The notes below the pieces were generated by a model. The model was not told the origin of the DNA. It searched no databases and saw nothing but the letters and a program-made list of their open reading frames with translations. The translations under genes and the position numbers were made by a program. From the NCBI GenBank assembly GCA_017405875.1, contig JAFQZM010000018.1:1-64000 (forward strand): a stretch of DNA of 64,000 bases, in the 5' to 3' direction. This DNA comes from a bacterium. Lineage in GTDB: Bacteria > UBP6 > UBA1177. Positions 1-64,000 of the stretch are shown piece by piece (the first letter of the stretch is position 1; every line of letters starts with the position of its first letter).

Positions 1-567
1 TATGTCGGTGACGATAACGGAATCAAAGTCAGAGACCTTGAGACACTTTCTGTTCTCACCTCGGTAAACAACGGATCTGTGCTCGATTTTGCGATAGAAA
101 ACGGTGAAATCGGACTTTACAAAGATGCTTTGTTCTCTCCGGTAGAGATCCGTGATGCAGAAACTCTGACTTTGAAAGCGAACGAGTTCTTTGGATGCTT
201 CGAAATAGAAGTCGGGAGCTCTGGCGGCAGATTCTACCTTTCATGCGATGATGAAACCTACAGATTTGAAGACGACGGAGACGGAGGTATCTCTTTCACC
301 GAGCTTTCGGGTGATATCCGGGAACTTCAGGATGTCTATACTTTCGACGGATATACCTATCTTTATGATGAAAACACTATCTGGATTTCAACAAGCAACG
401 ATGTTCCGGCACTTTGCGGAAACGGCATAGTCGAAGGCGATGAAGTCTGCGACGGAGCACCGATAGACTGTACGGAGCTGGATTCAAATTATGTCAGCGG
501 AACTGCTACCTGTAATTCGACCTGTGACGGCTACAATACAAACAATTGTTCAGATGACGGGTGGTAA
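1..567 (+). CDS. Cys-rich exported/surface protein, 3' end only
   Basis: The frame is open from the first base to TAA at 565-567, so the 5' part lies outside the window. About 188 residues are visible. The first 140 or so are hydrophilic, with short beta-strand-like repeats (VRDLETLSVL, VEIRDAETLTL) that resemble beta-propeller surface proteins. The last 50 residues carry six cysteines and the string CGNGIVEGDEVCDG, the hallmark of the Myxococcus-type cysteine-rich repeat (DUF4215-like), usually found in exported proteins. The export signal cannot be seen because the start is missing. Exact role unknown. The repeat assignment is firm; the propeller is an inference. Confidence 0.75.
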   Translation, partial: YVGDDNGIKVRDLETLSVLTSVNNGSVLDFAIENGEIGLYKDALFSPVEIRDAETLTLKANEFFGCFEIEVGSSGGRFYLSCDDETYRFEDDGDGGISFTELSGDIRELQDVYTFDGYTYLYDENTIWISTSNDVPALCGNGIVEGDEVCDGAPIDCTELDSNYVSGTATCNSTCDGYNTNNCSDDGW

Positions 568-678
568 TCAAGGCGACACACGCCCCCCCGCTTCGCGCCA
601 CCGGATCAACTTGCCACCTGCAACTTGATTCTAGCTTAGAGGGAGAATTCGGTTAACACTCAAAAAAACATTTTTTAT

Positions 679-706
679 TTGACAAGCCCTTTTTAAACCG
701 TATTAT
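679..706 (+). promoter_or_regulatory. Sigma70-type promoter for the TM1266-hydG pair
   Basis: TTGACA at 679-684 and TATTAT at 701-706 are separated by 16 bp, followed directly by CGCGCCG. It lies 72 bp upstream of the first gene. The G+C-rich discriminator recurs at other promoters in this window. Confidence 0.7.
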
Positions 707-777
707 CGCGCCGTTCCGAGGTGCTGGTAACCGGCATCGAAGAGTTTTTTTATTAACTTATCCAAAAGAGGTGTCTG

Positions 778-1062
778 ATGGAGAAGAGAGTCGGATCGGT
801 TCTGATCATCGTTACAGAAAAAGAAAATGTTCCCAAGTTAAACACGATCCTTTCGCAGCACGGCGACATCATTGTCGGCAGAATGGGGCTCAATCTGGGT
901 CTTGCTACGGCGCACGTGATCTCGCTCGTCGTTCACGGAACGACTGACCGCATAGCGTCGCTTACGGGAAAGATCGGGAAACTCAAAGGTTTTGAAGTAA
1001 AATCGGTTTTAAGCAAGTATGTAGAAGAAGATGGAGTTGAAAATGAAGTCACTGAACACTGA
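778..1062 (+). CDS. TM1266-type iron-only hydrogenase system regulator
   Basis: A 94-residue protein with an ACT/NikR-C-like ferredoxin fold pattern: the opening GSVLIIV strand, a central NLGLATAHVISLVVHG and a closing LKGFEVKSVL strand match the TM1266 family, named the putative iron-only hydrogenase system regulator because it sits beside hydrogenase maturation genes. That context holds here, since its 3' end overlaps hydG by 20 bp. AGAGGTG just upstream of ATG 778 serves as the ribosome site. No DNA-binding helix is visible, so a regulatory role is family convention rather than shown. It is probably cytoplasmic and co-transcribed with hydG. Confidence 0.8.
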   Translation: MEKRVGSVLIIVTEKENVPKLNTILSQHGDIIVGRMGLNLGLATAHVISLVVHGTTDRIASLTGKIGKLKGFEVKSVLSKYVEEDGVENEVTEH

Positions 1063-2431
1063 AAAGATTTTTATCGACAGAGAGAAACTTTACGGCCTTA
1101 TCGACCAGAAAGTCACAGACAGCCAGGTCGATGAAGTGCTCAACCGCGCAATGCAGCTCAAAGGGCTTGACCTCAAGGACGCTGCAATACTGCTCAACAT
1201 CAAGGACGAAAAACAGCGCAACAAGGTTTTTGAGGCTGCCGGCAAAGCAAAAGAAATAATTTACGGCAAAAGAATAGTCCTCTTCGCGCCGCTCTATCTC
1301 GGCAACGTATGCACCAACAACTGCGTTTACTGCTCGTTCAGAAAGGACAACACGGCACTCAAACGTGCGATCCTCACCGACGAACAGATCCAGGACGAGA
1401 CGAGACTGCTCCTCAAAATGGGGCACAAAAGACTTCTCGTCATCGGCGGCGAAGCAAGAGCGACGGACGTTGAATACTACGCTCACTCGATCAGAAAAGT
1501 TTACGAGACCAACTGGAACGGCAACACCGTCCGCAGGATCAATGTCGAGATCGCGCCTCAGAGCGAGGACAACTTCAGACTTCTGAAAAAAGAAAAGATC
1601 GGAACATACATCTGCTTCCAGGAAACTTATGACGAAAAACTCTATCCGACTTTCCATCCGAGCGGACTTAAGGCTGACTACGGCTGGAGACTTCTCGTTA
1701 TGGACAGAGCTCTCCGCGCGGGACTCAACGATGTCGGTATAGGCGCACTTTTCGGACTTACCGACTACCGTTTCGAGACTCTTGCACTTCTTGAGCACGC
1801 AAACCACCTCGACAAGACTTTCGGGATCGGACCGCACACGGTCAGCGTTCCGAGGATCGAGCCGGCAGAAGGCGCACCGCTTTCATACAACATTCCGCAT
1901 CCCGTAAGCGATGACGAATTCATGCTTCTGGTCGCAGTTATCAGACTTTCCCTGCCCTACACCGGCATCATCCTTTCGACAAGGGAAAACGACAAAATCA
2001 GAACGCGCCTTCTCCACTACGGCGTCAGCCAGGTCAGCGCGGCAAGCAGGACCAATCCGGGCGGATACGAAGAAGACGAAGCAGGCGCTCAGTTCTCTCT
2101 CGGCGACCACAGATCTGTTGACGAAGTCGTCTCATCGCTCATCGACGGCGGCTACATTCCTTCATTCTGCACGGGCTGCTACCGCAGAGGCCGCGTAGGT
2201 GCTGACTTCATGGATCTCGCAAAACCGGGACTCATTCACGAATTCTGCCTTCCGAACGGAATGCTCACATTCAAAGAATATCTTGAAGACTTCGCTTCTC
2301 CCGAGACCAAGGCGAAAGGCGAAAAACTTCTCGTCAAACTTATGGATGACATCGAAAATCCTGAGAGAAGAGCAAAAACTCAGGAACTTCTCGGTGAAAT
2401 CGAAAAAGGCAAAAGAGACCTCTACTTCTAA
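1043..2431 (+). CDS. hydG: [FeFe]-hydrogenase maturation radical SAM tyrosine lyase HydG
   Basis: This radical SAM enzyme cleaves tyrosine to p-cresol, CO and cyanide and builds the Fe(CO)2(CN) synthon of the [FeFe]-hydrogenase H-cluster. The 462 residues show the radical SAM cluster motif C90-x3-C94-x2-C97 (CTNNCVYC). They also show the HydG-specific C-terminal motif CX2CX22C at C376, C379 and C402, which separates HydG from ThiH. I chose ATG 1043 over ATG 1031 because GGAG at 1033-1036 is six bases away. Length is normal for the family. It follows the TM1266-type gene in one operon and a strong terminator follows. The partners hydE, hydF and the hydrogenase itself are not in the window. The product implies anaerobic hydrogen metabolism. 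Confidence 0.95.
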   Translation: MKSLNTEKIFIDREKLYGLIDQKVTDSQVDEVLNRAMQLKGLDLKDAAILLNIKDEKQRNKVFEAAGKAKEIIYGKRIVLFAPLYLGNVCTNNCVYCSFRKDNTALKRAILTDEQIQDETRLLLKMGHKRLLVIGGEARATDVEYYAHSIRKVYETNWNGNTVRRINVEIAPQSEDNFRLLKKEKIGTYICFQETYDEKLYPTFHPSGLKADYGWRLLVMDRALRAGLNDVGIGALFGLTDYRFETLALLEHANHLDKTFGIGPHTVSVPRIEPAEGAPLSYNIPHPVSDDEFMLLVAVIRLSLPYTGIILSTRENDKIRTRLLHYGVSQVSAASRTNPGGYEEDEAGAQFSLGDHRSVDEVVSSLIDGGYIPSFCTGCYRRGRVGADFMDLAKPGLIHEFCLPNGMLTFKEYLEDFASPETKAKGEKLLVKLMDDIENPERRAKTQELLGEIEKGKRDLYF

Positions 2432-2470
2432 ACCGCAATTTAGATAGATTTTTTCAACAAGCCTTCAAGC

Positions 2471-2499
2471 GCGGGCGGAGCAATCCGCCCGCTTTTTTT
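2471..2499 (+). terminator. Rho-independent terminator after hydG
   Basis: A perfect 9-bp stem (2471-2479 with 2484-2492) closes a GCAA tetraloop and is followed by seven T residues. It ends 13 bp before the convergent helicase gene. Confidence 0.9.
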
Positions 2500-2511
2500 A
2501 TTTAAGAAAGT

Positions 2512-4533
2512 TTATCCTTTTCTGAGTTTTGCAAGCATTGCTTCGATCATTTTGTTCTGATCCAGCGGTGGTCCGCCGTATTTTTCACCGTTAAGCTCCG
2601 ATTCTCTGATAAAAACGGAAGGCTCGGTTTTTCTGGTATTTCCGCGGAATGAAACGGTTTCCGGAATCGTTATAACAAGCCGTTTTTTGGCTCTCGTGAA
2701 TGCGACGTAGGCAAGTCTGCGCTCTTCGTCAACGTTGAATTCCTCTATCGCAAGGTGGTTCGGGAAGCCGCCCTGATAAAATCCCGGGATGAAAACTCTG
2801 TCGAACTCAAGCCCTTTCGCGCTGTGAGCAGTAATTATCGTCACTTTTCCCTCACGGCTCTCCTCTTCTCCGCTACCCAGAAGGGAAACATTGTTCACGA
2901 AACGGGCGAAAAACGACCGCGCTGTCTTGTGCTCAGGAAGCGACGGATCGGTAGAAACCGCATCGAAAAAAGCTGAAATATTATCGAGTTTTATCCTTGC
3001 CACATCTTCGTTTTCGGCACTTTTTCTTATCTCGTTTTCAATTCCTGTCTGCTTTACGAGAAAAGCTGTGAACTGGAGCGGATCTGCCGATTCGAATTTT
3101 TGCTTAAGTTCGTGCATCAAAGCTGAAAAACCGCCGAGAGAAGAGACCTGTTCCGTGCTGAAAAGCGTTTTGTAGATTCCGAAATCCTCGACAAGCTGCA
3201 TGGGAGTAAGTTTCATCGAAGCAGAGACGGAAAAAAACTTTTCCATCGTGCCGCTTCCGATTCCTCTGGCAGGATAGTTGATTATCCTTCGAAGATTTAT
3301 TTCATCGTGCGGATTTAGAAGGATCCTGATATAAGCCAGAATATCCTTGATTTCCTTGTTTTCAAAAAAGCGGCTGCCTCCGACAACGACAAACGGAACG
3401 CCGAAATGCGAAAAGGCGACTTCGAAAAAGCGGGTCTGGAAATTCGCGCGTACGATAACCGCGATATCGTTGTACTTTACTCCTTCAGACTTCCACCGCA
3501 TGATCTCCTGCGCCGTAAATTCAGCCTCTTCCTTTTCGTTCTGCTTTTTGACGACCTTTATACCCTCGCCGGCCTCTCCCTGCCTTGACGCGAAGCACTT
3601 TTTCGGGCTGCGTTTCGTATTGTGGGCAATAAGTTTTCCCGCCGTATCGACGATTTCGCTTATCGAGCGGTAGTTTTCTTCAAGTTTGATTATCGTTACA
3701 TTCTCGAAATCACGCTCAAAATTGAGGATGTTTTCGACATTCGCACCTCGCCAGCTGTAGATGCTCTGGTCGTCGTCGCCTACGACACAGATGTTTTTGT
3801 GAACCGAAGAAAGAAGTTTGACGAACTCGAACTGCGCGCGGTTGGTATCCTGATATTCGTCGACCATTATATATTTGTATTTTGAGGCGTACTTCATCCG
3901 CACAGCATCGTCTTTTTTCAACAGATCGAGCGTCAGAGTTATCAGATCGTCGAAATCGAGCGCGGCACGCACTTTCATCGCCCTGCAGTAAGGTTCGAAA
4001 AGCCTGTTTGCGACTGCGTTAGTAAGGTTTGAAACGAGAAATGACGTTTTTTCACGCAGCGCCGGGTCATTTTTCATCTTTGAAATCGCCGAGACTAAAG
4101 CTTGAGCCGAAAAGCGCTCGGAAGAAACTTTTTCATCAGCCATGACACGCTTCATGAGCTCACTCTGTTCATAAGGCGAATATATCGTGAAATCTGCCGG
4201 ATAACCTATTTTTTCATATTCTCTGTGAAGAATCGAAAGACCGAGCGCATGAAAAGTGCAAAGTGTTACACCCGATGACTTTTCTTCATCATCGAGAAGA
4301 GAATGAAGCCTTTCACGCATCTCACGGGCCGCCTTGTTCGTAAAAGTGACGGCGAGAATGTTCTCAGGCCTGACACCTATTCCGTTGATAAGCCACGCGA
4401 TTCTGTGCGTTATGACACGCGTTTTTCCCGAACCGGCTCCGGCAAAAACAAGGACTGCCCCTTCGGTCGTTTTTACCGCTTTTTCCTGAGGTGCACTAAG
4501 ATTTTTATCCACTTTATTCAAACTTAGCTCCAA
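2512..4533 (-). CDS. UvrD/Rep/PcrA-type superfamily 1 DNA helicase
   Basis: A 3'-5' DNA helicase of the UvrD/Rep group, acting in repair or replication restart. The 673 residues, the length of E. coli Rep, carry Walker A AGAGSGKT (31-38), motif Ia TFTNKAAREM, Walker B/motif II DEYQDT (225-230), motif III GDDDQSIYSWRGA (252-264), a late SAKGLEFDRVF motif V near residue 575 and YVAFTRAKKRL motif VI near 610. The C-terminal tail is short and lacks the long PcrA/UvrD RNA-polymerase-binding tail, which favours Rep-like. It is transcribed alone, towards hydG, with the AT-rich gap 4534-4824 upstream. The choice among Rep, UvrD and PcrA is not settled by sequence alone. Confidence 0.92.
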   Translation of the reverse strand: MELSLNKVDKNLSAPQEKAVKTTEGAVLVFAGAGSGKTRVITHRIAWLINGIGVRPENILAVTFTNKAAREMRERLHSLLDDEEKSSGVTLCTFHALGLSILHREYEKIGYPADFTIYSPYEQSELMKRVMADEKVSSERFSAQALVSAISKMKNDPALREKTSFLVSNLTNAVANRLFEPYCRAMKVRAALDFDDLITLTLDLLKKDDAVRMKYASKYKYIMVDEYQDTNRAQFEFVKLLSSVHKNICVVGDDDQSIYSWRGANVENILNFERDFENVTIIKLEENYRSISEIVDTAGKLIAHNTKRSPKKCFASRQGEAGEGIKVVKKQNEKEEAEFTAQEIMRWKSEGVKYNDIAVIVRANFQTRFFEVAFSHFGVPFVVVGGSRFFENKEIKDILAYIRILLNPHDEINLRRIINYPARGIGSGTMEKFFSVSASMKLTPMQLVEDFGIYKTLFSTEQVSSLGGFSALMHELKQKFESADPLQFTAFLVKQTGIENEIRKSAENEDVARIKLDNISAFFDAVSTDPSLPEHKTARSFFARFVNNVSLLGSGEEESREGKVTIITAHSAKGLEFDRVFIPGFYQGGFPNHLAIEEFNVDEERRLAYVAFTRAKKRLVITIPETVSFRGNTRKTEPSVFIRESELNGEKYGGPPLDQNKMIEAMLAKLRKG

Positions 4534-4573
4534 TTAACAATAATTAGCGGCTAATCAAGCAAAATATGATAGT

Positions 4574-4804
4574 TTTTCCACATTTTTTCAACATTATTGA
4601 GATTTTTATTCAGTTATATGATTTTTCCACAAAATTTCTTCAGTGAGAGTAGCCAACACGGTAATTTCATTAAGCAAAACTGTTGCACATTTTTTTGTGC
4701 AAATCAAGGAAACCTTTGATATCTTAGCGTATTTCGGGCAAAAAAAGGGGGTTTGACAACACAAATGTGGAAAACTTTCCGATGTGTTGAAAAGTTGTGT
4801 AAAA
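4574..4804. promoter_or_regulatory. AT-rich gap with opposed DnaA-box-like 9-mers and a central inverted repeat
   Basis: Between two minus-strand genes lie three forward 9-mers (TTTTCCACA at 4574 and 4623, TTTTCAACA at 4585) and three reverse ones (TGTGGAAAA at 4766, TGTTGAAAA at 4785, TGTGTAAAA at 4796). TTTTCCACA and the complement of TGTGTAAAA each differ from the DnaA box TTATNCACA at one position; the TTTTCAACA pair is weaker. The left group points right and the right group points left. Between them is a perfect inverted repeat, TTGCACA-T6-TGTGCAA (4683-4702). A further TTATCCACT lies at 4505 inside the helicase gene. Binding by DnaA is an inference, and T-rich DNA raises the chance rate. 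Confidence 0.4.
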
Positions 4805-4824
4805 ATCTGTAATTCTGCCATATT

Positions 4825-5502
4825 TTACATGAATCTGCGGTTAAAGGAACGCACCACTACTTTTCTTTCCCCGTTTTCGAGCCGGATGACCGAAAAAACC
4901 AGAACGCCTGCCTCGGGTTTATCCGCTGAATCGAACAATTCAAGCTGCGGGCGGATCATACTTGCCGGAGCAACTTTGTAAGTGCCTGTAAGTATAAGGT
5001 TTACGGGATTTTCCTGAATGCCGGTGAATGCTTCGGCAAGCTCTTCTTCGGACGATTCAGGATCGTTGTAGAAATAGTAAACGACAAAATCGCTCCCCTT
5101 GTCCGGCAGATGAGTGCGCAAGTCGGACGGAAGTCCGGCATCCGCAGGTTTTTTATCATCGTCGCGCTGTTCACCGTGAACCATCGGAAGATCGTCTCCC
5201 CGCCTTTCGGGAACAATGGAAGAGACAAAAAACGAGATTTTATCCTTCTTCACTTTTTGAGGCTCGACGAACTTCAAAGCATCGGTTCCTTTAAGCGTAT
5301 AGAGAATCAATGTATTGTTTTTATTGCATTTTTCTGCATTATCGGCTTCAAGAAAGACAATGTCTTCAAAAACTATACCCTCTTTGAACGAGTTCAGGAG
5401 AACCACGCAGCCGTCATCTTCGGAATAGGTTGAAAAAGACAGAAAGAATACCGCCAGAACGATAAAAGGAATTAAAAGCGGTATGATTATTAGTTTCTTC
5501 AC
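4825..5502 (-). CDS. Membrane-anchored or secreted protein of unknown function
   Basis: 225 residues starting at GTG 5502, the only plausible start before a hydrophobic N-terminal segment (residues 3-24, LIIIPLLIPFIVLAVFFLSF) that is either an uncleaved anchor or a signal peptide. No lipobox is present. The remainder is hydrophilic and probably periplasmic, with two cysteines (about 32 and 59), a basic-acidic stretch near 110-125, and a beta-rich second half (NLILTGTYKVAP, GVLVFSVIRLENG). I recognise no family. It begins 17 bp after the CCA end of tRNA-Pro on the same strand, with no clear ribosome site or promoter of its own, so it is probably read from the tRNA promoter. Confidence 0.7.
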   Translation of the reverse strand: MKKLIIIPLLIPFIVLAVFFLSFSTYSEDDGCVVLLNSFKEGIVFEDIVFLEADNAEKCNKNNTLILYTLKGTDALKFVEPQKVKKDKISFFVSSIVPERRGDDLPMVHGEQRDDDKKPADAGLPSDLRTHLPDKGSDFVVYYFYNDPESSEEELAEAFTGIQENPVNLILTGTYKVAPASMIRPQLELFDSADKPEAGVLVFSVIRLENGERKVVVRSFNRRFM

Positions 5503-5519
5503 GATATTCAGAACAAAAG

Positions 5520-5596
5520 TGGTCGGGATGACTGGGTTCGAACCAGCGACTTCTGCGTCCCGAACGCAGCACTCTACCAGGCTGAGCTACATCCCG
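5520..5596 (-). tRNA. tRNA-Pro, anticodon CGG
   Basis: On the minus strand, 77 nt fold into a full cloverleaf. The acceptor stem is CGGGATG/CATCCCG, the D arm contains GCTCAGCCTGG, the anticodon stem is CTGCG/CGCAG with loop TTCGGGA (anticodon CGG, reading CCG), and the T arm is GCTGG-TTCGAAC-CCAGT. The discriminator is A and the CCA end is encoded in the DNA (5520-5522). The C1-G72 pair is typical of bacterial tRNA-Pro. Confidence 0.97.
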
Positions 5597-5613
5597 ACCC
5601 AAAAAACGGACGC

Positions 5614-5641
5614 TTTATAGCAACTTATTTTAAAATAGCAA
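5614..5641 (-). promoter_or_regulatory. tRNA-Pro promoter
   Basis: On the minus strand, TTGCTA (5641-5636) and TATAAA (5619-5614) lie 16 bp apart and 18 bp before the mature tRNA end, followed by GCGTCCG. It is back to back with the promoter of the dehydratase gene. Confidence 0.7.
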
Positions 5642-5664
5642 ATTTTTTTCACTCTTTTTTTTGT

Positions 5665-5693
5665 TTGACACTCCCTTTAAAATTGTGTAATAG
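5665..5693 (+). promoter_or_regulatory. Promoter for the apeP-Q-R-like block
   Basis: TTGACA at 5665-5670 is followed after 17 bp by TAATAG (5688-5693), overlapping TGTAAT (5686-5691), and then TCACGGG. The gene's ribosome site GGAGG is at 5708-5712, giving a short leader. Confidence 0.65.
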
Positions 5694-5720
5694 TCACGGG
5701 CTTTTTTGGAGGCAGAAAAG

Positions 5721-6230
5721 ATGACTGTTGAAGTACCGAAATTTATTGGTGAAAATGAAATAGAAGAGTATCTGCCGCACCGCGGAAAGATGCTTCTGCT
5801 CTCGCGCATAGTCAGCTACGACATTGAAAAGCACATAATAACGGGCGAATACGACATCACGAAAGAGTGCATTTTTTATGAAAAAGAGGCTGACGGCATC
5901 CCGAGTTGGGTGAGTTTCGAGCTTATGGCTCAGACTGTCTGCACTCTTACAGGAATCGCCCACAAACTTTTCGGCAGAAAAATCCTTCCCGGAATGATTC
6001 TTTCAGTCACAGGCTTCAAAACGAAAAGAGAGTGGTTCAAAGCCGGAGAAACGGTGAGAATGAGGATGACTGAAGACTACTGCGATGCAGAATCGGCGCT
6101 TTACAACTACATCGGCGAGCTTTTTACTTCTGACGGCGGCGAAGAACCTACAGTCACGGCGAAAATTTCGGCGATAGAAATAGAAAGTCTTGAACAACTT
6201 AAGGAAATAAGGGGGCGTTATCTTGAGTAA
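5721..6230 (+). CDS. apeP: ApeP-like 3-hydroxyacyl-ACP dehydratase (hotdog fold)
   Basis: Predicted to dehydrate 3-hydroxyacyl-ACP intermediates during polyene chain extension. The 169 residues form one FabA/FabZ-like hotdog domain: YLPHRGKMLLLSR at 18-30 supplies the catalytic His20, and E67 in SFELMAQT matches the acidic active-site residue on the hotdog helix. ATG 5721 has GGAGG eight bases upstream; the frame opens slightly earlier at a TTG without a ribosome site. Its 3' end overlaps the ketoreductase gene by 8 bp, and the order dehydratase-ketoreductase-ketosynthase is that of apeP-apeQ-apeR in E. coli aryl polyene clusters. The symbol is by homology and order; a fatty-acid role cannot be excluded. 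Confidence 0.75.
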   Translation: MTVEVPKFIGENEIEEYLPHRGKMLLLSRIVSYDIEKHIITGEYDITKECIFYEKEADGIPSWVSFELMAQTVCTLTGIAHKLFGRKILPGMILSVTGFKTKREWFKAGETVRMRMTEDYCDAESALYNYIGELFTSDGGEEPTVTAKISAIEIESLEQLKEIRGRYLE

Positions 6231-6972
6231 TTCCGACAAAACCATACTCGTAACAGGCGCAAGCGGCGGCATCGGAAGGGCGATCGCAGTTGAAGCGGCG
6301 AAAGCGGGATATTTTGTAATCTGCCACTACAACAGAGGAGCCGAACGCGCTCAGGAAACTCTTAACCTCATCAAAGAGGCAGGCGGAAACGGCGAAATCG
6401 TAAAATTTGACGTAACCAACCGCGAAGAATGCCGCGAAATACTCAACAAAATAACAGAAGAAAAAGGTCCGCTCTGGGCAGTAGTCAGCAATGCCGGAAT
6501 CACCCGCGACAACGTCTTCGCCGCAATGAAAGGAGACGAGTGGGACGACGTCATCAGAACCGATCTCGACAGTTTCTACAACGTGATCCAGCCGCTCGTC
6601 ATGCCGATGGCACGCAGAAGCAACAAGCGCGGCGGCAGGATAATCGCGATCTCTTCGATAACAGGCATCAAGGGAAACCGCGGACAGGTGAACTACAGCG
6701 CAGCAAAAGCGGGAATAATCGGCGCTGCGAGGGCTCTGGCTCTTGAACTTGCATCGAGGAAAATCACTGTAAACTGTATTGCTCCCGGACTAATAGAAAC
6801 CGACATGATAAAAGGGATCATCCCTGAAATGTATGACAAAATAATCGAAAGCATACCGATGAACAGAATCGGAAAACCTGAAGAAATTGCATCACTTGCA
6901 GTATTTTTACTCTCTGAAGAATCCGGATATATCACCAAACAGGTAATCTCTGTAAACGGAGGATTGGAATGA
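6223..6972 (+). CDS. apeQ: 3-oxoacyl-ACP reductase, FabG/ApeQ-like
   Basis: An NAD(P)H-dependent short-chain dehydrogenase that would reduce 3-oxoacyl-ACP to 3-hydroxyacyl-ACP. The 249 residues show the cofactor motif TGASGGIG (11-18), SNAG (89-92) in place of NNAG, and the catalytic set S145, Y158 and K162 (ISS...YSAAK). It starts at TTG 6223, with AAGGGGG just upstream and 8 bp of overlap with the dehydratase, so the three genes look translationally linked. The 3' end overlaps the ketosynthase as ATGA. This is one of at least two chain-extension gene groups in the window belonging to the same pathway. Confidence 0.88.
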   Translation: MSNSDKTILVTGASGGIGRAIAVEAAKAGYFVICHYNRGAERAQETLNLIKEAGGNGEIVKFDVTNREECREILNKITEEKGPLWAVVSNAGITRDNVFAAMKGDEWDDVIRTDLDSFYNVIQPLVMPMARRSNKRGGRIIAISSITGIKGNRGQVNYSAAKAGIIGAARALALELASRKITVNCIAPGLIETDMIKGIIPEMYDKIIESIPMNRIGKPEEIASLAVFLLSEESGYITKQVISVNGGLE

Positions 6973-8228
6973 ACTTTTTGAGACATGACGGCAAACGCCG
7001 TGTCGTAGTAACGGGCGGCGGAATGCTCTCTTCGCTCGGTAGAAGCTGGGAAGAGGCTTTCACCAACTTAAAAGCATGCAAAAACAGGATTTCATATATG
7101 CCCGAATGGGAGCGCTTCACAAAGATGAATACGCGCCTCGCTTCACCTTACAAAGAGGAACTTCCTACTTATCCGCGCAAAAAGATCCGCGGAATGGGAA
7201 GAGTCGCACTCCTTTCGCTTGTCGCTACCGAAGATGCGCTCAAAGTCGCAGGGCTCCTGGCTGAAAACGGAGACGTTATCGAAGAGCTCAAAAACGGTCG
7301 TACCGGCATTGCTTACGGCACCTGCATGGGAAGTTTAGACGCCGTAAACGCTCTGGCTACAATGATGACGACAGGCGACACTTCGAAATTCGATTCGCAG
7401 ACCTACATCAAGGCGATGCCGCAGACAAATGCCTGCAACCTTTCTGTTTTTTACCAGATCCGCGGCAGAATGATAATCACAGACACGGCCTGCACTTCCG
7501 GAAGCCAGGCAGTAGGTTACGGATACGAAGCGATAGCAGACGGCAGACAGGATATGATGATCTGCGGCGGTGCGGAAGAACTTTCGGCTCCGAATGCCGC
7601 TATTTTCGATACTCTTGGTCAGGCGAGCTTCAAAAACAAAACTCCCGAAGCAACTCCGAGATGCTTTGATAAAGATAGAGACGGCTTAGTAATCGGCGAA
7701 GGTGCCGGAACTTTGATTTTGGAAGACCTTGAACACGCAGTAAAACGCGGTGCAAAGATATTCTGCGAAATCGCAGGTTTTGCAACGAATGCAGACGGAT
7801 TTCACATCACAAGCCCGAATTACTACACGCAGGGGCTCTGCATGGAAGCAGCTCTCGCGAACGCAAACATCACTTCAGACGATATCGGTTACGTCAACGC
7901 TCACGGCACAGCAACTTATTACGGCGACATCTCCGAAACAACGGCAGTCCACAACGTTTTCAAACGTCCGGTTCCACTTTCATCGACAAAAAGCTACGTC
8001 GGACATCTGCTCGGCGCTTGCGGTGCGATAGAAAGCTGGATCACGATAAACATGATGAACGAAAACTGGTATCACCCGAACGTAAACCTTGACGAACTCG
8101 ATCCGCAGTGCGCTCCGCTCGGCTATATCAAAGGCCAGGGCATGGAAATGGACTGCGAATACGTCATGTCGAACAACTTCGCTTTCGGCGGAATCAACAC
8201 GTCACTGATTTTCAAGAAATTCAAATAA
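6969..8228 (+). CDS. apeR: Beta-ketoacyl-ACP synthase (FabF-type, ApeR-like)
   Basis: A condensing enzyme joining malonyl-ACP to a growing acyl chain. The 419 residues form a thiolase-fold KAS with an intact Cys-His-His triad: C175 in DTACTSGS, H312 in NAHGTAT and H346 in KSYVGHLLGA. Because the Cys is present it is an active KAS, not a chain-length factor. Start ATG overlaps the ketoreductase stop (ATGA at 6969-6972). The block ends here; the next gene is convergent, beyond a repeat at 8235-8301. A second KAS at 36071 belongs to another block of the same pathway. Confidence 0.88.
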   Translation: MNFLRHDGKRRVVVTGGGMLSSLGRSWEEAFTNLKACKNRISYMPEWERFTKMNTRLASPYKEELPTYPRKKIRGMGRVALLSLVATEDALKVAGLLAENGDVIEELKNGRTGIAYGTCMGSLDAVNALATMMTTGDTSKFDSQTYIKAMPQTNACNLSVFYQIRGRMIITDTACTSGSQAVGYGYEAIADGRQDMMICGGAEELSAPNAAIFDTLGQASFKNKTPEATPRCFDKDRDGLVIGEGAGTLILEDLEHAVKRGAKIFCEIAGFATNADGFHITSPNYYTQGLCMEAALANANITSDDIGYVNAHGTATYYGDISETTAVHNVFKRPVPLSSTKSYVGHLLGACGAIESWITINMMNENWYHPNVNLDELDPQCAPLGYIKGQGMEMDCEYVMSNNFAFGGINTSLIFKKFK

Positions 8229-8234
8229 ACAGGT

Positions 8235-8301
8235 TCACGGAATCCCGATATCACGGAATCCCGGATCGTAATCACGAGATCTCGAGATCTCGATATCTCG
8301 G
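8235..8301. repeat. Direct repeat plus palindromic tract between convergent genes
   Basis: TCACGGAATCCCG occurs twice (8235-8247 and 8251-8263), followed by a perfect 18-bp palindrome of nested CGAGATCTC units (8275-8292) and a degenerate continuation to 8301. It fills almost the whole 76-bp gap between two convergent genes, where it could act as a two-way terminator. There is no T-run, so simple intrinsic termination is doubtful. Confidence 0.7.
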
Positions 8302-8304
8302 CAA

Positions 8305-9174
8305 TCAGTAAACAAAGAAAAGAAAAGACAAAATCCACGCGATCAGCGTGATCTGCAGGAATCTGTCTTTGTAAACGATGTCTGTCGGGCTTCCGCTTTT
8401 TTTCTCGACGAAAGTTATCTGCATGTATCTGAGAAGGCCGAGCAGAACGAAGAATGTCGTCGCATAGACGTTTTTCGAGCCGTAATGCGCCTGAACCGCA
8501 GGATCGAGCGTGTAAAGAAGGTACGAAACAATAATTACGGCCGACATTATGCTCATGACGCCGTTGATGAATTCAAGGGAATATCCCGAAATCGACTTTC
8601 TTACGTCAAGCCCGCTTTCTGCAAGAACAAGGTCGTCACGCCTTTTAGCAATAGCAAGAAAAAGACTGAGGAGAAAAGTCATGATTATTATCCAGTGCGA
8701 AGGGAGAATTCCGGCAACAGCGCCGTATTCGGTCCCGGAAAGAAGCCTAAGCAAAAATCCGGTCGAAACTGCGAAGATATCGAGTATCGCTATATTTTTC
8801 ATGCCGAGCGAATAAAACAGGTTTATTACGAGATAGATAAGGATTATGATTCCCATTCTGACGCTCGTGACAAACGAAATTGCGAGAGCCAAAACCAGAA
8901 AAATCATGTCGGTGATCACCGCCGCCTTTATCGAAACGGCACCGCTTGCGATCGGGCGCAGCTTCTTTTTCGGGTGAACTTTGTCTTTTTCTATATCGCG
9001 GATATCGTTAAAAATATAGATAGTGCTTGCCGCAAAGCAGAAAGAAATGAAGGCCATTGCAGCGCTTTGGAGAAGTGTTACATCGGTTATCCTTTTCGCG
9101 AAAAAAAGCGGGAAAAATACCAGAAGATTCTTTATGTACTGATGCGGTCTGATCATTTTGAAAAATGCTTTCAT
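8305..9174 (-). CDS. UbiA-family prenyltransferase (decaprenyl-phosphate phosphoribosyltransferase-like)
   Basis: A 289-residue integral membrane protein with roughly eight or nine hydrophobic segments. NDIRDIEKD at 56-64 is the first Asp-rich motif NDxxDxxxD of the UbiA superfamily. The flanking HPKKKLRPIASG and the opening IRPHQYIKNLLVFFPLFF are typical of the decaprenyl-phosphate 5-phosphoribosyltransferase branch (Rv3806c-like), which attaches PRPP ribose to polyprenyl phosphate. Start 9174 is preferred over 9186 because the intervening GGAGAG is a good ribosome site. No arabinogalactan genes are nearby, so the physiological substrate is uncertain. It has its own promoter (9203-9230) and stands alone. 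Confidence 0.82.
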   Translation of the reverse strand: MKAFFKMIRPHQYIKNLLVFFPLFFAKRITDVTLLQSAAMAFISFCFAASTIYIFNDIRDIEKDKVHPKKKLRPIASGAVSIKAAVITDMIFLVLALAISFVTSVRMGIIILIYLVINLFYSLGMKNIAILDIFAVSTGFLLRLLSGTEYGAVAGILPSHWIIIMTFLLSLFLAIAKRRDDLVLAESGLDVRKSISGYSLEFINGVMSIMSAVIIVSYLLYTLDPAVQAHYGSKNVYATTFFVLLGLLRYMQITFVEKKSGSPTDIVYKDRFLQITLIAWILSFLFFVY

Positions 9175-9202
9175 CTCACTCTCCATCCAAAAAAAACCGC
9201 TA

Positions 9203-9230
9203 ATTATAGATAAAAATCAAATAATATCAA
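9203..9230 (-). promoter_or_regulatory. Promoter of the prenyltransferase gene
   Basis: On the minus strand, TTGATA (9230-9225) and a consensus TATAAT (9208-9203) are 16 bp apart, followed by TAGCGG. It lies 28 bp before the chosen start codon. Confidence 0.7.
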
Positions 9231-9240
9231 AATAGGTTGT

Positions 9241-9618
9241 CTAGAGAGTCAGTTTTTCGACGAACGGAACATCTGCGGGAGAAAATTCAAAAAGATGCGC
9301 TTCTTCGGGCGTTATCCAGCGGATGTCGCGATGTTCAAGAAGTTTCGGTTCTCCGCTGACGATACGGGCTTCCAAAAGTGTTAGATGCACCGAAATATCG
9401 GGATAAACGAATGTCGATTCTGCAAAAATCTCACCGACTGCAAGCTCGATATCGAGCTCCTCGCGGCATTCTCTCGCAAGCGCCGCCTCTTTCGTCTCCC
9501 CTGCTTCGACTTTGCCGCCGGGGAACTCCCACATCAAAGGGCGCGACTTTTGCTCGGACCGCTGGCAGATCATGAATTTTCCGTCATTCCGGATAAGTGC
9601 GGCAACGACTTCTATCAT
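9241..9618 (-). CDS. Nudix hydrolase, MutT-like (8-oxo-dGTP diphosphatase type)
   Basis: A 125-residue single-domain Nudix protein. The Nudix box runs from G35 to I57 (GX5EX7REUXEEXGU) with E41, R49, E50, E53 and E54 in place; the usual Gly near the end is D56. The PLMWEFPGGKVE stretch and CQRSE upstream are typical of MutT-type enzymes that remove oxidised dGTP from the pool. ATG 9618 shares one base with the stop of the upstream MATE gene and follows AGGAGGG, so translation is coupled. The exact substrate is not determinable. Confidence 0.85.
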   Translation of the reverse strand: MIEVVAALIRNDGKFMICQRSEQKSRPLMWEFPGGKVEAGETKEAALARECREELDIELAVGEIFAESTFVYPDISVHLTLLEARIVSGEPKLLEHRDIRWITPEEAHLFEFSPADVPFVEKLTL

Positions 9619-10964
9619 CAAACCCTCCTTTTATTTAGCGCAAAGCGCATAAACCAGAAATAGTAGCCGAGCATTATCGTTGCTGTGATGCTCCAGCTTA
9701 TCGGATAGCATGCAAGAAGCGTAGAATAGTCGCTGTGGAGAGGAAAGACGGTGAAAACCCAGATGACGCGCGTCACGCAGATGCCTAAAAGCGCAATCAG
9801 AGCGGGAGCAAGAGAATTGCCGTAGCCGCGAAGACTTCCTGAAAGAATATCGACCGTAAGGTTGAGTATTTGGAAAGAAGTGATGTAGAGGATCCTCGTC
9901 CTGCCGTATTCAATGACAGCGGGATCGCCGTTGAAAAGAGCGAGAAGTTCACGTGAAAAAATTATTATCGGAAGAGCCAGCGCAAACATGAAGACACAGT
10001 CCATCCAGAATGCGTGAACAGTGACTTTTCTGCACCGGTCGAACTTTCCGGCACCGTAATTCTGCCCGATGAATGCAGTGCAGGCCTGAGAAAAAGCATT
10101 CACAATGAAATAAACGAAAATTTCGGTATTGAAAGCTGCGGCCGATGCAGCCATGACATCAGGTCCGAGAGAGTTTATCGCAGACTGGATTATGATATTC
10201 GAAAGGGCGAAAACCATGCTCTGGACTCCTGCCGGAACACCGATGCGAAGGATTTCCAAAAGCGAGGCATGGTCAGCTCTGATGAGGTGAAACTCGATCC
10301 CGACATCGCTTTTGGAGCGAAGAAGAATAACGAACATCGCTCCGGAACTCAGGATGTTCGAAATGACCGTGGCTATCGCGACCCCTTCAGCCCCCATTTT
10401 CAGAGCGAGTACGAAAAAGAGGTTGAGCAGGACGTTCACGACTCCCGCCGCGACAAGACAGAGAAGCGGCGTATTGGTGTCTCCGCGCGAACGGAAAATC
10501 GCCGCCTCGAAGTTGTAAAGCAGTATCGCCGGAAGCCCAGAAATGTAGATCCGGAAATAAGAAAGCGCCATCGGGAGGACTTCATCCGGCACCGAAAGAA
10601 GCGACATTATGCGGCTTGAGACCGCAAGAGCCAGAAGCGCCATCACGCTTCCGCAGACAAGACTTAAAAAAACCGCAGTGTGGACCGCCTTTTTCACGCC
10701 GTCGCGGTCGCCCTTCCCTATGCACCTGGCGATAACGACAGTCGCGCCGGTAGATATCCCGACAAAAAGATTGACGACGATACCGATAACAGGAGTGTTG
10801 CACCCTACCGCAGCCATAGCGATCTTACTTGCGAAACGACCGACCACCATGACGTCAGCCGCATTGAAAAACTGCTGAAGAATGCCCGTCAGAGCGAGAG
10901 GGATCGCAAACTGAAGAATCTTTTTGGCGAAACCGCCGTTAAGCATGTCTATTTCACGTCTCAT
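9618..10964 (-). CDS. MATE family multidrug/Na+ antiporter
   Basis: A 448-residue inner-membrane efflux protein with about twelve hydrophobic helices arranged as two similar halves. Family features are IPLALTGILQQFFNAADVMVVGRF near the N-terminus, GISTGATVVIARCIGKGD in helix 2-3, and IRVGVPAG- and ACTAFIGQNYGAG-type strings opening the second half. MATE proteins export cationic drugs or metabolites using Na+ or H+ gradients. GAGAGG precedes ATG 10964. It is transcribed with the mutT-like gene; no regulator is adjacent. Substrate unknown. Confidence 0.92.
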   Translation of the reverse strand: MRREIDMLNGGFAKKILQFAIPLALTGILQQFFNAADVMVVGRFASKIAMAAVGCNTPVIGIVVNLFVGISTGATVVIARCIGKGDRDGVKKAVHTAVFLSLVCGSVMALLALAVSSRIMSLLSVPDEVLPMALSYFRIYISGLPAILLYNFEAAIFRSRGDTNTPLLCLVAAGVVNVLLNLFFVLALKMGAEGVAIATVISNILSSGAMFVILLRSKSDVGIEFHLIRADHASLLEILRIGVPAGVQSMVFALSNIIIQSAINSLGPDVMAASAAAFNTEIFVYFIVNAFSQACTAFIGQNYGAGKFDRCRKVTVHAFWMDCVFMFALALPIIIFSRELLALFNGDPAVIEYGRTRILYITSFQILNLTVDILSGSLRGYGNSLAPALIALLGICVTRVIWVFTVFPLHSDYSTLLACYPISWSITATIMLGYYFWFMRFALNKRRV

Positions 10965-11075
10965 CCGAACCTCTCGCCTTTCCGCAGAATCACGTCAAAA
11001 AGCGGCGCATTATCATGTTGAAAGGATGAAAGTCAATAAATGAATTTTTTTATGATTTTCGTTTGATTTCAGAGT

Positions 11076-14000
11076 TTACTGGCAGTCGTTTGAATCGTCG
11101 AAATGATCAAGCGGGAAGAAATCGTTGCACATTTCATCGCAGGTTCCGTTGTTTTTCCAGGAACATGCGTCGGACGAACCGCAGGTGCAGTTGGAAGGTT
11201 CACGTTCTGAACAGAGTTCTTCAACTTTTTCAGTATTGGAGCAGTCGTAAGTGCAGACACAGCCGTTCCTTTCGATCGATCCGCTGTCAGTGTAGCTCGT
11301 TTCGCACGATCCGCTTAAGCCTCCCACTTCTGAAGAGCGGCAGTAGGAATCGCAGTTAGTCGCGTAAAGCAGACCGAGCGTTGAGTTGCACATACAGAGA
11401 TCCGTTTTGTCCGGCAGACACATTCTGTATGATGATGAACATATTCCCTTGCATGAATCTTTGTCGGTAGCCTCTTTGATGTAGGAAAGCGAGAATGTTC
11501 CGTAAACGCTTTCGTCTGTCGAATCGATGATGAGATAGTATGTTCCGGCAGTTGTTGCGTTTGTCTCAAAGTTGATAAGTCCGCCGCCGTAAACACAATT
11601 GTCGAGGTCATCTTCTTTAACAACGTAGATCGACGCCGCAAACGATGATGTTATTTCGGCATGGAAATAATCACCGGAAGCCATATTCATCGAATAGACG
11701 ACATCCTTGCCTGCCAGCGTCGCACCTTCACAGATTCCGGCAGCCGGAGTGTAGTCGTTCTCAGCCGAAATCGTAAATCCCTGAATGTTTCCCTTTCCTT
11801 CAAGCGGCGTTGCACCTGCGATCTTGTCGTTTTCCGGAACAGGCGGATTGTCGCTGATATCGAGTTGGATCGTGAAGTCGTATTCAAGCGGATTGATAGT
11901 GGTATCTATAACGATTATATACTCGGCATCGGATTCAGAATCGTTGTAGTAGATTATTTCTTCAGGATCTCCGAAATTTCCGAAAGCGTTTCCGGTAAGG
12001 CAGACATCGTCGATCTCGCCGCAGCTTGAAAGAACCGATATCGTCGGGTCGAATGCTCCCGATTCCGGAGTTACACGCAGAGTCATGACCTTTCCGGCAG
12101 GAATGCTTACTTTGTAGAAAAGATCGGGACCGTAGCCGTAGTAACCCGAACAGTTCTCAGTATTAACCGAATTGACCGCCTTTTTGACGCTTTCGTGATA
12201 AGTTCCCTGCTCAAGTTTCTTAGCTCCTTCGCAGGTGTTGTTAGTATCTGGATCGAATGCATCGACTTCAAGGATGTAAGGCATATTGTAGAGAGCCTGA
12301 CGATACATCGGCGACTGACGGACAAGAACGTAGTAATAACCGTCGGAAGGCGCCTTATAGTTCATTATTTCGGAATAATAATGCTGCTGCGGAGCGAAAT
12401 ATGCATAGTCCATATCCTCGTTTTCGGCGATCTGAGTACCGTTGGAATCGAAAAGAACTATGTATGTATCAGTCCGATTCTCACCGCAGTAAGGATGAGT
12501 CCTGACTTTAAGATACTGACCGGCCTTTGCCTTAAACTTGAAATAATCGAAATCCTCGACGTTATTTTTGTGTCCGAAACCTGCAAAGACAAAGCCTTTG
12601 GCAACTTCCTGAGCCGCATCAAACGTGTCGTTGGACTCGGTTTCAACTGTTCCGAGAGATTTTTTGGGAACGCAGCTTCCGCTTTTGCACTCTTTGAATC
12701 CGCATCCGCAGTCTTCATCAGTCGAGCAAGTTAAACTCTGGCAGTAGTTGTCGGCGCATTTTCCGCTCTGGCACTCTTTATCGACAGCACAGATCCAGTC
12801 GTCAAGCAGAGTCGGAATCGCGCAGTTGCTCTCGCTGTTGCAGTAAGCCTTGCCCTCTTTGCACGTTCCTGAGATCGGATAGCAGTAGTTGCCGTTGCAG
12901 CGCGTCCCTTCAGGGCAGAGAGTGTAGTTGTCAGTACAGTCTTCAACGCAGTATTTGTTGCCGTCGTAATCGGTGAGACACATTCCGTAATCGTAGAATA
13001 CCTTTTTGCAGTCGGTATCGGTTGTACACGGTTTGCATGTTTTCTGAGTTCCGGTCGGAGTTACGGCTTTGTAACCGTCGCAGCCGGAATCTGTCGAGCA
13101 TGAACTCGTGCACATTCCGTGTTCGCAGTTCGTGTATTTTTCGCAGTCATCGTCAAAACGGCAGGAATTATATATGTAGCTTCTGTAAGGAATAGCCTTC
13201 ATGCAGATTCCGTTGTAACAGCCGCCTATGTCGAAGCAGTCGGCATCACTTTCGCAGTTTTTCGTGCAGTAGTACTGCTGGATCGTGTAGTCAGTGTAGC
13301 AGTTTTCGCACGACCATGCATACGGGCAGTATTCACCGACTTTGTAACTCTGCTGCTCTTTCGAGATGCATACACCGAAAATCTGAGGATCGCCGCCCTC
13401 TTCTTCAGCATCCTTCTGACCGTAGATGTAGCAGGTCTTGTCTATTTCACATTCGCTGTCTTTCGTGCATGATTTACTGCAGAAATACCCTTGGAAACAG
13501 GAGTATCCGTCTGCGCACTGCCAGTCTGAATAGCAGTCTTCACCGAATTCCAGACGCTTCAGCATCTTGTCCTGAGCACAGATATAATCTGCGTAACTTC
13601 CGTAAGCGCTTGTTTTCTTGACCGGAAGGCACTGGCTGCCGTCAGCGCAGGTTTTAACAGTTGAGGTCTCGCCACTTTCCGGGTCTGTAACTTCGCTGTC
13701 GGTACAGTGCGAGCCGCAGATCATGTCGCCTTCAAACTCGATACATTCACCGCTTGCACACTGGTTGTCATAGTTGCAGTACGTTCCGTTAGGAAGGTTG
13801 AAACGTGTCTTGTCGATACAAGTTTCGGTTCCTTCGGCATAAACATCTTCCATGCACTCGTAATTTCCTGAGCACTTCGTGCTTCCTAAAATACCGCTGC
13901 ATGAAACTGTGCAGTAACCGTCGTAGCAGCCGCCGCTTGAGCAGTCCATTCCGGACTGGCAGTGGTCGCCGAGAGCACCGCTTCCCTTGGGAACACAGTA

Positions 14001-14951
14001 TTTGTCGTACTTGAAACCTTTGTCAGAGCCGCCTTCCATGCACTTTCCGCATGAACCGCAGGAATCGCTGATCAAGTTTTTCGAGCACTCTTCGGAACAG
14101 AAACTCTCGCCTTCGCCGTATGAAAGGCAGAGTCCGCCTTCGCAGTCTTCGTTTACGTTGCAAGGTCCGTAAGTATGCATTTTAGGACTCGGTCTTTCGA
14201 CACCCGCAACAAAAAGCGGCATACACTGATAACCCCTGCTTTCCATAAACTGACAGGTCATATTGTTGGGGCAATCCTCGTCCTCCTTGCAGGTTCCGGT
14301 GCAGACCGAAGCTCTCGCATAGCTGAAACTGCCGCTTCCCGACCAGTCGTACCAGGTGTAGCAGTAACCTGTTTCGCACTCGACATCCTTATTGCAGGGA
14401 GCACCGGCTTTGAGCCCGTAAGCCCTGTTGTCGCATGATCCGAAACCGCCGCATACTCCGTTTCGACAGATACCGCTGCCCATAAGTCCGGGTTTGGCTT
14501 CACAGTCATGCCCGTCGGCAACAAGCGACCATGCTGTCTTTGAATAGTCGCGGTTGCACTCTTCGCACGAATTTACGGGATTTCTGTCTCTGTCGGCATA
14601 GCAGACACCGTCGATTTCGCACGTCAGTCTGTCGCAGGAACACGTGTAAGTGTTTCCGGTAACGGTGCAGACAGTTTTGTTAGCCTCTGTGCACGGATTT
14701 GGATCACACGGATCTGTTGCCGGTCCGTCATTGTCAGGAAGTGTCGGCGTGCCGTCATTATCCGGGATATCCGGTGTATCATCATTTTCGTCGTCGTTTG
14801 AATCACCGTCATGAATAACCGATTCTCCTTCATCAGAATCTTCGGTTTCGATCGGATCCTCATCAACTTCCGGTTTTGACTTTTTTCCGCCGCATGCGAC
14901 AAAAGAAAAAACCAGCACCAAAATAACCGCAGTAAAAATAGTTTTTTTCAT
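11076..14951 (-). CDS. Giant cysteine-rich lipoprotein with PPC-like domains
   Basis: 1291 residues. ATG 14951 follows GGGGGA and starts a lipoprotein signal (VILVLVFSFVACGG, acylated Cys about residue 20). Then comes a stalk of E/D/S/P/N (about 22-75), a long Cys-rich region (about 80-790) of EGF- or dickkopf-like units of the type C-x-D-x-D-C and GxCxDGxC, and two beta-sandwich domains resembling bacterial pre-peptidase C-terminal (PPC) domains (about 800-1150; cf. DFDYFKFKAKAGQYL, DLFYKVSIPAGKVM). A final Cys-rich tail of about 120 residues follows. Such proteins are typical of myxobacterial-type surfaces; a role in adhesion or scaffolding is inference. No peptidase is visible. It is transcribed alone. 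Confidence 0.85.
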   Translation of the reverse strand: MKKTIFTAVILVLVFSFVACGGKKSKPEVDEDPIETEDSDEGESVIHDGDSNDDENDDTPDIPDNDGTPTLPDNDGPATDPCDPNPCTEANKTVCTVTGNTYTCSCDRLTCEIDGVCYADRDRNPVNSCEECNRDYSKTAWSLVADGHDCEAKPGLMGSGICRNGVCGGFGSCDNRAYGLKAGAPCNKDVECETGYCYTWYDWSGSGSFSYARASVCTGTCKEDEDCPNNMTCQFMESRGYQCMPLFVAGVERPSPKMHTYGPCNVNEDCEGGLCLSYGEGESFCSEECSKNLISDSCGSCGKCMEGGSDKGFKYDKYCVPKGSGALGDHCQSGMDCSSGGCYDGYCTVSCSGILGSTKCSGNYECMEDVYAEGTETCIDKTRFNLPNGTYCNYDNQCASGECIEFEGDMICGSHCTDSEVTDPESGETSTVKTCADGSQCLPVKKTSAYGSYADYICAQDKMLKRLEFGEDCYSDWQCADGYSCFQGYFCSKSCTKDSECEIDKTCYIYGQKDAEEEGGDPQIFGVCISKEQQSYKVGEYCPYAWSCENCYTDYTIQQYYCTKNCESDADCFDIGGCYNGICMKAIPYRSYIYNSCRFDDDCEKYTNCEHGMCTSSCSTDSGCDGYKAVTPTGTQKTCKPCTTDTDCKKVFYDYGMCLTDYDGNKYCVEDCTDNYTLCPEGTRCNGNYCYPISGTCKEGKAYCNSESNCAIPTLLDDWICAVDKECQSGKCADNYCQSLTCSTDEDCGCGFKECKSGSCVPKKSLGTVETESNDTFDAAQEVAKGFVFAGFGHKNNVEDFDYFKFKAKAGQYLKVRTHPYCGENRTDTYIVLFDSNGTQIAENEDMDYAYFAPQQHYYSEIMNYKAPSDGYYYVLVRQSPMYRQALYNMPYILEVDAFDPDTNNTCEGAKKLEQGTYHESVKKAVNSVNTENCSGYYGYGPDLFYKVSIPAGKVMTLRVTPESGAFDPTISVLSSCGEIDDVCLTGNAFGNFGDPEEIIYYNDSESDAEYIIVIDTTINPLEYDFTIQLDISDNPPVPENDKIAGATPLEGKGNIQGFTISAENDYTPAAGICEGATLAGKDVVYSMNMASGDYFHAEITSSFAASIYVVKEDDLDNCVYGGGLINFETNATTAGTYYLIIDSTDESVYGTFSLSYIKEATDKDSCKGICSSSYRMCLPDKTDLCMCNSTLGLLYATNCDSYCRSSEVGGLSGSCETSYTDSGSIERNGCVCTYDCSNTEKVEELCSEREPSNCTCGSSDACSWKNNGTCDEMCNDFFPLDHFDDSNDCQ

Positions 14952-15101
14952 TGATTTCCCCCAAATTAAAAAAAGCTCAGCTATTGTATTTATAACCACT
15001 AAATTTTCAAATTTTCACGCTAAAAAAAGCCGGTTATCTTTCAATTCAGTCGGCAAAGAAAATGCAGTTTTCGTTTTAATGCTCAAAAATACAAAAAAAT
15101 C

Positions 15102-15129
15102 TTGACACCAATCCAACTTTGCGTAAAAT
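15102..15129 (+). promoter_or_regulatory. Promoter of rplU-rpmA(-obg)
   Basis: TTGACA (15102-15107) and TAAAAT (15124-15129) with 16 bp spacing, followed by CCCCGCG, a G+C-rich discriminator as expected for a growth-rate-controlled ribosomal promoter. The start codon is 42 bp further on. Confidence 0.75.
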
Positions 15130-15171
15130 CCCCGCGTTATTTTTTTGTGTGCTCTTTTATTGGAGGATTTG

Positions 15172-15483
15172 ATGTACGCAATGATCGATTTCGGCGGCAA
15201 CCAGCTTAAAGCTGTCCCCGGAGAAAAAGTGTCTGTTTATAATCTGGACAAGAAAGAAGGAGAACTTGTCGAGAACAAAAATGTTCTTCTTTTTGCAGAC
15301 GGTGAAAATGTTATGGTCGGCAAACCTTATCTTAGCGATGTAACTGTAAAACTTGAAGTTGTAAAAAACTATAAAGGCAAAAAAGTTATCGTTTTCAAGA
15401 AAAGAAGAAGAAAAACCAGCAAAGTTAAAAACGGTTTCAGACAGAGCTTCACCCAGCTCAAAGTTCTTGAAATTGTTAAGTAA
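15172..15483 (+). CDS. rplU: 50S ribosomal protein L21
   Basis: 103 residues, the usual bL21 length, opening [14 protein letters not shown] (family signature YAVIxxGGKQ, here with Asn-Gln) and closing with [20 protein letters not shown] and FTQLKV, the basic 23S-rRNA-binding part. ATG 15172 follows GGAGG at 15162-15166; in-frame codons upstream have no ribosome site. It is the first gene of the conserved rplU-rpmA-obg order, 14 bp from rpmA. No L21 leader motif is recognised in the 42-nt leader. Confidence 0.97.
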
Positions 15484-15497
15484 TTCGGAGGGTTATT

Positions 15498-15764
15498 ATG
15501 GCTCATAAGAAAAGCGGCGGAAGTGCAAGAAACGGTCGTGACAGTGCAGGTCAGAGACGCGGCATCAAAAAGTTCGGCGGCGAGCCGGTTATTCCGGGCA
15601 ACATCATCGTCCGTCAGGTCGGAACAAGATGGATTCCGGGCGAAAACGTAGGTCTCGGAACTGATTACACGATTTACGCTCTTAAAGAAGGCGTCGTTCA
15701 GTACGAAACATTCTACAAAAACGGCAGAGCAAGAAGAAGAGTTTCCGTAGTCACCGAAGCATAA
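15498..15764 (+). CDS. rpmA: 50S ribosomal protein L27
   Basis: 88 residues beginning [16 protein letters not shown], the flexible N-terminal tail of bL27 that reaches the peptidyl-transferase centre, followed by the conserved [16 protein letters not shown] core. The N-terminus starts directly with AHKK and so lacks the cleavable extension found in Firmicutes. GGAGGG lies upstream of the ATG. It stands between rplU and obg as in most bacteria. Confidence 0.98.
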
Positions 15765-15786
15765 ATTTCGTTTCGTTAAATTTTTC

Positions 15787-15814
15787 AAACTCCCGGCAAC
15801 GGGAGTTTTTTTTT
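15787..15814 (+). terminator. Rho-independent terminator after rpmA
   Basis: AAACTCCCG and CGGGAGTTT pair around a GCAA tetraloop (15787-15808), continuing into a nine-T run (15806-15814). It separates the ribosomal pair from obg, which begins 20 bp later, so obg is reached only by read-through or from an internal promoter. Confidence 0.88.
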
Positions 15815-15834
15815 ATTCCGAACAGGGAGTTGTC

Positions 15835-16860
15835 ATGAAATTCGTTGATCAGGCAATAGTCGATATTATCGCAGGCAACGGAGGAGCCGGAGCCGTAAGT
15901 TTCAGGCGCGAGCCTTTCATTCCGCTCGGCGGTCCCGACGGCGGTGACGGCGGCAAAGGCGGAGACGTCATATTTGAAGGTGACGAAAACGTCATCACCC
16001 TTTACGACATCCGCTACCAGCGCACGATCAAAGCCGAAAACGGCCAGAAAGGAATGGGTTCCAACATGTACGGACGCGGCGGTGAAAGCATGATCGTCAA
16101 GATCCCGCTCGGAACTTTTGTTTTCGACCACGAAACATCGGAACTTATAGCTGATATAACGAAGCACAGACAGAAAGTCGTCGTCGCGCACGGCGGAATC
16201 GGCGGCAGAGGAAACGCGAAATTCAAAACGAGCGTCAACAAAGCGCCCCACTACGCTCAGGAAGGTCTTCCTGGCGAGCGCAGAAAAGTGCGCTTGGAGC
16301 TCAAACTCATGGCCGATGTCGGCATAATCGGTTTTCCTTCAGTCGGAAAATCGACCCTCATCAGCGTTATCAGCAACGCGCGGCCGAAAATCGCGGAATA
16401 CCCCTTCACGACTCTCGTTCCGAACCTCGGCATGGTCGAAGGAAAGGACTTCATCCCGTTTGTCGTTGCCGATATTCCCGGACTTATCGAAGGAGCGCAC
16501 GAAGGAGCAGGGCTCGGTCACAGATTTCTCCGCCATGTCGAAAGATCGCGCTTTCTAATCCATCTCGTCGAAATAAATCCGGTGCGCAAATCACCGGTCA
16601 ACGACATAAAAACAATAAACCGGGAGCTTGAACTTTTCGACCCCGAACTTGCAAAAAGAGAGCAGATAATCGTCCTCAACAAAACAGACTCTTATGGCGA
16701 AGAAGAGGAAAAACAAAGAGACGAACTGCGTGAATTCGCCAAGGGAAAACCCTATTTCGAGATCAGCGGAATCACGAGAAACGGCGTTAAGGAACTCATG
16801 GATTTCGTCGGTCAGAAAGTCATCGAATACAGAAACCGCGAAAAAGAAGAAAACAAATAG
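15835..16860 (+). CDS. obgE: Obg/CgtA GTPase (50S assembly, stress)
   Basis: 341 residues with the two core domains of Obg: the Gly-rich Obg fold (1-158; VSFRREPFIPLGGPDGGDGG, RGGESMIVKIPLGT) and a Ras-like G domain (159-340). The G domain has P-loop GFPSVGKST (166-174), switch I YPFTTLVPNLG, G3 DIPGLIEGAHEGAGLG and G4 NKTD near 280. There is no extra C-terminal OCT domain. Obg binds the 50S subunit and responds to ppGpp. Its place after rplU-rpmA is conserved. The ribosome site AGGGAG precedes ATG 15835. Confidence 0.97.
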   Translation: MKFVDQAIVDIIAGNGGAGAVSFRREPFIPLGGPDGGDGGKGGDVIFEGDENVITLYDIRYQRTIKAENGQKGMGSNMYGRGGESMIVKIPLGTFVFDHETSELIADITKHRQKVVVAHGGIGGRGNAKFKTSVNKAPHYAQEGLPGERRKVRLELKLMADVGIIGFPSVGKSTLISVISNARPKIAEYPFTTLVPNLGMVEGKDFIPFVVADIPGLIEGAHEGAGLGHRFLRHVERSRFLIHLVEINPVRKSPVNDIKTINRELELFDPELAKREQIIVLNKTDSYGEEEEKQRDELREFAKGKPYFEISGITRNGVKELMDFVGQKVIEYRNREKEENK

Positions 16861-16868
16861 AAATAAAT

Positions 16869-16896
16869 TTGCAAAAACGCCTTTTTTCCTTAATAT
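16869..16896 (+). promoter_or_regulatory. Promoter of the apeE-K-like block
   Basis: TTGCAA (16869-16874) and TAATAT (16891-16896) are 16 bp apart, followed by AACCCGC. A small hairpin, ACGGA-TTAT-TCCGT (16912-16925), sits in the presumed leader before ATG 16953. The -35 and its surroundings closely resemble the promoter at 33004, which precedes the third APE block. Confidence 0.6.
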
Positions 16897-16952
16897 AACC
16901 CGCTTTTTCTAACGGATTATTCCGTGTGGTTGTTTTAAACAGTGAGGGATTT

Positions 16953-17225
16953 ATGGAAGAGCTTAAACAAGAAATAAAAAAAGTGATTATTTCCTCTTTG
17001 GAGCTTGAAGACGTCAAGCCCGAAGACATCGTCGATTCCGAACCTCTTTTCGGCGAAGGACTTGGTCTTGATTCGATCGACGCACTCGAACTAGGAGTCG
17101 CGCTCAAAAAGAAATTCGGAATCAAATTTTCGTCGGACAATGCCGAAAACAGGAAGCATTTCGCATCTGTAAACGCATTGGCGGAATATATTGCATCATC
17201 AAGAGAAACACAAAACAAGGAGTAA
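16953..17225 (+). CDS. apeE: Acyl carrier protein (ApeE-like)
   Basis: A 90-residue acidic carrier protein with the phosphopantetheine site GLGLDSIDALEL, Ser41, in the normal position. ATG 16953 follows GAGGG; the frame also opens at GTG 16926, but without a good ribosome site. It carries the growing chain as a thioester in the cytoplasm. It is followed after 3 bp by a second, different ACP gene; two consecutive ACPs ahead of an AMP-ligase is the apeE-apeF arrangement. A holo-ACP synthase is not in the window. Confidence 0.85.
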   Translation: MEELKQEIKKVIISSLELEDVKPEDIVDSEPLFGEGLGLDSIDALELGVALKKKFGIKFSSDNAENRKHFASVNALAEYIASSRETQNKE

Positions 17226-17228
17226 CTC

Positions 17229-17537
17229 ATGATACAGGAAGAAATCTTCAAAGAACTTAAAAAAATCCTCGTCTCTGAATTCGAACTCGAAGAAGAAACC
17301 GTCACAATGGACGCTCTTTTGAGAGAAGACCTCAACCTCGATTCGATTGACGCGATCGACCTTTTCGTAAAAATGAAAGAGTACATCCCTGCCGGAAAAG
17401 GCAACATCGATCCTTCGATTTTAAGGACTGTCCGCACAGTCAGAGACGTCGTTGAAGCACTTGCTCCGTATCTTTCCGACGAAGCTCCCGCAGCAGCTCC
17501 TGAGACAAAAGATCCTTCAGACAAGGCGGAAAACTAA
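17229..17537 (+). CDS. apeF: Second acyl carrier protein (ApeF-like)
   Basis: 102 residues with LREDLNLDSIDAIDL, phosphopantetheine Ser39, and a longer C-terminal tail rich in Ala, Pro and Glu (about 84-102) absent from the first ACP. The helix III region contains LRTVRTVRDVVE. In the E. coli aryl polyene system two ACPs divide starter and extension roles; a similar split is inferred here. The gene starts 3 bp after the first ACP and ends 10 bp before the membrane-ligase fusion. Confidence 0.83.
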   Translation: MIQEEIFKELKKILVSEFELEEETVTMDALLREDLNLDSIDAIDLFVKMKEYIPAGKGNIDPSILRTVRTVRDVVEALAPYLSDEAPAAAPETKDPSDKAEN

Positions 17538-17547
17538 TCTGACCTTT

Positions 17548-19542
17548 ATGAAAAAAGCTCTCAAAATATTTCTGAACATCGTCTTAATTTTATATCCTGT
17601 TATCGTTTTCATCATGCTCGTCATGCTGAAACTGCCGGTAAAAGTCCTTTCGCTCTGCGTGATGGCACTTGCAGCGGCACTTTTCCTGAGTTTTTCGGCA
17701 AAAAAAAGTAAAAAAAATTTAGACTGGAAACCTCTTGCGACTTCCCTCCTCTTTCTTGCAGCAGGCCTGCTCTGCTTTTTTACGAACAAGACGATTTTCC
17801 TTAAGCTCTATTCGCCTGCTATCAATTTGATTTTACTGATATTTTTCGGTTCAACTCTAATTTTTGGCCCGAACATTATTTTCCGTTTCGCGACTCTGGC
17901 GGACAAGTCGATAAAAGGTTCGTTTCACGAAAAAAAAGTTGAAAATTATTGCAGAAAAGTGACGGTTGTCTGGTGCATATTCTTCATTTTAAACGGTTCT
18001 GCCGCAGCCCTTACCGTTTTCGCCGGCAGAATTTTCGGAACAACACCTGAAAACGCTGATAAAATCTGGTCTCTTTACAACGGCGGAATATCGTATATCT
18101 TAATGGGCGTTTTGTTTGCTGCCGAATTTATTGTTAGAAAATTCGTGGATAAAAAAATGGTAAAAGTTTTTCCTTTGACAAAATTCAAAGCCGCTTCCAG
18201 AGCGAAAGAGGCGGTAGTCTGCTACGACGGAAAATGGTCCGACGGCGTTTTCAAAACGTGGGGCGATTTTTTGCGTGATACGGCAAAAATGAGAAAATTT
18301 TTAGAGAGCCACGACACTGATTCATACATTCTTCACTGTGCCGATTTCTGGTATTTCGGAGTCACTTTCACAGCGCTTCTCCAGTGCAGAAAAGCGGTCC
18401 ACTTAACTCAGAATATTTCCGAAAAATTCCTTTCGGAAGCGCTTCTCCCAGGAATGGAGCTTCTTACCGATGCCGAAGTCGTAAATTCACTCAATATCCC
18501 TGAAATAATTGAAAAATCGTCTGATCCCACAGCAGACGAAATTGATACAACACCAGAGATCAACGGCGAAACGACGCGGATTTTCCTTTTCACATCGGGT
18601 TCTACCGGAAAACCGAAATCGGTCCCGCAGAGAATGAAGGAATTTGAAGAAGACAACGCTTTCATAATCTCGAAGTGGCTCGACAAGATCCATGCAAGAA
18701 AATTCGTTTCCACCGTGAGCCAGCACCACATTTTCGGCTTTCTTTTCGGCTTTTCGCTTCCGGTTGCAACCGGCGCTCCCTTCAGGCGCAAAAGAATAGA
18801 ATTTCCTGAAGAATTTGAAGAACTTACTGATGAAAAATATTTAATCGTTGCTACTCCGGCTTTCCTTAAAAGGACAGTCGAGATCGTTGAAAAACTCGAT
18901 ATGCGCGATCCGTGGCTTTTCACGAGCGGCGGCGCAGTAAGCCCTGAACTTGCGGTCAAAACTAACGAAGTTTTCGGGATATACCCGCTTGAAGTCTACG
19001 GCAGCACCGAAACTTCGGGTATCGCTTACAGGATGCAGGATAAAGACGGGCTTACCTGGACTCCTTTCGACAACGCGAAGATCTGGCTCGGTGACGACGG
19101 CTGCCTGCGTATAATCTCGCCCTACATCAAAGACCCCGCAGGTTTTGCGACGGCTGATTTGGCAGAAATGCTCGGAAACGGAAAATTTCTACTCAAAGGG
19201 CGCAGCGATTCGATAGTAAAGATCGAGGAAAAGCGCATCTCGCTTACCGAAGTTGAAAACAGGCTTCTGGAAAGCGGATTAGTCGAAGACGTCAAAGTGA
19301 TCGCCCTTTCAAACGAGATCAGGCAGTATCTGGCTGCTGCGATAGTCCTCAACGAAAAAGGAAAAAAAGAGTTTGCAGGCAAAGAAAAACTTGTTCTGAA
19401 CAAATATTTCCACGATTTTCTCATGCACTATTTCGAAAACACGGTAATACCTAAAAAATGGCGCTTTTTGGAGAAACTTCCGACCGACATTCAGGGAAAG
19501 AAACACAAAGAAGAGATCGCAGCTTTATTCGAGGTGAAATAA
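17548..19542 (+). CDS. Membrane domain fused to acyl-ACP synthetase (ApeG-ApeH-like fusion)
   Basis: 664 residues in two parts. Residues 1-205 contain about five or six hydrophobic helices and match the COG4648-like membrane protein encoded separately as ApeG. Residues 215-664 are an AMP-binding ligase with TSGSTGKPK (349-357, phosphate loop), EVYGSTETSG (A5 motif) and LLKGRSDSIVKIEEKRIS, with the catalytic-loop Lys near the end. In APE pathways the ligase loads the aryl starter onto an ACP; the fused membrane part would hold that step at the inner membrane. ATG 17548 has only a weak ribosome site, 10 bp after the ACP stop, so coupling is likely. The two-to-one fusion is the noteworthy point. 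Confidence 0.8.
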   Translation: MKKALKIFLNIVLILYPVIVFIMLVMLKLPVKVLSLCVMALAAALFLSFSAKKSKKNLDWKPLATSLLFLAAGLLCFFTNKTIFLKLYSPAINLILLIFFGSTLIFGPNIIFRFATLADKSIKGSFHEKKVENYCRKVTVVWCIFFILNGSAAALTVFAGRIFGTTPENADKIWSLYNGGISYILMGVLFAAEFIVRKFVDKKMVKVFPLTKFKAASRAKEAVVCYDGKWSDGVFKTWGDFLRDTAKMRKFLESHDTDSYILHCADFWYFGVTFTALLQCRKAVHLTQNISEKFLSEALLPGMELLTDAEVVNSLNIPEIIEKSSDPTADEIDTTPEINGETTRIFLFTSGSTGKPKSVPQRMKEFEEDNAFIISKWLDKIHARKFVSTVSQHHIFGFLFGFSLPVATGAPFRRKRIEFPEEFEELTDEKYLIVATPAFLKRTVEIVEKLDMRDPWLFTSGGAVSPELAVKTNEVFGIYPLEVYGSTETSGIAYRMQDKDGLTWTPFDNAKIWLGDDGCLRIISPYIKDPAGFATADLAEMLGNGKFLLKGRSDSIVKIEEKRISLTEVENRLLESGLVEDVKVIALSNEIRQYLAAAIVLNEKGKKEFAGKEKLVLNKYFHDFLMHYFENTVIPKKWRFLEKLPTDIQGKKHKEEIAALFEVK

Positions 19543-19910
19543 TGGAAAAAAATCTTCACGGCATAGTGGTTGAGCAGGAAATTCTCAAAGAAAACCAGCA
19601 TGTTATCTTAAAACTCAATATAACGGAAGAATCCGATTTCTTCGACGGGCACTTTCCGCAGTTCAAACTTCTTCCGGCAGTCGCGCAGTTTGAAGTAATA
19701 ACGCGCCTTTCGGGAGTTTACTTCGGAACGAAAAGGATAGTTCCAGATATCAGAAGGATAAAGTTCTCCTCGCCAATACTACCCGGCGCGGAAGTGCTTC
19801 TTGAAATGAAATCCAACGCAGAAAAATCGACTCTCACCTACACGATGTCCGATTTTACGCTACAAAAGCTCGTTTATTCGACCGGAACATTCGGAGTAAA
19901 CAAAGAATAA
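19542..19910 (+). CDS. apeI: ApeI-like hotdog dehydratase
   Basis: 122 residues, a compact FabZ-like hotdog with FFDGHFPQFKLLPAVAQFE (34-52): His37 in GHFP is the catalytic His and E52 lies on the central helix. GAGGTG precedes ATG 19542, which shares its A with the stop of the ligase gene (TAATG). Together with the ApeP-like enzyme at 5721 this gives the pathway two dehydratases, as in E. coli, where ApeI and ApeP act as a complex. It is also related to 3-hydroxymyristoyl-ACP dehydratases, but context favours the polyene role. Confidence 0.8.
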   Translation: MEKNLHGIVVEQEILKENQHVILKLNITEESDFFDGHFPQFKLLPAVAQFEVITRLSGVYFGTKRIVPDIRRIKFSSPILPGAEVLLEMKSNAEKSTLTYTMSDFTLQKLVYSTGTFGVNKE

Positions 19911-20659
19911 TGGAAGAGAATTTTGCTTTCGTCATCCCCGTTTTCAGGCACGGCGCGGCGCTTGCCGACGTTTTGAAGGAACTTGAAGGCTACTCCTTTC
20001 CGGCAATCGTAGTCGATGACGGAAATGATGAAGAAAATAAGTTACTTATCCAAAACGCAGTTGAAAACGCGAAAAATGCGATCCTTGTTACGAGAGAGCG
20101 CAACGGCGGCAAAGGAGCGGCAGTCACTTCGGGCATTCTGAAAGCGGCTGAGCTCGGTTTCACCCACGTTTTCCAGCTTGATTCTGACGGTCAGCACGAC
20201 ACCTCGAAGATCCCGCGTTTCCTCGAACTTTCACGCGAAAATCCCGATTCTGTCATCTGCGGATGCCCCGAATACGATGAAAATGCGCCGCAGAGCCGCG
20301 TCAAAGGACGTGAATTCGCCAATATGTGGATCCACATCGTCACTCTGTCGAAGTCGATCAAAGACGCAATGATCGGGTTCCGCATCTATCCTGTCGAAAA
20401 AGTTGTAAAAGTCCTCCAGAGAACGCTTTACATCAACAAAAGAATGGGATTTGACATCGAAATTCTAGTGCGCCTTTTCTGGGCGAACGTGCCGGTAATT
20501 TCAGAACCGGTAAAGATATCGTATCCGAAAGACGGAGTGTCAAACTTCCGCATGTTTTGGGATAATGCAGGAATTTCAGAGACTTACACGCGCCTTTTTT
20601 TAGGGATGATACCAAGACTTCCCATCATACTTTTCAACGCTTTGACGAGAAAAAAATGA
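19910..20659 (+). CDS. Family 2 glycosyltransferase (N-terminal half of ApeJ)
   Basis: 249 residues of GT-A fold: VIPVFRHG opening strand, VVDDGND (34-40), RERNGGKGAAV (62-72) and the metal/nucleotide motif DSDGQHD (91-97). It resembles dolichol-phosphate-mannose synthase-like GT2 enzymes with a cytoplasmic active site; a weak hydrophobic C-terminus (LGMIPRLPIILFNAL) may touch the membrane. In E. coli ApeJ this domain is fused to an acyltransferase; here the acyltransferase is the next gene, overlapping by 4 bp. A transferase that glycosylates the polyene lipid is inferred. Confidence 0.82.
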   Translation: MEENFAFVIPVFRHGAALADVLKELEGYSFPAIVVDDGNDEENKLLIQNAVENAKNAILVTRERNGGKGAAVTSGILKAAELGFTHVFQLDSDGQHDTSKIPRFLELSRENPDSVICGCPEYDENAPQSRVKGREFANMWIHIVTLSKSIKDAMIGFRIYPVEKVVKVLQRTLYINKRMGFDIEILVRLFWANVPVISEPVKISYPKDGVSNFRMFWDNAGISETYTRLFLGMIPRLPIILFNALTRKK

Positions 20660-21636
20660 GCGAGCATGAGCACTGGAGCAATAGTGTTGAAGTGGTGAAA
20701 ACGAATAAGCCGCTCAAATTCACGCTTCTTCTGATAAAATTCCTCCCTGCGTTTTTAGTTCACCTCATCGTTTTTCCGGTAAGTTTCTTCTTTTTTATCT
20801 GCGCAAAAAGTGCGAGAAAACACGTTCTCGATTTTCAGGAACAGATGCGGAAATATACGGACAACAAAGCTCCCAAGCGGCTCAACGCATACCTCACGAT
20901 ACTCTCTTTCGCCCTTTCGGTAGTAGAAAAAATGGAGGGTTGGCTCGGAAAAATAAAATACGAAAACCTGATAAGACACGACGATTCCCTGCAGGAGCTC
21001 ATTTCTCAGCTCGAGCGCGGCAAAGGGGCGTTCCTCATCGGCTCTCACCTCGGAAACATCGAGCTCATGCGCAGCCTTTCGAGTTTCTGCGAGACGGGAG
21101 TTTCCAAAAAGATAAGCGTCACCACGATCATGTCAATGAAGGTGACGAGTCAGTTCAACAACACTTTGAAAGAGATAAACCCCGAAGTGGTAACGAACGT
21201 CATCGACCCCGACACGATAGGCCCAGAAACGATATTCGCGCTGCAGAATGAAGTCGAAAACGGCGGTTTGGTCGTGATCACAGGAGATCGGACTTCGGCT
21301 CACGGCGGAAAACACACGATAAAGCACGATTTTCTTGGAAAAACGGCGGATTTTCCATACGGAGTCTTCCTCATCGCGACTCTGCTCAAAGCTCCGGTAT
21401 ACTTCGTTTTCGGCATCCGCACTAAAAGCGCCGCGATATTCCCGAAAAACAACATTTTCGTCGAAAAGTCGAAGACAGATCTCAGCAGCTGCACCGGCAG
21501 AGAAGCCCGCGCGAAAATCCCCGAGCTCTGCGGCGAATACGTTGCAACTCTTGAAAAATACTGCATAAAATATCCAAACCAGTGGTATAATTTCTTTGAT
21601 TTCTGGCAGACAGAAAAGGAGGAGAACAATGGATAG
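20656..21636 (+). CDS. LpxL/HtrB-type lysophospholipid acyltransferase (C-terminal half of ApeJ)
   Basis: 326 residues with one N-terminal membrane helix (about 24-50) and an LPLAT domain. The catalytic HxxxxE is H131 to E136 in GSHLGNIELM, and TGDRTSAHGGKH follows as the second acceptor-site motif. Such enzymes move acyl groups from ACP or CoA to lipid or sugar hydroxyls at the inner face of the membrane. Its start overlaps the glycosyltransferase stop (ATGA), consistent with a fused ancestor or a split gene. In aryl polyene systems this activity is proposed to attach the polyene to a lipid anchor. Confidence 0.83.
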   Translation: MSEHEHWSNSVEVVKTNKPLKFTLLLIKFLPAFLVHLIVFPVSFFFFICAKSARKHVLDFQEQMRKYTDNKAPKRLNAYLTILSFALSVVEKMEGWLGKIKYENLIRHDDSLQELISQLERGKGAFLIGSHLGNIELMRSLSSFCETGVSKKISVTTIMSMKVTSQFNNTLKEINPEVVTNVIDPDTIGPETIFALQNEVENGGLVVITGDRTSAHGGKHTIKHDFLGKTADFPYGVFLIATLLKAPVYFVFGIRTKSAAIFPKNNIFVEKSKTDLSSCTGREARAKIPELCGEYVATLEKYCIKYPNQWYNFFDFWQTEKEENNG

Positions 21637-22066
21637 CGTCTACTGCTCGGAAACAACTGAATTCAAAGTCGCCTTTTTCGACCTCGACCCGATGAATGTC
21701 GTCTGGCACGGCAACTACGTGAAATACATGGAGATCGGACGCTGCGCACTGCTAGATAAAATCGGCTACAACTACACAGAAATGGTGAAATCGGGCTATG
21801 CCTTCCCGGTCACCGACATAAAAATCAAATATGTCAGACCGCTCTACTTCGGAGAGTGCGCGAAAATCGTCTCAAGCCTTCTCGAATACGAGAACAGAAT
21901 CAAAATCAGATACGAAATCTTCAATGAAAAAGGAGAGTTGACCACAAGAGCCGAAAGCACCCAGATGGCTTTCAACATCTCGAAAATGGAGTCCGAATTC
22001 GTCTGCCCAGAAGTATTCGTGAACAGAGTCAGAGCGATAATTTCTAATAACAACGACCATGCCTGA
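21629..22066 (+). CDS. apeK: Acyl-CoA/ACP thioesterase, 4HBT/YbgC type (ApeK-like)
   Basis: 145 residues with the 4-hydroxybenzoyl-CoA thioesterase signature FFDLDPMNVVWHGNYVKYM (16-34): catalytic Asp20, then His27 and Tyr30, a match to YbgC spacing. ATG 21629 lies 6 bp after AGGAGG and overlaps the acyltransferase stop by 8 bp; the longer in-frame opening at 21596 lacks a ribosome site. It would release or edit acyl thioesters in the cytoplasm. Confidence 0.85.
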   Translation: MDSVYCSETTEFKVAFFDLDPMNVVWHGNYVKYMEIGRCALLDKIGYNYTEMVKSGYAFPVTDIKIKYVRPLYFGECAKIVSSLLEYENRIKIRYEIFNEKGELTTRAESTQMAFNISKMESEFVCPEVFVNRVRAIISNNNDHA

Positions 22067-22078
22067 CAGGAGAAAAAA

Positions 22079-22273
22079 ATGAAAAGATCATCAATTATCG
22101 CAGTTTTCGCCCTTTTGTTCTCGCTTCTTCTCTCCTCATGCGGAAAACAGCCGCCGACCCCCGCAACTGAAGCTCAAAAAATGATCGAAATGAAGCAGGA
22201 AGCGCAGAAGAAGCTCAACGACGCAGTCAAAGCAGCCGAAGAAAAGGAAAAGAAAGCTCTGGAAGATCTTTAA
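22079..22273 (+). CDS. Small lipoprotein with charged helix
   Basis: 64 residues: a lipoprotein signal with lipobox LLLSSC (Cys21), a short PPTPAT linker, then one very charged, probably helical stretch of about 35 residues rich in Lys, Glu and Ala. AGGAG precedes the ATG. It is the last gene of the block, 12 bp after the thioesterase. Its size is far below ApeN-type lipoproteins, so that name is not applied. It could be a periplasmic coiled-coil partner; function unknown. Confidence 0.75.
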   Translation: MKRSSIIAVFALLFSLLLSSCGKQPPTPATEAQKMIEMKQEAQKKLNDAVKAAEEKEKKALEDL

Positions 22274-22352
22274 ACGCAAACTCTCCCTCTCTGCATACCG
22301 AAACATTTCCTACGTCCACAGGTATTTTCTACACAGCAAATCAAATCCGCAC

Positions 22353-22380
22353 TTGACAAAAATATTCAGTGTATTAGACT
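22353..22380 (+). promoter_or_regulatory. Promoter-like element reading into hairpins at the island edge
   Basis: TTGACA (22353-22358) and TAGACT (22375-22380), 16 bp apart. Downstream lie two hairpins, GGCGG/CCGCC near 22400 and the 15-bp palindrome TCGGTGTCACACCGA near 22420, and then the tail of an opposing gene. No plus-strand gene follows, so the element may be a remnant of a promoter cut off from its gene. On the other strand the hairpins may terminate the nuclease-like gene. Confidence 0.5.
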
Positions 22381-22426
22381 AAAAACAATGCTGGAGCGTG
22401 GGCGGAGACTGCCGCCGCCGTCGGTG

Positions 22427-22945
22427 TCACACCGAGTGAATCGTGGATTTGGCAACCACCGCGTCAGCATACCTTATTTTCATGTTCGTTATATCATTCT
22501 TGGCATTGCTCACCAAAATGTTCCGGAGGCTCTCTTCAGTGATTATTCCTTTTTTGATTATGAGCGATTTTGCATTCAGAGCTCGGTTCCTTTTACCGAA
22601 CAAGACCTCTTCAAAAAGGATTGTTCCCTTATCAGTGTTTTTTACAAGAATGATCCGGTCTTCCATTACTCCATATTTGTTTCTGCGCTTCACTCCGGCA
22701 ACAGCAAAAGTCGGCTTTTCCAAAATTTCATTGATATTTTCCAAATCTTCGTCACTCACTGCGACTTGCCCGCGATTTTCTTCGGTTTCAGCGTTACCGT
22801 GATTCGACAGAATATGCTGCTTAAATTCCTGAGTAACTTTATGCCTGAATCCGCTGATATCCAATCCCGCTTCTTTGGCAAGATCTACAATCCAGTCTTG
22901 AACAAAATTCTTAAATTCACAACAATTGTTATTCACATCCTTCAT
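22427..22945 (-). CDS. PBECR-like (phage barnase-EndoU-colicin/RelE type) nuclease-fold protein
   Basis: 172 residues. The part from about 55 to 150 (VSDEDLENINEILEKP, GVKRRNKYGVMEDRIILVK, GTILFEEVLFGKRNRALNAK) follows the layout of phage-associated PBECR nucleases: a two-helix lead, paired beta strands, and a final catalytic-type strand region with Lys and Arg. These are linked to phage and toxin contexts. AGGA sits immediately before ATG 22945, an unusually tight spacing. The upstream leader on this strand holds a long inverted repeat (23004-23048). It is alone, opposing the polyene genes. Nuclease activity is inferred from fold resemblance only. Confidence 0.6.
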   Translation of the reverse strand: MKDVNNNCCEFKNFVQDWIVDLAKEAGLDISGFRHKVTQEFKQHILSNHGNAETEENRGQVAVSDEDLENINEILEKPTFAVAGVKRRNKYGVMEDRIILVKNTDKGTILFEEVLFGKRNRALNAKSLIIKKGIITEESLRNILVSNAKNDITNMKIRYADAVVAKSTIHSV

Positions 22946-22998
22946 TCCTGCTGCTCAGTTCCCCTTGACTTACAAAAATTATCCTGTAATATTCCTGC

Positions 22999-23060
22999 CA
23001 TGAGCCACGGTATCCTTTCTCCTGTTTCGGCAGTGCAGGGACCGTGGCAGTCTCTTTTTT
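22999..23060 (+). ncRNA. Candidate short hairpin RNA or terminator at the island edge
   Basis: TTGACT (22965-22970) and TAATAT (22987-22992) at 16 bp spacing would start a transcript near 22999. It would hold an 8-bp stem GCCACGGT (23004-23011)/ACCGTGGC (23041-23048), an inner TCCTG/CAGGG stem, and a T6 run at 23055-23060, giving about 60 nt. The same palindrome lies in the leader of the opposing nuclease-like gene, so it could instead be that gene's control site. Which strand is used cannot be told. Confidence 0.35.
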
Positions 23061-23239
23061 ATCCCTAAAAGTTTTTTAGTTATCACAAACATTGGCTTCA
23101 TTATATCCACAAAGACCAAAAACTTTTCACAATCATTATATCGACATTTTCAAAAATAAAAATAAAAAATATTTGAAAAATAATTTTACTTCCAACAATT
23201 TCAAGCTATTATTACATGTTTTTATTTGGAGGTTACACA

Positions 23240-24112
23240 ATGGAAGAAGTAAAAAACACTCAAATCAAGATTTTTGAAGAAAAACAAGTCCGAACACTTT
23301 GGGACAAAGAAACAGAGGAATGGTATTTTTCGGTAGTCGATGTCATCGCGGTTTTGACTGACAGTCCCAATCCGAGAAACTATTGGAAAGTTTTAAAACA
23401 TCGTTTGAACGGCGAAGGAAGCGAGTTGGTTACAAATTGTAACCAACTGAAAATGTTGTCTTCCGACGGCAAGATGTACAAGACCGACTGCATGACAACG
23501 GAGCAGCTTTTCCGCTTGATCCAGTCGGTTCCGTCACCGAAAGCTGAGCCTTTCAAACTGTGGATGGCACAGGTCGCAAGAGAACGGCTTGACGAGATCA
23601 AAGATCCGGAAATTTCAATAAACCGTGCCCTGATTGCATACAGGCAGCTCGGCTACTCAGAAAGCTGGATAAACCAGCGTCTGAAAAGCATGGAGATTAG
23701 GAAAGATCTGACTGACGAATGGAAAAGACGCGGATTGCAGGACGGTCTTCAGTTCGCGACACTAACCGACATCATATACAAGACATGGGCCGGCAAAACC
23801 GCCAAAGAATACAAGGAATTCAAAGGTTTGAAAAAAGAAAATCTTCGCGACAACATGACAAATCAGGAACTTGTTCTGAATATGCTTGCCGAACTTTCGA
23901 CAAAAGAAATATCTGAATCAAGAGATCCGCAGAACTTCAAAGACCACGTCCAGAATGCCGTTGACGGAGCAACTATCGCCAAAAACGCAAGAACAGAACT
24001 CGAGAAAAAGACAGGCAAAAAGGTCGTCTCCCCATCGAACTCTATTGACAACAAACACCTTCTGCATGACAACAAGCCTTCAGTCATTGACGAAGACGAG
24101 GAATCGAAATAG
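23240..24112 (+). CDS. BRO-N domain (phage antirepressor-like) protein
   Basis: 290 residues with an N-terminal Bro-N domain (about 8-110): VRTLWDKETEEWYFSVVDVIAVLTDS, NPRNYWKVLKHRL and the later MTTEQLFRLIQSVPSPKAEPFK are the standard chain of motifs. The remainder is helical and charged (SWINQRLKSMEIRKDLTDEWKRRG) and ends in an acidic tail. ATG 23240 has GGAGGT upstream; the frame opens 24 bp earlier without a better site. Bro-N proteins are phage antirepressors or stand-alone regulators on genomic islands. It lies between the PBECR-like gene and the AT-rich restriction-like module, whose codon use it does not share. Confidence 0.85.
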   Translation: MEEVKNTQIKIFEEKQVRTLWDKETEEWYFSVVDVIAVLTDSPNPRNYWKVLKHRLNGEGSELVTNCNQLKMLSSDGKMYKTDCMTTEQLFRLIQSVPSPKAEPFKLWMAQVARERLDEIKDPEISINRALIAYRQLGYSESWINQRLKSMEIRKDLTDEWKRRGLQDGLQFATLTDIIYKTWAGKTAKEYKEFKGLKKENLRDNMTNQELVLNMLAELSTKEISESRDPQNFKDHVQNAVDGATIAKNARTELEKKTGKKVVSPSNSIDNKHLLHDNKPSVIDEDEESK

Positions 24113-24128
24113 CCGGATTCCCACAACT

Positions 24129-24329
24129 GTTGCATTTTTTGCAACACTTCCCTAATTGCTCCACAATTGTGTAGTAATTTCCAAATACGGCTGACAAATC
24201 AGATAAAAACAATAATTTCCCCAAAAAATTAAAATAAATATTTTTCTCTTTAAATTCACATACACCCGCAAAAGTCTATCACCAATTCTTACAGCTATTT
24301 TGTAAATGTTTACAACAAGTTAATTGTTG
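24129..24329. promoter_or_regulatory. Cluster of palindromes upstream of the methyltransferase operon
   Basis: The 284-bp AT-rich gap before the methyltransferase holds GTTGCA-T5-TGCAAC (24129-24145), the 10-bp palindrome CACAATTGTG (24162-24171), TTGTAAA-TG-TTTACAA (24300-24315) and CAACAA-GTTAA-TTGTTG (24313-24329). The last two overlap and lie about 68-97 bp before the start codon, where a repressor or controller protein could bind. No short controller gene is visible in the gap. Binding is inferred. Confidence 0.5.
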
Positions 24330-24396
24330 CAATCCATTGTAAAAACCATAGAATCGGGAAGTTTTTGTTCGTAAAAGAAAGAGGGAAATAGATTTT

Positions 24397-25998
24397 ATGA
24401 GAGTTGCTGACTTTTTCTGCGGGGGAGGCGGTTTTTCAGAAGGCTTCCGACAAGCAGGATTCGATATTGTTTTTGCTGTTGATAAATGGGAACCGGCAGT
24501 AACCACATACAAAGGAAATAAGCCCTATGTAAATGTGATAAAAGACGATGTCGTTAGGATTGCGAATCTTCCAGACTATGAATTCGAAGCACTTGTCCCT
24601 GACTGTGAAATCATTGTCGGATCACCTCCATGTCAGTCTTTTTCTCATTCTAACAAATCAGGAAATGCAGACAAATCACTCGGCATTAAATTGATAGAAG
24701 CTTATTTAAAAATCATTGCTCGAAAAAAATTCAAGAAGGATCCTGTTTTGCGCTATTGGGTTTTGGAAAATGTCCCGGCGGTAAAAGATTATATCAAGGA
24801 TGAATATACTGCTGCCGATTTTGGAATGGAAGGTGAATTTGTTTTAAAAACTAATAGCGATGCTTCCGGCAAATATAATGCAAAATATTTTGGTGCTCCT
24901 ACTAATAGAGAAAGATTTCTTTGCGGAGAATTTCCTATACCAGTTGCTACAAACAACGATGACAACTTGGTGACTTTGCAACAAGTCCTTGATTCACTTG
25001 GGGATCCTCTGAGAACTGACAATAGTCTTATTACAGACATCAATTATCCAGATTTAAAATTAGAATCGCAAAATGTAACGGATCAACATTATATCTATAA
25101 ATTAGCGGACTTTGAATACGTTACAGCTAAAAGACTGAAACAAGACAAAGGTTATATGGGCAAAATGTCTTTTCCAGAAAACACATCAAAACCTGCAAGA
25201 ACTGTCATGGCAACGATGTCATGTAGTTCTCGCGAATCAATGATTTTGTCGTGTGAAAGCGGAGGCTATCGCCTTCCGACGGTAAGAGAAGTCGCTTCTA
25301 TGATGAGTTTTCCGATAGATTATTGGTTTTACGGCAAATCAAAAGCAACAAAGCATACGCTTGTCGGAAATGCTGTACCACCTAAAATGTCTTATGCTAT
25401 AGCACTAGCAATCGCTAAAGCGGAAGGATTGCAAATACCACTCTCTTATCCTAGGATCAAGCATGACGACAGTATCGATTTTTACAATTTAAATGGTGAA
25501 GTTTTTCCAATAAAAGAAGAACGTTCAAGGCGTGCAGTTGCTAAATTCAAATATCATATCCCCTATTTAATTGTTGATTCTTATAGGGTAGAACTCACGA
25601 ACTATCATTCTGATTTTGAAAACAAACAGTTCAAATGGGATAGTGAAATCCACTATAGCCAAGGGAAAGATAAAGCTAAAATATATACACCCAAAATATA
25701 TACCAACGATTTGCCCTCTCAATATCTAGACGATATTTCGAACTTTATCATCGAAAACCGTGCCAAAATACAAGGAGCGGATGAATTTCAAAAAGCCTAC
25801 TGCATGACGACAAAAGAAAGAAATGAAATTTCTTATTTAGGACCATACGAACTATTGGGAAACATAAAAAACTTTATAGATGAAAAAATCGATGCTGAAA
25901 CAAAGAAACAATCATTATTTATAAAGGATGAACCACAAGTATTACCTCTTGTAATCGTAGTAGGTTACTTTATTCTTTCACATATTATCAACAAATAA
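24397..25998 (+). CDS. DNA (cytosine-5-)-methyltransferase
   Basis: 533 residues. AdoMet motif I DFFCGGGGFSEGF (5-17), catalytic motif IV GSPPCQSFS with Cys79, motif VI ENV (124-126), motif VIII NRERF (170-174), and motif X VGNAVPPKMSYAIA (about 323-336) are all in order. The target-recognition stretch between VIII and IX is of ordinary size. About 170 C-terminal residues after motif X are extra and match nothing I know. The protein would protect DNA by 5-methylcytosine. It heads an AT-rich six-gene operon: the next gene starts 12 bp downstream. Recognition sequence unknown. Confidence 0.93.
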   Translation: MRVADFFCGGGGFSEGFRQAGFDIVFAVDKWEPAVTTYKGNKPYVNVIKDDVVRIANLPDYEFEALVPDCEIIVGSPPCQSFSHSNKSGNADKSLGIKLIEAYLKIIARKKFKKDPVLRYWVLENVPAVKDYIKDEYTAADFGMEGEFVLKTNSDASGKYNAKYFGAPTNRERFLCGEFPIPVATNNDDNLVTLQQVLDSLGDPLRTDNSLITDINYPDLKLESQNVTDQHYIYKLADFEYVTAKRLKQDKGYMGKMSFPENTSKPARTVMATMSCSSRESMILSCESGGYRLPTVREVASMMSFPIDYWFYGKSKATKHTLVGNAVPPKMSYAIALAIAKAEGLQIPLSYPRIKHDDSIDFYNLNGEVFPIKEERSRRAVAKFKYHIPYLIVDSYRVELTNYHSDFENKQFKWDSEIHYSQGKDKAKIYTPKIYTNDLPSQYLDDISNFIIENRAKIQGADEFQKAYCMTTKERNEISYLGPYELLGNIKNFIDEKIDAETKKQSLFIKDEPQVLPLVIVVGYFILSHIINK

Positions 25999-26010
25999 GG
26001 AGTTTAAATC

Positions 26011-27324
26011 ATGCCAACTATCAACAACGATTTTCCTCTTTCAGCAGATGCAAGGAAGGAACATTTAAAAGAAATTATAAGAGATAGTCACCCTATAAGT
26101 TCTGTTAAGGTGCCAGGGCATGGACCGTTACCTGTTTATAGAATTCCGCTTCAGTTTCTATCATACAATCCTTACAATACTCGTTTTTTGTCACAGGCAA
26201 AGACTTGGCAGAAACGACTCGGCCGAAGGCTTAGCAATGAAAGACCAGAGGATGTCGCTAAAATTGAAGATTTCCTTTGGTCATATAAAAAAGACAAAAA
26301 TGAAAATACCATTCATTCACTGATTAATGAGGGACAGCTGCAACCAGGTGTTGTTACGGTTGATGGTTTAATACTTGCTGGGAATCGTAGGTTTAGATTA
26401 CTAAATGAAATCGATCGCAATCCGAAGAAATACAATCCGAATAATGTCAATATTAGTGGTCTAAAGTTTTTTGAAGCGGCTATTATTGATACGGTGCTTA
26501 CGGAGAAAGAAATAGTAAGGTACGAGTCATTTTATCAATATGGTGCAGAGGATAAAGTTGACTATGATCCTATTCAAAAGTATATCGCTGCAAAAGAACA
26601 AAGAGATTATGATTTTTCACCAGAAGAAATAGCTAAGAATTTTGCCGCATTAACAAATGGCGATAAAAAAATCGTCGATAAATGGTTAGATGTATATGAT
26701 TTGATGGCTGAGTACTTAGATTATATTGGTGAACCAGAAATCTATACGGCATTGGCGGAAACAGAGGAATCATTCCTAAACTTGCTTGCTACAATTACAA
26801 GTTTGGCAAGAGGAAGAACTCAAAATGCTAATTGGGATTATGACACAATGGATATTGCTGATTTAAAACTACGCTACTTCGACTACATCAGAATGGGTAA
26901 AAGCACTCATGATTTTAGAGACTTCAAAAAAATATTTTTAAATAAGAGCAGATGGAAAAACTTCAATGCCGAGGTACAGGAACTCATTGATAAAGTTTCT
27001 GAAGAAATTCCAACTATTGATGAGTATCGAAAAAACTATCCTGAAGAGACCGAAGATTGGATTTTAAAAGTACGAAGTACTGATTATAGGAATAAGACTG
27101 AAAAAAAACTGGACAAATTATTTGGTGAAGAAAAATCATATATTTTAAGTAAAGAAGAGGAGGAAACACCCCTTAAAACAGCGCAGAAAGCATATCAGAA
27201 ACTTGAGAAGCTTTTGACTCTTATTGATGCCGGTCTAGATAGCAGTGTCAATTTTGAGGAATTATTAAATAAGGTAAAAGATATACAGAAGATAATAGGG
27301 AAAATTAAACAGATTATTGATTAA
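26011..27324 (+). CDS. ParB/Srx-fold-like protein
   Basis: 437 residues. The N-terminal 140 contain the ParB-type pair of motifs: an IPLQFLSYNPYNTRF stretch (about 45-60) and DGLILAGNRRFRLLNEI (about 116-132), resembling the ParB GxRR nucleotide-binding box. The rest is charged and largely helical with a Glu-rich turn (KEEEETPLK) and a coiled-coil-like end, without a helix-turn-helix I can see. ParB-fold proteins can bind CTP, cut DNA or only bind it; which applies is unknown. It lies between the methyltransferase and the helicase with short gaps (12 and 8 bp), so a role in the same complex is inferred. Confidence 0.65.
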   Translation: MPTINNDFPLSADARKEHLKEIIRDSHPISSVKVPGHGPLPVYRIPLQFLSYNPYNTRFLSQAKTWQKRLGRRLSNERPEDVAKIEDFLWSYKKDKNENTIHSLINEGQLQPGVVTVDGLILAGNRRFRLLNEIDRNPKKYNPNNVNISGLKFFEAAIIDTVLTEKEIVRYESFYQYGAEDKVDYDPIQKYIAAKEQRDYDFSPEEIAKNFAALTNGDKKIVDKWLDVYDLMAEYLDYIGEPEIYTALAETEESFLNLLATITSLARGRTQNANWDYDTMDIADLKLRYFDYIRMGKSTHDFRDFKKIFLNKSRWKNFNAEVQELIDKVSEEIPTIDEYRKNYPEETEDWILKVRSTDYRNKTEKKLDKLFGEEKSYILSKEEEETPLKTAQKAYQKLEKLLTLIDAGLDSSVNFEELLNKVKDIQKIIGKIKQIID

Positions 27325-27332
27325 GTAACGAT

Positions 27333-29276
27333 ATGAAGATAAAAATCAGTACACATGAAAATGGCGAGTCATTTGTCATTACCCCTATAGACTTTAATGT
27401 AACTGACATTCGCGGGATAAAAGTTTACATAAAGAATTTAAACGGTGGATATGTGGATGGCAATAATATTATCATACCAATATCCAATGTTGACGTGCTT
27501 GATTTGTATCATAAAACCGCTGAATTATTCAAAAATAGATTCAAATGTCAAATCGAGAATGATCAGCATTCTGGTTCATTACTAGAAGATGCTGTTAATG
27601 AAGAAAAACGGTTTCAATCCTTTTCTGCTAAAGCATACGCTATTAGAAATAATGATGTTGATAACAGCGAGCTATCGGATTTTCTGAATTGCATTAAACA
27701 AGATAGCTTTGTTCGGACTCTGAAACCTTTTCAAATTTTATCTGCATACCATCTTGCATTTTCACATAATGCATGTAACTTTTCGGTCCCTGGTGCTGGC
27801 AAAACATCAACAGTATTAGCTGCTTATGCTTATTTAGTTAATAGAAACGAAATTGATAAATTGTTGGTTGTTGGGCCGTTGGCATCATTTCTTGCATGGA
27901 AAAAAGAGTATTTCTTTTGTTTTGGCAAAACTCCTAAATTACTCGAAATCATGGGTGGTACTCCTGAAAAGCGGATTAACAACGAACTGATACGTTCAAA
28001 TGTCGATTTGGATTTAGTATTAGTCAGTTATGACAGCGTCAGTAGTCATCTTGACGAACTTCTGTTTTTCCTAAGGAATAACAGAACCATGGTCGTTCTT
28101 GATGAAGCTCATAGGATAAAAAATGTGGAAGATGGAGTTCGCAGCAACGCCACGCTTCAGTTATCCCTTCCTGCTCGATCAAGAGTGGTTTTAACAGGTA
28201 CTCCAGCACCTAATAGCTATGTCGATTTATATAATCTATATAGATTTATCTGGCCTTCGCATAATATTATCGGGTTCTCTGTTCCCCAACTTGCTTATAT
28301 GAGTAAGCACGAAGGAGATGCTAGAGTTGGTGAATTGATTTCAAGGATAGCTCCATTCTATATACGAATTAGGAAAAGTGACTTGAAATTGCCGAATCCG
28401 GAGTTCCTCCCTCCTTTTACTGTGCAAATGTCTCCTATGCAAGCTAAAATCTATGATGCTATTGCAAATATGACAGTAGGAAGACTAGAAGATAATTCTT
28501 CGTCTGTCACAAGCAGGTTGTCTTCGATTATTCGATTGAGGCAAGCTGCAACAAATCCGGCTCTTTTAAGCCATAAATTAGATGATGATTATGATGATTC
28601 AAATGACTCTCTTACCAGAATGCCATTAGATAGCAGTCTCAATGTCAGTGATGAAATAATGAGACTTATCCAATCATACAAGGATTCAGAAATTCCTTAT
28701 AAATTTATAACGGCAGGTAAAATAACTAAAGACATCTTAGATGAAGGCGGTAAGCTAGTCATTTGGTGTGAGTTTATCGGTACATGTGATGATTTAAGTG
28801 CTTATTTTTTTAGCATAGGCATTGATAATAAAATACTTTACGGCAAAACTGATTATGTGAGTCGTGAAAATATTATTAATGAGTTTACGAATAAAGAAAA
28901 CCCATCTTCATTCAATGTCATTATTGCAAACCCTCATGCCGTAGGCGAATCAATATCGCTTCATACTACATGCCATAACGCACTGTACCTTGAGCAAAGT
29001 TTCAATGCTGGAACATATATGCAATCTAAGGACAGGATTCATCGTGTAGGTTTGCTTGATAGTGATGTGACTCGTTATTACTATATCCATTCGGCAGATA
29101 CTATTGACAAAGTAGTGTTTGATCGTGTCAATAAGAAAGAAAATAGGATGCTTGAACTAGTAGAAAGTCAGGATATTCCGTTGATTGCTGACAATCAGGA
29201 TTTTCTAGAAGACAATGAAGACGATATCAAGGCAATAATAAGAGGTTATTATGAGTACAGATCTAAACATATTTGA
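27333..29276 (+). CDS. SNF2-family DNA translocase/helicase
   Basis: 647 residues. Walker A VPGAGKT (152-158), DEAH (257-260) in VVLDEAHRIKN, motif III TGTPAPNSYVDLYNL, and in the C-terminal RecA-like lobe NPHAVGESISLHTTC and QSKDRIHRVG (motif VI) mark a superfamily 2 SNF2-type ATPase. About 120 residues precede the motor and have no recognised domain. SNF2 motors in defence systems translocate on DNA before nuclease action. The gene follows the ParB-like gene by 8 bp and overlaps the DUF3883 gene by 26 bp, which implies tight co-expression. Confidence 0.9.
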   Translation: MKIKISTHENGESFVITPIDFNVTDIRGIKVYIKNLNGGYVDGNNIIIPISNVDVLDLYHKTAELFKNRFKCQIENDQHSGSLLEDAVNEEKRFQSFSAKAYAIRNNDVDNSELSDFLNCIKQDSFVRTLKPFQILSAYHLAFSHNACNFSVPGAGKTSTVLAAYAYLVNRNEIDKLLVVGPLASFLAWKKEYFFCFGKTPKLLEIMGGTPEKRINNELIRSNVDLDLVLVSYDSVSSHLDELLFFLRNNRTMVVLDEAHRIKNVEDGVRSNATLQLSLPARSRVVLTGTPAPNSYVDLYNLYRFIWPSHNIIGFSVPQLAYMSKHEGDARVGELISRIAPFYIRIRKSDLKLPNPEFLPPFTVQMSPMQAKIYDAIANMTVGRLEDNSSSVTSRLSSIIRLRQAATNPALLSHKLDDDYDDSNDSLTRMPLDSSLNVSDEIMRLIQSYKDSEIPYKFITAGKITKDILDEGGKLVIWCEFIGTCDDLSAYFFSIGIDNKILYGKTDYVSRENIINEFTNKENPSSFNVIIANPHAVGESISLHTTCHNALYLEQSFNAGTYMQSKDRIHRVGLLDSDVTRYYYIHSADTIDKVVFDRVNKKENRMLELVESQDIPLIADNQDFLEDNEDDIKAIIRGYYEYRSKHI

Positions 29277-30162
29277 CATCCTATTGGATCCTTCGGATAT
29301 GTTTTCATTCTACCAGAAAATAGGAACTGTTCTCAAAAATGATCGTGATATTGCTACTGAGCGTGTCCGAGGAAAAGCTTTGCTCAACACGTTGTCTTTG
29401 TTGTCGTACACCAGCATGATTCTGAAGTACAATGGAGAATATACGAAACTCATAGACTGCAAAACGTATGAATCGTTTTATGCTGAATTGTTTGCACGAA
29501 TAAAGAATATATTCTCAGATGAAGTCGCTGTTATTATTAACTGTGACAAGCATTATGATGAGACAAAGAATTTATTCTATATCTATGCTAACGATATTCC
29601 ATTAAGGTATATGGGATTGGCTATGTTGATGGAACAAATACATGTGTTCGATAGAATTAATCAGAGAGAATATTTTATAGGCATTGAAGAATATAAACAA
29701 TCTATTGTGGAATACAGCAAACAAAGGAAAAAAGAAATTTCTTTGGAACAATTGAAAAATAAAATTGAGGAAAATGAAAAAGCTGGCGAGATGTCAGAAC
29801 AGTTTGTGCTAGATTACGAGAAAAAAAGATTAGGTGCACCTAAAAACCTATTAGTGAAAAGAGTGTCTGAGATTGATGTTACGTTGGGATATGATATCGT
29901 TTCTTTCAACTCTTCTCAGTCCCAACAACCAGATCGTTTTATTGAAGTCAAGTCTGTTTCTAAAGAAGGTTTTTTCTGGTCAAGAAACGAGTACGAAATC
30001 GCTAAATTAAAAGGGGAAAACTATTACTTGTACTTAGTCGAATTAGGTCGAGTCGGCGACCCTGAATATATTCCAGACATAATACAAAACCCAGCAATGA
30101 CTGTTATGAAATCCGAAGGATGGTTTGTAGAAGCAGAATCTTATCACATCAAACGCATATGA
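29251..30162 (+). CDS. DUF3883 domain protein
   Basis: 303 residues. The first 165 or so are helical without a recognised domain. The C-terminal part (about 185-300) matches DUF3883: YEKKRLGAP, LGYDIVSFNSS, RFIEVKSVSKEG, WSRNEYEIAKLKG and YYLYLVE. The pattern Glu/Asp...Asp...Glu-x-Lys recalls the PD-(D/E)XK nuclease fold, and DUF3883 is common in defence operons. It overlaps the helicase end by 26 bp, with AGAGG before ATG 29251. A nuclease or DNA-sensing role is inference. Confidence 0.8.
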   Translation: MSTDLNIFDILLDPSDMFSFYQKIGTVLKNDRDIATERVRGKALLNTLSLLSYTSMILKYNGEYTKLIDCKTYESFYAELFARIKNIFSDEVAVIINCDKHYDETKNLFYIYANDIPLRYMGLAMLMEQIHVFDRINQREYFIGIEEYKQSIVEYSKQRKKEISLEQLKNKIEENEKAGEMSEQFVLDYEKKRLGAPKNLLVKRVSEIDVTLGYDIVSFNSSQSQQPDRFIEVKSVSKEGFFWSRNEYEIAKLKGENYYLYLVELGRVGDPEYIPDIIQNPAMTVMKSEGWFVEAESYHIKRI

Positions 30163-30183
30163 TTTCTAACAAAAAGGCCTTTC

Positions 30184-30621
30184 ATGAAGCATCAGAAACT
30201 CTCAACAACGCCTGAGATATCAAAGCGTATGGCAAATGTCCATTTGAAGGCAGGCAAAGCAGAAGTGACGTTGGCAAAGGAACTCTGGAAGAAAGGTCTT
30301 CGATATCGTAAGAACTATAAAAAACTCCCCGGTTCTCCAGATATAGCTATTTTAAAATACCATATTGCAGTCTTTGTTGATGGGGAATTCTGGCATGGAA
30401 AAGACTGGGATCAAAAGAAAACACGATTGAAATCTAACCAGGGATACTGGATTGAAAAAATCGAAGAAAACATAACTCGCGACAAGAGAAATGATTTGCT
30501 ACTATCTGAAATGGGTTGGAAACCGATCCACTTCTGGGAGAAAGATGTAAACAGAAATTTAGGATTTTGCATCAACACGATTTTGGGCAACATTTATGAT
30601 TTTAAAGGAGAATATATATGA
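30184..30621 (+). CDS. Vsr-like DNA endonuclease (first copy)
   Basis: 145 residues of Vsr fold: TTPEISKRMANVHLKAGKAEV, LRYRKNYKKLPGSPDIAI with Asp53, then FVDGEFWHGKDW (64-75) with His71, and the late RDKRNDLLLSEMGWKPIHFWE. Vsr nicks T:G mismatches formed by deamination of 5-methylcytosine, so a partner for the methyltransferase is expected. It lacks the Cys zinc ligands of classical Vsr (GCFWH is GEFWH here), so zinc binding and mismatch specificity may differ. It is in the AT-rich operon and overlaps the next gene as ATGA. It may be the system nuclease rather than a repair enzyme. Confidence 0.8.
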   Translation: MKHQKLSTTPEISKRMANVHLKAGKAEVTLAKELWKKGLRYRKNYKKLPGSPDIAILKYHIAVFVDGEFWHGKDWDQKKTRLKSNQGYWIEKIEENITRDKRNDLLLSEMGWKPIHFWEKDVNRNLGFCINTILGNIYDFKGEYI

Positions 30622-31805
30622 ATTCGGTCAATCATATACCATTCAAGGAATTAAAAAATGCCAAGCTTCTTGTTGATACAGTATATGAAGGAGGAAGCGA
30701 CAAAAACATAAACAGCGAAGTGTTATCCAAGCTTCTTCATGTAGGCAATTCTGGCGGATTCAGAAAATGTATGAAGGTGCTTGATGGTAAAAAAACAACA
30801 GAGGCAGCATATGTTTGCATTTATACTACTGGAGAAGAGCTCGAGTGGCGAGATGAACTCGATCGAACACTTGGGCGTTTTACATACTGGGGTGACAATC
30901 GAAAAGCTGGAAACCCTCTGACAGAAACAAAATTTAGAGGGAATGCTTTTCTCCAAGAATCTTTTTCTAAACTTGCACTTGGCTTAAGAAAACAGATAGC
31001 TCCTGTATTTGTGTTTGAGAAATATTGTGGCCGTGACATGGTATTCCGTGGACTCGCTGTTCCTGGCGATAGAAGAATGAACCCACAAGAAGCTCTAGTG
31101 TCAGTTTGGGCACAAAACAATGATGGACGCTATCAGAATTATAAAGCAACATTTACAATACTTGACGTTCCTGAAATTGCTCATGAATGGCTGACAGATT
31201 TAAAAAACGGGTCTGGTTATCAAAGTGAATATGCTCCAAAGGTATGGAAGGCTTGGGTCGACAAAGGGATATATACCCCTCTGATAACTGAAAAAAACCC
31301 CATACTCTACCGAAAAGCAAATGAGCAGTTACCTGTGCAAGGAACCATTGAGTTTTCAATGCTTGACCGTATAATTTCTTTTTTTGATAACCCTTACCTT
31401 TTTGAAAAATTTGCATGTAAAATCGCGCAAATCATGGATTCTAATATCATCAGTATCGAACAAACAAGACAGACACGAGATGGTGGGCGCGATGCAATTG
31501 GAAAGTATCGTGTTGGATTATCGTCAGGTGGCATTGAGTTGGAATTTGCACTGGAAGCTAAAAGGTATAATCTTAACCACTCTGTTGGAGTAAAGGAGAC
31601 GTCCAGGCTGATATCAAGAATAAAACATCGTCAGTTCGGTATTTTTGTAACGACCTCGTTTATCAGTGATCAAGCATACAAGGAAATCATTGAAGATCAG
31701 CAACAAATAGTTATTATCTCCGGGAAGGATATAATAGACATTCTTTTTTCAGCAGGAATCAACAGCCTGGCAATTTTAGAAGATTGGCTTAAAGCTAATT
31801 TTTAA
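30618..31805 (+). CDS. AspBHI/MspJI-like restriction endonuclease
   Basis: 395 residues in two domains. The N-terminal part (1-200) has FKELKNAKLLVDTVYEGG and LLHVGNSGGFRK, strings typical of the AspBHI N-terminal SRA-like recognition domain. The C-terminal part (255-390) is Mrr-like: TRDGGRDAIG (286-295) and LEAKRYN (312-318) supply the D...ExK nuclease set, followed by FGIFVTTSFIS. Enzymes of the MspJI family cut DNA that carries 5-methylcytosine, which fits oddly with the methyltransferase in the same operon. It overlaps the Vsr-like gene by 4 bp and ends the AT-rich block; TAA lies at 31803-31805. Confidence 0.75.
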   Translation: MNSVNHIPFKELKNAKLLVDTVYEGGSDKNINSEVLSKLLHVGNSGGFRKCMKVLDGKKTTEAAYVCIYTTGEELEWRDELDRTLGRFTYWGDNRKAGNPLTETKFRGNAFLQESFSKLALGLRKQIAPVFVFEKYCGRDMVFRGLAVPGDRRMNPQEALVSVWAQNNDGRYQNYKATFTILDVPEIAHEWLTDLKNGSGYQSEYAPKVWKAWVDKGIYTPLITEKNPILYRKANEQLPVQGTIEFSMLDRIISFFDNPYLFEKFACKIAQIMDSNIISIEQTRQTRDGGRDAIGKYRVGLSSGGIELEFALEAKRYNLNHSVGVKETSRLISRIKHRQFGIFVTTSFISDQAYKEIIEDQQQIVIISGKDIIDILFSAGINSLAILEDWLKANF

Positions 31806-31843
31806 CAACCGACGTCCTCACACCAACACAGCGCCACAAAAAC

Positions 31844-32335
31844 ATGTCCCATATCCGCAGCAAAAACACGAAACCCGAGCTCAAGGTCCGCAGATGGCTG
31901 TGGGAGCACGGCTACCGCTACCGCCTGAACGTGAAGGATATTCCGGGAAAACCCGACATCGTGATGAGGAAATACAAAACCGTGATTTTCGTGAACGGCT
32001 GTTTCTGGCACGGTCACGTTGGGTGCGACAAATTCGTGATGCCGAAATCGAATGTCGGGTTCTGGCGATCCAAAATCTCCCGCAACCGCGAGCGCGACCG
32101 CAAAAACTACAAAATCCTTCAGGAAGCCGGCTGGAACGTCATCGTTGTCTGGGAATGCGGGCTGAAATCATCCTCTTTCGAAGAGACGATGGCGAAAGTC
32201 ATCTCCAAAATCGGCAAAAACCCGCAAAAACCTTTTGAATACCCCGCCCCTGACAGCGGTTTCGCCGCCGCAGCGGAACCGGATGCAGAATACAAAGCCA
32301 CTGAAGCAAACGCATTTAAGAAAAATAAAAATTAA
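31844..32335 (+). CDS. vsr: Vsr very-short-patch repair endonuclease, 5' end damaged
   Basis: 163 residues from ATG 31844, canonical Vsr: NTKPELKVRRWLWEHGYRYR, DIPGKPDIVM with Asp38, VNGCFWHGHVGCDKFVMPKS with His56, His58 and Cys ligands, and NRERDRKNYKILQEAGWNV. Normal Vsr has some 12-18 residues before MSHIR. The bases just upstream, in frame from 31802, encode exactly that conserved N-terminus (DVLTPTQRHKN) but contain no ATG, GTG or TTG back to the in-frame stop at 31796-31798, and ATG 31844 has no ribosome site. So the start seems lost. Codons are GC-rich like the host, unlike the preceding operon. Extra C-terminal tail of about 30 residues (Ala/Pro/Glu, then Lys/Asn). Confidence 0.85.
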   Translation: MSHIRSKNTKPELKVRRWLWEHGYRYRLNVKDIPGKPDIVMRKYKTVIFVNGCFWHGHVGCDKFVMPKSNVGFWRSKISRNRERDRKNYKILQEAGWNVIVVWECGLKSSSFEETMAKVISKIGKNPQKPFEYPAPDSGFAAAAEPDAEYKATEANAFKKNKN

Positions 32336-32360
32336 ATTAGAAAAAATTTTTCATTTTATC

Positions 32361-32388
32361 TTGACATTTTTATTTTCATCTCTATACT
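32361..32388 (+). promoter_or_regulatory. Strong sigma70-type promoter of a short transcript
   Basis: TTGACA (32361-32366) and TATACT (32383-32388) are spaced 16 bp apart. No gene starts downstream; a terminator closes the unit 60-90 bp later. Confidence 0.75.
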
Positions 32389-32393
32389 TCTTG

Positions 32394-32476
32394 GTCGGAA
32401 GGTCTCCATTAACCTGCGGATTTCCGCAAAGAGATGAAGATTAACGAGGGCTGCTTTCGGGCAGCCTATTTTTTTT
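32394..32476 (+). ncRNA. Candidate small RNA, about 80 nt
   Basis: Transcription from the promoter at 32361 would begin near 32394. The RNA would contain an outer stem GTCTC (32402-32406)/GAGAT (32431-32435) enclosing TGCGG-ATTT-CCGCA (32415-32428). It would end in a terminator GGCTGC/GCAGCC (32449-32454 with 32461-32466) followed by T8 (32469-32476). The string ATTAAC occurs twice. It matches no RNA family I know. There is no coding sequence of sensible length inside. Confidence 0.55.
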
Positions 32477-32532
32477 GAGGAAAACTTTGTTCTCTCTGAA
32501 AAATAATCTGAAATTCATTTCTATAGAAATAT

Positions 32533-32959
32533 GTGATTCCGCTTTCTTCCGCTAAGGAAAAACACAAATCATGGAAAAATGTCGATATCGACCGTTTTCT
32601 AATTTTTGAAAACTGCAAAAAGTCTGAAAAAGCACTTAACGGCATCTATACGGAAAAATCCCGACGGTTCGCTGAAACACATCATTTCAGTCATAGATCT
32701 GAAAAAAATGATTCCTGTAAAATCAGGACTTTACTCCGAAATAAACTTGAATTTTTCTCCCGATGATTCTGAAGACATGAAAAAATACAAGGTCTTGTTA
32801 AACATCGAATACTCTTTCTGCATCAAAATTATCGATTCTGTTGTTCAAAAAGCCTCGAATTTATACGATAATCAGAAATCAACCGGCAAAATCGCGAAAT
32901 TCTGCTGCGATTTTAATCTGCTTGAAGAAAAAAGCAGGGAATACGACACTAAATCATAA
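32533..32959 (+). pseudogene. Frameshifted small gene of unknown function
   Basis: Two reading frames abut. From GTG 32533 the first reads ...FLIFENCKKSEKALNGIYTEK, and the second, from about 32659 to TAA 32957-32959, reads NPDGSLKHIISVIDLKKM... to the end. They join seamlessly if one A is added to the A5 run at 32654-32658, giving about 142 residues with natural sequence (YTEKNPDGSLKH). The second frame contains a helical IEYSFCIKIIDSVV stretch. So this is either a one-base deletion pseudogene, a sequencing slip or slippage-dependent expression. It lies between the small RNA and the third polyene block; family unknown. Confidence 0.5.
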
Positions 32960-33003
32960 AAACCCGATGCCTCCTACTCATTCTGCCGCTGTAACAGGAA
33001 ATT

Positions 33004-33031
33004 TTGCAAAATACGCGCGGTTTTATATATT
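33004..33031 (+). promoter_or_regulatory. Promoter of the apeL-M-O-like block
   Basis: TTGCAA (33004-33009) and TATATT (33026-33031), 16 bp apart, followed by CCGACG. The -35 region TTTGCAAAATACGC closely resembles TTTGCAAAAACGCC at the 16869 promoter. The start codon is at 33095. Confidence 0.5.
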
Positions 33032-33094
33032 CCGACGTTTTTTTCGGGAAATTATGTCCTGAATCGTTGAAAACGGATAAACACAGAGGTCGAC

Positions 33095-33730
33095 ATGAAA
33101 AAATTTTCAAAAATACTGGTTTTTTTGGTTGCGATCTTCGCTATTTTCCCCCTTTTTCCGGCTGAAGAGCTCACTTTCGAGACGATATGCAGGCACCTTG
33201 CGGCATACAAGAAAACGACTGGTGAATTTACGCAGATAAAGACGAGCGCGCTCAAAAAAAGCCTGAAATCTTCGGGAACTTTCATCCTCACGAGAGACGG
33301 TGTCGTCTGGAAAACGCTGAAGCCGGTCCCGTCGAAAGTCGCAATAATCGATGCCTACATGATAACGACCGACGCAAAGGGGAAAAAGACGGCGAAAAGC
33401 ATGCTGGGCAGCGACACTTTTCTCAAAGTCAATGACATAGTTTCTTCACTTTTTGCTGGAAACGCGGCTGAGATAAACAAGAATTTCAAGGTGAATTTCA
33501 AGGCGGTAAGTGCTGAAAAATGGGAAGCTTTGCTCGTTCCGAAAGACAAGACCATCTCTTATGCGATCAGTTCGATGAGCATGAAGGGAACTTTCGTCAA
33601 AGGCTCGGTCTCGATATTCATGGCCGAGATATACCTTGCCGACGGAGGCAGCTTAAGCTACATTTTCGAGCACCAGAAACACCCGGAAAAACTTACGCAA
33701 GAGGAATTGGATGAATTCAAAAAAGACTAA
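33095..33730 (+). CDS. apeL: LolA-like periplasmic lipid carrier (ApeL-like)
   Basis: 211 residues with a signal peptide (MKKFSKILVFLVAIFAIFPLFPA) and a LolA-type half-barrel: ICRHLAAYKKTTGEFTQIKT, LKSSGTFILTRDGVVWKT, TFLKVNDIVSSLFAG. LolA-like proteins carry acylated cargo across the periplasm; in APE clusters the homologue is thought to move the polyene lipid. AGAGGT precedes ATG 33095. It overlaps the exporter gene by 20 bp. Order (carrier-exporter-ketosynthase) fits apeL-apeM-apeO, with apeN missing. Confidence 0.85.
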   Translation: MKKFSKILVFLVAIFAIFPLFPAEELTFETICRHLAAYKKTTGEFTQIKTSALKKSLKSSGTFILTRDGVVWKTLKPVPSKVAIIDAYMITTDAKGKKTAKSMLGSDTFLKVNDIVSSLFAGNAAEINKNFKVNFKAVSAEKWEALLVPKDKTISYAISSMSMKGTFVKGSVSIFMAEIYLADGGSLSYIFEHQKHPEKLTQEELDEFKKD

Positions 33731-36074
33731 CGGGAAATTCCTCCTCGCCTGGCTCATCTTCCACATCGGAGTCATTGTTTTATTAGTGATTTCCTATATT
33801 TACGATAACGGAAAATTCTCTCTGGATTCCGATCTCTTCAACATGATGCCGAAGCCCTTCGAGGAAGAATCGCTGAAAAAAGCGAATGAAACTCTGATGC
33901 AGAGACTCAGCAAAGTCGCTATCGTTCTCGCCGCCGACAAAGATTTCGAAAAGGCTAAGGCTGGAGCCGAAAGGATATACGAAAAACTGAACGGAAGCCC
34001 CTGCTTCGTTTCGGTCATGCTCAACACCGACACCGTTGACATAAAAGAGATAGGTGATTTTTTCTACAAATACCGCTTTGATCTGCTTGATGACGAGACG
34101 ATAAAGGCAATAGAAAACGGAGGCGCGGAAGACTTTGCGCAGGAGGCGGTCTCCAGAATATACAGCCCCTTCACGATGCTTCCGCTCGACAACATAGACA
34201 GCGACCCCTTCATGCTTGCCGAGCATAACCTGCAGAAATATTTGGAAGTTTTAGAACATTCAGGCACCGCTTTAAGGCCGAAGGACGGCGTTCTTGCGGC
34301 AGAAAAGAACGGACTCTGGTATGTCATGATAAAAACGGAACTTTCACCAAAAGGGGCGGCTCTTGCTTCAATGGACAACGGAATAACCGAAATTTACGAT
34401 ATATGCGGAAAAATAAAGGCCGAAACAGGGACGCGCTGCGTAGTTTCCGGCGGCACTTTCCACAGCCACAAAAGCTCGAATTCAGCTTCTGAAGAGATCA
34501 AAATAATCTCAATAATTTCAATGATGATCGTCGTTCTGATGCTGACTCTTGTCTTCCGCTCGGCAACTCCGATAATCCTCTCTCTTATTTCGATATTCTT
34601 CTCGCTTTTTTCTGCGGCGGCGCTTACTTTCGCAGTCTTCGGGAAAGTCCATTTGGTCACGCTCGTTTTCGGAACTTCGCTCATCGGCTCATCCATCGAC
34701 TACAGCCTTCACTACTTCGTCCACGCTTCGGGAAACACCAATCTGAAATCGGGTGGAGAGATCAGATCGAAACTCCTTCCCGGACTCACGATGGCGATAA
34801 TTTCATCATCAGTCTGCTTTCTGGCACTCATTTTTGCGCCGTTCAACCTTCTCAAGCAGATGTCGCTTTTTTCAGTCACAGGGCTCGTCAGCTCATTCCT
34901 CACGACTACCGCGATATTCCCGTATGTTCCGCTTCCTAAAAACAGAGTCGTCAGAGGTGTCACGCTTTTTGAAAAAGGGTTCGCACTTGCCAAAAAGATC
35001 AACGGAAAGGCGGCGATATGCGCGATGGTCGCACTTTCTCTCATCCTGCTTTTCGCTTTCAGAGATAACTTCGGAATAGAAAACGACCTCAAAAAACTCT
35101 ACAAAGAAGAGGGCGAGCTTCTTGAAAACGAAAAAGAGGCCTACTCCGTCATATCTTATGCTCCGGTCAGCTGGTTCATCGTAAGCGGCAGTGACGAAAA
35201 CGAGGTCCTCAAAAAAGAAGAGAATCTGCGCGAAAGGCTTAAAACCATTGATAAAAACGGCGACGGCGTGATGTCAACATCCGTATTCATCCCGTCAGTT
35301 GAAAAGCAGCTGCGTTCACGCGCCGCGGTCGAAAAACTCCTTCCTTTTACTGAAAAGCAGTTTGAAACGCTTGAATTTGAAGGAAACGCAGCGGAAAATT
35401 TCAAAAACAGTTTCAGAGATGCTGAAAAAACAATGCTTTCAGTCACCTCGAACGACTTCCCTTCTTCGATAAAAGAAGCACTTTCATCCTACTGGCTCGG
35501 CAAAGTGAAAGACAAATATTATTCGATAGTTATCCCGAATTTCATAGCTGAGACGAAAGTTTTCAGAAGCCTCACCGAAGGAAGCGAAGGAATCTATTTC
35601 GTCCACAAAGTCGAAGACATAAATTCAGACCTCGACAAAGTAACGACGATCGTTCTTGAATTCTTCTTAGCCGCATATATCCTCATGTTCATCGTCCTCA
35701 GATTCTTCTACAACACGCGGCAGTCACTCAAAATAATCTCGATCCCGTTCATCGTCATTCTTGCGACATCAGCTGTTTTCGCGGCGACGAATACAAGACC
35801 CGAATTTTTCTCGGTCACAGGCATAATTTTAGTCTTCGGTCTCGGGCTCGACTACATAATCTACACTCAGGAAAACGAAAAAACCAAAGACCCTGTTGAA
35901 AAAAGGCTCGAACCTTTCGCTATCTTCCTCTCATTTTTTACAACGATCGTATCATTCGGCGCACTCGCACTCAGTTCCTTCCAGCCGGTTCACTTGATAG
36001 GTTTCTCAATATTTACAGGGCTTTGCGCCGCATACTTGGCCGCACTTTTCTACACTTCGGGAGATAAAAAATGA
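33711..36074 (+). CDS. apeM: MMPL/RND-family lipid exporter (ApeM-like)
   Basis: 787 residues with the MMPL layout: an N-terminal helix, a periplasmic loop of about 220 residues, a bundle of five or six helices (roughly 245-460, with FGTSLIGSSIDYSLHYFVHA), a second loop (about 470-640) and a final bundle (about 640-780, ILVFGLGLDYIIYTQENEKT). The paired GSSIDYS and GLGLDYI strings, each with an intramembrane Asp, are the proton-relay sites of this family. It would export the finished polyene lipid, with the LolA-like protein as acceptor. It overlaps its neighbours on both sides (20 and 4 bp). Confidence 0.88.
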   Translation: MNSKKTNGKFLLAWLIFHIGVIVLLVISYIYDNGKFSLDSDLFNMMPKPFEEESLKKANETLMQRLSKVAIVLAADKDFEKAKAGAERIYEKLNGSPCFVSVMLNTDTVDIKEIGDFFYKYRFDLLDDETIKAIENGGAEDFAQEAVSRIYSPFTMLPLDNIDSDPFMLAEHNLQKYLEVLEHSGTALRPKDGVLAAEKNGLWYVMIKTELSPKGAALASMDNGITEIYDICGKIKAETGTRCVVSGGTFHSHKSSNSASEEIKIISIISMMIVVLMLTLVFRSATPIILSLISIFFSLFSAAALTFAVFGKVHLVTLVFGTSLIGSSIDYSLHYFVHASGNTNLKSGGEIRSKLLPGLTMAIISSSVCFLALIFAPFNLLKQMSLFSVTGLVSSFLTTTAIFPYVPLPKNRVVRGVTLFEKGFALAKKINGKAAICAMVALSLILLFAFRDNFGIENDLKKLYKEEGELLENEKEAYSVISYAPVSWFIVSGSDENEVLKKEENLRERLKTIDKNGDGVMSTSVFIPSVEKQLRSRAAVEKLLPFTEKQFETLEFEGNAAENFKNSFRDAEKTMLSVTSNDFPSSIKEALSSYWLGKVKDKYYSIVIPNFIAETKVFRSLTEGSEGIYFVHKVEDINSDLDKVTTIVLEFFLAAYILMFIVLRFFYNTRQSLKIISIPFIVILATSAVFAATNTRPEFFSVTGIILVFGLGLDYIIYTQENEKTKDPVEKRLEPFAIFLSFFTTIVSFGALALSSFQPVHLIGFSIFTGLCAAYLAALFYTSGDKK

Positions 36075-37276
36075 AAATATACTTGTCACGTCCGGGAGTT
36101 TTTTCGGCAGCGGGAAAAAACGCGGAAGAACTTTGGAGATCACTGCTGAACGGAGATCAGAGCGGGATAAAACGTTATGAAACATTCTCCGGAAGCACTT
36201 TTTTCGCGGCCAGAATCGATGGATCGAAGCTGACCCCCTCATCCGGCAGATTCGATATGAAAATAATCAGGATCGAAGAGGCAGCACTTGACCAGATCGG
36301 CAGCATTATCGAAAAAGCAAAGTCAAAATACGGAGAAAAAAGGATCGCGGTCTGCGTCGGATCGTGCGACAACGGCACAGAGTTTTCCCTTGCGGGACAC
36401 CGGAAATACTTTGAAAACGGCGCATTCCCCGAAGATTATTCGATAGAGATGCAGGGTGCGGACTATGTTTCGACATTCATCGCCGAAAAATACTCTCTCA
36501 AAGGCCCAGTCTCAACATTTTCGACAGCGTGCTCCTCAAGCGCAGGAGCTTTGATCAAAGCGGCTGAACTCATAAGATCGGGATTGTGCGACGCGGCTGT
36601 AGCCGGCGGGATCGACATAGCATCAGACACAACTTTGGACGGTTTTGCCTCTTTGGAAGCGATATCAGGCAGCATCACAAACCCTTTCAGCAAAAATAGA
36701 AGCGGAATAACTTTAGGCGACGGCGCGGCGTTTTTCCTCCTTTCGAAAGAACCGCTTGACAAATCAGTGCCGGAAATCTGCCTTCTCGGTTATGGCGAAT
36801 CTTGCGACGCACACCACATGACTTCCCCTGATCCGAGTGGCGTTGGAGCCAAAAAAGCGATGGAAAAAGCACTTTCAAGCGCAAATATAAAGCCGGAAGA
36901 AGTCGATTACATCAATCTTCACGGCACCGGGACAAAATTCAACGATTCGATGGAAGCAATGGCGGTCGATGCCGTTTTCGGCGCTTACAAAGTCCCCTGC
37001 TCGACCACAAAACCGGTAACAGGCCACACTTTGGGAGCGGCCGGCGCGCTTGAACTCGCTATCTGCTGCATGGCGATAGCCGAAAATCTCGGAAAAAACG
37101 AAGCACAACTGCCGCCGCAGGTCTGGGACGGAGCTTTCGACGAAGAAATGCCGAAACTAAATTTTGTAAATAAAAACGACAGCTTAAATCACGGCAGAAT
37201 AAAGATCTGCCTTTCAAATTCATTTGCTTTCGGCGGAGCGAACGCATGCCTGGTGATCGGCTTGGGAACTGAGTAA
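36071..37276 (+). CDS. apeO: Beta-ketoacyl-ACP synthase (ApeO-like)
   Basis: 401 residues, KAS fold with complete Cys-His-His: C154 in STACSSSAGA, H284 in NLHGTGTKFND and H319 in KPVTGHTLGAAG. It starts in an ATGA overlap with the exporter gene. It is shorter and more divergent than the ApeR-like enzyme at 6969; in E. coli clusters ApeO is the main extension KAS and pairs with a Cys-less chain-length factor, which is not in this window. It ends the third block, 10 bp before a phosphatase gene that is probably co-transcribed. Confidence 0.87.
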   Translation: MKIYLSRPGVFSAAGKNAEELWRSLLNGDQSGIKRYETFSGSTFFAARIDGSKLTPSSGRFDMKIIRIEEAALDQIGSIIEKAKSKYGEKRIAVCVGSCDNGTEFSLAGHRKYFENGAFPEDYSIEMQGADYVSTFIAEKYSLKGPVSTFSTACSSSAGALIKAAELIRSGLCDAAVAGGIDIASDTTLDGFASLEAISGSITNPFSKNRSGITLGDGAAFFLLSKEPLDKSVPEICLLGYGESCDAHHMTSPDPSGVGAKKAMEKALSSANIKPEEVDYINLHGTGTKFNDSMEAMAVDAVFGAYKVPCSTTKPVTGHTLGAAGALELAICCMAIAENLGKNEAQLPPQVWDGAFDEEMPKLNFVNKNDSLNHGRIKICLSNSFAFGGANACLVIGLGTE

Positions 37277-37286
37277 AAGAGGAACT

Positions 37287-37736
37287 ATGATCAAAATACT
37301 TTTTGTCTGTCACGGCAACATCTGCCGAAGTCCGATGGCTGAATTCGTTATGAAAAAACTCGTAACAGACGCGGGGCTATCAAACAAATTCCATATAGAA
37401 TCGGCTGCGACAAGCACTGAAGAGATCGGAAACCCCGTCTATCCGCCCGCAAAAAGGAAACTTGCAGAGCACGGGATCGGTTGCGCAGGAAAAACGGCAA
37501 GACAAATGAATGCAGGCGACTACAGAAAATTCGATCTTCTCATCGGCATGGACAGCGCAAACATCCGCAACATGACTAGAATCTGCGGAGGAGACCACGA
37601 AGACAAAATCAAACTCCTTCTCAACTATGCGGGACTTAACCGTGACGTCGCCGATCCGTGGTATACAGGCGATTTCGATGCAACATGGAACGATGTCACA
37701 AAAGGGTGCAGGGCATTGTTGGAAAATTACATTTAA
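37287..37736 (+). CDS. Low-molecular-weight protein tyrosine phosphatase
   Basis: 149 residues with the P-loop VCHGNICRSPMAE: nucleophile Cys8, Arg14 at C-x5-R, Ser15, and the general acid in the late DPWYTGD. Most relatives are arsenate-reductase-like or tyrosine phosphatases linked to exopolysaccharide synthesis; which applies here is unclear. GAGGA precedes ATG 37287. It overlaps the convergent RluA gene by 4 bp (TTTAAA shared by the two stop codons), with no terminator between them. Confidence 0.92.
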   Translation: MIKILFVCHGNICRSPMAEFVMKKLVTDAGLSNKFHIESAATSTEEIGNPVYPPAKRKLAEHGIGCAGKTARQMNAGDYRKFDLLIGMDSANIRNMTRICGGDHEDKIKLLLNYAGLNRDVADPWYTGDFDATWNDVTKGCRALLENYI

Positions 37737-38407
37737 ATCAATTTTTTCATATTTTCCGGCATTTCTTTTGTGAAAACGAGTTTTTCCTTCGTGACGGGAT
37801 GAATGATCTCGACTGAATAGGCCCAAAGGGCGATGTCTGCGATATTTCTGGAATTTTTGTTGTATTTGTGATCGTTCACTATCGGAAGTCCTCTGGAAGA
37901 GAGCTGGACTCTGATCTGATGCGCCCTGCCAGTTTCAAGCGTTATCTTCAAAAGGCTTCTGCCGTTTTTTGATTCAAGAGTTTCGTAATACAGGCGGGCG
38001 AATTTCGCCTTAGGATCACCTTTTCTTGAAACCGAAACTTCGTTCGTTGCCTCGTTTTTGACGAGGTAGTCTTCCAAAACAGCTTTTTTCTCTTTCGGAA
38101 TGCCGTCAACGACTGCCAAATAGTACTTTTTCCAAAGGTTCTGACGGATCTCTTCGCTTAGTCTGGATGCGGCTTTTGAAGTTTTTGCAAATACCATGAC
38201 ACCGCCTACCGGCTGATCGAGCCTGTGGACGATGCCTAAAAAAACATTTCCCGGCTTGTCGTATTTCCGTTTGAGATAACTTTTGAGAATGCTCTGAAAA
38301 TCGTCATTCGACGATTCAGCCTTCTGAACAGGAATTCCCTGCGGCTTGACGACAACAAGAAGATGGTTGTCTTCGTAAATGATTTCGGGAGTTTTAGCTA
38401 TTTCCAT
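37733..38407 (-). CDS. RluA-family pseudouridine synthase
   Basis: 224 residues, catalytic domain only, without an S4 RNA-binding domain. HRLDQPVGGVMVF carries the catalytic Asp64; GRAHQIRVQLSSRGLPIVND is the second family motif. It would convert uridine to pseudouridine in rRNA or tRNA; the target is not fixed by sequence. ATG 38407 follows GGAAAG and overlaps the upstream gene end by 10 bp; a GTG at 38422 is the alternative. Expression is probably coupled to the alpha-toroid lipoprotein gene. Confidence 0.88.
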   Translation of the reverse strand: MEIAKTPEIIYEDNHLLVVVKPQGIPVQKAESSNDDFQSILKSYLKRKYDKPGNVFLGIVHRLDQPVGGVMVFAKTSKAASRLSEEIRQNLWKKYYLAVVDGIPKEKKAVLEDYLVKNEATNEVSVSRKGDPKAKFARLYYETLESKNGRSLLKITLETGRAHQIRVQLSSRGLPIVNDHKYNKNSRNIADIALWAYSVEIIHPVTKEKLVFTKEMPENMKKLI

Positions 38408-40533
38408 TCGATAGCTTTCCACTCTTCGTCTGTGAAAAGTTTTGATGTGTAGTGAACGCCTGAAATTGCGTGATAGGTAGAATCTATGCGGAGTTCTTCG
38501 TTATCAGGCCTCATGCTGAGAGCGCCGCGGACTTTGTCGGGACGTTTTACCCAGTAGGTGTCTTCATCTTTGAACTGAAGACCCAGAACGTATCCCATCA
38601 TTCCGCGGAGAGCTTTGGAGTATTTTTCATAACGCTTTTTGTCGCCTACTTCGCGTGCAAGTTTAGTCGCTGCCGAAAGACCTTCGGAATATACGCCGGT
38701 TCCTGCGAACTGAGTGCTGAGAGCTCCCTGTCTGCCGGGTTCGGCATCGCTTCCGAGCGGTTTATACTTTTTGAGCATCCAGTCTTCAAGCTGGAAAACG
38801 AAATCGGCATATTTTTTGTTTTTAGTCGCGCTGTAAGCCTCCTGATAAGCGCGTGCCTGCCACGGAACGAACGGACCCTGCTGGTTTTCCTTTTTGTTCC
38901 AGAACGCCTGATAGAAAGGAAATGCCTTTTCAACCGCATCAAGAGCCGGTTTGTATCCTGTTTTTTTGTAGTAACGCATAAGCATAAGAAGAGTTTCGCC
39001 GGGGTAGTAATTCTGGTCGACATCTCTGTGTTTTCCGTTGAAATCGGTGAGAAGTTTTCCGTCAGGCTGCTGCAGCGAGATTATCGCGTCAACCATCTGT
39101 TTCATCGTATCTTCGTAACCCGGAACTTCGAGTTCTGCCATAGCCGCCATAAGGAAAGCGGTTCCTGCAATGCTGTGGACTTTGCGCTGATAAGGCCAGT
39201 CGAGCCATTTTCCGCCGTGACCTTCCTTTATAAACCGTGCGAAGGTGTCTATCGCCTTTTTGACGCTTGCGATTTTAACAGGATCTTTCTGATCTTTTGC
39301 AATCTCCGCAAGAACGAATATTGCATTGAGGTTTCTGAGTCCCCAGTCTTCAGCCGGCTCCAAATCTTTCGACGGGAAGAAAGTATACATGTATCTGCCG
39401 GCTTCCTCGCCTTCTGTGATCTGGTTTCTCAAATACCAGCCCCACGAGTTGTTGACCGCATCGATAAGATCCTGTCTCGTGACGTTTTCGACATAGACGC
39501 GGCTTCTCGTAAAGGCGAGTTCTTTAGCTTTTTCCATTTTTTCGCTGAGAACGAAATCCTGCGTCATGAAAACCGATATTTTCGCGTTTTTCCAGTCGTG
39601 TTCTGCAAGTCCGGCATCAACTGCAAGCTGGCGCACTACTCCGACACCGTCTTCGATCTGGTTTCTTACGATGTAAACAGGAAGCATGGCAGCGCTTTTG
39701 CCGTCCTTCGAAAGTGTGAAGCCCATTCCCGCTCTCTTTTTTGCATTGAGAAGATGCTCTGACGGGTTTTTGAGTTCCATCTGCGAGTGAAGAACCGAAA
39801 GCTCGACCGATGCCGGAACTGTGTCATCGGGTTTGATTTTTTCGGTAAGTTCTTTCATTGCAGCGGAAATAGTAGCCGAAGAGGAGATCACCATGTCAGT
39901 CACAGCCGCATTTCTGAAAACAGAGACTGCAAGACCGGTCTTTTTGTTTCCAAGATCTGCCGGAACAGCCGAAACAGCCTCTTCCGCAGTACACTTCTTG
40001 TTTGCGAAGCAGCGGATTTTATCAGCCAGAAGCTGAGCCTCTCCGAGAGTTATCTTTTCGCTGTTGAAAGCCTCGATCTGTGCAACAAGAGGCACTTTGG
40101 AGCGTTCTCTGACAACCGTGAAAGTCGTTCTTCCGTAAAGTTTGTCATTTACTTTTACATCAAGACGCCAGTTTCCGGCAGCCATCGGCTTCGGACCTCT
40201 GTAGTAAACAAGCGAACGCTTCCATTCGGGTTTCATTTCCATCTTTTTGGAATATGCAACTTTTCCTTCAGGATTTATCCAGAGATATTCTGCGTTATAG
40301 CCGTCTGTTCTGGGATTCCAGTAGGCACGTAGCGCTACTCTTTCCTGATCGACCGAAAAAGTGTCCGTGATTTCCTTCAAATCGGAAGAATCGGAGTTGG
40401 GAATACCTACAATAACCGCTTTAAGAGTGGTTTCCTGAGCAATTGTCTCCTCCCCTGACGGATTTGCCTTGTTGCATGAAACCAGAGCAAGCAAAAAGAA
40501 TATTGCCAAAAAAAACAACACATTTTTTTTCAT
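38398..40533 (-). CDS. Lipoprotein with C-terminal alpha/alpha-toroid domain
   Basis: 711 residues from ATG 40533 (GGAGG upstream). The lipobox ends ALVSC near residue 20. The first 140 residues look like a beta-sandwich (RVALRAYWNPRTDGYNAEYLW, AGNWRLDVKVNDKLYG). The middle (about 240-370) has an AMMECR1-like or unassigned fold. From about 370 on, helix pairs (NLNAIFVLAEIAKDQ, HSIAGTAFLMAAMAEL, GETLLMLMRYYKKTG, TQFAGTGVYSEGLSAATKLA) resemble six-hairpin alpha/alpha toroids of glycosidases or sugar-binding enzymes. Catalytic residues cannot be named. A periplasmic or outer-membrane sugar-related role is inference. Confidence 0.7.
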   Translation of the reverse strand: MKKNVLFFLAIFFLLALVSCNKANPSGEETIAQETTLKAVIVGIPNSDSSDLKEITDTFSVDQERVALRAYWNPRTDGYNAEYLWINPEGKVAYSKKMEMKPEWKRSLVYYRGPKPMAAGNWRLDVKVNDKLYGRTTFTVVRERSKVPLVAQIEAFNSEKITLGEAQLLADKIRCFANKKCTAEEAVSAVPADLGNKKTGLAVSVFRNAAVTDMVISSSATISAAMKELTEKIKPDDTVPASVELSVLHSQMELKNPSEHLLNAKKRAGMGFTLSKDGKSAAMLPVYIVRNQIEDGVGVVRQLAVDAGLAEHDWKNAKISVFMTQDFVLSEKMEKAKELAFTRSRVYVENVTRQDLIDAVNNSWGWYLRNQITEGEEAGRYMYTFFPSKDLEPAEDWGLRNLNAIFVLAEIAKDQKDPVKIASVKKAIDTFARFIKEGHGGKWLDWPYQRKVHSIAGTAFLMAAMAELEVPGYEDTMKQMVDAIISLQQPDGKLLTDFNGKHRDVDQNYYPGETLLMLMRYYKKTGYKPALDAVEKAFPFYQAFWNKKENQQGPFVPWQARAYQEAYSATKNKKYADFVFQLEDWMLKKYKPLGSDAEPGRQGALSTQFAGTGVYSEGLSAATKLAREVGDKKRYEKYSKALRGMMGYVLGLQFKDEDTYWVKRPDKVRGALSMRPDNEELRIDSTYHAISGVHYTSKLFTDEEWKAIEWK

Positions 40534-40594
40534 TTTAAACAACCTCCATAAAAAAAGTCACGCTATCCTACCTGAAAAAAACGATTTGGCAATA

Positions 40595-41068
40595 TTATAC
40601 AGATTCTACAGCGGCGAGCATCATACTTATCACGAAATCGACGGAAGCTCTTCTGACACTCTCGCGGTCGCCGTCAAAATGAGCCGTTTTAGATACGGTT
40701 TTTCCTTTAAAAAACAGACCGAAGCAGACTGTTCCTACAGGTTTTTCCTTTGTTCCGCCGGCAGGTCCCGCTATTCCCGTGACAGAAAACGCAATATCTG
40801 CTCCGCTTCTTGCCGCGGCACCTTGAGCCATTTCTCTGGCGCACTCTTCGCTGACGGCCCCGAATTTTTCCAGAGTTGCAAGAGAAACCCCCAGATTACG
40901 GTGTTTTGAATCGTTTGAATAAGTTACGAAACTTTCGCTGAAAACCGCCGAAATACCGTCAACAGAAGTGATTTCAGCCGCAACCATGCCGCCGGTGCAC
41001 GATTCAGCACCGCTTATTCTGATGTTTTTCCTTTTGAGGATTTCTCCCAATTTTTTTATTTCTGACAT
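40595..41068 (-). CDS. pncC: Nicotinamide-nucleotide amidase (CinA C-terminal, PncC)
   Basis: 157 residues, the CinA C-terminal domain alone. AESCTGGMVA (21-30), SESFVTYSNDSKHRNLGV, GAVSEECAREMAQGA and SVTGIAGPAGGTKEKPVGTV are the conserved blocks. It deamidates NMN to nicotinate mononucleotide in pyridine-nucleotide recycling. There is no N-terminal molybdopterin-like domain, so it is the stand-alone form. GGAGG precedes ATG 41068. It follows the kinase gene by 9 bp on the same strand. Confidence 0.93.
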   Translation of the reverse strand: MSEIKKLGEILKRKNIRISGAESCTGGMVAAEITSVDGISAVFSESFVTYSNDSKHRNLGVSLATLEKFGAVSEECAREMAQGAAARSGADIAFSVTGIAGPAGGTKEKPVGTVCFGLFFKGKTVSKTAHFDGDRESVRRASVDFVISMMLAAVESV

Positions 41069-41077
41069 TTTTCCTCC

Positions 41078-44000
41078 TTAAAACGGGATAAGTTTGAAAC
41101 CTTCGAGTTTTTTGCCAGCCTCGTTCTGAGTCTCTTCCAGAAGTTTTGCAGGATCAAGTTTCCACATTTCGGAAATAACGGGATAACGCTTGATGACCGC
41201 ACCGTCACTTACGACGAAGTAATTACCGCTGCGCTCGAACGCTACGCTGTAAGCCGTATACTGAAGGTCGAACTGCATTATCTTCTGCGAATCGGACGTG
41301 TTTCTAATAACGACTTTCCTTCCTGCCGAAAGCAGCATTTTTCCGTCATCCGAAAATGCCACGGCACTGACTGCGTCCGAATTTTCCTTGAAGGTTTCGA
41401 CTATTTTCTTAGATTTTATATCCCACTTGTTGATAACTCCGTCCTCGTCAGCCGATACAGCCGTTTTGCTGTCAGGCGAGATTGCAAGCGAAAGGACCGA
41501 TTTGCCGCTTCCGCCTTTTGTTCCGAAGAGAAGTTTGCCTTCCGGAAGGCTCCAGAAGTTTATTTCACCGTTTCTGCCTGCACTTGCCGCGAATGTTCCG
41601 TCGGCCGATACAGCCACGGTATTCACAGGATTTTCGTGCTCCAGAACTTTTACGATGCGCCTTTCGGAAAGATCGAAAATTTTCACTTTTTTGTCTTTTC
41701 CCGAAGAAATTATGTTTTTTCCTCTGTTGAAAAAGTTTATCGACGTGATCTGATCGGTATGGAGCGGATATGAAAAAATCATCTTGCCTGTGAGCGGATT
41801 CCAGAAACGCAGCGCTCCGTCGGAATCGCCGGAAGCAAGGAACTGACCGTCGGGAGAAAACGCCAGACTGTATGAAACCGTTCCTTCGATGCCGAAAGAA
41901 GATATTACCGATTCGGAAGTAATGTTCCAAAGTTTTATCGTGTAATCCCAGCTTGAAGAAGCCAGAAACCTGTCGTCCCGGGAATACGCAAGCGACGGAA
42001 TATAGGTCGTATGTCCGCGCAGACGCTGCATTTCCTTGGTAAAATCGGTTCGCCACATCTTTATGAAACGGTCTTCCCCGACTGAAACGAGCGAATTTCC
42101 CATCGGCAGAAAAGCTACCGAATAGACTGATCCGACATGGTCCCTAAGGTCGTCGATCTGCTTTGTGACGAGGTTTATCAGCTTTATCGAACCGTCCCGC
42201 GTCGCAGCTGCCGCCAGCGTTCCGTCATTCGATACATCGAGCGAGAAAAATGCATCCCAATGCTCGAAAATATTAAGCGGTTTCTCAAAAAGCATGCTCC
42301 AGAGAGCAAATTTTTTATCGTAGCTCGCCGATACGAAGTGAACACCGTCATTCAGAAAACGGACAGAGATCGTCGGTTCGCGGTGAAAATCGAAAACTTT
42401 TTCTATGCCGTCTCTCCTTACGATGTAGATTTTTCCCGAACTGTCCGAAACAAGTATCTTTTTTCCGTCGGGAGACCAGTCTATGCTGCGGACAGTGTTT
42501 TCCAGTTCGAATCTGCCGGCGGAAGAGAGTGTTAAATCATCGGTTTTTACGACCCAGAGCGTTTTTTCCGTACCGCCGAAAGCGATGAACTTGTTTCCTG
42601 GCGAAAACGAAAGAGCGTAGATTTCGCCTGCCAGAGTCGGCAGAGACTTTATCTTTGCGCCGTTCGAAGCGTTCCAGAGAATAAGATTGTTGTCCCAGCT
42701 TCCGGTCGCGATAAACTTGCCGTCTGAAGAAAAAGCTATAGCACTGACTTCGTCCTTGTGACCGCTGAGAACGAACTTTTCAGTTCCGTCAGCCGAATAG
42801 ACCTTGACCTCTTTCCTCTTGCCTGAAACTGCAAAAAGAGAGGCTTCCGGGGAAACAGCCACGTTCCGCGCATCGAAATCGACACTTGCAAAATTGCCTT
42901 TGAAAGCATTGTTGCCGTAAACTCTCGAAAGATACAGCAGAGACTGGATTTCAAGCATGTGTTCACGGCTTTCGTCAATATTTTCAGCAAGATACGAATC
43001 CGAATAACTCCAAGGACTCATAGGGTTGAAGGGAGAATTGTAAAGAGAAGCCGCTGCAAAAATCTCGGAATCGGAATACTTTCCCTCTTTCAGAAGTTTT
43101 TCGGCGTACTCGAGATATCCGAGAGAAAGATTCAGATGCGCTGCCTTTTCATTGCTGACTGAATCGCGGTAAGCTCCGAAAACTGCTGCTGAAGAAAAAA
43201 TCAAAACGGCAAGAAGCGCCGCGGCAAGCACTGAAAGCGACTTGTTCTTGGAAACGAAACGCTTGAACATCTCCAATGAACTGTATTCATACGCCGCGAT
43301 TTTGCCGCCCGACATGAAATTTTCGATTTCCTTGGCAACTTCAAGCGCCGACTGATAGCGCGAAGCGGGATCTTTCGTCAGAGTTTTTTCAACAACGGCG
43401 CAGAGATCGGGAGGAGAAGCAGGCTCATACACCGTTATTTCTACGGGAAGAGCCGATTTTACTTTTTCCAGAGTTTCCTGAACATCCTTTCCCTTAAAAG
43501 GCGGCTCACCGGTCAGAATTTCATAAAGAACTGCTCCCAGAGAGTATATGTCGCTGCGCTCGTCTATTGCAGAAATGTCGCCCCTCGCCTGCTCCGGAGA
43601 CATGTATGCCGGCGTTCCTATCGCTTTTCCCCTGACAGTCATTCCTATGTTTTCGACTTTGAGCAGATTCAGTTCTTCGCGGAGCTCTCCTGCGGCGGCG
43701 TCGTCCTCGCCTTTTACCTTCGCCAGACCCCAGTCAAGAACGACCGTTTCACCGAATTCCCCTATCATAATGTTTTCGGGCTTTATGTCGCGGTGGATCA
43801 CTCCGCGGCTGTGCGAATAAGCTATAGCGTTGCAGATATCGCGGAAATGAGGCAGAAGCCTCAGCCTTTTTTCAAGAGTTCCGGCATCTTTTATCGCTCT
43901 TGAAAGCGTCACGCCGCGGACAAGGCGCATCGTGTAATAACGGTTTTCATCAGGTTTTCGCCCGATTTCATAAACCGGAACGATTCCCGGATGCTCAAGC

Positions 44001-44290
44001 TGACCCGTGACGCAAGCCTCTCTCAAAAACCGAGCCTCATCGCTACGCATCTTATCCAGAGAGGGGATTCTGCCGTCTTCCGCGCTGCTGATAAGCTCCT
44101 TCAATGCGATTTCGCGCCCTATCGTGTGATCGAAAGCGACCATGACTTTGCCGATTCCGCCGCGCCCGATCTCTTCCTTAACATCGTATTTCCAGCCTGT
44201 CTGTTCTTTGCAATCATGAATGAAATCAGGCGAAATGGCGTCAAGCGAAACCGTTTTCGTCACATCGTTTTTCAGAGAAACATGTTTCAT
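41078..44290 (-). CDS. Transmembrane Ser/Thr protein kinase with WD40 repeats
   Basis: 1070 residues. The cytoplasmic kinase domain (about 35-325) has the Gly loop GRGGIGKV (42-49), invariant Lys in ALKEL, catalytic HRDIKPEN, DWGLAK (DFG variant) and GTPAYMSPEQARG, so it should be active. One membrane helix (about 350-372) is followed by roughly 90 residues of linker and then a long WD40 propeller region (about 460-1060; GHKDEVSAIAFSSDGK, GHTTYIPSLAYSRDD) probably outside the membrane. Such fusions are frequent in myxobacteria. It starts in an ATGA overlap with a lipoprotein gene, suggesting the lipoprotein is functionally linked. Ligands and targets are unknown. Confidence 0.9.
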   Translation of the reverse strand: MKHVSLKNDVTKTVSLDAISPDFIHDCKEQTGWKYDVKEEIGRGGIGKVMVAFDHTIGREIALKELISSAEDGRIPSLDKMRSDEARFLREACVTGQLEHPGIVPVYEIGRKPDENRYYTMRLVRGVTLSRAIKDAGTLEKRLRLLPHFRDICNAIAYSHSRGVIHRDIKPENIMIGEFGETVVLDWGLAKVKGEDDAAAGELREELNLLKVENIGMTVRGKAIGTPAYMSPEQARGDISAIDERSDIYSLGAVLYEILTGEPPFKGKDVQETLEKVKSALPVEITVYEPASPPDLCAVVEKTLTKDPASRYQSALEVAKEIENFMSGGKIAAYEYSSLEMFKRFVSKNKSLSVLAAALLAVLIFSSAAVFGAYRDSVSNEKAAHLNLSLGYLEYAEKLLKEGKYSDSEIFAAASLYNSPFNPMSPWSYSDSYLAENIDESREHMLEIQSLLYLSRVYGNNAFKGNFASVDFDARNVAVSPEASLFAVSGKRKEVKVYSADGTEKFVLSGHKDEVSAIAFSSDGKFIATGSWDNNLILWNASNGAKIKSLPTLAGEIYALSFSPGNKFIAFGGTEKTLWVVKTDDLTLSSAGRFELENTVRSIDWSPDGKKILVSDSSGKIYIVRRDGIEKVFDFHREPTISVRFLNDGVHFVSASYDKKFALWSMLFEKPLNIFEHWDAFFSLDVSNDGTLAAAATRDGSIKLINLVTKQIDDLRDHVGSVYSVAFLPMGNSLVSVGEDRFIKMWRTDFTKEMQRLRGHTTYIPSLAYSRDDRFLASSSWDYTIKLWNITSESVISSFGIEGTVSYSLAFSPDGQFLASGDSDGALRFWNPLTGKMIFSYPLHTDQITSINFFNRGKNIISSGKDKKVKIFDLSERRIVKVLEHENPVNTVAVSADGTFAASAGRNGEINFWSLPEGKLLFGTKGGSGKSVLSLAISPDSKTAVSADEDGVINKWDIKSKKIVETFKENSDAVSAVAFSDDGKMLLSAGRKVVIRNTSDSQKIMQFDLQYTAYSVAFERSGNYFVVSDGAVIKRYPVISEMWKLDPAKLLEETQNEAGKKLEGFKLIPF

Positions 44291-45390
44291 ACAAACATTT
44301 CATCCGCATCATCATCAGTATCTGGAATTTCGTCTGAATCTTCATCAGTATCTGGAATTTCATCTGCATCATCATCAGTATCTGGAATTTCGTCTGAATC
44401 TTCGTCAGTATCTGAAATTTCATCTGCATCATCATCAGTATCTGGAATTTCGTCTGAATCTTCGTCGGCAACAGGCGTTTCATCCGGTTCCTCGGCATCG
44501 TCCGGAGCGAATTTTATCCAAAATACAGGACGGATGTGGAATAGATAGTAGTATGCGTTGTTGATGATGTCACCGTGGTGGTTTACAACCCTGATGCAAG
44601 TTATATATTCGTCACGCAGCATCCATGAGGCGGCACCGTAGCTGGCTCCGTTACACCCGCTGCCGCACGCCTCATCTTTACATTCATAAACTCCGCTTCC
44701 CGATGCAAATTCTGTCGGATAGGCAATCCTGTCACACCCTCCATCGAAATACGCCTTGGCTTCGAATTCACTTAAGATGAAAATTTTATCGGTAGTATCG
44801 ACATCCGACAGCGGTGTTTCCTGGATTTTTGCCTTTTCCGCCGGACCGAAAGCGGCATCGTAGAAGGTCTCGTTCAGCCAAGTCCTGATTTTACTGTTCT
44901 CCCAGTTCGTAACATAGTGTTCCTGCTGCTCGTCATCATAAGAACGCACATCCAACCCCTTTTCGCTGATCAGCAAAGCCTTGTTTCCGGTTACTCTGAG
45001 AACCCTCCAGCGGATATACTCACTGCCGTTGCCTGTTTTGCCGTCCTGCTCGTATTTTCCGAAAACAAAGGGTTCGCCCTCGACAGGAACCGCATCAGGA
45101 TCATATTCATCATCAGGCTGTGAATCGCCGGTGTCACCGTCAGGCTGTGGATCACCCGTGTCGCCGTCAGGCTGTGGATCACCTGTGTCGCCGTCAGGCT
45201 GTGGATCGCCGGTGTCGCCGTCAGGCTGAGGATTGCCGCTATCCGGTTCTTCCGAATCAGAGTCTGAAGTTTCCGTGCTATCCGAATCGTTTCTGATATT
45301 ATCACCGTCTGAATCACTCTTCTCCGACTTGCCGCAGCCGACAAACATCATGATAGCAAAAAAGCCAATAAAAACAGCAAGTTTTTTCAT
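44287..45390 (-). CDS. Lipoprotein with DUF6273-like domain and two repeat stalks
   Basis: 367 residues from ATG 45390 (GGAGG upstream). Lipobox FVGC near residue 18, then an acidic stalk with four or five copies of the 9-residue unit DPQPDGDTG. A central domain (about 100-280; EYIRWRVLRV, IRTWLNETFYDAAF, AASWMLRDEYI, IRPVFWIKF) resembles DUF6273, which is found in surface lipoproteins. The tail repeats IPDTDEDSDE/IPDTDDDADE to the last residues. It ends in an overlap with the kinase start codon. A surface display or sensing role is inferred. Confidence 0.8.
   Translation of the reverse strand: MKKLAVFIGFFAIMMFVGCGKSEKSDSDGDNIRNDSDSTETSDSDSEEPDSGNPQPDGDTGDPQPDGDTGDPQPDGDTGDPQPDGDTGDSQPDDEYDPDAVPVEGEPFVFGKYEQDGKTGNGSEYIRWRVLRVTGNKALLISEKGLDVRSYDDEQQEHYVTNWENSKIRTWLNETFYDAAFGPAEKAKIQETPLSDVDTTDKIFILSEFEAKAYFDGGCDRIAYPTEFASGSGVYECKDEACGSGCNGASYGAASWMLRDEYITCIRVVNHHGDIINNAYYYLFHIRPVFWIKFAPDDAEEPDETPVADEDSDEIPDTDDDADEISDTDEDSDEIPDTDDDADEIPDTDEDSDEIPDTDDDADEMFV
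44301..44470. repeat. 60-bp tandem repeat (two 30-bp halves) in a lipoprotein tail
   Basis: The bases from 44341 to 44400 and from 44401 to 44460 differ at two positions, and 44301-44340 is a further partial copy. In protein the unit is IPDTDEDSDE plus IPDTDDDADE. Near-identical copies suggest recent expansion; the copy number would change tail length without shifting the frame. Confidence 0.9.
45114..45237. repeat. 27-bp tandem repeat in the stalk of the same lipoprotein
   Basis: Four full units (45114, 45141, 45168 and 45195) and one partial unit (45222 onwards) of CAGGCTGTGGATC... encode the 9-residue unit DPQPDGDTG on the minus strand. Units differ at only a few bases. Confidence 0.9.
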
Positions 45391-45580
45391 CTTGACCTCC
45401 ATACCTTAATCATAAAGACCACAAAATTATTACACATTTTTTTAATTTCAACAATTATTTTTCAACTTTAAAACAAAATCAAATATTACAACTTTATGCA
45501 GACAAAACTCTCATCTTTTCTACCATTTTTCAAAAACCGTGCTAAAATTCCGCGCTTTTTTTGTAATGTTGGAGGGGAAA

Positions 45581-46777
45581 ATGAAAAAACTGCTCGCCGT
45601 TCTGGTCATTTTGCTGACTTTTATCGGTTGTTCGAAAACACACGAAGGCGTCGTTTCTGAAGAAGAGATGTCGAAAACAGCCGTAAAAACCGGAATAAAG
45701 CTGAATGACGGAAAAATCGAAATGCTGGGTTACTACACCGAGCCGCGCAAACCGAGGCACGGAGAACCTTTCAAATTCGTTTCGTTCTGGCGCTTCAAAG
45801 AACAGATCCCTGAAGGCTACCAGCTTTTTTTCCATTTTGAAAGCGAAGACGGCGAAGAGCGTTTCACGGCTAATCACGAATTTCTGGACGGCAAAGTCAA
45901 GGAGCTCGCTCTCGGCAAAATCATAAAAGACGTCACGAATATCGAAAAACTGCCGCTCACCTTCGATACCGACACGATGTTCATCCGCGGCGGATTCTTC
46001 AAGGACAAAGAGCGTCTGGTGCCTGAAGACAAATTCAACGACGGCAAAAACAGAGCCGAGATAGGCAGTATAAAAATCACCAAACCGAACATTCTGAAAA
46101 AGCAGATGGAAGTCTATGTAATCGCCGGAAATTCGCGCGATCAGATAAAAGTTGACGGAAAGCTCGATGAAAGCTACTGGCTCAACTCATCAAAAGACGA
46201 CAAATTCTGGCTTTCCGACGGATCGGAAATCAGCCCAGTCAAAACGACGGTCATGGCGGTCATGGATCACAAATACCTCTACATCGGCTTTATTGCAAAC
46301 GACAGCGACATATATGCCGAACTCAAAAACAACGACGATCCGATTTACGACCACGACGATGTAGTCGAAGTCTTCATTGATCCGACCGGTACGGCAACTC
46401 CCTACTACGAAATTCAGGTTTCCGCTGCAGGAGTCAAATTCGACTCGAAATTCAGCGGCGGCAGACGCAAAAACAGAGACGATTCGTGGGATTCCGGCAT
46501 TATTTACGGCGTATCGCTGAACGGCACGCTCAACGAACCGTCAGACAAAGACCACAACTGGACTGCGGAAATCGCGATACCGTGGAAATCGATCGTGAAA
46601 GAGCCGCCGAAAGACGGTGACAAATGGAAAGTTTTCTTCCACAGAATCAACCGCCACACCAACAGCAAAAAAGTGCAGAAAGGCGATTTTTCATCGTGGA
46701 CTCCGCCCTATTCAGGCGACCTTCACAACATAAAATACATGGGCGACCTCGTTTTTATCTATGAAGAAATTCTTTAG
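45581..46777 (+). CDS. Lipoprotein with C-terminal CBM9-like domain
   Basis: 398 residues from ATG 45581, with GGAGGGG upstream; a longer opening exists at 45539 but lacks a site. Lipobox LLTFIGC near residue 17. The middle has a beta-rich part (RHGEPFKFVSFWRFKEQIPEGY) without assignment. The C-terminal 190 residues form a family-9 carbohydrate-binding/DOMON-like domain: IKVDGKLDESYW, AVMDHKYLYIGFIAND, DDVVEVFIDPTG, EIQVSAAGVKFDS, NWTAEIAIPWKSI, WKVFFHRINR. Such domains bind sugars or haem-like ligands at the cell surface. It overlaps the next gene by 17 bp. Confidence 0.82.
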   Translation: MKKLLAVLVILLTFIGCSKTHEGVVSEEEMSKTAVKTGIKLNDGKIEMLGYYTEPRKPRHGEPFKFVSFWRFKEQIPEGYQLFFHFESEDGEERFTANHEFLDGKVKELALGKIIKDVTNIEKLPLTFDTDTMFIRGGFFKDKERLVPEDKFNDGKNRAEIGSIKITKPNILKKQMEVYVIAGNSRDQIKVDGKLDESYWLNSSKDDKFWLSDGSEISPVKTTVMAVMDHKYLYIGFIANDSDIYAELKNNDDPIYDHDDVVEVFIDPTGTATPYYEIQVSAAGVKFDSKFSGGRRKNRDDSWDSGIIYGVSLNGTLNEPSDKDHNWTAEIAIPWKSIVKEPPKDGDKWKVFFHRINRHTNSKKVQKGDFSSWTPPYSGDLHNIKYMGDLVFIYEEIL

Positions 46778-47558
46778 TATTTTCCTCATATTATCTCTAT
46801 TTCCGCAGGCTTTTGTCTTCGGGAATACTCTGAAAAACAAGATAATCCGCGAACGCATGGAAAAAGAAAAGGCCGAAGTAGTTTTCGCCATGAAAGTGAA
46901 CGATCAGGAGCTTGAAGTCGCGCAGAAACTGGCGTCAGACACGCTTCTGAAATACAAAAAACTCGTCTTTCTTGAAAAATCGTCGCAGATAATGAAGGAA
47001 AACTGCATGAGCTTCGATTCAGAATGCATAAAATTCTATGACATTTCAATAGCTTACCTCGATGACGAATTGCATAAAACGAAACTAGAGCTTGACGGAT
47101 ACGAAAAGATTCTAAGCGAAAGCATCAAAAGAAAAAAGATCCTTGATGAAAAAATGGCGATGCTTGAAAAAGGAGTAGAGACCGAAATCGCTTCGATAAA
47201 AGTTAAAACAGTGATTCCGGAACTAAAAAAATTCTACAAATGCGCGAAAAAAAGCGGATGGAACAACGCCCGCGGAGTTTTCATAGCACCGGAACAGGCT
47301 GCCGCACTCCCCTTTCCGACCGTTGTAAAGGGGGTCGATCCAATGAAAAAAGAGGGATATCTGCTCACTGCGGAACACAACGGCTATCTCCTGAATTTCG
47401 CCTACGTCAAATCGCTGAACGTGAAAAAAGACGAGAGTGTCGAAGCCAACAGAAAACTTTTTTCGGCTGCCGCAGGTAACCCCGTTATTTCCGGCGAAAT
47501 CCTTCTTTTCATTACGAAAAACAACCAGTTTATAAACCCGGCTTTTGTCTGCGAATAG
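46761..47558 (+). CDS. EnvC-like secreted coiled-coil protein with degenerate LytM domain
   Basis: 265 residues: signal peptide (KKFFSIFLILSLFPQAFVFG), a long charged helical stretch (about 22-155, coiled-coil-like), then a C-terminal domain (about 175-265) in which GYLLTAEHNGYLLNFAYV, VKKDESVEANRKLFSAAAG and ILLFITKNNQFINPA line up with the LytM/M23 peptidase core. The HxH that binds zinc (normally LHFEI) is LLFIT here and the first ligand positions are altered, so it cannot be a zinc peptidase. This coiled-coil plus dead LytM layout is that of EnvC, which activates cell-wall amidases at division. No FtsEX is adjacent; the match is by pattern. Confidence 0.6.
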   Translation: MKKFFSIFLILSLFPQAFVFGNTLKNKIIRERMEKEKAEVVFAMKVNDQELEVAQKLASDTLLKYKKLVFLEKSSQIMKENCMSFDSECIKFYDISIAYLDDELHKTKLELDGYEKILSESIKRKKILDEKMAMLEKGVETEIASIKVKTVIPELKKFYKCAKKSGWNNARGVFIAPEQAAALPFPTVVKGVDPMKKEGYLLTAEHNGYLLNFAYVKSLNVKKDESVEANRKLFSAAAGNPVISGEILLFITKNNQFINPAFVCE

Positions 47559-47566
47559 GAGCAGCC

Positions 47567-48625
47567 TTGGAAGAATTCAAGATAGATCTCGTTAAATGGG
47601 GCTTTGACGGCTACTTCAAAGAGCTGGCACTCAAAGAATCAGACAGCGGTCTGATTCCTGCAAGAGTCATCGGGCACAACCGCCATTTTTACGATGTCGT
47701 CTGCGAAAAAGGATTTTTCTCGGCAAAAACCAGCGGCTCAATAAGGTACAATTCGGTTTTGAAGTCTGATCTTCCGGCAGTCGGCGACTGGGTCATGATC
47801 TCGCTGCGGCGCGACAAATCCTACATCTGCTCGATCCTTCCGCGAAAGAACTGCATTTCGAGAAGGTGCAGCGGAAACGTTATCGACGAGCAGGTTTTAA
47901 GCTCGAATATCGATATCGTCTTCATCGTCATGTCAATGGATGAAAATTTCAACCTGAAACGCCTTCAGAGATATATTTCCGTTGCCGCTTCATCAAAAAT
48001 CAAGTCTGTGATTTTACTAACTAAATCAGATCTTTGCGACAAAAGTTCAGAACTTCTTGAAGAAGTTAAAAAAGTCGCTCCCGATAAAGAAGTCTTTGCA
48101 ATTTCTTCATTCGACGAATCTACTGAAAAACTCTTGAAATCGTTTGTAAAACCGGCTACTTCGGCAGTTTTTATAGGTTCATCCGGAGTCGGCAAATCGA
48201 CTCTGATAAATACCCTTTCGGGTTCTATTATCCGAGTAACCGGCGAAATAAGCAGCGCCGTCCGCAAAGGCAGACATACGACTTCGGCGAGAGAACTCAT
48301 CCTTCTCGCGTCCGGCGGCATGGTTATAGATACTCCCGGAATGAGGGAAATCCAGAACTGGCAGGAAGAGGATTCTTCAGGCTTTGAAATCATCCGCGAA
48401 CTTTCCCAACAGTGCCGCTTTGCAGACTGCCGCCATAAAACCGAGCCGGGATGCGCCGTAAAAGAAGCGGTTGAAAACGGAACACTTCCCGCCGAAACGC
48501 TTGAAATGTGGCACAAACAGCTTGAAGAATCAGAAGAGCTCAAGCAGAAAAAGGCGGCATCTCTAAAAATCCTTGAAACAAGAAGATCGAAAAGAAAGAA
48601 AAGCCGGAAAGATACGGAAATTTAA
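47567..48625 (+). CDS. rsgA: Small ribosomal subunit biogenesis GTPase RsgA
   Basis: 352 residues, circularly permuted GTPase. An OB-fold N-terminal part, then G4 LLTKSDL near 145, P-loop GSSGVGKST near 200, the RKGRHTTSA switch and G3 DTPGMRE, then a zinc knuckle with CRFADCRHKTEPGC and a basic C-terminus (RSKRKKSRKD). It acts in late 30S maturation. It starts at TTG 47567 with AGGAG upstream, 8 bp after the EnvC-like gene. It ends 21 bp before the convergent rsmD. Confidence 0.95.
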   Translation: MEEFKIDLVKWGFDGYFKELALKESDSGLIPARVIGHNRHFYDVVCEKGFFSAKTSGSIRYNSVLKSDLPAVGDWVMISLRRDKSYICSILPRKNCISRRCSGNVIDEQVLSSNIDIVFIVMSMDENFNLKRLQRYISVAASSKIKSVILLTKSDLCDKSSELLEEVKKVAPDKEVFAISSFDESTEKLLKSFVKPATSAVFIGSSGVGKSTLINTLSGSIIRVTGEISSAVRKGRHTTSARELILLASGGMVIDTPGMREIQNWQEEDSSGFEIIRELSQQCRFADCRHKTEPGCAVKEAVENGTLPAETLEMWHKQLEESEELKQKKAASLKILETRRSKRKKSRKDTEI

Positions 48626-48646
48626 TCCGAAAAAGCGATTTTCAGA

Positions 48647-49198
48647 TTATTCCCAGTTGTAGAAAATAGAAAGATAGGTTCCGCCGAATTTTTTGGTTTT
48701 CACACTCCAGCCCGCCTTTTGCCAAGGAGTTTCGGAGTTTCCTTCGACAACGATGACGCATACTTCGCCGACAATTCCCGAATCGATGATTTTATCCAAT
48801 AAATCAGGCATCTTATCACCCAAAATATAAGGCGGATCGAGGAAAATCGTGTTGAATTTTTCGCTGAGAGTCGCAAGATTCAGAGAAAAAGCATCGCCGT
48901 TTATTACGTTCACCTGATTTTTGATGCCGAGTTCATCTGCGCTTTTCCTTATGTTCGAGGCAGCCTTAGAATTTGCCTCTATTGCAAAAGATTTGGAAAA
49001 TCCGCGGCTTATTGCTTCAAACGCCAAAATGCCGCTTCCCGAAAAAATATCGAGAAAAATCCTCTCTTCAAACTCAATCATTGAAAAAAGAGTGTTGAAA
49101 AAAGCGCTTCTAACCTTTTCTTCAGTCGGTCTTAAATCTGTATCCGGAACTTTGATGTAGCGGCCTCTTAAAAAGCCGGAAGAAACCCTGAGATTCAT
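48647..49198 (-). CDS. rsmD: 16S rRNA (guanine966-N2)-methyltransferase RsmD
   Basis: 183 residues. LRVSSGFLRGRYIKVPDT and LRPTEEKVRSAFFNTL start the family signature; FLDIFSGSGILAFEA is the AdoMet-binding motif and FLDPPYILGD the catalytic DPPY. ATG 49198 matches the conserved MxLRVxSG start; the frame stays open to 49267 through the upstream gene. It is the last gene of a six-gene minus-strand run, starting within 2 bp of the zinc-ribbon stop. Confidence 0.95.
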   Translation of the reverse strand: MNLRVSSGFLRGRYIKVPDTDLRPTEEKVRSAFFNTLFSMIEFEERIFLDIFSGSGILAFEAISRGFSKSFAIEANSKAASNIRKSADELGIKNQVNVINGDAFSLNLATLSEKFNTIFLDPPYILGDKMPDLLDKIIDSGIVGEVCVIVVEGNSETPWQKAGWSVKTKKFGGTYLSIFYNWE

Positions 49199-49199
49199 A

Positions 49200-49568
49200 T
49201 TATTTGAAAAAGAAAAAGAAACCTGCCGCAGCAGCTGCCGCGACAACAAGAAGAAGCAGAATGACAACTAACGGAACTTTGCTTTTTCTGCCGATTTCGC
49301 GAGTTTTCTTTTCAGACCGTACAACAGCTTTAGAATCCGGTTTTGCTTCGACATTCATTCCTTCGGTCAGAGTAACGCGCTGAGTCGGTCCTGCCGCCGC
49401 CTTGAAATGCTGCGCTTTTGCGTTTTCATCTTCATTTTCTTCCGCATCAGTCGAAAATTTCGATGTTTCAGCCGCGGAAGAGACATTTGAACTGCCGCAC
49501 ATCGGACAGACAGACATCTTCTCCGGAATATCGGCTGTAAATCCGCAGTTGTTGCAAACAAACTTCAT
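49200..49568 (-). CDS. Zinc-ribbon protein with C-terminal membrane anchor
   Basis: 122 residues. Two CxxC knuckles (VCNNCGF and VCPMCGS) form an N-terminal zinc ribbon, then a charged linker and one C-terminal helix (VPLVVILLLLVVAAAAAAGFFFFF, about 99-121), tail-anchored. Such short ribbon-anchor proteins recur in delta-proteobacterial genomes with unknown function. It sits between the MXAN_5187-like gene and rsmD. Confidence 0.8.
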   Translation of the reverse strand: MKFVCNNCGFTADIPEKMSVCPMCGSSNVSSAAETSKFSTDAEENEDENAKAQHFKAAAGPTQRVTLTEGMNVEAKPDSKAVVRSEKKTREIGRKSKVPLVVILLLLVVAAAAAAGFFFFFK

Positions 49569-49575
49569 AAAACAC

Positions 49576-51090
49576 CTAATTTACAGGTTTTGCCTTGATT
49601 ACAGGTTTGCCGTCTTTATCTTCAACAGAGAACTGAACGTCGGAACATTTGTATTTAGCCATGATCGAAGCCTTGTTCGTTCTGACTTTGCCGATAAACG
49701 CCGTTTTTTCCTTGTCGCTTACAGATTCACCGTGTTTACGCTTGATTCTGCAGTAGTCTTCCCAAAGAGCATCGAACGGATTTGCCTGAACAGACGGAGT
49801 AACCGTTGCTGCTATCTGAGTTTTTTCGTTGTCGTCATCATCGTCATAATCGTCTTCGACCTGAGCGGGCATCGTGTGTTCCGGTTTGGGCATTTCAGGC
49901 TTTTCCTCACGTGCCGGCGTATGCTGATTTCTCGTAACTTCTTTCTTCGGCATTTCGGCATGAACCGCTGACGGTTTTTCAACCTTTTCAGACTTGATCT
50001 CCTCTACCGATTCGGTACCGAACGGATCGGGAACAGCGGCATCGAAATCATCAACTTTGCCTTTTCCGGTTCTTATGAGAGGCTGTGCCGTGATTCCTCC
50101 GACATCTTCGTTGAGTTCAAGATACTTCTGGATGAGCTTGTTCATAGCCGAAACAACGATGTCTGCACCGTTGGAATATCTCTTGAGAACAAGCTTTTCA
50201 CCGACTCTCATCCTTGAAATATCGGATGCGAGGTTTTTGAGTATCTTGTCGATTTCGTGAGTAACTATGAAGGTGAAGAAAAGTGCGACAAGTACCGCTA
50301 TAACCGCATAGATAATAGTCATATAAAGAACGTTATTGTAACTTTCCCAGCCGGGAATAAGAGAAGTCATCGTAACGATCGTGATTTTGTCGCCGCCTGC
50401 AAGGTCGTAAGGCATTGAGAAAGCAGAAACTCTGGTCCAGCTGTTGAGTTCTTTCTGACCGCCTCTTGCAACAAGCTCAGCCATGTCGGCATCAAGATTC
50501 GCCTTGCCGTATGAATTTTCAACCGCGCCCCATCTGTCGCCGCCTTTTTCGGCAATAGGATTTGAACCTCTGAAAGCTCTTGCCGGCATCGGAAAAACTG
50601 AAAGAAGCTCATCACCGAACTTTTCAAAAGTTATTGCTGCAAAAAGTTTGTTTCCGTCAGCAGAAACAGGAACTGCGCCGATGAGGTAAATATCTTTGCC
50701 TGCCGAGAACATACCGTCGGAAGCCAGGCCGTCTTTCAAAGCCCTTTCTACAGCAGGTATACCGGCGTAGGAGTTCATAACATTGAAGTTTCCGTCAATA
50801 ACCGCGCCGTTGCCGTTAACTATAGCATACTCTTTTTCTGAAGTTATTTTCGAAGTGACTTTGCCTTTTTCGATTTTAAGCTGTTTAGCTATTTCGAAAG
50901 AATTGCCGATCAGAGAATAATTTTTGCTTCTGAGTTCAGACTCAACCAGTTTGGCGATGTTTTTAGCTCCGTCCTGAACATCGATTTTTACTAAAAAATC
51001 TTTAAAAAGAAGAAAATTGGCTGCGGAAAGAGCCGTGATAACAACTGCCATCAGGAAAAAAACCTTTAATTTCAAACCTAAATTCGTCAT
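49576..51090 (-). CDS. Membrane sensor-like protein with MXAN_5187-type C-terminal domain
   Basis: 504 residues: a membrane helix (8-30), a periplasmic domain of about 210 residues that resembles a Cache-like sensor (KYAIVNGNGAVIDG, DIYLIGAVPVSADG), a second helix (about 254-278), a HAMP-like stretch, a low-complexity Pro/Glu/Asp part (about 350-425), and a C-terminal domain FDALWEDYCRIKRKHGES... DVQFSVEDKDGKPVIKA. That end matches the domain named after MXAN_5187 of Myxococcus. No kinase or receiver is attached. Function unknown; a signalling role is suggested by the layout. Confidence 0.72.
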   Translation of the reverse strand: MTNLGLKLKVFFLMAVVITALSAANFLLFKDFLVKIDVQDGAKNIAKLVESELRSKNYSLIGNSFEIAKQLKIEKGKVTSKITSEKEYAIVNGNGAVIDGNFNVMNSYAGIPAVERALKDGLASDGMFSAGKDIYLIGAVPVSADGNKLFAAITFEKFGDELLSVFPMPARAFRGSNPIAEKGGDRWGAVENSYGKANLDADMAELVARGGQKELNSWTRVSAFSMPYDLAGGDKITIVTMTSLIPGWESYNNVLYMTIIYAVIAVLVALFFTFIVTHEIDKILKNLASDISRMRVGEKLVLKRYSNGADIVVSAMNKLIQKYLELNEDVGGITAQPLIRTGKGKVDDFDAAVPDPFGTESVEEIKSEKVEKPSAVHAEMPKKEVTRNQHTPAREEKPEMPKPEHTMPAQVEDDYDDDDDNEKTQIAATVTPSVQANPFDALWEDYCRIKRKHGESVSDKEKTAFIGKVRTNKASIMAKYKCSDVQFSVEDKDGKPVIKAKPVN

Positions 51091-51107
51091 ATATAGTCTC
51101 CTTCAAT

Positions 51108-51815
51108 TTAATCCATCGATGTTGAAAAAGAGTTGAGATTTACTACTCTGCCCTTGTCGATTTTGTAAATAAAACTCTGGGCTGCGTTCTGAACGACCAT
51201 AAAATCTTCCGTATAGATTGAATTGGTTCCGTAATAAATCTTCAATGAATAGCTTCCGGGAGCGATGTCGGGAATATCTTTGTTATTGCTGCCTTCCTTA
51301 ACTCTCCAGACGTATGTTGTTTCGAGGACTTTAACAGTCGATACGTTCCACGGAAACGATTCGTCCGTGACCGTGTAGTCGCCCGATTCGTTAAAGAGAT
51401 GCTCAACGGAAGACTGCGGCTGGATCTCGATCGAAACAGGTTCAGCACCTTCCTGGGCGATCGTGATTTTTCTCGGAAGTTTTTCGTTGTTTTCAATGAT
51501 CAGAGTACCGTTTTTCGGGAAAAGGATCTTTCTGCGGCTGAATTCCGCGCCGGTAAGCTCCAATTTTTCTTTTTTTGCTTCGGCAGACGGTTTATATCCT
51601 TCAATAACTACCGAATATTGCTCTTTTTCTTTTCCTTTAGGAACATTCAGCACCGGAAAATTCCAATAACCGTCGCGAATGTCGACCCTGTACTGTTCCC
51701 CTTTTTCCTCGCCGCGATTGTAGTTTATCGTGAGTCTTATCATAGTAGCCGAAACGGAAAAAGGAATCAGAAAGAAGATCGAACATATAAAAAACAATGC
51801 AAAAAATCTTTTCAC
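51108..51815 (-). CDS. Secreted beta-rich protein of unknown function
   Basis: 235 residues with a signal peptide (FFALFFICSIFFLIPFSVSA). The rest is beta-rich with paired strands (TMIRLTINYNRGEE, GTLIIENNEKLPRKITI, VEHLFNESGDYTV), reminiscent of cupredoxin-like or Ig-like folds but without metal ligands. GTG start at 51815 after AGGAGAG, next to the TPR stop. No family recognised. It lies in the efp-TPR-MXAN_5187-rsmD run, so it may work with the TPR protein. Confidence 0.7.
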   Translation of the reverse strand: MKRFFALFFICSIFFLIPFSVSATMIRLTINYNRGEEKGEQYRVDIRDGYWNFPVLNVPKGKEKEQYSVVIEGYKPSAEAKKEKLELTGAEFSRRKILFPKNGTLIIENNEKLPRKITIAQEGAEPVSIEIQPQSSVEHLFNESGDYTVTDESFPWNVSTVKVLETTYVWRVKEGSNNKDIPDIAPGSYSLKIYYGTNSIYTEDFMVVQNAAQSFIYKIDKGRVVNLNSFSTSMD

Positions 51816-51816
51816 C

Positions 51817-53496
51817 TTACTCTCCTTTTTTTTCAGGAATAGCAGCTTTAATCTCTTTCAGGAAACTTGAATTCGGATAAGCTTCGACAAGCTCTTCGAG
51901 AAGCTGGGTAGCGCTGACGAAATCTTCGATGGTGATGTAGAATTCAAGCTCATCAAGCCTTTCCTGCGGCGGCTCGGCAGATTCGTCGAAAACAGCCTCT
52001 TTTTCGGATTCCTGCGGTTTTTCTTCAGCAACTTCTTCGCTGATTTTTTCTTCAGGAACAACAGGTTTTTCCTCTTCAGCTTCCGCGGAAGCAGCAGACT
52101 CTTCTTCATCAGCCTGTTCGAGATTCGGAATACCGCTGAAAACCTCGCCTTCGACACCAGATTCAGGATTGGTGAAGTCATTTTCCTGTTCAGAAAGCTG
52201 CTGCTTGCGTGATGTTATCCTGACATCTTCGCTTCCGAGCATATCTTCGGCATCCGACATCAAATCGCGTGCTTCGCCGATTTTTCCTTCCGAAACCTTA
52301 AGATCAATGAGGGCGAGGATAAGCTCGCCTGCATCTTCGACTTTTCCCTGCTCGATATTAGCCTCGATGAGAACATCGTATGCATCGTCGGAAGTTTCCC
52401 AGCCTTCAGTCGATTTTATCTTCTCGACCGCCTTGTCGAACAGCTTGTACGAAAGGAACGAGCGGGCTTCTTTAACAGCCGAACGAACCGAAACTTTGTG
52501 CGGTTTCTCTGCATTTCCGCCGTTAGGATCAATGTCAATAACAAAATCGTCTTTACCGTCTTCACGGCGCAGATCACCTGTTGAATCCTGGATTTTGTCT
52601 GAAATTATGTCACGCAGTTTTGCGTTTTCGTTGAGGATGAAAAGAGCTTCCCTGTCGTTCGGATCAAGCTCGAGAATCCTGCGGTACATCTCGTCGCGGT
52701 CGGAGTAATTTTTGTGCTTTGCGTAGACAACCGCAATCTGTTTGTAAATAGCGATCAGCTTTTGAGTTTCGCCCAGTTTGTCGAAAACGAAAGCGAGTTT
52801 TTCAAGGAATTCGATCGTGTCGGGATTGTCAACCACAAGTTTCTGAAGAACGATCAGCGCATTGGAGTAACTTCCCTTCTTGAGATAGAAGTTTACGAGC
52901 GTCTTTCCGATCTCGGCATCGTTCCCCGTTGCGGTGTAGAGAAGTTTCAACACAGAAACATACTCATTGACCTTGTCTGAATTTTTCAGCGATTCGGCAA
53001 GCGGAACAAGCAGCTTTTCTGCATCGTGGTTCATCCCTTCAGCAATAAGCATGTTCGCAAGTTTCATGGAAAGATTGACGTTGCCCGGATAAAGCTCGAG
53101 CATTTTGCGGAGAATGTTTATAGCCGCCATCTTGTTGCCGGCTTTCACATAATAATTGACCGCCGTATTGTAACGCATCGCGGCATCTTTGACCAGCCCG
53201 CTCTGTTTGTCGTAATCGGCAAGCAGTACGTTGATCTTTCCGTGTTCCGGACTCAGAAGAAGTGCCTGTTTCAAAACGGCCTTGGCCTTGTTGAGGAAGC
53301 CTTTCTTTTCAAAAATTACCGCAACTTTTTCGTAAGTTTCTATAGCTTTCGTCTCTCTTCCGGCTCTTGCATAAAGCTCGGCCAAACGGACATAGGCTCT
53401 GTCGTCTTCGGGGTTTTTCCTGATAAGTTCCTCGAATTGCTCTATTTCCGAAACAGCCTTTTTGCCTTTGAGAAAGAATTTGCTGTTATTAGCCAA
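51817..53496 (-). CDS. Tetratricopeptide-repeat protein with acidic tail
   Basis: 559 residues starting at TTG 53496 with AGGTG upstream. TPR units run over about 15-290 (EQFEELIRKNPEDDRAYVRLAELYARAGRETKAIETYEKV opens a clear 34-residue motif). A helical part (about 330-430) follows, then a long Glu/Ala/Pro-rich acidic stretch (about 460-520) and a last helix pair. It has no signal peptide. A cytoplasmic scaffold is likely. It follows efp by 20 bp. Confidence 0.85.
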   Translation of the reverse strand: MANNSKFFLKGKKAVSEIEQFEELIRKNPEDDRAYVRLAELYARAGRETKAIETYEKVAVIFEKKGFLNKAKAVLKQALLLSPEHGKINVLLADYDKQSGLVKDAAMRYNTAVNYYVKAGNKMAAINILRKMLELYPGNVNLSMKLANMLIAEGMNHDAEKLLVPLAESLKNSDKVNEYVSVLKLLYTATGNDAEIGKTLVNFYLKKGSYSNALIVLQKLVVDNPDTIEFLEKLAFVFDKLGETQKLIAIYKQIAVVYAKHKNYSDRDEMYRRILELDPNDREALFILNENAKLRDIISDKIQDSTGDLRREDGKDDFVIDIDPNGGNAEKPHKVSVRSAVKEARSFLSYKLFDKAVEKIKSTEGWETSDDAYDVLIEANIEQGKVEDAGELILALIDLKVSEGKIGEARDLMSDAEDMLGSEDVRITSRKQQLSEQENDFTNPESGVEGEVFSGIPNLEQADEEESAASAEAEEEKPVVPEEKISEEVAEEKPQESEKEAVFDESAEPPQERLDELEFYITIEDFVSATQLLEELVEAYPNSSFLKEIKAAIPEKKGE

Positions 53497-53516
53497 TGTT
53501 GCACCTATTTTCTAAA

Positions 53517-54080
53517 TTATTTTTTCACCCTTTCGATGTATGTGAACTCTTCAGTGCTGATTTTGATAACGTCACCGTTGGAAATGAAAAGCGGAACCAT
53601 GACCTGACCACCGGTCGACACTTTCGCCGGTTTGTATGAAGTCGTTACGGTATCGCCTTTGAAACCGGGCTCGGTGTCGGTAACTTCGAGTTCGATGAAC
53701 TGCGGAAGCTGGACGGAAATCGGAGAACCGTTGTAGAACTGAACGGTAACCTGAGTGTTTTCAGGCATATAAGGAATAACGTCTTCGATAACTTTTTCGT
53801 CGATCGGAAGCTGCTCGAAGGATTCGTTGTCCATGAAAATGTAGTGGTCGCCGTCCTGATAAAGGTATTCCATGTTCTTTTCTTCAAGGTCGGGGCTGTC
53901 AACGCGCTCGCCGGAAAGGAAAGTGTACTCAGCGATCGAACCGTTGAGAACGTTTCTGAGTTTGGTCTTGATGACCGCTCTTCTTTTCTGCTGAATGTGC
54001 TGCATTTCTACGATCTGATAAGGAATTCCTTCCATCTCGATCTTTAAGCCTCTCCTGAATTCTGAAGTTTGAATAGACAT
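53517..54080 (-). CDS. efp: Elongation factor P with unusual tip loop
   Basis: 187 residues with the EF-P three-domain layout: TSEFRRGLKIEMEGIPY, AVIKTKLRNVLNGSI, then an OB domain (GERVDSPDLEEKNMEYLYQDGDHYIFMDNE) and the C-terminal OB (PQFIELEVTDTEPGFKGDT). EF-P rescues ribosomes at polyproline. The loop that reaches the peptidyl-tRNA normally reads PGKGxA around the modified Lys or Arg; here it is QQKRRA with Lys32 in the expected position, so Pro-Gly are replaced. No EpmA or EarP gene is in the window. AGGAG precedes ATG 54080. Confidence 0.92.
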   Translation of the reverse strand: MSIQTSEFRRGLKIEMEGIPYQIVEMQHIQQKRRAVIKTKLRNVLNGSIAEYTFLSGERVDSPDLEEKNMEYLYQDGDHYIFMDNESFEQLPIDEKVIEDVIPYMPENTQVTVQFYNGSPISVQLPQFIELEVTDTEPGFKGDTVTTSYKPAKVSTGGQVMVPLFISNGDVIKISTEEFTYIERVKK

Positions 54081-54135
54081 AAGTTTCTCCTATAAAAATA
54101 AAAAATGATGAACACCGTCCACAAAAAGCCGCGGA

Positions 54136-54164
54136 ATCCTACTCAGAGAGCATTTTATTGTCAA
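54136..54164 (-). promoter_or_regulatory. Promoter of efp and the downstream gene run
   Basis: On the minus strand, TTGACA (54164-54159), 17 bp, TAGGAT (54141-54136), then TCCGCGG. It lies 56 bp before the efp start. Confidence 0.7.
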
Positions 54165-54294
54165 GTTTTACCGCATTTTACAAAATCTCTGCCGCCCGGG
54201 TTTCGATTTTTAAAGCCGCACCTTAAAAAATTATTGATGTTATCGCGTTTTTTATTACCATGTCGGAGTTGTCGTTATTTTTAAAGAGGTAAAA

Positions 54295-56193
54295 ATGACA
54301 GTTATCGGAATCGATCTCGGCACGACCAATTCATGCGTCGCGGTAATCAAAAACGGAAAACCGGAAGTCGTAAAAGACGACGGAGGCAAGGCGACGATCC
54401 CTTCGATCGTCAGTTTCGTAAAGAACGATCTTACAGGCGAAATCGGCAAAATAGTCGGTGCTCAGGCGCATCAGCAGATGCTTACGAACGCAGAAAATAC
54501 TGTTTACTGCATAAAAAGGCTCATCGGGCACGACTTCAAAAGCGCATCGATCAGTCACATTCTGCCGACACTTCCCTACAAAGTCATTCCGGGACAACAG
54601 GGAAACGGTCTCGAAATATACATTCCGGCTCTCGGCAAGAATTTTACGACCGAAGAGATTTCATCCTACATTCTGACCGAGCTTAGAAGCACCGCTGAAA
54701 AATATGTCGGAGAAACTATCACGAAAGCGGTCATCACTGTTCCGGCATACTTCAACAACAAGCAGCGTCAGGCGACAAAAGATGCGGCTGCAATCGCGGG
54801 AATCGACGTTATGAGAATAATCAACGAACCGACTGCGGCAGCTCTGGCTTACGGTTTTTCAAAGTCTTTCTCGGAAGAAAAACTTCTCGCCGTTTTCGAT
54901 TTCGGCGGCGGAACCTTCGATATCACGCTTATGGAAGTTTCAAAAGACACGTTCAACGTCGTCGCAACTGCCGGCAACACTTTCTTAGGCGGCGAAGACA
55001 TCACGAACGCGCTTCTGGATTACCTGCTTGACGATCTGGCTACAAGATACAACCTGCCCGACATCGATGATCAGCTCGTTATCCAGAGACTTCGCGACTA
55101 CGCTGAAACCGCAAAGAAAAACCTCACTATCCAGACGAGTGTATCGATCGAAATCCCGTATCTCAAAGAGGTAAACGGCAACTTCATCCACTACAAAACA
55201 GAAGTAACGCGGGAAAAACTCGAAGAACTTGCTCTTCCCTTCATTCAGAAGGCGATCAACACCTTCGACAAAACTTTGCAGGAAGTCCAGCTCACTCCGG
55301 GTGATCTTGCCGGAATAATCCTTATCGGCGGTCAGACGAGAATGCCTCTCCTGCAGAAAGAACTGGCCGATTTCTGTCCGTCTGTCCAGATACTCAAAAA
55401 CATAAATCCTGATGAAACCGTCGCTATCGGCGCAGCACTTCAGGCAAAACTGCTCGAAGAGGAATCAAACGGAGAAGACAACGGAACGCTTCTTCTCGAC
55501 GTAACTCCGCACAACCTCGGAATCGCTGTCGGAAAGGATATGTTCTACACTCTGATCCAGAAAAATTCGACAGTTCCGACATCCGTTGACGATATTTTCG
55601 TAACGTCTCACGACAATCAGGAAAAGGCGAAGATCCTGCTTCTTCAGGGTGATTCGCTCGTAGCTTCCGAAAACGAGATTCTGGGTGAATTCGAGCTTGA
55701 CGGTCTGCGTCCGGCAAAACGCGGCGAAGTCAAAATCAGAGTCACCTACGAAATCGACATCAACGGAATCGTTACGGTTCAGGCAATGGATATGGATACC
55801 GGCATTTCGCAGCGCATAACCGTTGCATCTACCGGCAACATGACGAAAGAAGAACTTGCCAAGAAAATCGAAGAAAACTCAGATTATTACCTTGATCTTG
55901 CCGAAAAAACGATGGTCGAAGAGATCGTCCAGAGCATCGAAAACTATCTCTTCGAGCTTGAAACGATGAAGCCGAAACTTTACCAGATTTTTGCAAACTC
56001 AAAGATCGGCAACGACAAAATGGAAAAAATGGAAGCCCTCATTTCGGGAACGAAAGCCTACATCAAAGGTGAAAAACTTGACCTCGAAAAACTTCAGGAC
56101 ATCGAAACCAAACTAGACATCCTCAAAAATACCTATAAAAATCTTATTGACCATTCGGATGAAACGGTCGCTCCTGACGGCGGAATTTTCTAA
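54295..56193 (+). CDS. dnaK: Hsp70 (DnaK-type) chaperone, stand-alone
   Basis: 632 residues. The ATPase domain (about 1-380) opens [15 protein letters not shown] and has [23 protein letters not shown] and [10 protein letters not shown]; the substrate domain (about 385-540) has [13 protein letters not shown]. The C-terminal lid is short and closes without the usual acidic DnaK tail. Compared with DnaK, many usually strict positions of the substrate domain differ. Neither grpE nor dnaJ is next to it, so this may be a second Hsp70 rather than the main DnaK. AGAGG precedes ATG 54295. Confidence 0.85.
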
Positions 56194-56204
56194 AGGCATT
56201 TATA

Positions 56205-56238
56205 TTCTGGGAACGCGGGCGGCTCGCCCGCAACTTTT
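56205..56238 (+). repeat. Half copy of a palindromic repeat, also the dnaK terminator hairpin
   Basis: 56205-56233 equals 57751-57779 at 27 of 29 positions. It forms GCGGGCG-GCT-CGCCCGC followed by AACTTTTT, 12 bp after the Hsp70 stop, so it may terminate that gene. It lacks the second arm of the right copy. Confidence 0.75.
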
Positions 56239-56318
56239 TGCGATTTTACGCAATTTCGGCGAAAAAAATTTTGCGATTTTACGCATTTTTGATGAAAAAA
56301 ATTTTGCGATTTTACGCA
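56236..56318 (+). repeat. Three 33-bp tandem repeats upstream of the DUF4143 ATPase
   Basis: TTTTGCGATTTTACGCA begins at 56236, 56269 and 56302, exactly 33 bp apart, with A-rich spacers. Each contains the inverted repeat TTGCG-ATTTTA-CGCAA or a near form. The third copy supplies the -35 of the next promoter. Confidence 0.85.
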
Positions 56319-56331
56319 AACAGAATATAAT
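56304..56331 (+). promoter_or_regulatory. Promoter of the DUF4143 ATPase gene
   Basis: TTGCGA (56304-56309) and consensus TATAAT (56326-56331) at 16 bp. The -35 lies inside the third 33-bp repeat, so a protein bound to the repeats would control it. Confidence 0.6.
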
Positions 56332-56369
56332 GCACTGTTTTTGTTGATGATTTACAAGCGGGATTTTTG

Positions 56370-57695
56370 ATGATTTTCAAAAGAAAACTTTATCAGAAAA
56401 TGCTTCAATGGAAAAACGAGCGGAAAGGAAGTTCGGCTCTGCTGCTGAAAGGGGCGCGGCGCGTCGGAAAATCGACATTGGTGGAGGAGTTCGCCAAAAA
56501 CGAGTACAAAACTTATATCCTGATTGATTTCACCAATGTTTCAAAGAAAATAAACGCGCTTTTTGAGGACATCAGTGACTTGAATTTCTTTTTCATGCAC
56601 CTGCAGATCGAAACCGGTGTCACCCTTTACGAGCGCGAATCGGCGATCATTTTCGACGAAGTGCAGCTTCAGCCGCTTGCGCGTCAGGCGATCAAATATT
56701 TAGTGAAAGACGGCCGTTACGACTACATCGAAACAGGTTCACTTTTATCCATCAGAAAAAATGTGCAGAACATCGTGATCCCGTCGGAAGAGACCCGTTT
56801 AACGCTCTATCCTATGGATTTTGAGGAATTTTACCGGGCTTTGGGCAATGACACGACTTTCGGCATTCTGCGCCAGTTCTGGGAAAGGAAGCATCCGCTT
56901 GAAACTTCTCACCGGAAACTTATGCGCGATCTTCGGCTTTATATGCTTGTGGGCGGCATGCCGCAGGCGGTCGACACATACCTTAAAACAAACAATTTGC
57001 AGGCAGTCGATGAAAAAAAACGTGAAATAATCGAACTTTACGAAGATGATTTCAACAAGATCGACAAAACGGGCAGAGCGGCTCAATTATTTGATGCAAT
57101 ACCGCCGCAACTGACAGGCAATGCCGGACGCTATCAAATCTCGAGCGTGCTGGAAAATCAGGATGCACAGCGCGTTGCAGAAATCGTTGCGGATATGGCG
57201 GACAGCATGGCGGTAACGCTGGCGTATCATGTGAACGATCCTGTCGTCGGAATGCCGATGACGAAAAATATTTACCGCTACAAAATGTTCGTTGCCGACA
57301 CAGGACTTTTCGTCACACTCGCATTCCGCGAGAAATCTTTCACTGAAAACGTGATTTACAGCAAACTTCTGAGCGACAAACTTGAAGCAAATTTGGGCTA
57401 CATTTACGAAAATCTGGTGGCGCAGATGCTGCGAAGTGCCGGAAACGAACTTTTTTACTACACTTTTCCGACAGAAAACAACCACAATTACGAAATCGAT
57501 TTTCTATTGTCGCGCGGCAACAAACTCTGCCCGATCGAAGTCAAGTCGTCAGGCTACAAAACCCACAAATCGCTGGATGCTTTCTGCGAAAAATTTTCAT
57601 CGAGGGTCGGAGAAAGATATCTGATCTACACCAAAGATTTCGTCAAAAACGGTGAGACGACCTGCCTTCCGGCATACATGACGATGTTTCTGTGA
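56370..57695 (+). CDS. AAA ATPase with DUF4143 C-terminal domain
   Basis: 441 residues. Walker A GARRVGKST (28-36), Walker B IIFDEVQ near 92, then YDYIETGSLLSI and LTLYPMDFEEFYRALG, the standard string of the DUF4143 ATPase group. The C-terminal part (about 330-430) has NYEIDFLLSRGNKLCPIEVKSSG, a PD-(D/E)XK-like arrangement of D...ExK. These ATPases are common, often on islands, with unknown function; a defence or toxin role has been suspected for the group. ATG 56370 follows GCGGGA. The gene lies between two copies of a palindromic repeat. Confidence 0.88.
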   Translation: MIFKRKLYQKMLQWKNERKGSSALLLKGARRVGKSTLVEEFAKNEYKTYILIDFTNVSKKINALFEDISDLNFFFMHLQIETGVTLYERESAIIFDEVQLQPLARQAIKYLVKDGRYDYIETGSLLSIRKNVQNIVIPSEETRLTLYPMDFEEFYRALGNDTTFGILRQFWERKHPLETSHRKLMRDLRLYMLVGGMPQAVDTYLKTNNLQAVDEKKREIIELYEDDFNKIDKTGRAAQLFDAIPPQLTGNAGRYQISSVLENQDAQRVAEIVADMADSMAVTLAYHVNDPVVGMPMTKNIYRYKMFVADTGLFVTLAFREKSFTENVIYSKLLSDKLEANLGYIYENLVAQMLRSAGNELFYYTFPTENNHNYEIDFLLSRGNKLCPIEVKSSGYKTHKSLDAFCEKFSSRVGERYLIYTKDFVKNGETTCLPAYMTMFL

Positions 57696-57750
57696 GATCA
57701 AAAGCCGATTTGTAAAGCTGAAATTTATCGTTGTTTGACAAATTACCCTC

Positions 57751-57806
57751 TTCTGGGAGCGCGGGCGACTCGCCCGCAAATTCAGCACGCGAGCCGCGTG
57801 CGCTCC
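57751..57806. repeat. Palindromic element able to form a three-way junction
   Basis: Outer stem GGAGC (57756-57760)/GCTCC (57802-57806); arm 1 GCGGGCG-ACT-CGCCCGC (57761-57777); arm 2 GCACGCG-AGC-CGCGTGC (57785-57801). All stems are perfect. Its left half is repeated at 56205. This resembles REP/MITE-like elements. A role as a two-way terminator between convergent genes is also possible. Confidence 0.85.
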
Positions 57807-57821
57807 GACAAACCTCGACTC

Positions 57822-58763
57822 TTAATCCTTTCTTACACAGCGGACATAGACTTCCGTCGTGTTCGACTTACTTTTGTCGTACACCTGAGCGGCATTGAAA
57901 TTTACAACCCATGCAGAATGGTAATACTCGGTTGGAACAGAGGAAGACCAGAGCAAGCCGGAGTCGCCTAATTTGCTGTATCTTCCGTCGTAATAATAAG
58001 AAGAGTAGTTGCACTCTCCTCCACCTCCAAGCGTACAATCATGGCAGCAGCTTGAACATGTCCAGCAGTCATCAAAAGACAAACAGTTGTCCGTATCGGA
58101 AACCTTGCATTGGGAATCCCTTCTCCACTTGAGGAGCATCTTTAATTCATCGATTGTAGGCAGATGCCAGTCTGAATACCCGCATTTGTTCGAATTGTTC
58201 AAATCTTTTTCGCAGTAATTCAGTGCACTCAGCCAATCCATTGTATCAGTTGTTTTTGGTGACCACCACACTTTGCCGTCAATTGTCGTGCATGGTTCGT
58301 CCTGTTCGCCGCTGTCGGCATCTGCATCGTCGTCCGGCTGCGGATCAGACGTGTCAGCATCATCAGTTGGATCTGAAGTGTCGGAATCGCCTTCAGGTTC
58401 TTCGCTGTCAGGCTGTTCCGGCGTTGTATCGACGTCATCGTCAGTTTCTGCCGCATCGTTATCCGAATCGCTGCCGGCAGGATCTTTGATGCAGATATTG
58501 TTTTCCTCATCGCAAACCAGACCGGCGTTGCAGGTTGCATTCGGGTAACATTCTCCGTAAAGTTCGCCCTGTTTTCTGCCCTGATCTTCATTGTCGGGCT
58601 CTTCCGGTGTCGTGTCATCAGGCTTGCTGTCAGCCGTGCCCGAATCTTCGTCAGCCGCAGTTTCACCTGTGTCGGTGTTGTCTCCGGTTTTTGAACTTTC
58701 TCCGCAGCTAATCACAAAAATCAAAGCTGTAAAAACAGCAAAAAACACAAAAAATTTTTTCAT
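57822..58763 (-). CDS. Lipoprotein with DUF1566 domain
   Basis: 313 residues: lipobox ALIFVISC (Cys20), then a long acidic stalk (about 25-165) of D/E/S/T/P with a small Cys unit (GECYPNATCNAGLVCDEENNIC) in it. The C-terminal 140 residues form a DUF1566 domain: KVWWSPKTTDTMDWLSALNYC, GYSDWHLPTIDELKMLL, GLLWSSSVPTEYYHSAWVVNF and VYVRCVR. The domain belongs to the FGE/C-lectin-like surface proteins. GAGGG precedes ATG 58763. Its stalk resembles that of the lipoproteins at 11076 and 44287. It is followed downstream by the palindromic element at 57751. Confidence 0.88.
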   Translation of the reverse strand: MKKFFVFFAVFTALIFVISCGESSKTGDNTDTGETAADEDSGTADSKPDDTTPEEPDNEDQGRKQGELYGECYPNATCNAGLVCDEENNICIKDPAGSDSDNDAAETDDDVDTTPEQPDSEEPEGDSDTSDPTDDADTSDPQPDDDADADSGEQDEPCTTIDGKVWWSPKTTDTMDWLSALNYCEKDLNNSNKCGYSDWHLPTIDELKMLLKWRRDSQCKVSDTDNCLSFDDCWTCSSCCHDCTLGGGGECNYSSYYYDGRYSKLGDSGLLWSSSVPTEYYHSAWVVNFNAAQVYDKSKSNTTEVYVRCVRKD

Positions 58764-58770
58764 TTTTCCC

Positions 58771-59952
58771 TCATATTTCTATAATTTTAAGATTTTTCAG
58801 AGATTCTTCCAAAAGATCAAAAATCTCAGGTTCGAGTTTCTTTTCCTCGGCAAGAACTCTGTCTAATTTTCCCTTTATTATCGGTGACTTGGGGAGAAAT
58901 GCAGTGCAGCTGTCCGGGCAGTTTCTGATTGAAATAGGGAACGCACCGATTTTTTCCGAAATTTTTATCGTATCGGTTTTGTCAAAAGTGATGAGCGGCC
59001 TGATGACGGGCAGAGTTTTGACGGCGTCGTTTATGCAGGTGAGGTTTTCGATCGTCTGGCTTGCGACCTGCGAAAGCGATTCTCCCGTAACTAAAGCCTG
59101 ATAACCGTTTTCAACCGCGATTCTTTCGGCGATTTTGAACATCATCCTTCTGAATAAAATAGTGCGGTAACCTTCAAAGCATCTCGCCCTGATGAGAAGC
59201 TGTATGTCGATGAGCGGCGCGATATAGAGTTTTGTAGAAACACCCTGATATTTTTTGAGATGACGCGCAAGATCTTCGAGTTTTTTCATGCTCTCTTCGC
59301 CGGTGTATGGCGGTGAATAAAAACTCAGGTAGTGAACTTTCCCGCCGCGGCACATTGTCATGAATGACGCGACAGGGCTGTCGATCCCGCCTGAAAGAAG
59401 AGAGAGATATTCGCCGCCGCTGCCGACAGGAAGCCCGCCGATACCAGAGATCCGCTCGCTGAAAAGGAAAATCCCGCTGCTGTCAATTTCGATTTCAAGG
59501 GCGAAGTTGTAATCTTTCATCGAAACGGTGAAAACTTTGTCCATTATAGAAAGGACTGCTCCGGCAAGTTTTTTCTGAATGTCGATCGAATTGCCGGGAT
59601 ATGCTTTGTTGGAGCGGGTGCAGATAACTTTGAGAACCTTTCTCCCCTGCTCTGCCGCGATTTTTGCCAGAACGACCGATTTTTCGACGATCTCTTCCCA
59701 GCCTGCATCAAGCGGAAGCCTGAAAGCAGGCGAAAAACTCGAAATTCCGGGAATTAGCGAAAGGCGGTTCATAATATCGTCAAGCGAATCTTCACTTTTA
59801 AGCTCGACTTCCATCCTTCCGCGGAATTTCCTTGCAGAAGCGACGCCTGAAACGCTCGATCTGATGTTGCTCAGCAGCAAGTCTTCGAACCAGCCGCGGT
59901 TGCGCTTCTTCAGAGCAATCTCGTCGTAGCGCACCAAAATGTTTTTGAACAT
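58771..59952 (-). CDS. thiI: tRNA 4-thiouridine synthetase ThiI
   Basis: 393 residues: N-terminal ferredoxin-like and THUMP domains (1-165; VRYDEIALKKRNRGWFED, RISGIGGLPVGSGG) and PP-loop ATPase with LSGGIDSPVASFMTM near 188. The GYQALVTGESLSQVASQT and PVIRPLITFDKTD motifs follow. There is no rhodanese domain, so a partner sulfurtransferase is needed; NCPDSCTAF near the end is the family Cys pair. It thiolates U8 of tRNA and feeds thiamine synthesis in some bacteria. Own promoter at 59987-60015. Confidence 0.94.
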   Translation of the reverse strand: MFKNILVRYDEIALKKRNRGWFEDLLLSNIRSSVSGVASARKFRGRMEVELKSEDSLDDIMNRLSLIPGISSFSPAFRLPLDAGWEEIVEKSVVLAKIAAEQGRKVLKVICTRSNKAYPGNSIDIQKKLAGAVLSIMDKVFTVSMKDYNFALEIEIDSSGIFLFSERISGIGGLPVGSGGEYLSLLSGGIDSPVASFMTMCRGGKVHYLSFYSPPYTGEESMKKLEDLARHLKKYQGVSTKLYIAPLIDIQLLIRARCFEGYRTILFRRMMFKIAERIAVENGYQALVTGESLSQVASQTIENLTCINDAVKTLPVIRPLITFDKTDTIKISEKIGAFPISIRNCPDSCTAFLPKSPIIKGKLDRVLAEEKKLEPEIFDLLEESLKNLKIIEI

Positions 59953-59986
59953 GGTTTTCTACCTTGAAATTAACAAAAAACGCCGG

Positions 59987-60015
59987 ATTTAACGAATATT
60001 TGATTTTTTTGTCAA
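59987..60015 (-). promoter_or_regulatory. Promoter of thiI
   Basis: On the minus strand, TTGACA (60015-60010), 17 bp, TTAAAT (59992-59987), then CCGGCG. It diverges from the promoter of the GT-C gene at 60044. Confidence 0.65.
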
Positions 60016-60043
60016 GAGAGCTGTCATAATCTCCCAAAATCTC

Positions 60044-60072
60044 TTGTTTTTTAAGATTTTCACCGCTATAAT
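60044..60072 (+). promoter_or_regulatory. Promoter of the GT-C glycosyltransferase
   Basis: TTGTTT (60044-60049), 17 bp, consensus TATAAT (60067-60072), then GCGCCG. The start codon is 34 bp further on. Confidence 0.7.
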
Positions 60073-60106
60073 GCGCCGTTTGAGCTTTTAAAAATCTGGT
60101 GTTGAC

Positions 60107-61609
60107 ATGGAATTAGGCAGAATTACTGAAAAATTTAACAAACTACCTTTCGAGCCGGTTTACATTTTCATGATCATCTCATTCATTCTGAGGCTTGTAA
60201 CATTCATGGGAATTTCGGAAGGCGACGATCTCTCGTACACTCTTCTGGCGCACAGATTCGCAAACGGCGACCTCGCGGCGAATTTTATTTTCGATATCCG
60301 CTGGGTCGTATTCGTTCCGGTCGCGCTGCTCTATAAACTTTTCGGCGTGAGTGATTTCACTTCACTGCTTCCGACAATGGTTTACGGCATTTGCAGCGTC
60401 TGGCTCGCCTACAGAATCGTTCTCGAAGAGACCGACAGGCTGACTGCTTCGATCGCAACCATGCTTTACCTCTCTTTTCCGATAATTTTAATCTACGGCA
60501 ACTTTCTTCAGGTCGCGCCTTCCCTTGAATTTTTCACACTCCTCACCGTTTATTCTTTTCAGCGCGGCATAAAAAGCGAAAAAACCGGCTGGTTCATTCT
60601 CGGCGGTTTCGCGATAGGCAGCATTTTCTTTGCCAGAACAACAGGGCTTTTCATTGCGCCGCTTGCTTCGTTTTACGTCTGGTACCGCAAAGGTTTCAAC
60701 AAAAAAACGGTTATATGGATAGCATGTGCGGCACTTTGTTCGCTCGTTCTTCCTGCAGTTCAGGGATTATTTTACCTCAATATCCATAACGACTTCTTTC
60801 ACCACATAGTGATAAGCAGAAAAGGAATCGATTATCAGGACAGAATGTTCGATGTTGATCCGAAAGACCTCTTTTTCTACATCAGAACGATGTTCACGCA
60901 AGGCAACTTCGCAAACTGGATGATGTTCGGTCTCAACGGATACACTATCGCCGCTTCCACACTCGCATGCATAATTCTTATCTGCATGAAAAAAGCGGGG
61001 AAAGAAGTGATTTTCTTCATCTGGTTCATCTCCTACTTCATTTTCATGACCTTCGCTCCGACAAGTTTTTCCCCCTACACCACGTTGATAAGAAACATCA
61101 GATACTCAATAATATTTCTTCTTCCGATATGTGCCATGTACGGAATATTCTTAAATAAAATGATTAAAAGCAGGCATATTGCGCTTCAGATCGCCGCAGT
61201 CGTCGTTTTTCTCACGCTTTTCATAAGCAACATTGCTTTTTCGGTTTATGACAGCACCAGATTCAAGGAGCGCAGAAAAGAGCAGAAAGAATCGATAGAA
61301 ACTCTTCTCAAAGATTACCCGGATGCTACTTTCTACCTCGCCGACAAGAACATAGGACGCAGGATCTCGTATTATTCAGGCTATAAAAACAACAATTATC
61401 AGCATATACGTTCGCTGAAACAGATAAAGAAACCCGGAGTTTTCCTTATGCTGAGAAGATTTCCCGGAAGTGTTTCAAGGCTCTACATTCCGAAAGAAGA
61501 ACAGTTAAAATTAAGGAAAGATCCCCCTAAAGGAATGACTTTTAAGAAAAAGCTGCCGTTCTTTCTTGTATATGAAGTCGACCCGGAAATTTTGAACAAA
61601 GAAAAATAA
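60107..61609 (+). CDS. ArnT/PMT-like GT-C glycosyltransferase
   Basis: 500 residues with about eleven hydrophobic helices and a GT-C pattern: the first periplasmic loop has SEGDDLSYTLLAHRFANGD, where an acidic residue is the usual catalytic base, and RWVVFVPVALLYKLFGV follows. The final 110 residues are soluble and charged. Family members transfer sugars or phosphosugars from polyprenyl carriers to lipids, proteins or polymers. The substrate is unknown. It might use a polyprenyl donor made by the prenyltransferase at 8305, but that link is speculation. Confidence 0.82.
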   Translation: MELGRITEKFNKLPFEPVYIFMIISFILRLVTFMGISEGDDLSYTLLAHRFANGDLAANFIFDIRWVVFVPVALLYKLFGVSDFTSLLPTMVYGICSVWLAYRIVLEETDRLTASIATMLYLSFPIILIYGNFLQVAPSLEFFTLLTVYSFQRGIKSEKTGWFILGGFAIGSIFFARTTGLFIAPLASFYVWYRKGFNKKTVIWIACAALCSLVLPAVQGLFYLNIHNDFFHHIVISRKGIDYQDRMFDVDPKDLFFYIRTMFTQGNFANWMMFGLNGYTIAASTLACIILICMKKAGKEVIFFIWFISYFIFMTFAPTSFSPYTTLIRNIRYSIIFLLPICAMYGIFLNKMIKSRHIALQIAAVVVFLTLFISNIAFSVYDSTRFKERRKEQKESIETLLKDYPDATFYLADKNIGRRISYYSGYKNNNYQHIRSLKQIKKPGVFLMLRRFPGSVSRLYIPKEEQLKLRKDPPKGMTFKKKLPFFLVYEVDPEILNKEK

Positions 61610-61630
61610 CAATAATTCAGGAAACTAGTA

Positions 61631-62812
61631 ATGGAACAGTATAAATTTTTCGCATCAACGCCGCGAGGGCTTGAAATGCCGCTCTCGCTTGAACTCTCAA
61701 GAATGGGCGCATCGAATGTCAGAATGACGGACGGCGGAGTCCATTTTTCCGGCGGTCTCGAAATGTGCTACAAAGCAAACCTCTATTCCCACACGGCGGG
61801 AAGAGTCTATCTGGCGCTCGCGTCAAAACCATACAGAACCGAACAGGATATTTACGACCTCGCTTTTTCGGTAATGTGGAACGAATGGTTTTCGGTAAAA
61901 CAGAGTTTCAGAGTCGATGTCGTAGCGACGAACTGTCCGCTCAAAAGCCTCAATTACGCGGCGCTGAGAATAAAAGACGGGATCTGCGACAAGTTCCGCC
62001 AGACCGATGGCATCCGCCCGAATGTCGAGCCGCACACGCCAGACATGAGAATACGAGGATTTCTCGACGAAAGCCAGCTAACGATCTTCATCGACACAAG
62101 CGGCGAAGTCCTTTTCAAACGCGGCTTCAGGGAAAAGACTAATATCGCGCCGATCAGGGAAAACTTAGCCTGCGGGCTCCTCTTTCTTTCAGGCTGGGAA
62201 CCGGGAATACCGCTGCTTGATCCGATGTGCGGAAGCGGAACTTTTCTCATCGAAGCGGCAAGGATCTCACTAAACATCGCACCCGGAAGTTCTAGAAAAT
62301 TCGCGTTCGAAAGACTGAAAAACTTCGATCCCAATCTTTGGAATTCGACTTTGCAGACCGCAATCGAAAACGAGCTCGACGATGCCGACCTTCCGATATT
62401 TGGAAGTGATGTCTCTGCTTTAGCGATAGAAGCGGCGAAAAGCAACCTCGAAAATGCCGGACTTGCCGACATGGTAAAGCTCAAAAAGGCGAACATCCTC
62501 GATCTTGACGCACCGGCTGAATCGGGGGTCATGATCGCAAACCTGCCCTACGGCGAGCGCATGGGTGAACTTGACGAAATGCGTAAACTCTACCCGAAAA
62601 TCGGAAACCTGCTGAAGCGGAACTTTACAGGCTGGAAGGCATGTTTCCTCACAAGTGACCTCAAAATGCCGCGTTTCATCGGTCTTGCAACAAACAAAAG
62701 AACTCCTTTCAAAAACGGCAGCCTTGACTGCAGGATGTACGAATTCAAAATGGTCGCAGGAAGCAACAAGCCTTCGAAACAGGCTCTTGAAAACCAGGAA
62801 AACCCCGAATAA
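61631..62812 (+). CDS. THUMP-domain rRNA guanine-N2-methyltransferase (RlmL-like)
   Basis: 393 residues: a THUMP-containing N-terminus (about 1-160; KFFASTPRGLEMPLSLEL), then a Rossmann methyltransferase with LLDPMCGSGTFLIEA (about 196-210) and catalytic NLPYGER near 304. This is the layout of RlmL and its YpsC-like relatives; it lacks the RlmK half that enterobacteria fuse to it. Likely target G2445 of 23S rRNA, by homology. AGGAAA precedes ATG 61631, 21 bp after the upstream gene; it is probably co-transcribed with ribF. Confidence 0.9.
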   Translation: MEQYKFFASTPRGLEMPLSLELSRMGASNVRMTDGGVHFSGGLEMCYKANLYSHTAGRVYLALASKPYRTEQDIYDLAFSVMWNEWFSVKQSFRVDVVATNCPLKSLNYAALRIKDGICDKFRQTDGIRPNVEPHTPDMRIRGFLDESQLTIFIDTSGEVLFKRGFREKTNIAPIRENLACGLLFLSGWEPGIPLLDPMCGSGTFLIEAARISLNIAPGSSRKFAFERLKNFDPNLWNSTLQTAIENELDDADLPIFGSDVSALAIEAAKSNLENAGLADMVKLKKANILDLDAPAESGVMIANLPYGERMGELDEMRKLYPKIGNLLKRNFTGWKACFLTSDLKMPRFIGLATNKRTPFKNGSLDCRMYEFKMVAGSNKPSKQALENQENPE

Positions 62813-62830
62813 CGACTTGGTGAGGCTGCA

Positions 62831-63787
62831 ATGAAAGTTTTCAAATCACTCGAATCGGTTCCGAAAGATGCGGCGATCTCACTTGCGATAGGCAACTTTG
62901 ACGGAGTCCACCTCGGACACGCCGAAATAATCAGACAGTGCCGCTCGAACAACTCTTACAAGTCGGCGATACTTACTTTCGACGTTCATCCGAGAAAATT
63001 CCTATACCCCGATTTTGCGCCGAAATCGCTGACACTACCTTTTGAAAAGTACGCTTTCTTCAAAACTCTGGGTATTGATTTTGTCATAGAACTCCCCTTT
63101 GCAGAATATTATTCGATGGATTCTCTTAAATTTCTCGACACTTTGAAACAGGAACTGAAACTTAAGCAGATCACTATCGGATTCAACTTTTTCTTCGGCA
63201 AGAATCAGAAGGGAAATTCAGAAATAGCCTTCTGGTGGGGACGTTCTGCAGGTGTTAAAATCAATGTCGTACAGCCTTTCCTCAAGAACGGAACAAGAGT
63301 CAGCTCGACCGCGATACGCGAACTCATTTTATCGGGTCACATGAAAAACGCGGCGGCACTTCTGGTTTATCCGTTTTTAATCAGCGGTACGGTAAAACGC
63401 GGCAAACAGATCGGCAGAACACTGAACTTTCCGACTTTAAACCTTGACACTCCCGATAAAATCATGCCGCCGGACGGTGTCTACATCACGCAGACCGTTT
63501 TTGACGGGAAACAGTTCACATCTCTTACCAATATCGGAACAAACCCGACTATAGACGCCGAATCAAAGCAGAAAATCATCGAAACATGGGTCGATTCCGA
63601 AGAAATAGGTGAACTTTACGACAGAAAAATCTCGGTTTATTTCCTCAAAAAGATAAGAGACGAAATCAGATTTTCATCAAAAGAAAAGCTGGCTGAAACG
63701 ATTTCTCACGACAAAGAAATCTGCCGCAGATTCATGGAATCGAATATAATAAAAGAATTACCGGATATTTTTCAGGATATTGACTGA
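62831..63787 (+). CDS. ribF: Bifunctional riboflavin kinase/FAD synthetase
   Basis: 318 residues: FAD synthetase N-domain with IGNFDGVHLGHAEII (20-34) and VSSTAIRELI, then a riboflavin kinase C-domain with KRGKQIGRTLNFPTLNL (PTAN variant) and TNIGTNPTID. It turns riboflavin into FMN and FAD. GGTGAGG precedes ATG 62831, 18 bp after the methyltransferase. Its TGA is immediately followed by the reverse stop of the last gene, with no gap. Confidence 0.95.
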   Translation: MKVFKSLESVPKDAAISLAIGNFDGVHLGHAEIIRQCRSNNSYKSAILTFDVHPRKFLYPDFAPKSLTLPFEKYAFFKTLGIDFVIELPFAEYYSMDSLKFLDTLKQELKLKQITIGFNFFFGKNQKGNSEIAFWWGRSAGVKINVVQPFLKNGTRVSSTAIRELILSGHMKNAAALLVYPFLISGTVKRGKQIGRTLNFPTLNLDTPDKIMPPDGVYITQTVFDGKQFTSLTNIGTNPTIDAESKQKIIETWVDSEEIGELYDRKISVYFLKKIRDEIRFSSKEKLAETISHDKEICRRFMESNIIKELPDIFQDID

Positions 63788-64000
63788 TTATTCGCAAGCT
63801 GGATAAGGAAGATAAGCCGCTCCAGCCGAAGGATCGAGCAGATCACCGCTGGCAGTCATTGCCAGATTGCTGCCGTCGTTTACAGTAACTTCATAGTTTC
63901 CGACATTGGTTACAGAGCGGACGCATTTGATATCAAACTGACCTGCTCTGACATTGACCATCATGTCACCGTAAAAAGCGTACATATTCGCACCCGCCAT
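63788..64000 (-). CDS. Protein of unknown function, 3' end only
   Basis: Minus-strand frame open from the window edge to TAA at 63790-63788, so only the last 70 or so residues are seen; the Met at the edge need not be the start. Gly/Ala/Asn-rich with beta-strand-like runs (FDIKCVRSVTNVGNYEVTVND) and two Cys, one near the very end (PYPACE). This suggests an exported protein, possibly pilin- or lipoprotein-like, but no family is assigned. Confidence 0.5.
   Translation of the reverse strand: MAGANMYAFYGDMMVNVRAGQFDIKCVRSVTNVGNYEVTVNDGSNLAMTASGDLLDPSAGAAYLPYPACE

Follow-up and report, generated by a model that had tools for sequence, protein, structure and literature searches.

A candidate ATP-dependent restriction-modification cassette organized around a ParB-like protein, an SNF2 motor, and a NOV_C nuclease

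Six co-directional genes occupy positions 24397-31805 on the plus strand of the window, which is the whole 64-kb stretch of bacterial DNA that was analyzed. All six open reading frames (ORFs) put forward in the original prediction were confirmed. The tight spacing ascribed to them also holds, with successive intergenic distances of +12, +8, -26, +21, and -4 bp (gaps of at most 21 bp, or overlaps), as does the claim that the block is AT-richer than its surroundings (36.3% GC versus 46.4% for the remainder of the window without the hotspot described below). The six family assignments were borne out by Pfam, NCBIfam, and PADLOC scans, with the ParB-like protein recognized from its GNRR box and fold. 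The features of the locus are as follows.

24397-25998, plus strand: C5-cytosine DNA methyltransferase (MTase), 533 aa, core (PF00145, 9e-37)
26011-27324, plus strand: ParB/KorB-like protein, 437 aa, core (GNRR box, helical C-terminal part, fold)
27333-29276, plus strand: SNF2-family ATPase, 647 aa, core motor (PF00176, 1e-23)
29251-30162, plus strand: NOV_C (DUF3883) protein, 303 aa, predicted core nuclease (PF13020, 8e-16)
30184-30621, plus strand: Vsr mismatch endonuclease, 145 aa, accessory (Vsr match, 3e-24)
30618-31805, plus strand: AspBHI-like (MspJI-family) endonuclease, 395 aa, accessory (RE_AspBHI_N, 4e-54; Mrr_cat, 5e-15)
31844-32335, plus strand: second Vsr, a hotspot resident outside the cassette, shared with sister genomes L189 and L194
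24367-31807, no strand: exchange unit, the block placed in the hotspot by the swap (base-exact on the right, approximate on the left)

The catalytic residues of the MTase (C79 and E124-N125-V126) are invariant across 25 homologues, and its AF2 model (pLDDT 91.4) finds M.HaeIII and DNMT1-type enzymes as its best Foldseek matches. A conserved C-terminal extension of about 190 aa (residues ~345-533) gave no resolved fold in a fold search. Invariant motor motifs, including Walker A (NFSVPGAGKT), a DEAH box, and QSKDRIHR, are likewise present in the SNF2 protein when it is compared with seven homologues. The NOV_C protein has a variable N-terminal half and a C-terminal half that constitutes a PD-(D/E)XK nuclease domain. 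NOV_C is matched by 38 of 38 homologues, all of which also carry E183, G213, D215, E232, and K234. Invariant E183, D215, and E232-x-K234 are what one expects of an active PD-(D/E)XK nuclease, and a passage of Anantharaman et al. (PMC3710099) had earlier called DUF3883 a restriction endonuclease (REase) domain.

The ParB-like protein yields only a sub-threshold Pfam match (0.004). Across 40 homologues, R58, Q109, G119, N125, and R127 are conserved positions; within the GNRR box, N125 and R127 are found in all 40 and G124 and R126 in at least 90%. The 14 best PDB matches to its AF2 model (pLDDT 90.5) are all KorB, Spo0J, or pNOB8 ParB, although these matches are marginal, with E-values of 0.005 and worse (none reaching 0.001) and probabilities of 0.84-1.0, mostly 0.97-1.0. 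Its ParB-type N-domain with a GxRR box and a helix-turn-helix places it in the ParB/KorB superfamily. Such a protein could be regulatory instead of forming part of a machine.

Vsr enzymes repair T:G mismatches that result from deamination of 5-methylcytosine (5mC). The cassette representative scores 121 bits against TIGR00632 (cut-off 97.85) and its likelier role is mismatch repair alongside the C5-MTase, not cleavage of phage DNA. The final gene product joins an SRA-like N-domain to an Mrr-type catalytic domain and matches AspBHI (4oc8) over its full length (2.5e-78). AspBHI pocket residues D71 and R87 are conserved as D79 and R95, Y83 is replaced by the aromatic W91, and the catalytic D..EAK residues are retained. 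Because the pocket Asp, the Arg, and an aromatic residue at the third position are kept, the enzyme is predicted to be 5mC-dependent, which would disqualify it as the cognate nuclease for unmethylated DNA. Alone among the cassette proteins, it displays the full architecture of the MspJI family (AspBHI, LpnPI, MspJI), in which an SRA-like N-domain with the 5mC-pocket Asp is followed by an Mrr-type PD-(D/E/Q)XK domain with the same catalytic residues. Members of this family are described as stand-alone enzymes, whereas here the gene shares its operon with an ATPase core and with a C5-MTase that looks intact.

The boundaries of the cassette can be located by comparison with sister genomes. On the right, identity to L189 and L194 resumes abruptly at 31808, which is 3 nt past the stop codon of the AspBHI-like gene. 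On the left, identity to a single sister genome (L190) ends near 24361-24366, ~30 bp before the MTase start. Both junctions frame the six genes, which were therefore swapped in as a single block. The second Vsr was considered as a seventh cassette member and rejected, as it is hotspot DNA common to the sister species: it shares 93% and 88% amino acid identity with its counterparts in L189 and L194, where it lies 3′ of a LlaJI/McrB-like module, and compared with L189 its initial 13 codons are missing, cut off by the right junction.

As read from the sequence, the left flank looks like glycosyltransferase, acyltransferase, and thioesterase genes, and the right flank like genes for a LolA-like protein, an MMPL-like exporter, and a ketosynthase. 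The cassette thus looks like an insertion inside an aryl-polyene-type gene cluster or operon. In sister species, picked by exporter genes that are 86-96% identical, the corresponding gap is filled differently: L188 has PDC-S56 alongside Type I M and S genes; L189, a Lamassu-like ATPase plus Vsr and a LlaJI/McrB-like module; L190, an McrB-like module; and L194, a Schlafen-type helicase plus an McrB-like module, Vsr, and ToxN. Judged by these occupants, the insertion site in the chromosomal gene cluster is a defense hotspot. Of 28 genomes from the host phylum, just one has the ParB gene, and the nearest ParB and SNF2 proteins (77% and 72% identical) are both encoded by a Lachnospiraceae genome, L014. 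This rarity, together with the closest relatives residing in Lachnospiraceae, points to horizontal transfer of the cassette, a recent acquisition.

The same genes are found together well beyond this locus. Homologues were sought by similarity to SNF2 alone, with ParB not required, and the best 97 loci (L014-L110) were retained. In 92 of these, SNF2 is immediately preceded by a ParB-like gene, and in 75 it is immediately followed by a NOV_C gene, compared with 1 and 0, respectively, of 61 distant SNF2 controls. The five loci lacking an upstream ParB gene are contig ends or are disrupted or divergent. When the cassette and eight loci reached through ParB are included (n = 106), the corresponding counts are 101 and 80. 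The commonest spacing between SNF2 and NOV_C is a 26-bp overlap, as in the cassette, and a DNA MTase is encoded no more than five ORFs away in 55 of the 60 loci with enough flanking sequence. The proposal that the genes form a conserved neighborhood is thereby upheld, with the set recurring in ~100 loci and in almost none of the controls, and the concern that homologues might never co-occur falls away.

Hosts include Bacillota, Bacteroidota, Pseudomonadota, Chloroflexota, Patescibacteria, and several archaeal groups. Loci also occur on plasmids and on prophage or viral contigs (L005 and L094-L100); a scan of viral contigs with a single ParB sequence gave no match, whereas the SNF2 profile did find loci. 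The ParB family was detected in 5 of 386 genomes from a sample weighted toward relatives of the host, and given the broad host range the system is best regarded as widespread, not common.

Four classes of MTase (C5, N6/N4, D12, and a long N6/N4 type) are found near the ParB-SNF2-NOV_C triad, and the class changes at least 13 times along a quick FastTree tree of SNF2. Four loci (L020, L022, L033, and L049) consist solely of MTase, ParB, SNF2, and NOV_C genes, with opposite-strand genes flanking either side. Since such four-gene loci exist, these components form the core, and NOV_C is the sole nuclease recognized there. From these arrangements, the recurring unit is judged to be ParB-SNF2-NOV_C plus any DNA methylase, with the methylases being swappable. 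NOV_C is missing from about one-quarter of loci, among them entire clades (Type III-Res, MutH/Sau3AI, and many D12-MTase loci), and thus is not the universal cutter.

By the features tested, the cassette is not DISARM, BREX, Druantia, or a plain Type II system, as had been claimed, and likewise is not Zorya. It resembles DISARM in having an SNF2-type ATPase (compare DrmD) and a C5-MTase (DrmMII), but the markers DrmB (DUF1998) and DrmC (PLD) had no match in the ten window proteins scanned. Furthermore, SNF2 scores ~35-37 bits against DrmD models with cut-offs of 610-950, and the DrmA and DrmD matches are weak, generic superfamily 2 (SF2) ones. The BREX components PglZ and BrxC/PglY were not matched, and BrxA appeared only at an E-value of 0.02 on the ParB protein. 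No match to ZorA or ZorB was seen, and SNF2 reaches 45 bits against an NCBIfam ZorD cut-off of 1500. The large DUF1998-type helicase of Druantia (DruE) is not among the cassette proteins, of which the MTase alone matches DruM-type C5 models, as C5-MTases do in general. Domains of the Type I proteins HsdM, HsdS, and HsdR are absent from the cassette.

Other systems share particular parts. Mza-type systems (MutL/GHKL, Z1, PD-(D/E)XK, AIPR, C5-MTase) are also multi-gene systems centered on a C5-MTase, and both Vsr and an AspBHI-like enzyme occur among their neighbors (Thalassospira L205, Rhizobium L206), but Z1 and GHKL motors take the place of ParB-SNF2-NOV_C. PD-T4-1, Tmt (TmtA), and the PADLOC candidate PDC-S36 have the NOV_C domain, but their matches span only the NOV_C half of the cassette protein. 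In CglI, the nuclease is of the PLD type and carries a B3-like domain, and a domain scan of the six cassette proteins gave no match to PLD, B3, or Z1. A precedent for ATP-dependent restriction-modification (R-M) by an MTase, an ATPase, and a nuclease is provided by CglI and NgoAVII (PMC4267653, PMC5737866). The cassette has the same three elements encoded together, namely the C5-MTase, SNF2 (a superfamily-2-type ATPase, as is the DEAD-family helicase-like ATPase of the precedent), and a separate nuclease. It differs in that this nuclease is NOV_C and in its extra ParB-like subunit. By analogy, NTP-driven cutting of unmodified DNA is likely the logic common to both. Streptococcus pyogenes SpyI was considered as a studied prototype and rejected, being a LlaJI-type system.

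In agreement with the original prediction, the gene set is absent from PADLOC 2023, where NOV_C matches are only partial. The cassette ParB protein has no PADLOC family match at an E-value of 0.001, and the 40 family members gave no PADLOC family apart from two isolated weak matches and no Pfam family above noise apart from one HTH_ParB match. No description of the four-gene core or the six-gene set was found among the open-license papers searched, and one may exist in other literature or databases. Passages of five papers on R-M neighborhoods (PMC2292703, PMC3710099, PMC10853773, PMC12839542, PMC12458937) touch on related themes, such as C5-MTase and Vsr with SNF2 and MORC, or SNF2 fused to DUF3883, and the set itself does not figure in those passages.

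Overall, we favor, at a probability of roughly 0.6, the interpretation that the cassette is a multi-subunit, ATP-dependent R-M system in which SNF2 drives the NOV_C nuclease on unmethylated DNA. The C5-MTase, judging from its family, would mark host sequence. The ParB-like protein, with a fold known for nucleotide-switched clamps, may form with SNF2 a DNA-bound motor; their genes are consistently paired, and the clamp and translocation roles are those expected of the two families. The NOV_C protein would dock to this motor, and its PD-(D/E)XK domain would cut the unmarked DNA that is its presumed substrate. Vsr would repair T:G mismatches arising from deaminated 5mC. The AspBHI-like enzyme may serve as a second check that cuts 5mC in contexts the host MTase does not make, for example in phage or plasmid DNA modified by another methylase. 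A protect-sense-translocate-cut scheme of the kind first proposed thus remains the likeliest, with NOV_C as the probable cutter and with Vsr and the AspBHI-like enzyme probably in other roles. A 5mC-dependent enzyme next to a C5-MTase also risks self-cutting, which counts against this interpretation.

A broader proposal can be entertained more tentatively. ParB-SNF2-NOV_C might be a general restriction engine and a distinct R-M type that couples to C5, N6/N4, or D12 methylases, wherein a ParB-type, nucleotide-gated clamp loads the SNF2 translocase. In the present cassette, the addition of a 5mC-dependent nuclease would then create a two-sided check on unmarked and wrongly marked DNA.

A rather unlikely alternative is that ParB-SNF2-NOV_C only assists or backs up ordinary Type II or Type III R-M systems, for instance as a DNA-degrading or end-processing motor, and that the separate REases of those systems do the cutting, a task that would fall here to the AspBHI-like enzyme. 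Cognate-looking REases do indeed lie in or beside the triad operons of many loci, including BanI/DpnII-like enzymes (~21 loci), BglII-like enzymes, and Type III Res, and a Priestia plasmid locus has an annotated MutH/Sau3AI enzyme beside the triad. AspBHI-like enzymes, including plasmid representatives, are found beside other C5-MTase systems too, Mza/Z1 loci among them. However, the four minimal loci have no other recognized operon nuclease, the NOV_C catalytic residues never vary, and the AspBHI-like enzyme retains a 5mC pocket, so that unmethylated DNA should escape it.

It is far less probable that the six genes encode a single machine in which neither Vsr nor the AspBHI-like protein is dispensable. 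The identical order does recur in one other genome, Mogibacterium sp. L053, and the junctions closely enclose the six genes. However, the AspBHI-like gene was found by profile search in only 4 of ~106 loci, scattered over the tree. L043 (Fictibacillus) and L063 have the cassette set without Vsr, whereas L021 and the closest sister, L014, have Vsr without the AspBHI-like gene. Furthermore, the AspBHI-like protein shares 81% identity with its L063 counterpart, compared with 44% for SNF2, and hence its gene moved separately. The two genes look like optional add-ons, and the idea of one six-gene machine gives way to a conserved unit of four genes.

Sequence similarities reveal the mosaic makeup of the cassette. 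Identity of the MTase to L014 is 63%, and to most of the L018-L063 group it is 68-72%, with 59-63% for two members. ParB and SNF2, so close to L014, share 32-44% identity with that group. Vsr is 77% identical to its L014 counterpart, and within the NOV_C gene similarity shifts from L014-like to L053-like near residue 150-160. The recombinant may be either partner. A recognition site shared by MTase and NOV_C should give covariance beyond that of the motor, and over 20 loci a partial Mantel test gave r = 0.33 (p = 0.005). The signal is lost without the cassette's own locus (p = 0.19), and since it depends on one locus, a match between MTase and NOV_C is not claimed as a rule. Co-segregation of the MTase with the NOV_C nuclease domain is best read as a single recombination event in this cassette. 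Covariation between BanI-like REases and MTases was not significant (p = 0.11).

Least probable of all is that the locus is not an R-M system but a ParB-SNF2 partition or chromatin-remodeling pair of mobile elements that the MTase merely protects, because despite the ParB fold, the plasmid and prophage loci, and the few loci that adjoin ParA genes (Exiguobacterium L008, L211), MTase and nuclease neighbors predominate and the cassette sits in a chromosomal defense hotspot.

If the favored interpretation is true, these loci represent a widespread R-M class that has no name, occurs in bacteria, archaea, plasmids, and prophages, and would escape genome annotators because neither Pfam nor PADLOC includes its ParB family. 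The loci also show a ParB-fold protein partnered with an SNF2 motor in a setting remote from chromosome segregation. The MTase neighboring MspJI led early investigators astray and is currently believed to be inactive (PMC3874153), whereas the cassette MTase retains its catalytic motifs. The cassette provides a conserved setting for the old puzzle of MspJI-family 5mC-cutting enzymes that adjoin C5 methylases.

Located within an aryl-polyene-type gene cluster, the stretch around the cassette is a defence hotspot, and the cargo carried at this same site differs among sister species, which have parts of Type I R-M systems or Lamassu-like, LlaJI-like or Schlafen-type genes. The hotspot and its genes on either side of the cassette are as follows.

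22042-33000, defence hotspot with different defence cargo at the same site in sister species
22427-22945 (minus strand), PBECR3 gene (phage Barnase-EndoU-Colicin-RelE-like nuclease)
23216-24112, Bro-N protein (match to PADLOC candidate PDC-S13, 444 bits)
31844-32335, orphan resident Vsr, lacking the first 13 codons present in the sister genome L189
32606-32959, ToxN/AbiQ-like toxin gene, 5'-truncated

The resident Vsr is a remnant, left after the cassette took the place of its earlier R-M partner. As to the toxin gene, three sister genomes (L188, L189 and L194) carry an extra 110 bp at window position 32527/32528.

A C-terminal extension (aa ~345-533 in the window protein) is conserved in the C5-methyltransferases of the L014-L063 group. 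It is present when the methyltransferase gene immediately precedes ParB, and missing from loci that have a separate BanI-like REase. Elsewhere, ParB-SNF2 directly follows Type III Mod-Res, without NOV_C, in four loci with SNF2 homologues (L065, L083, L102 and L110).

On a Thalassospira plasmid (L205) and a Rhizobium plasmid (L206), AspBHI-like 5mC-dependent enzymes adjoin Mza/Z1 systems with a C5-methyltransferase, which suggests that makers and cutters of 5mC form a recurring pairing.
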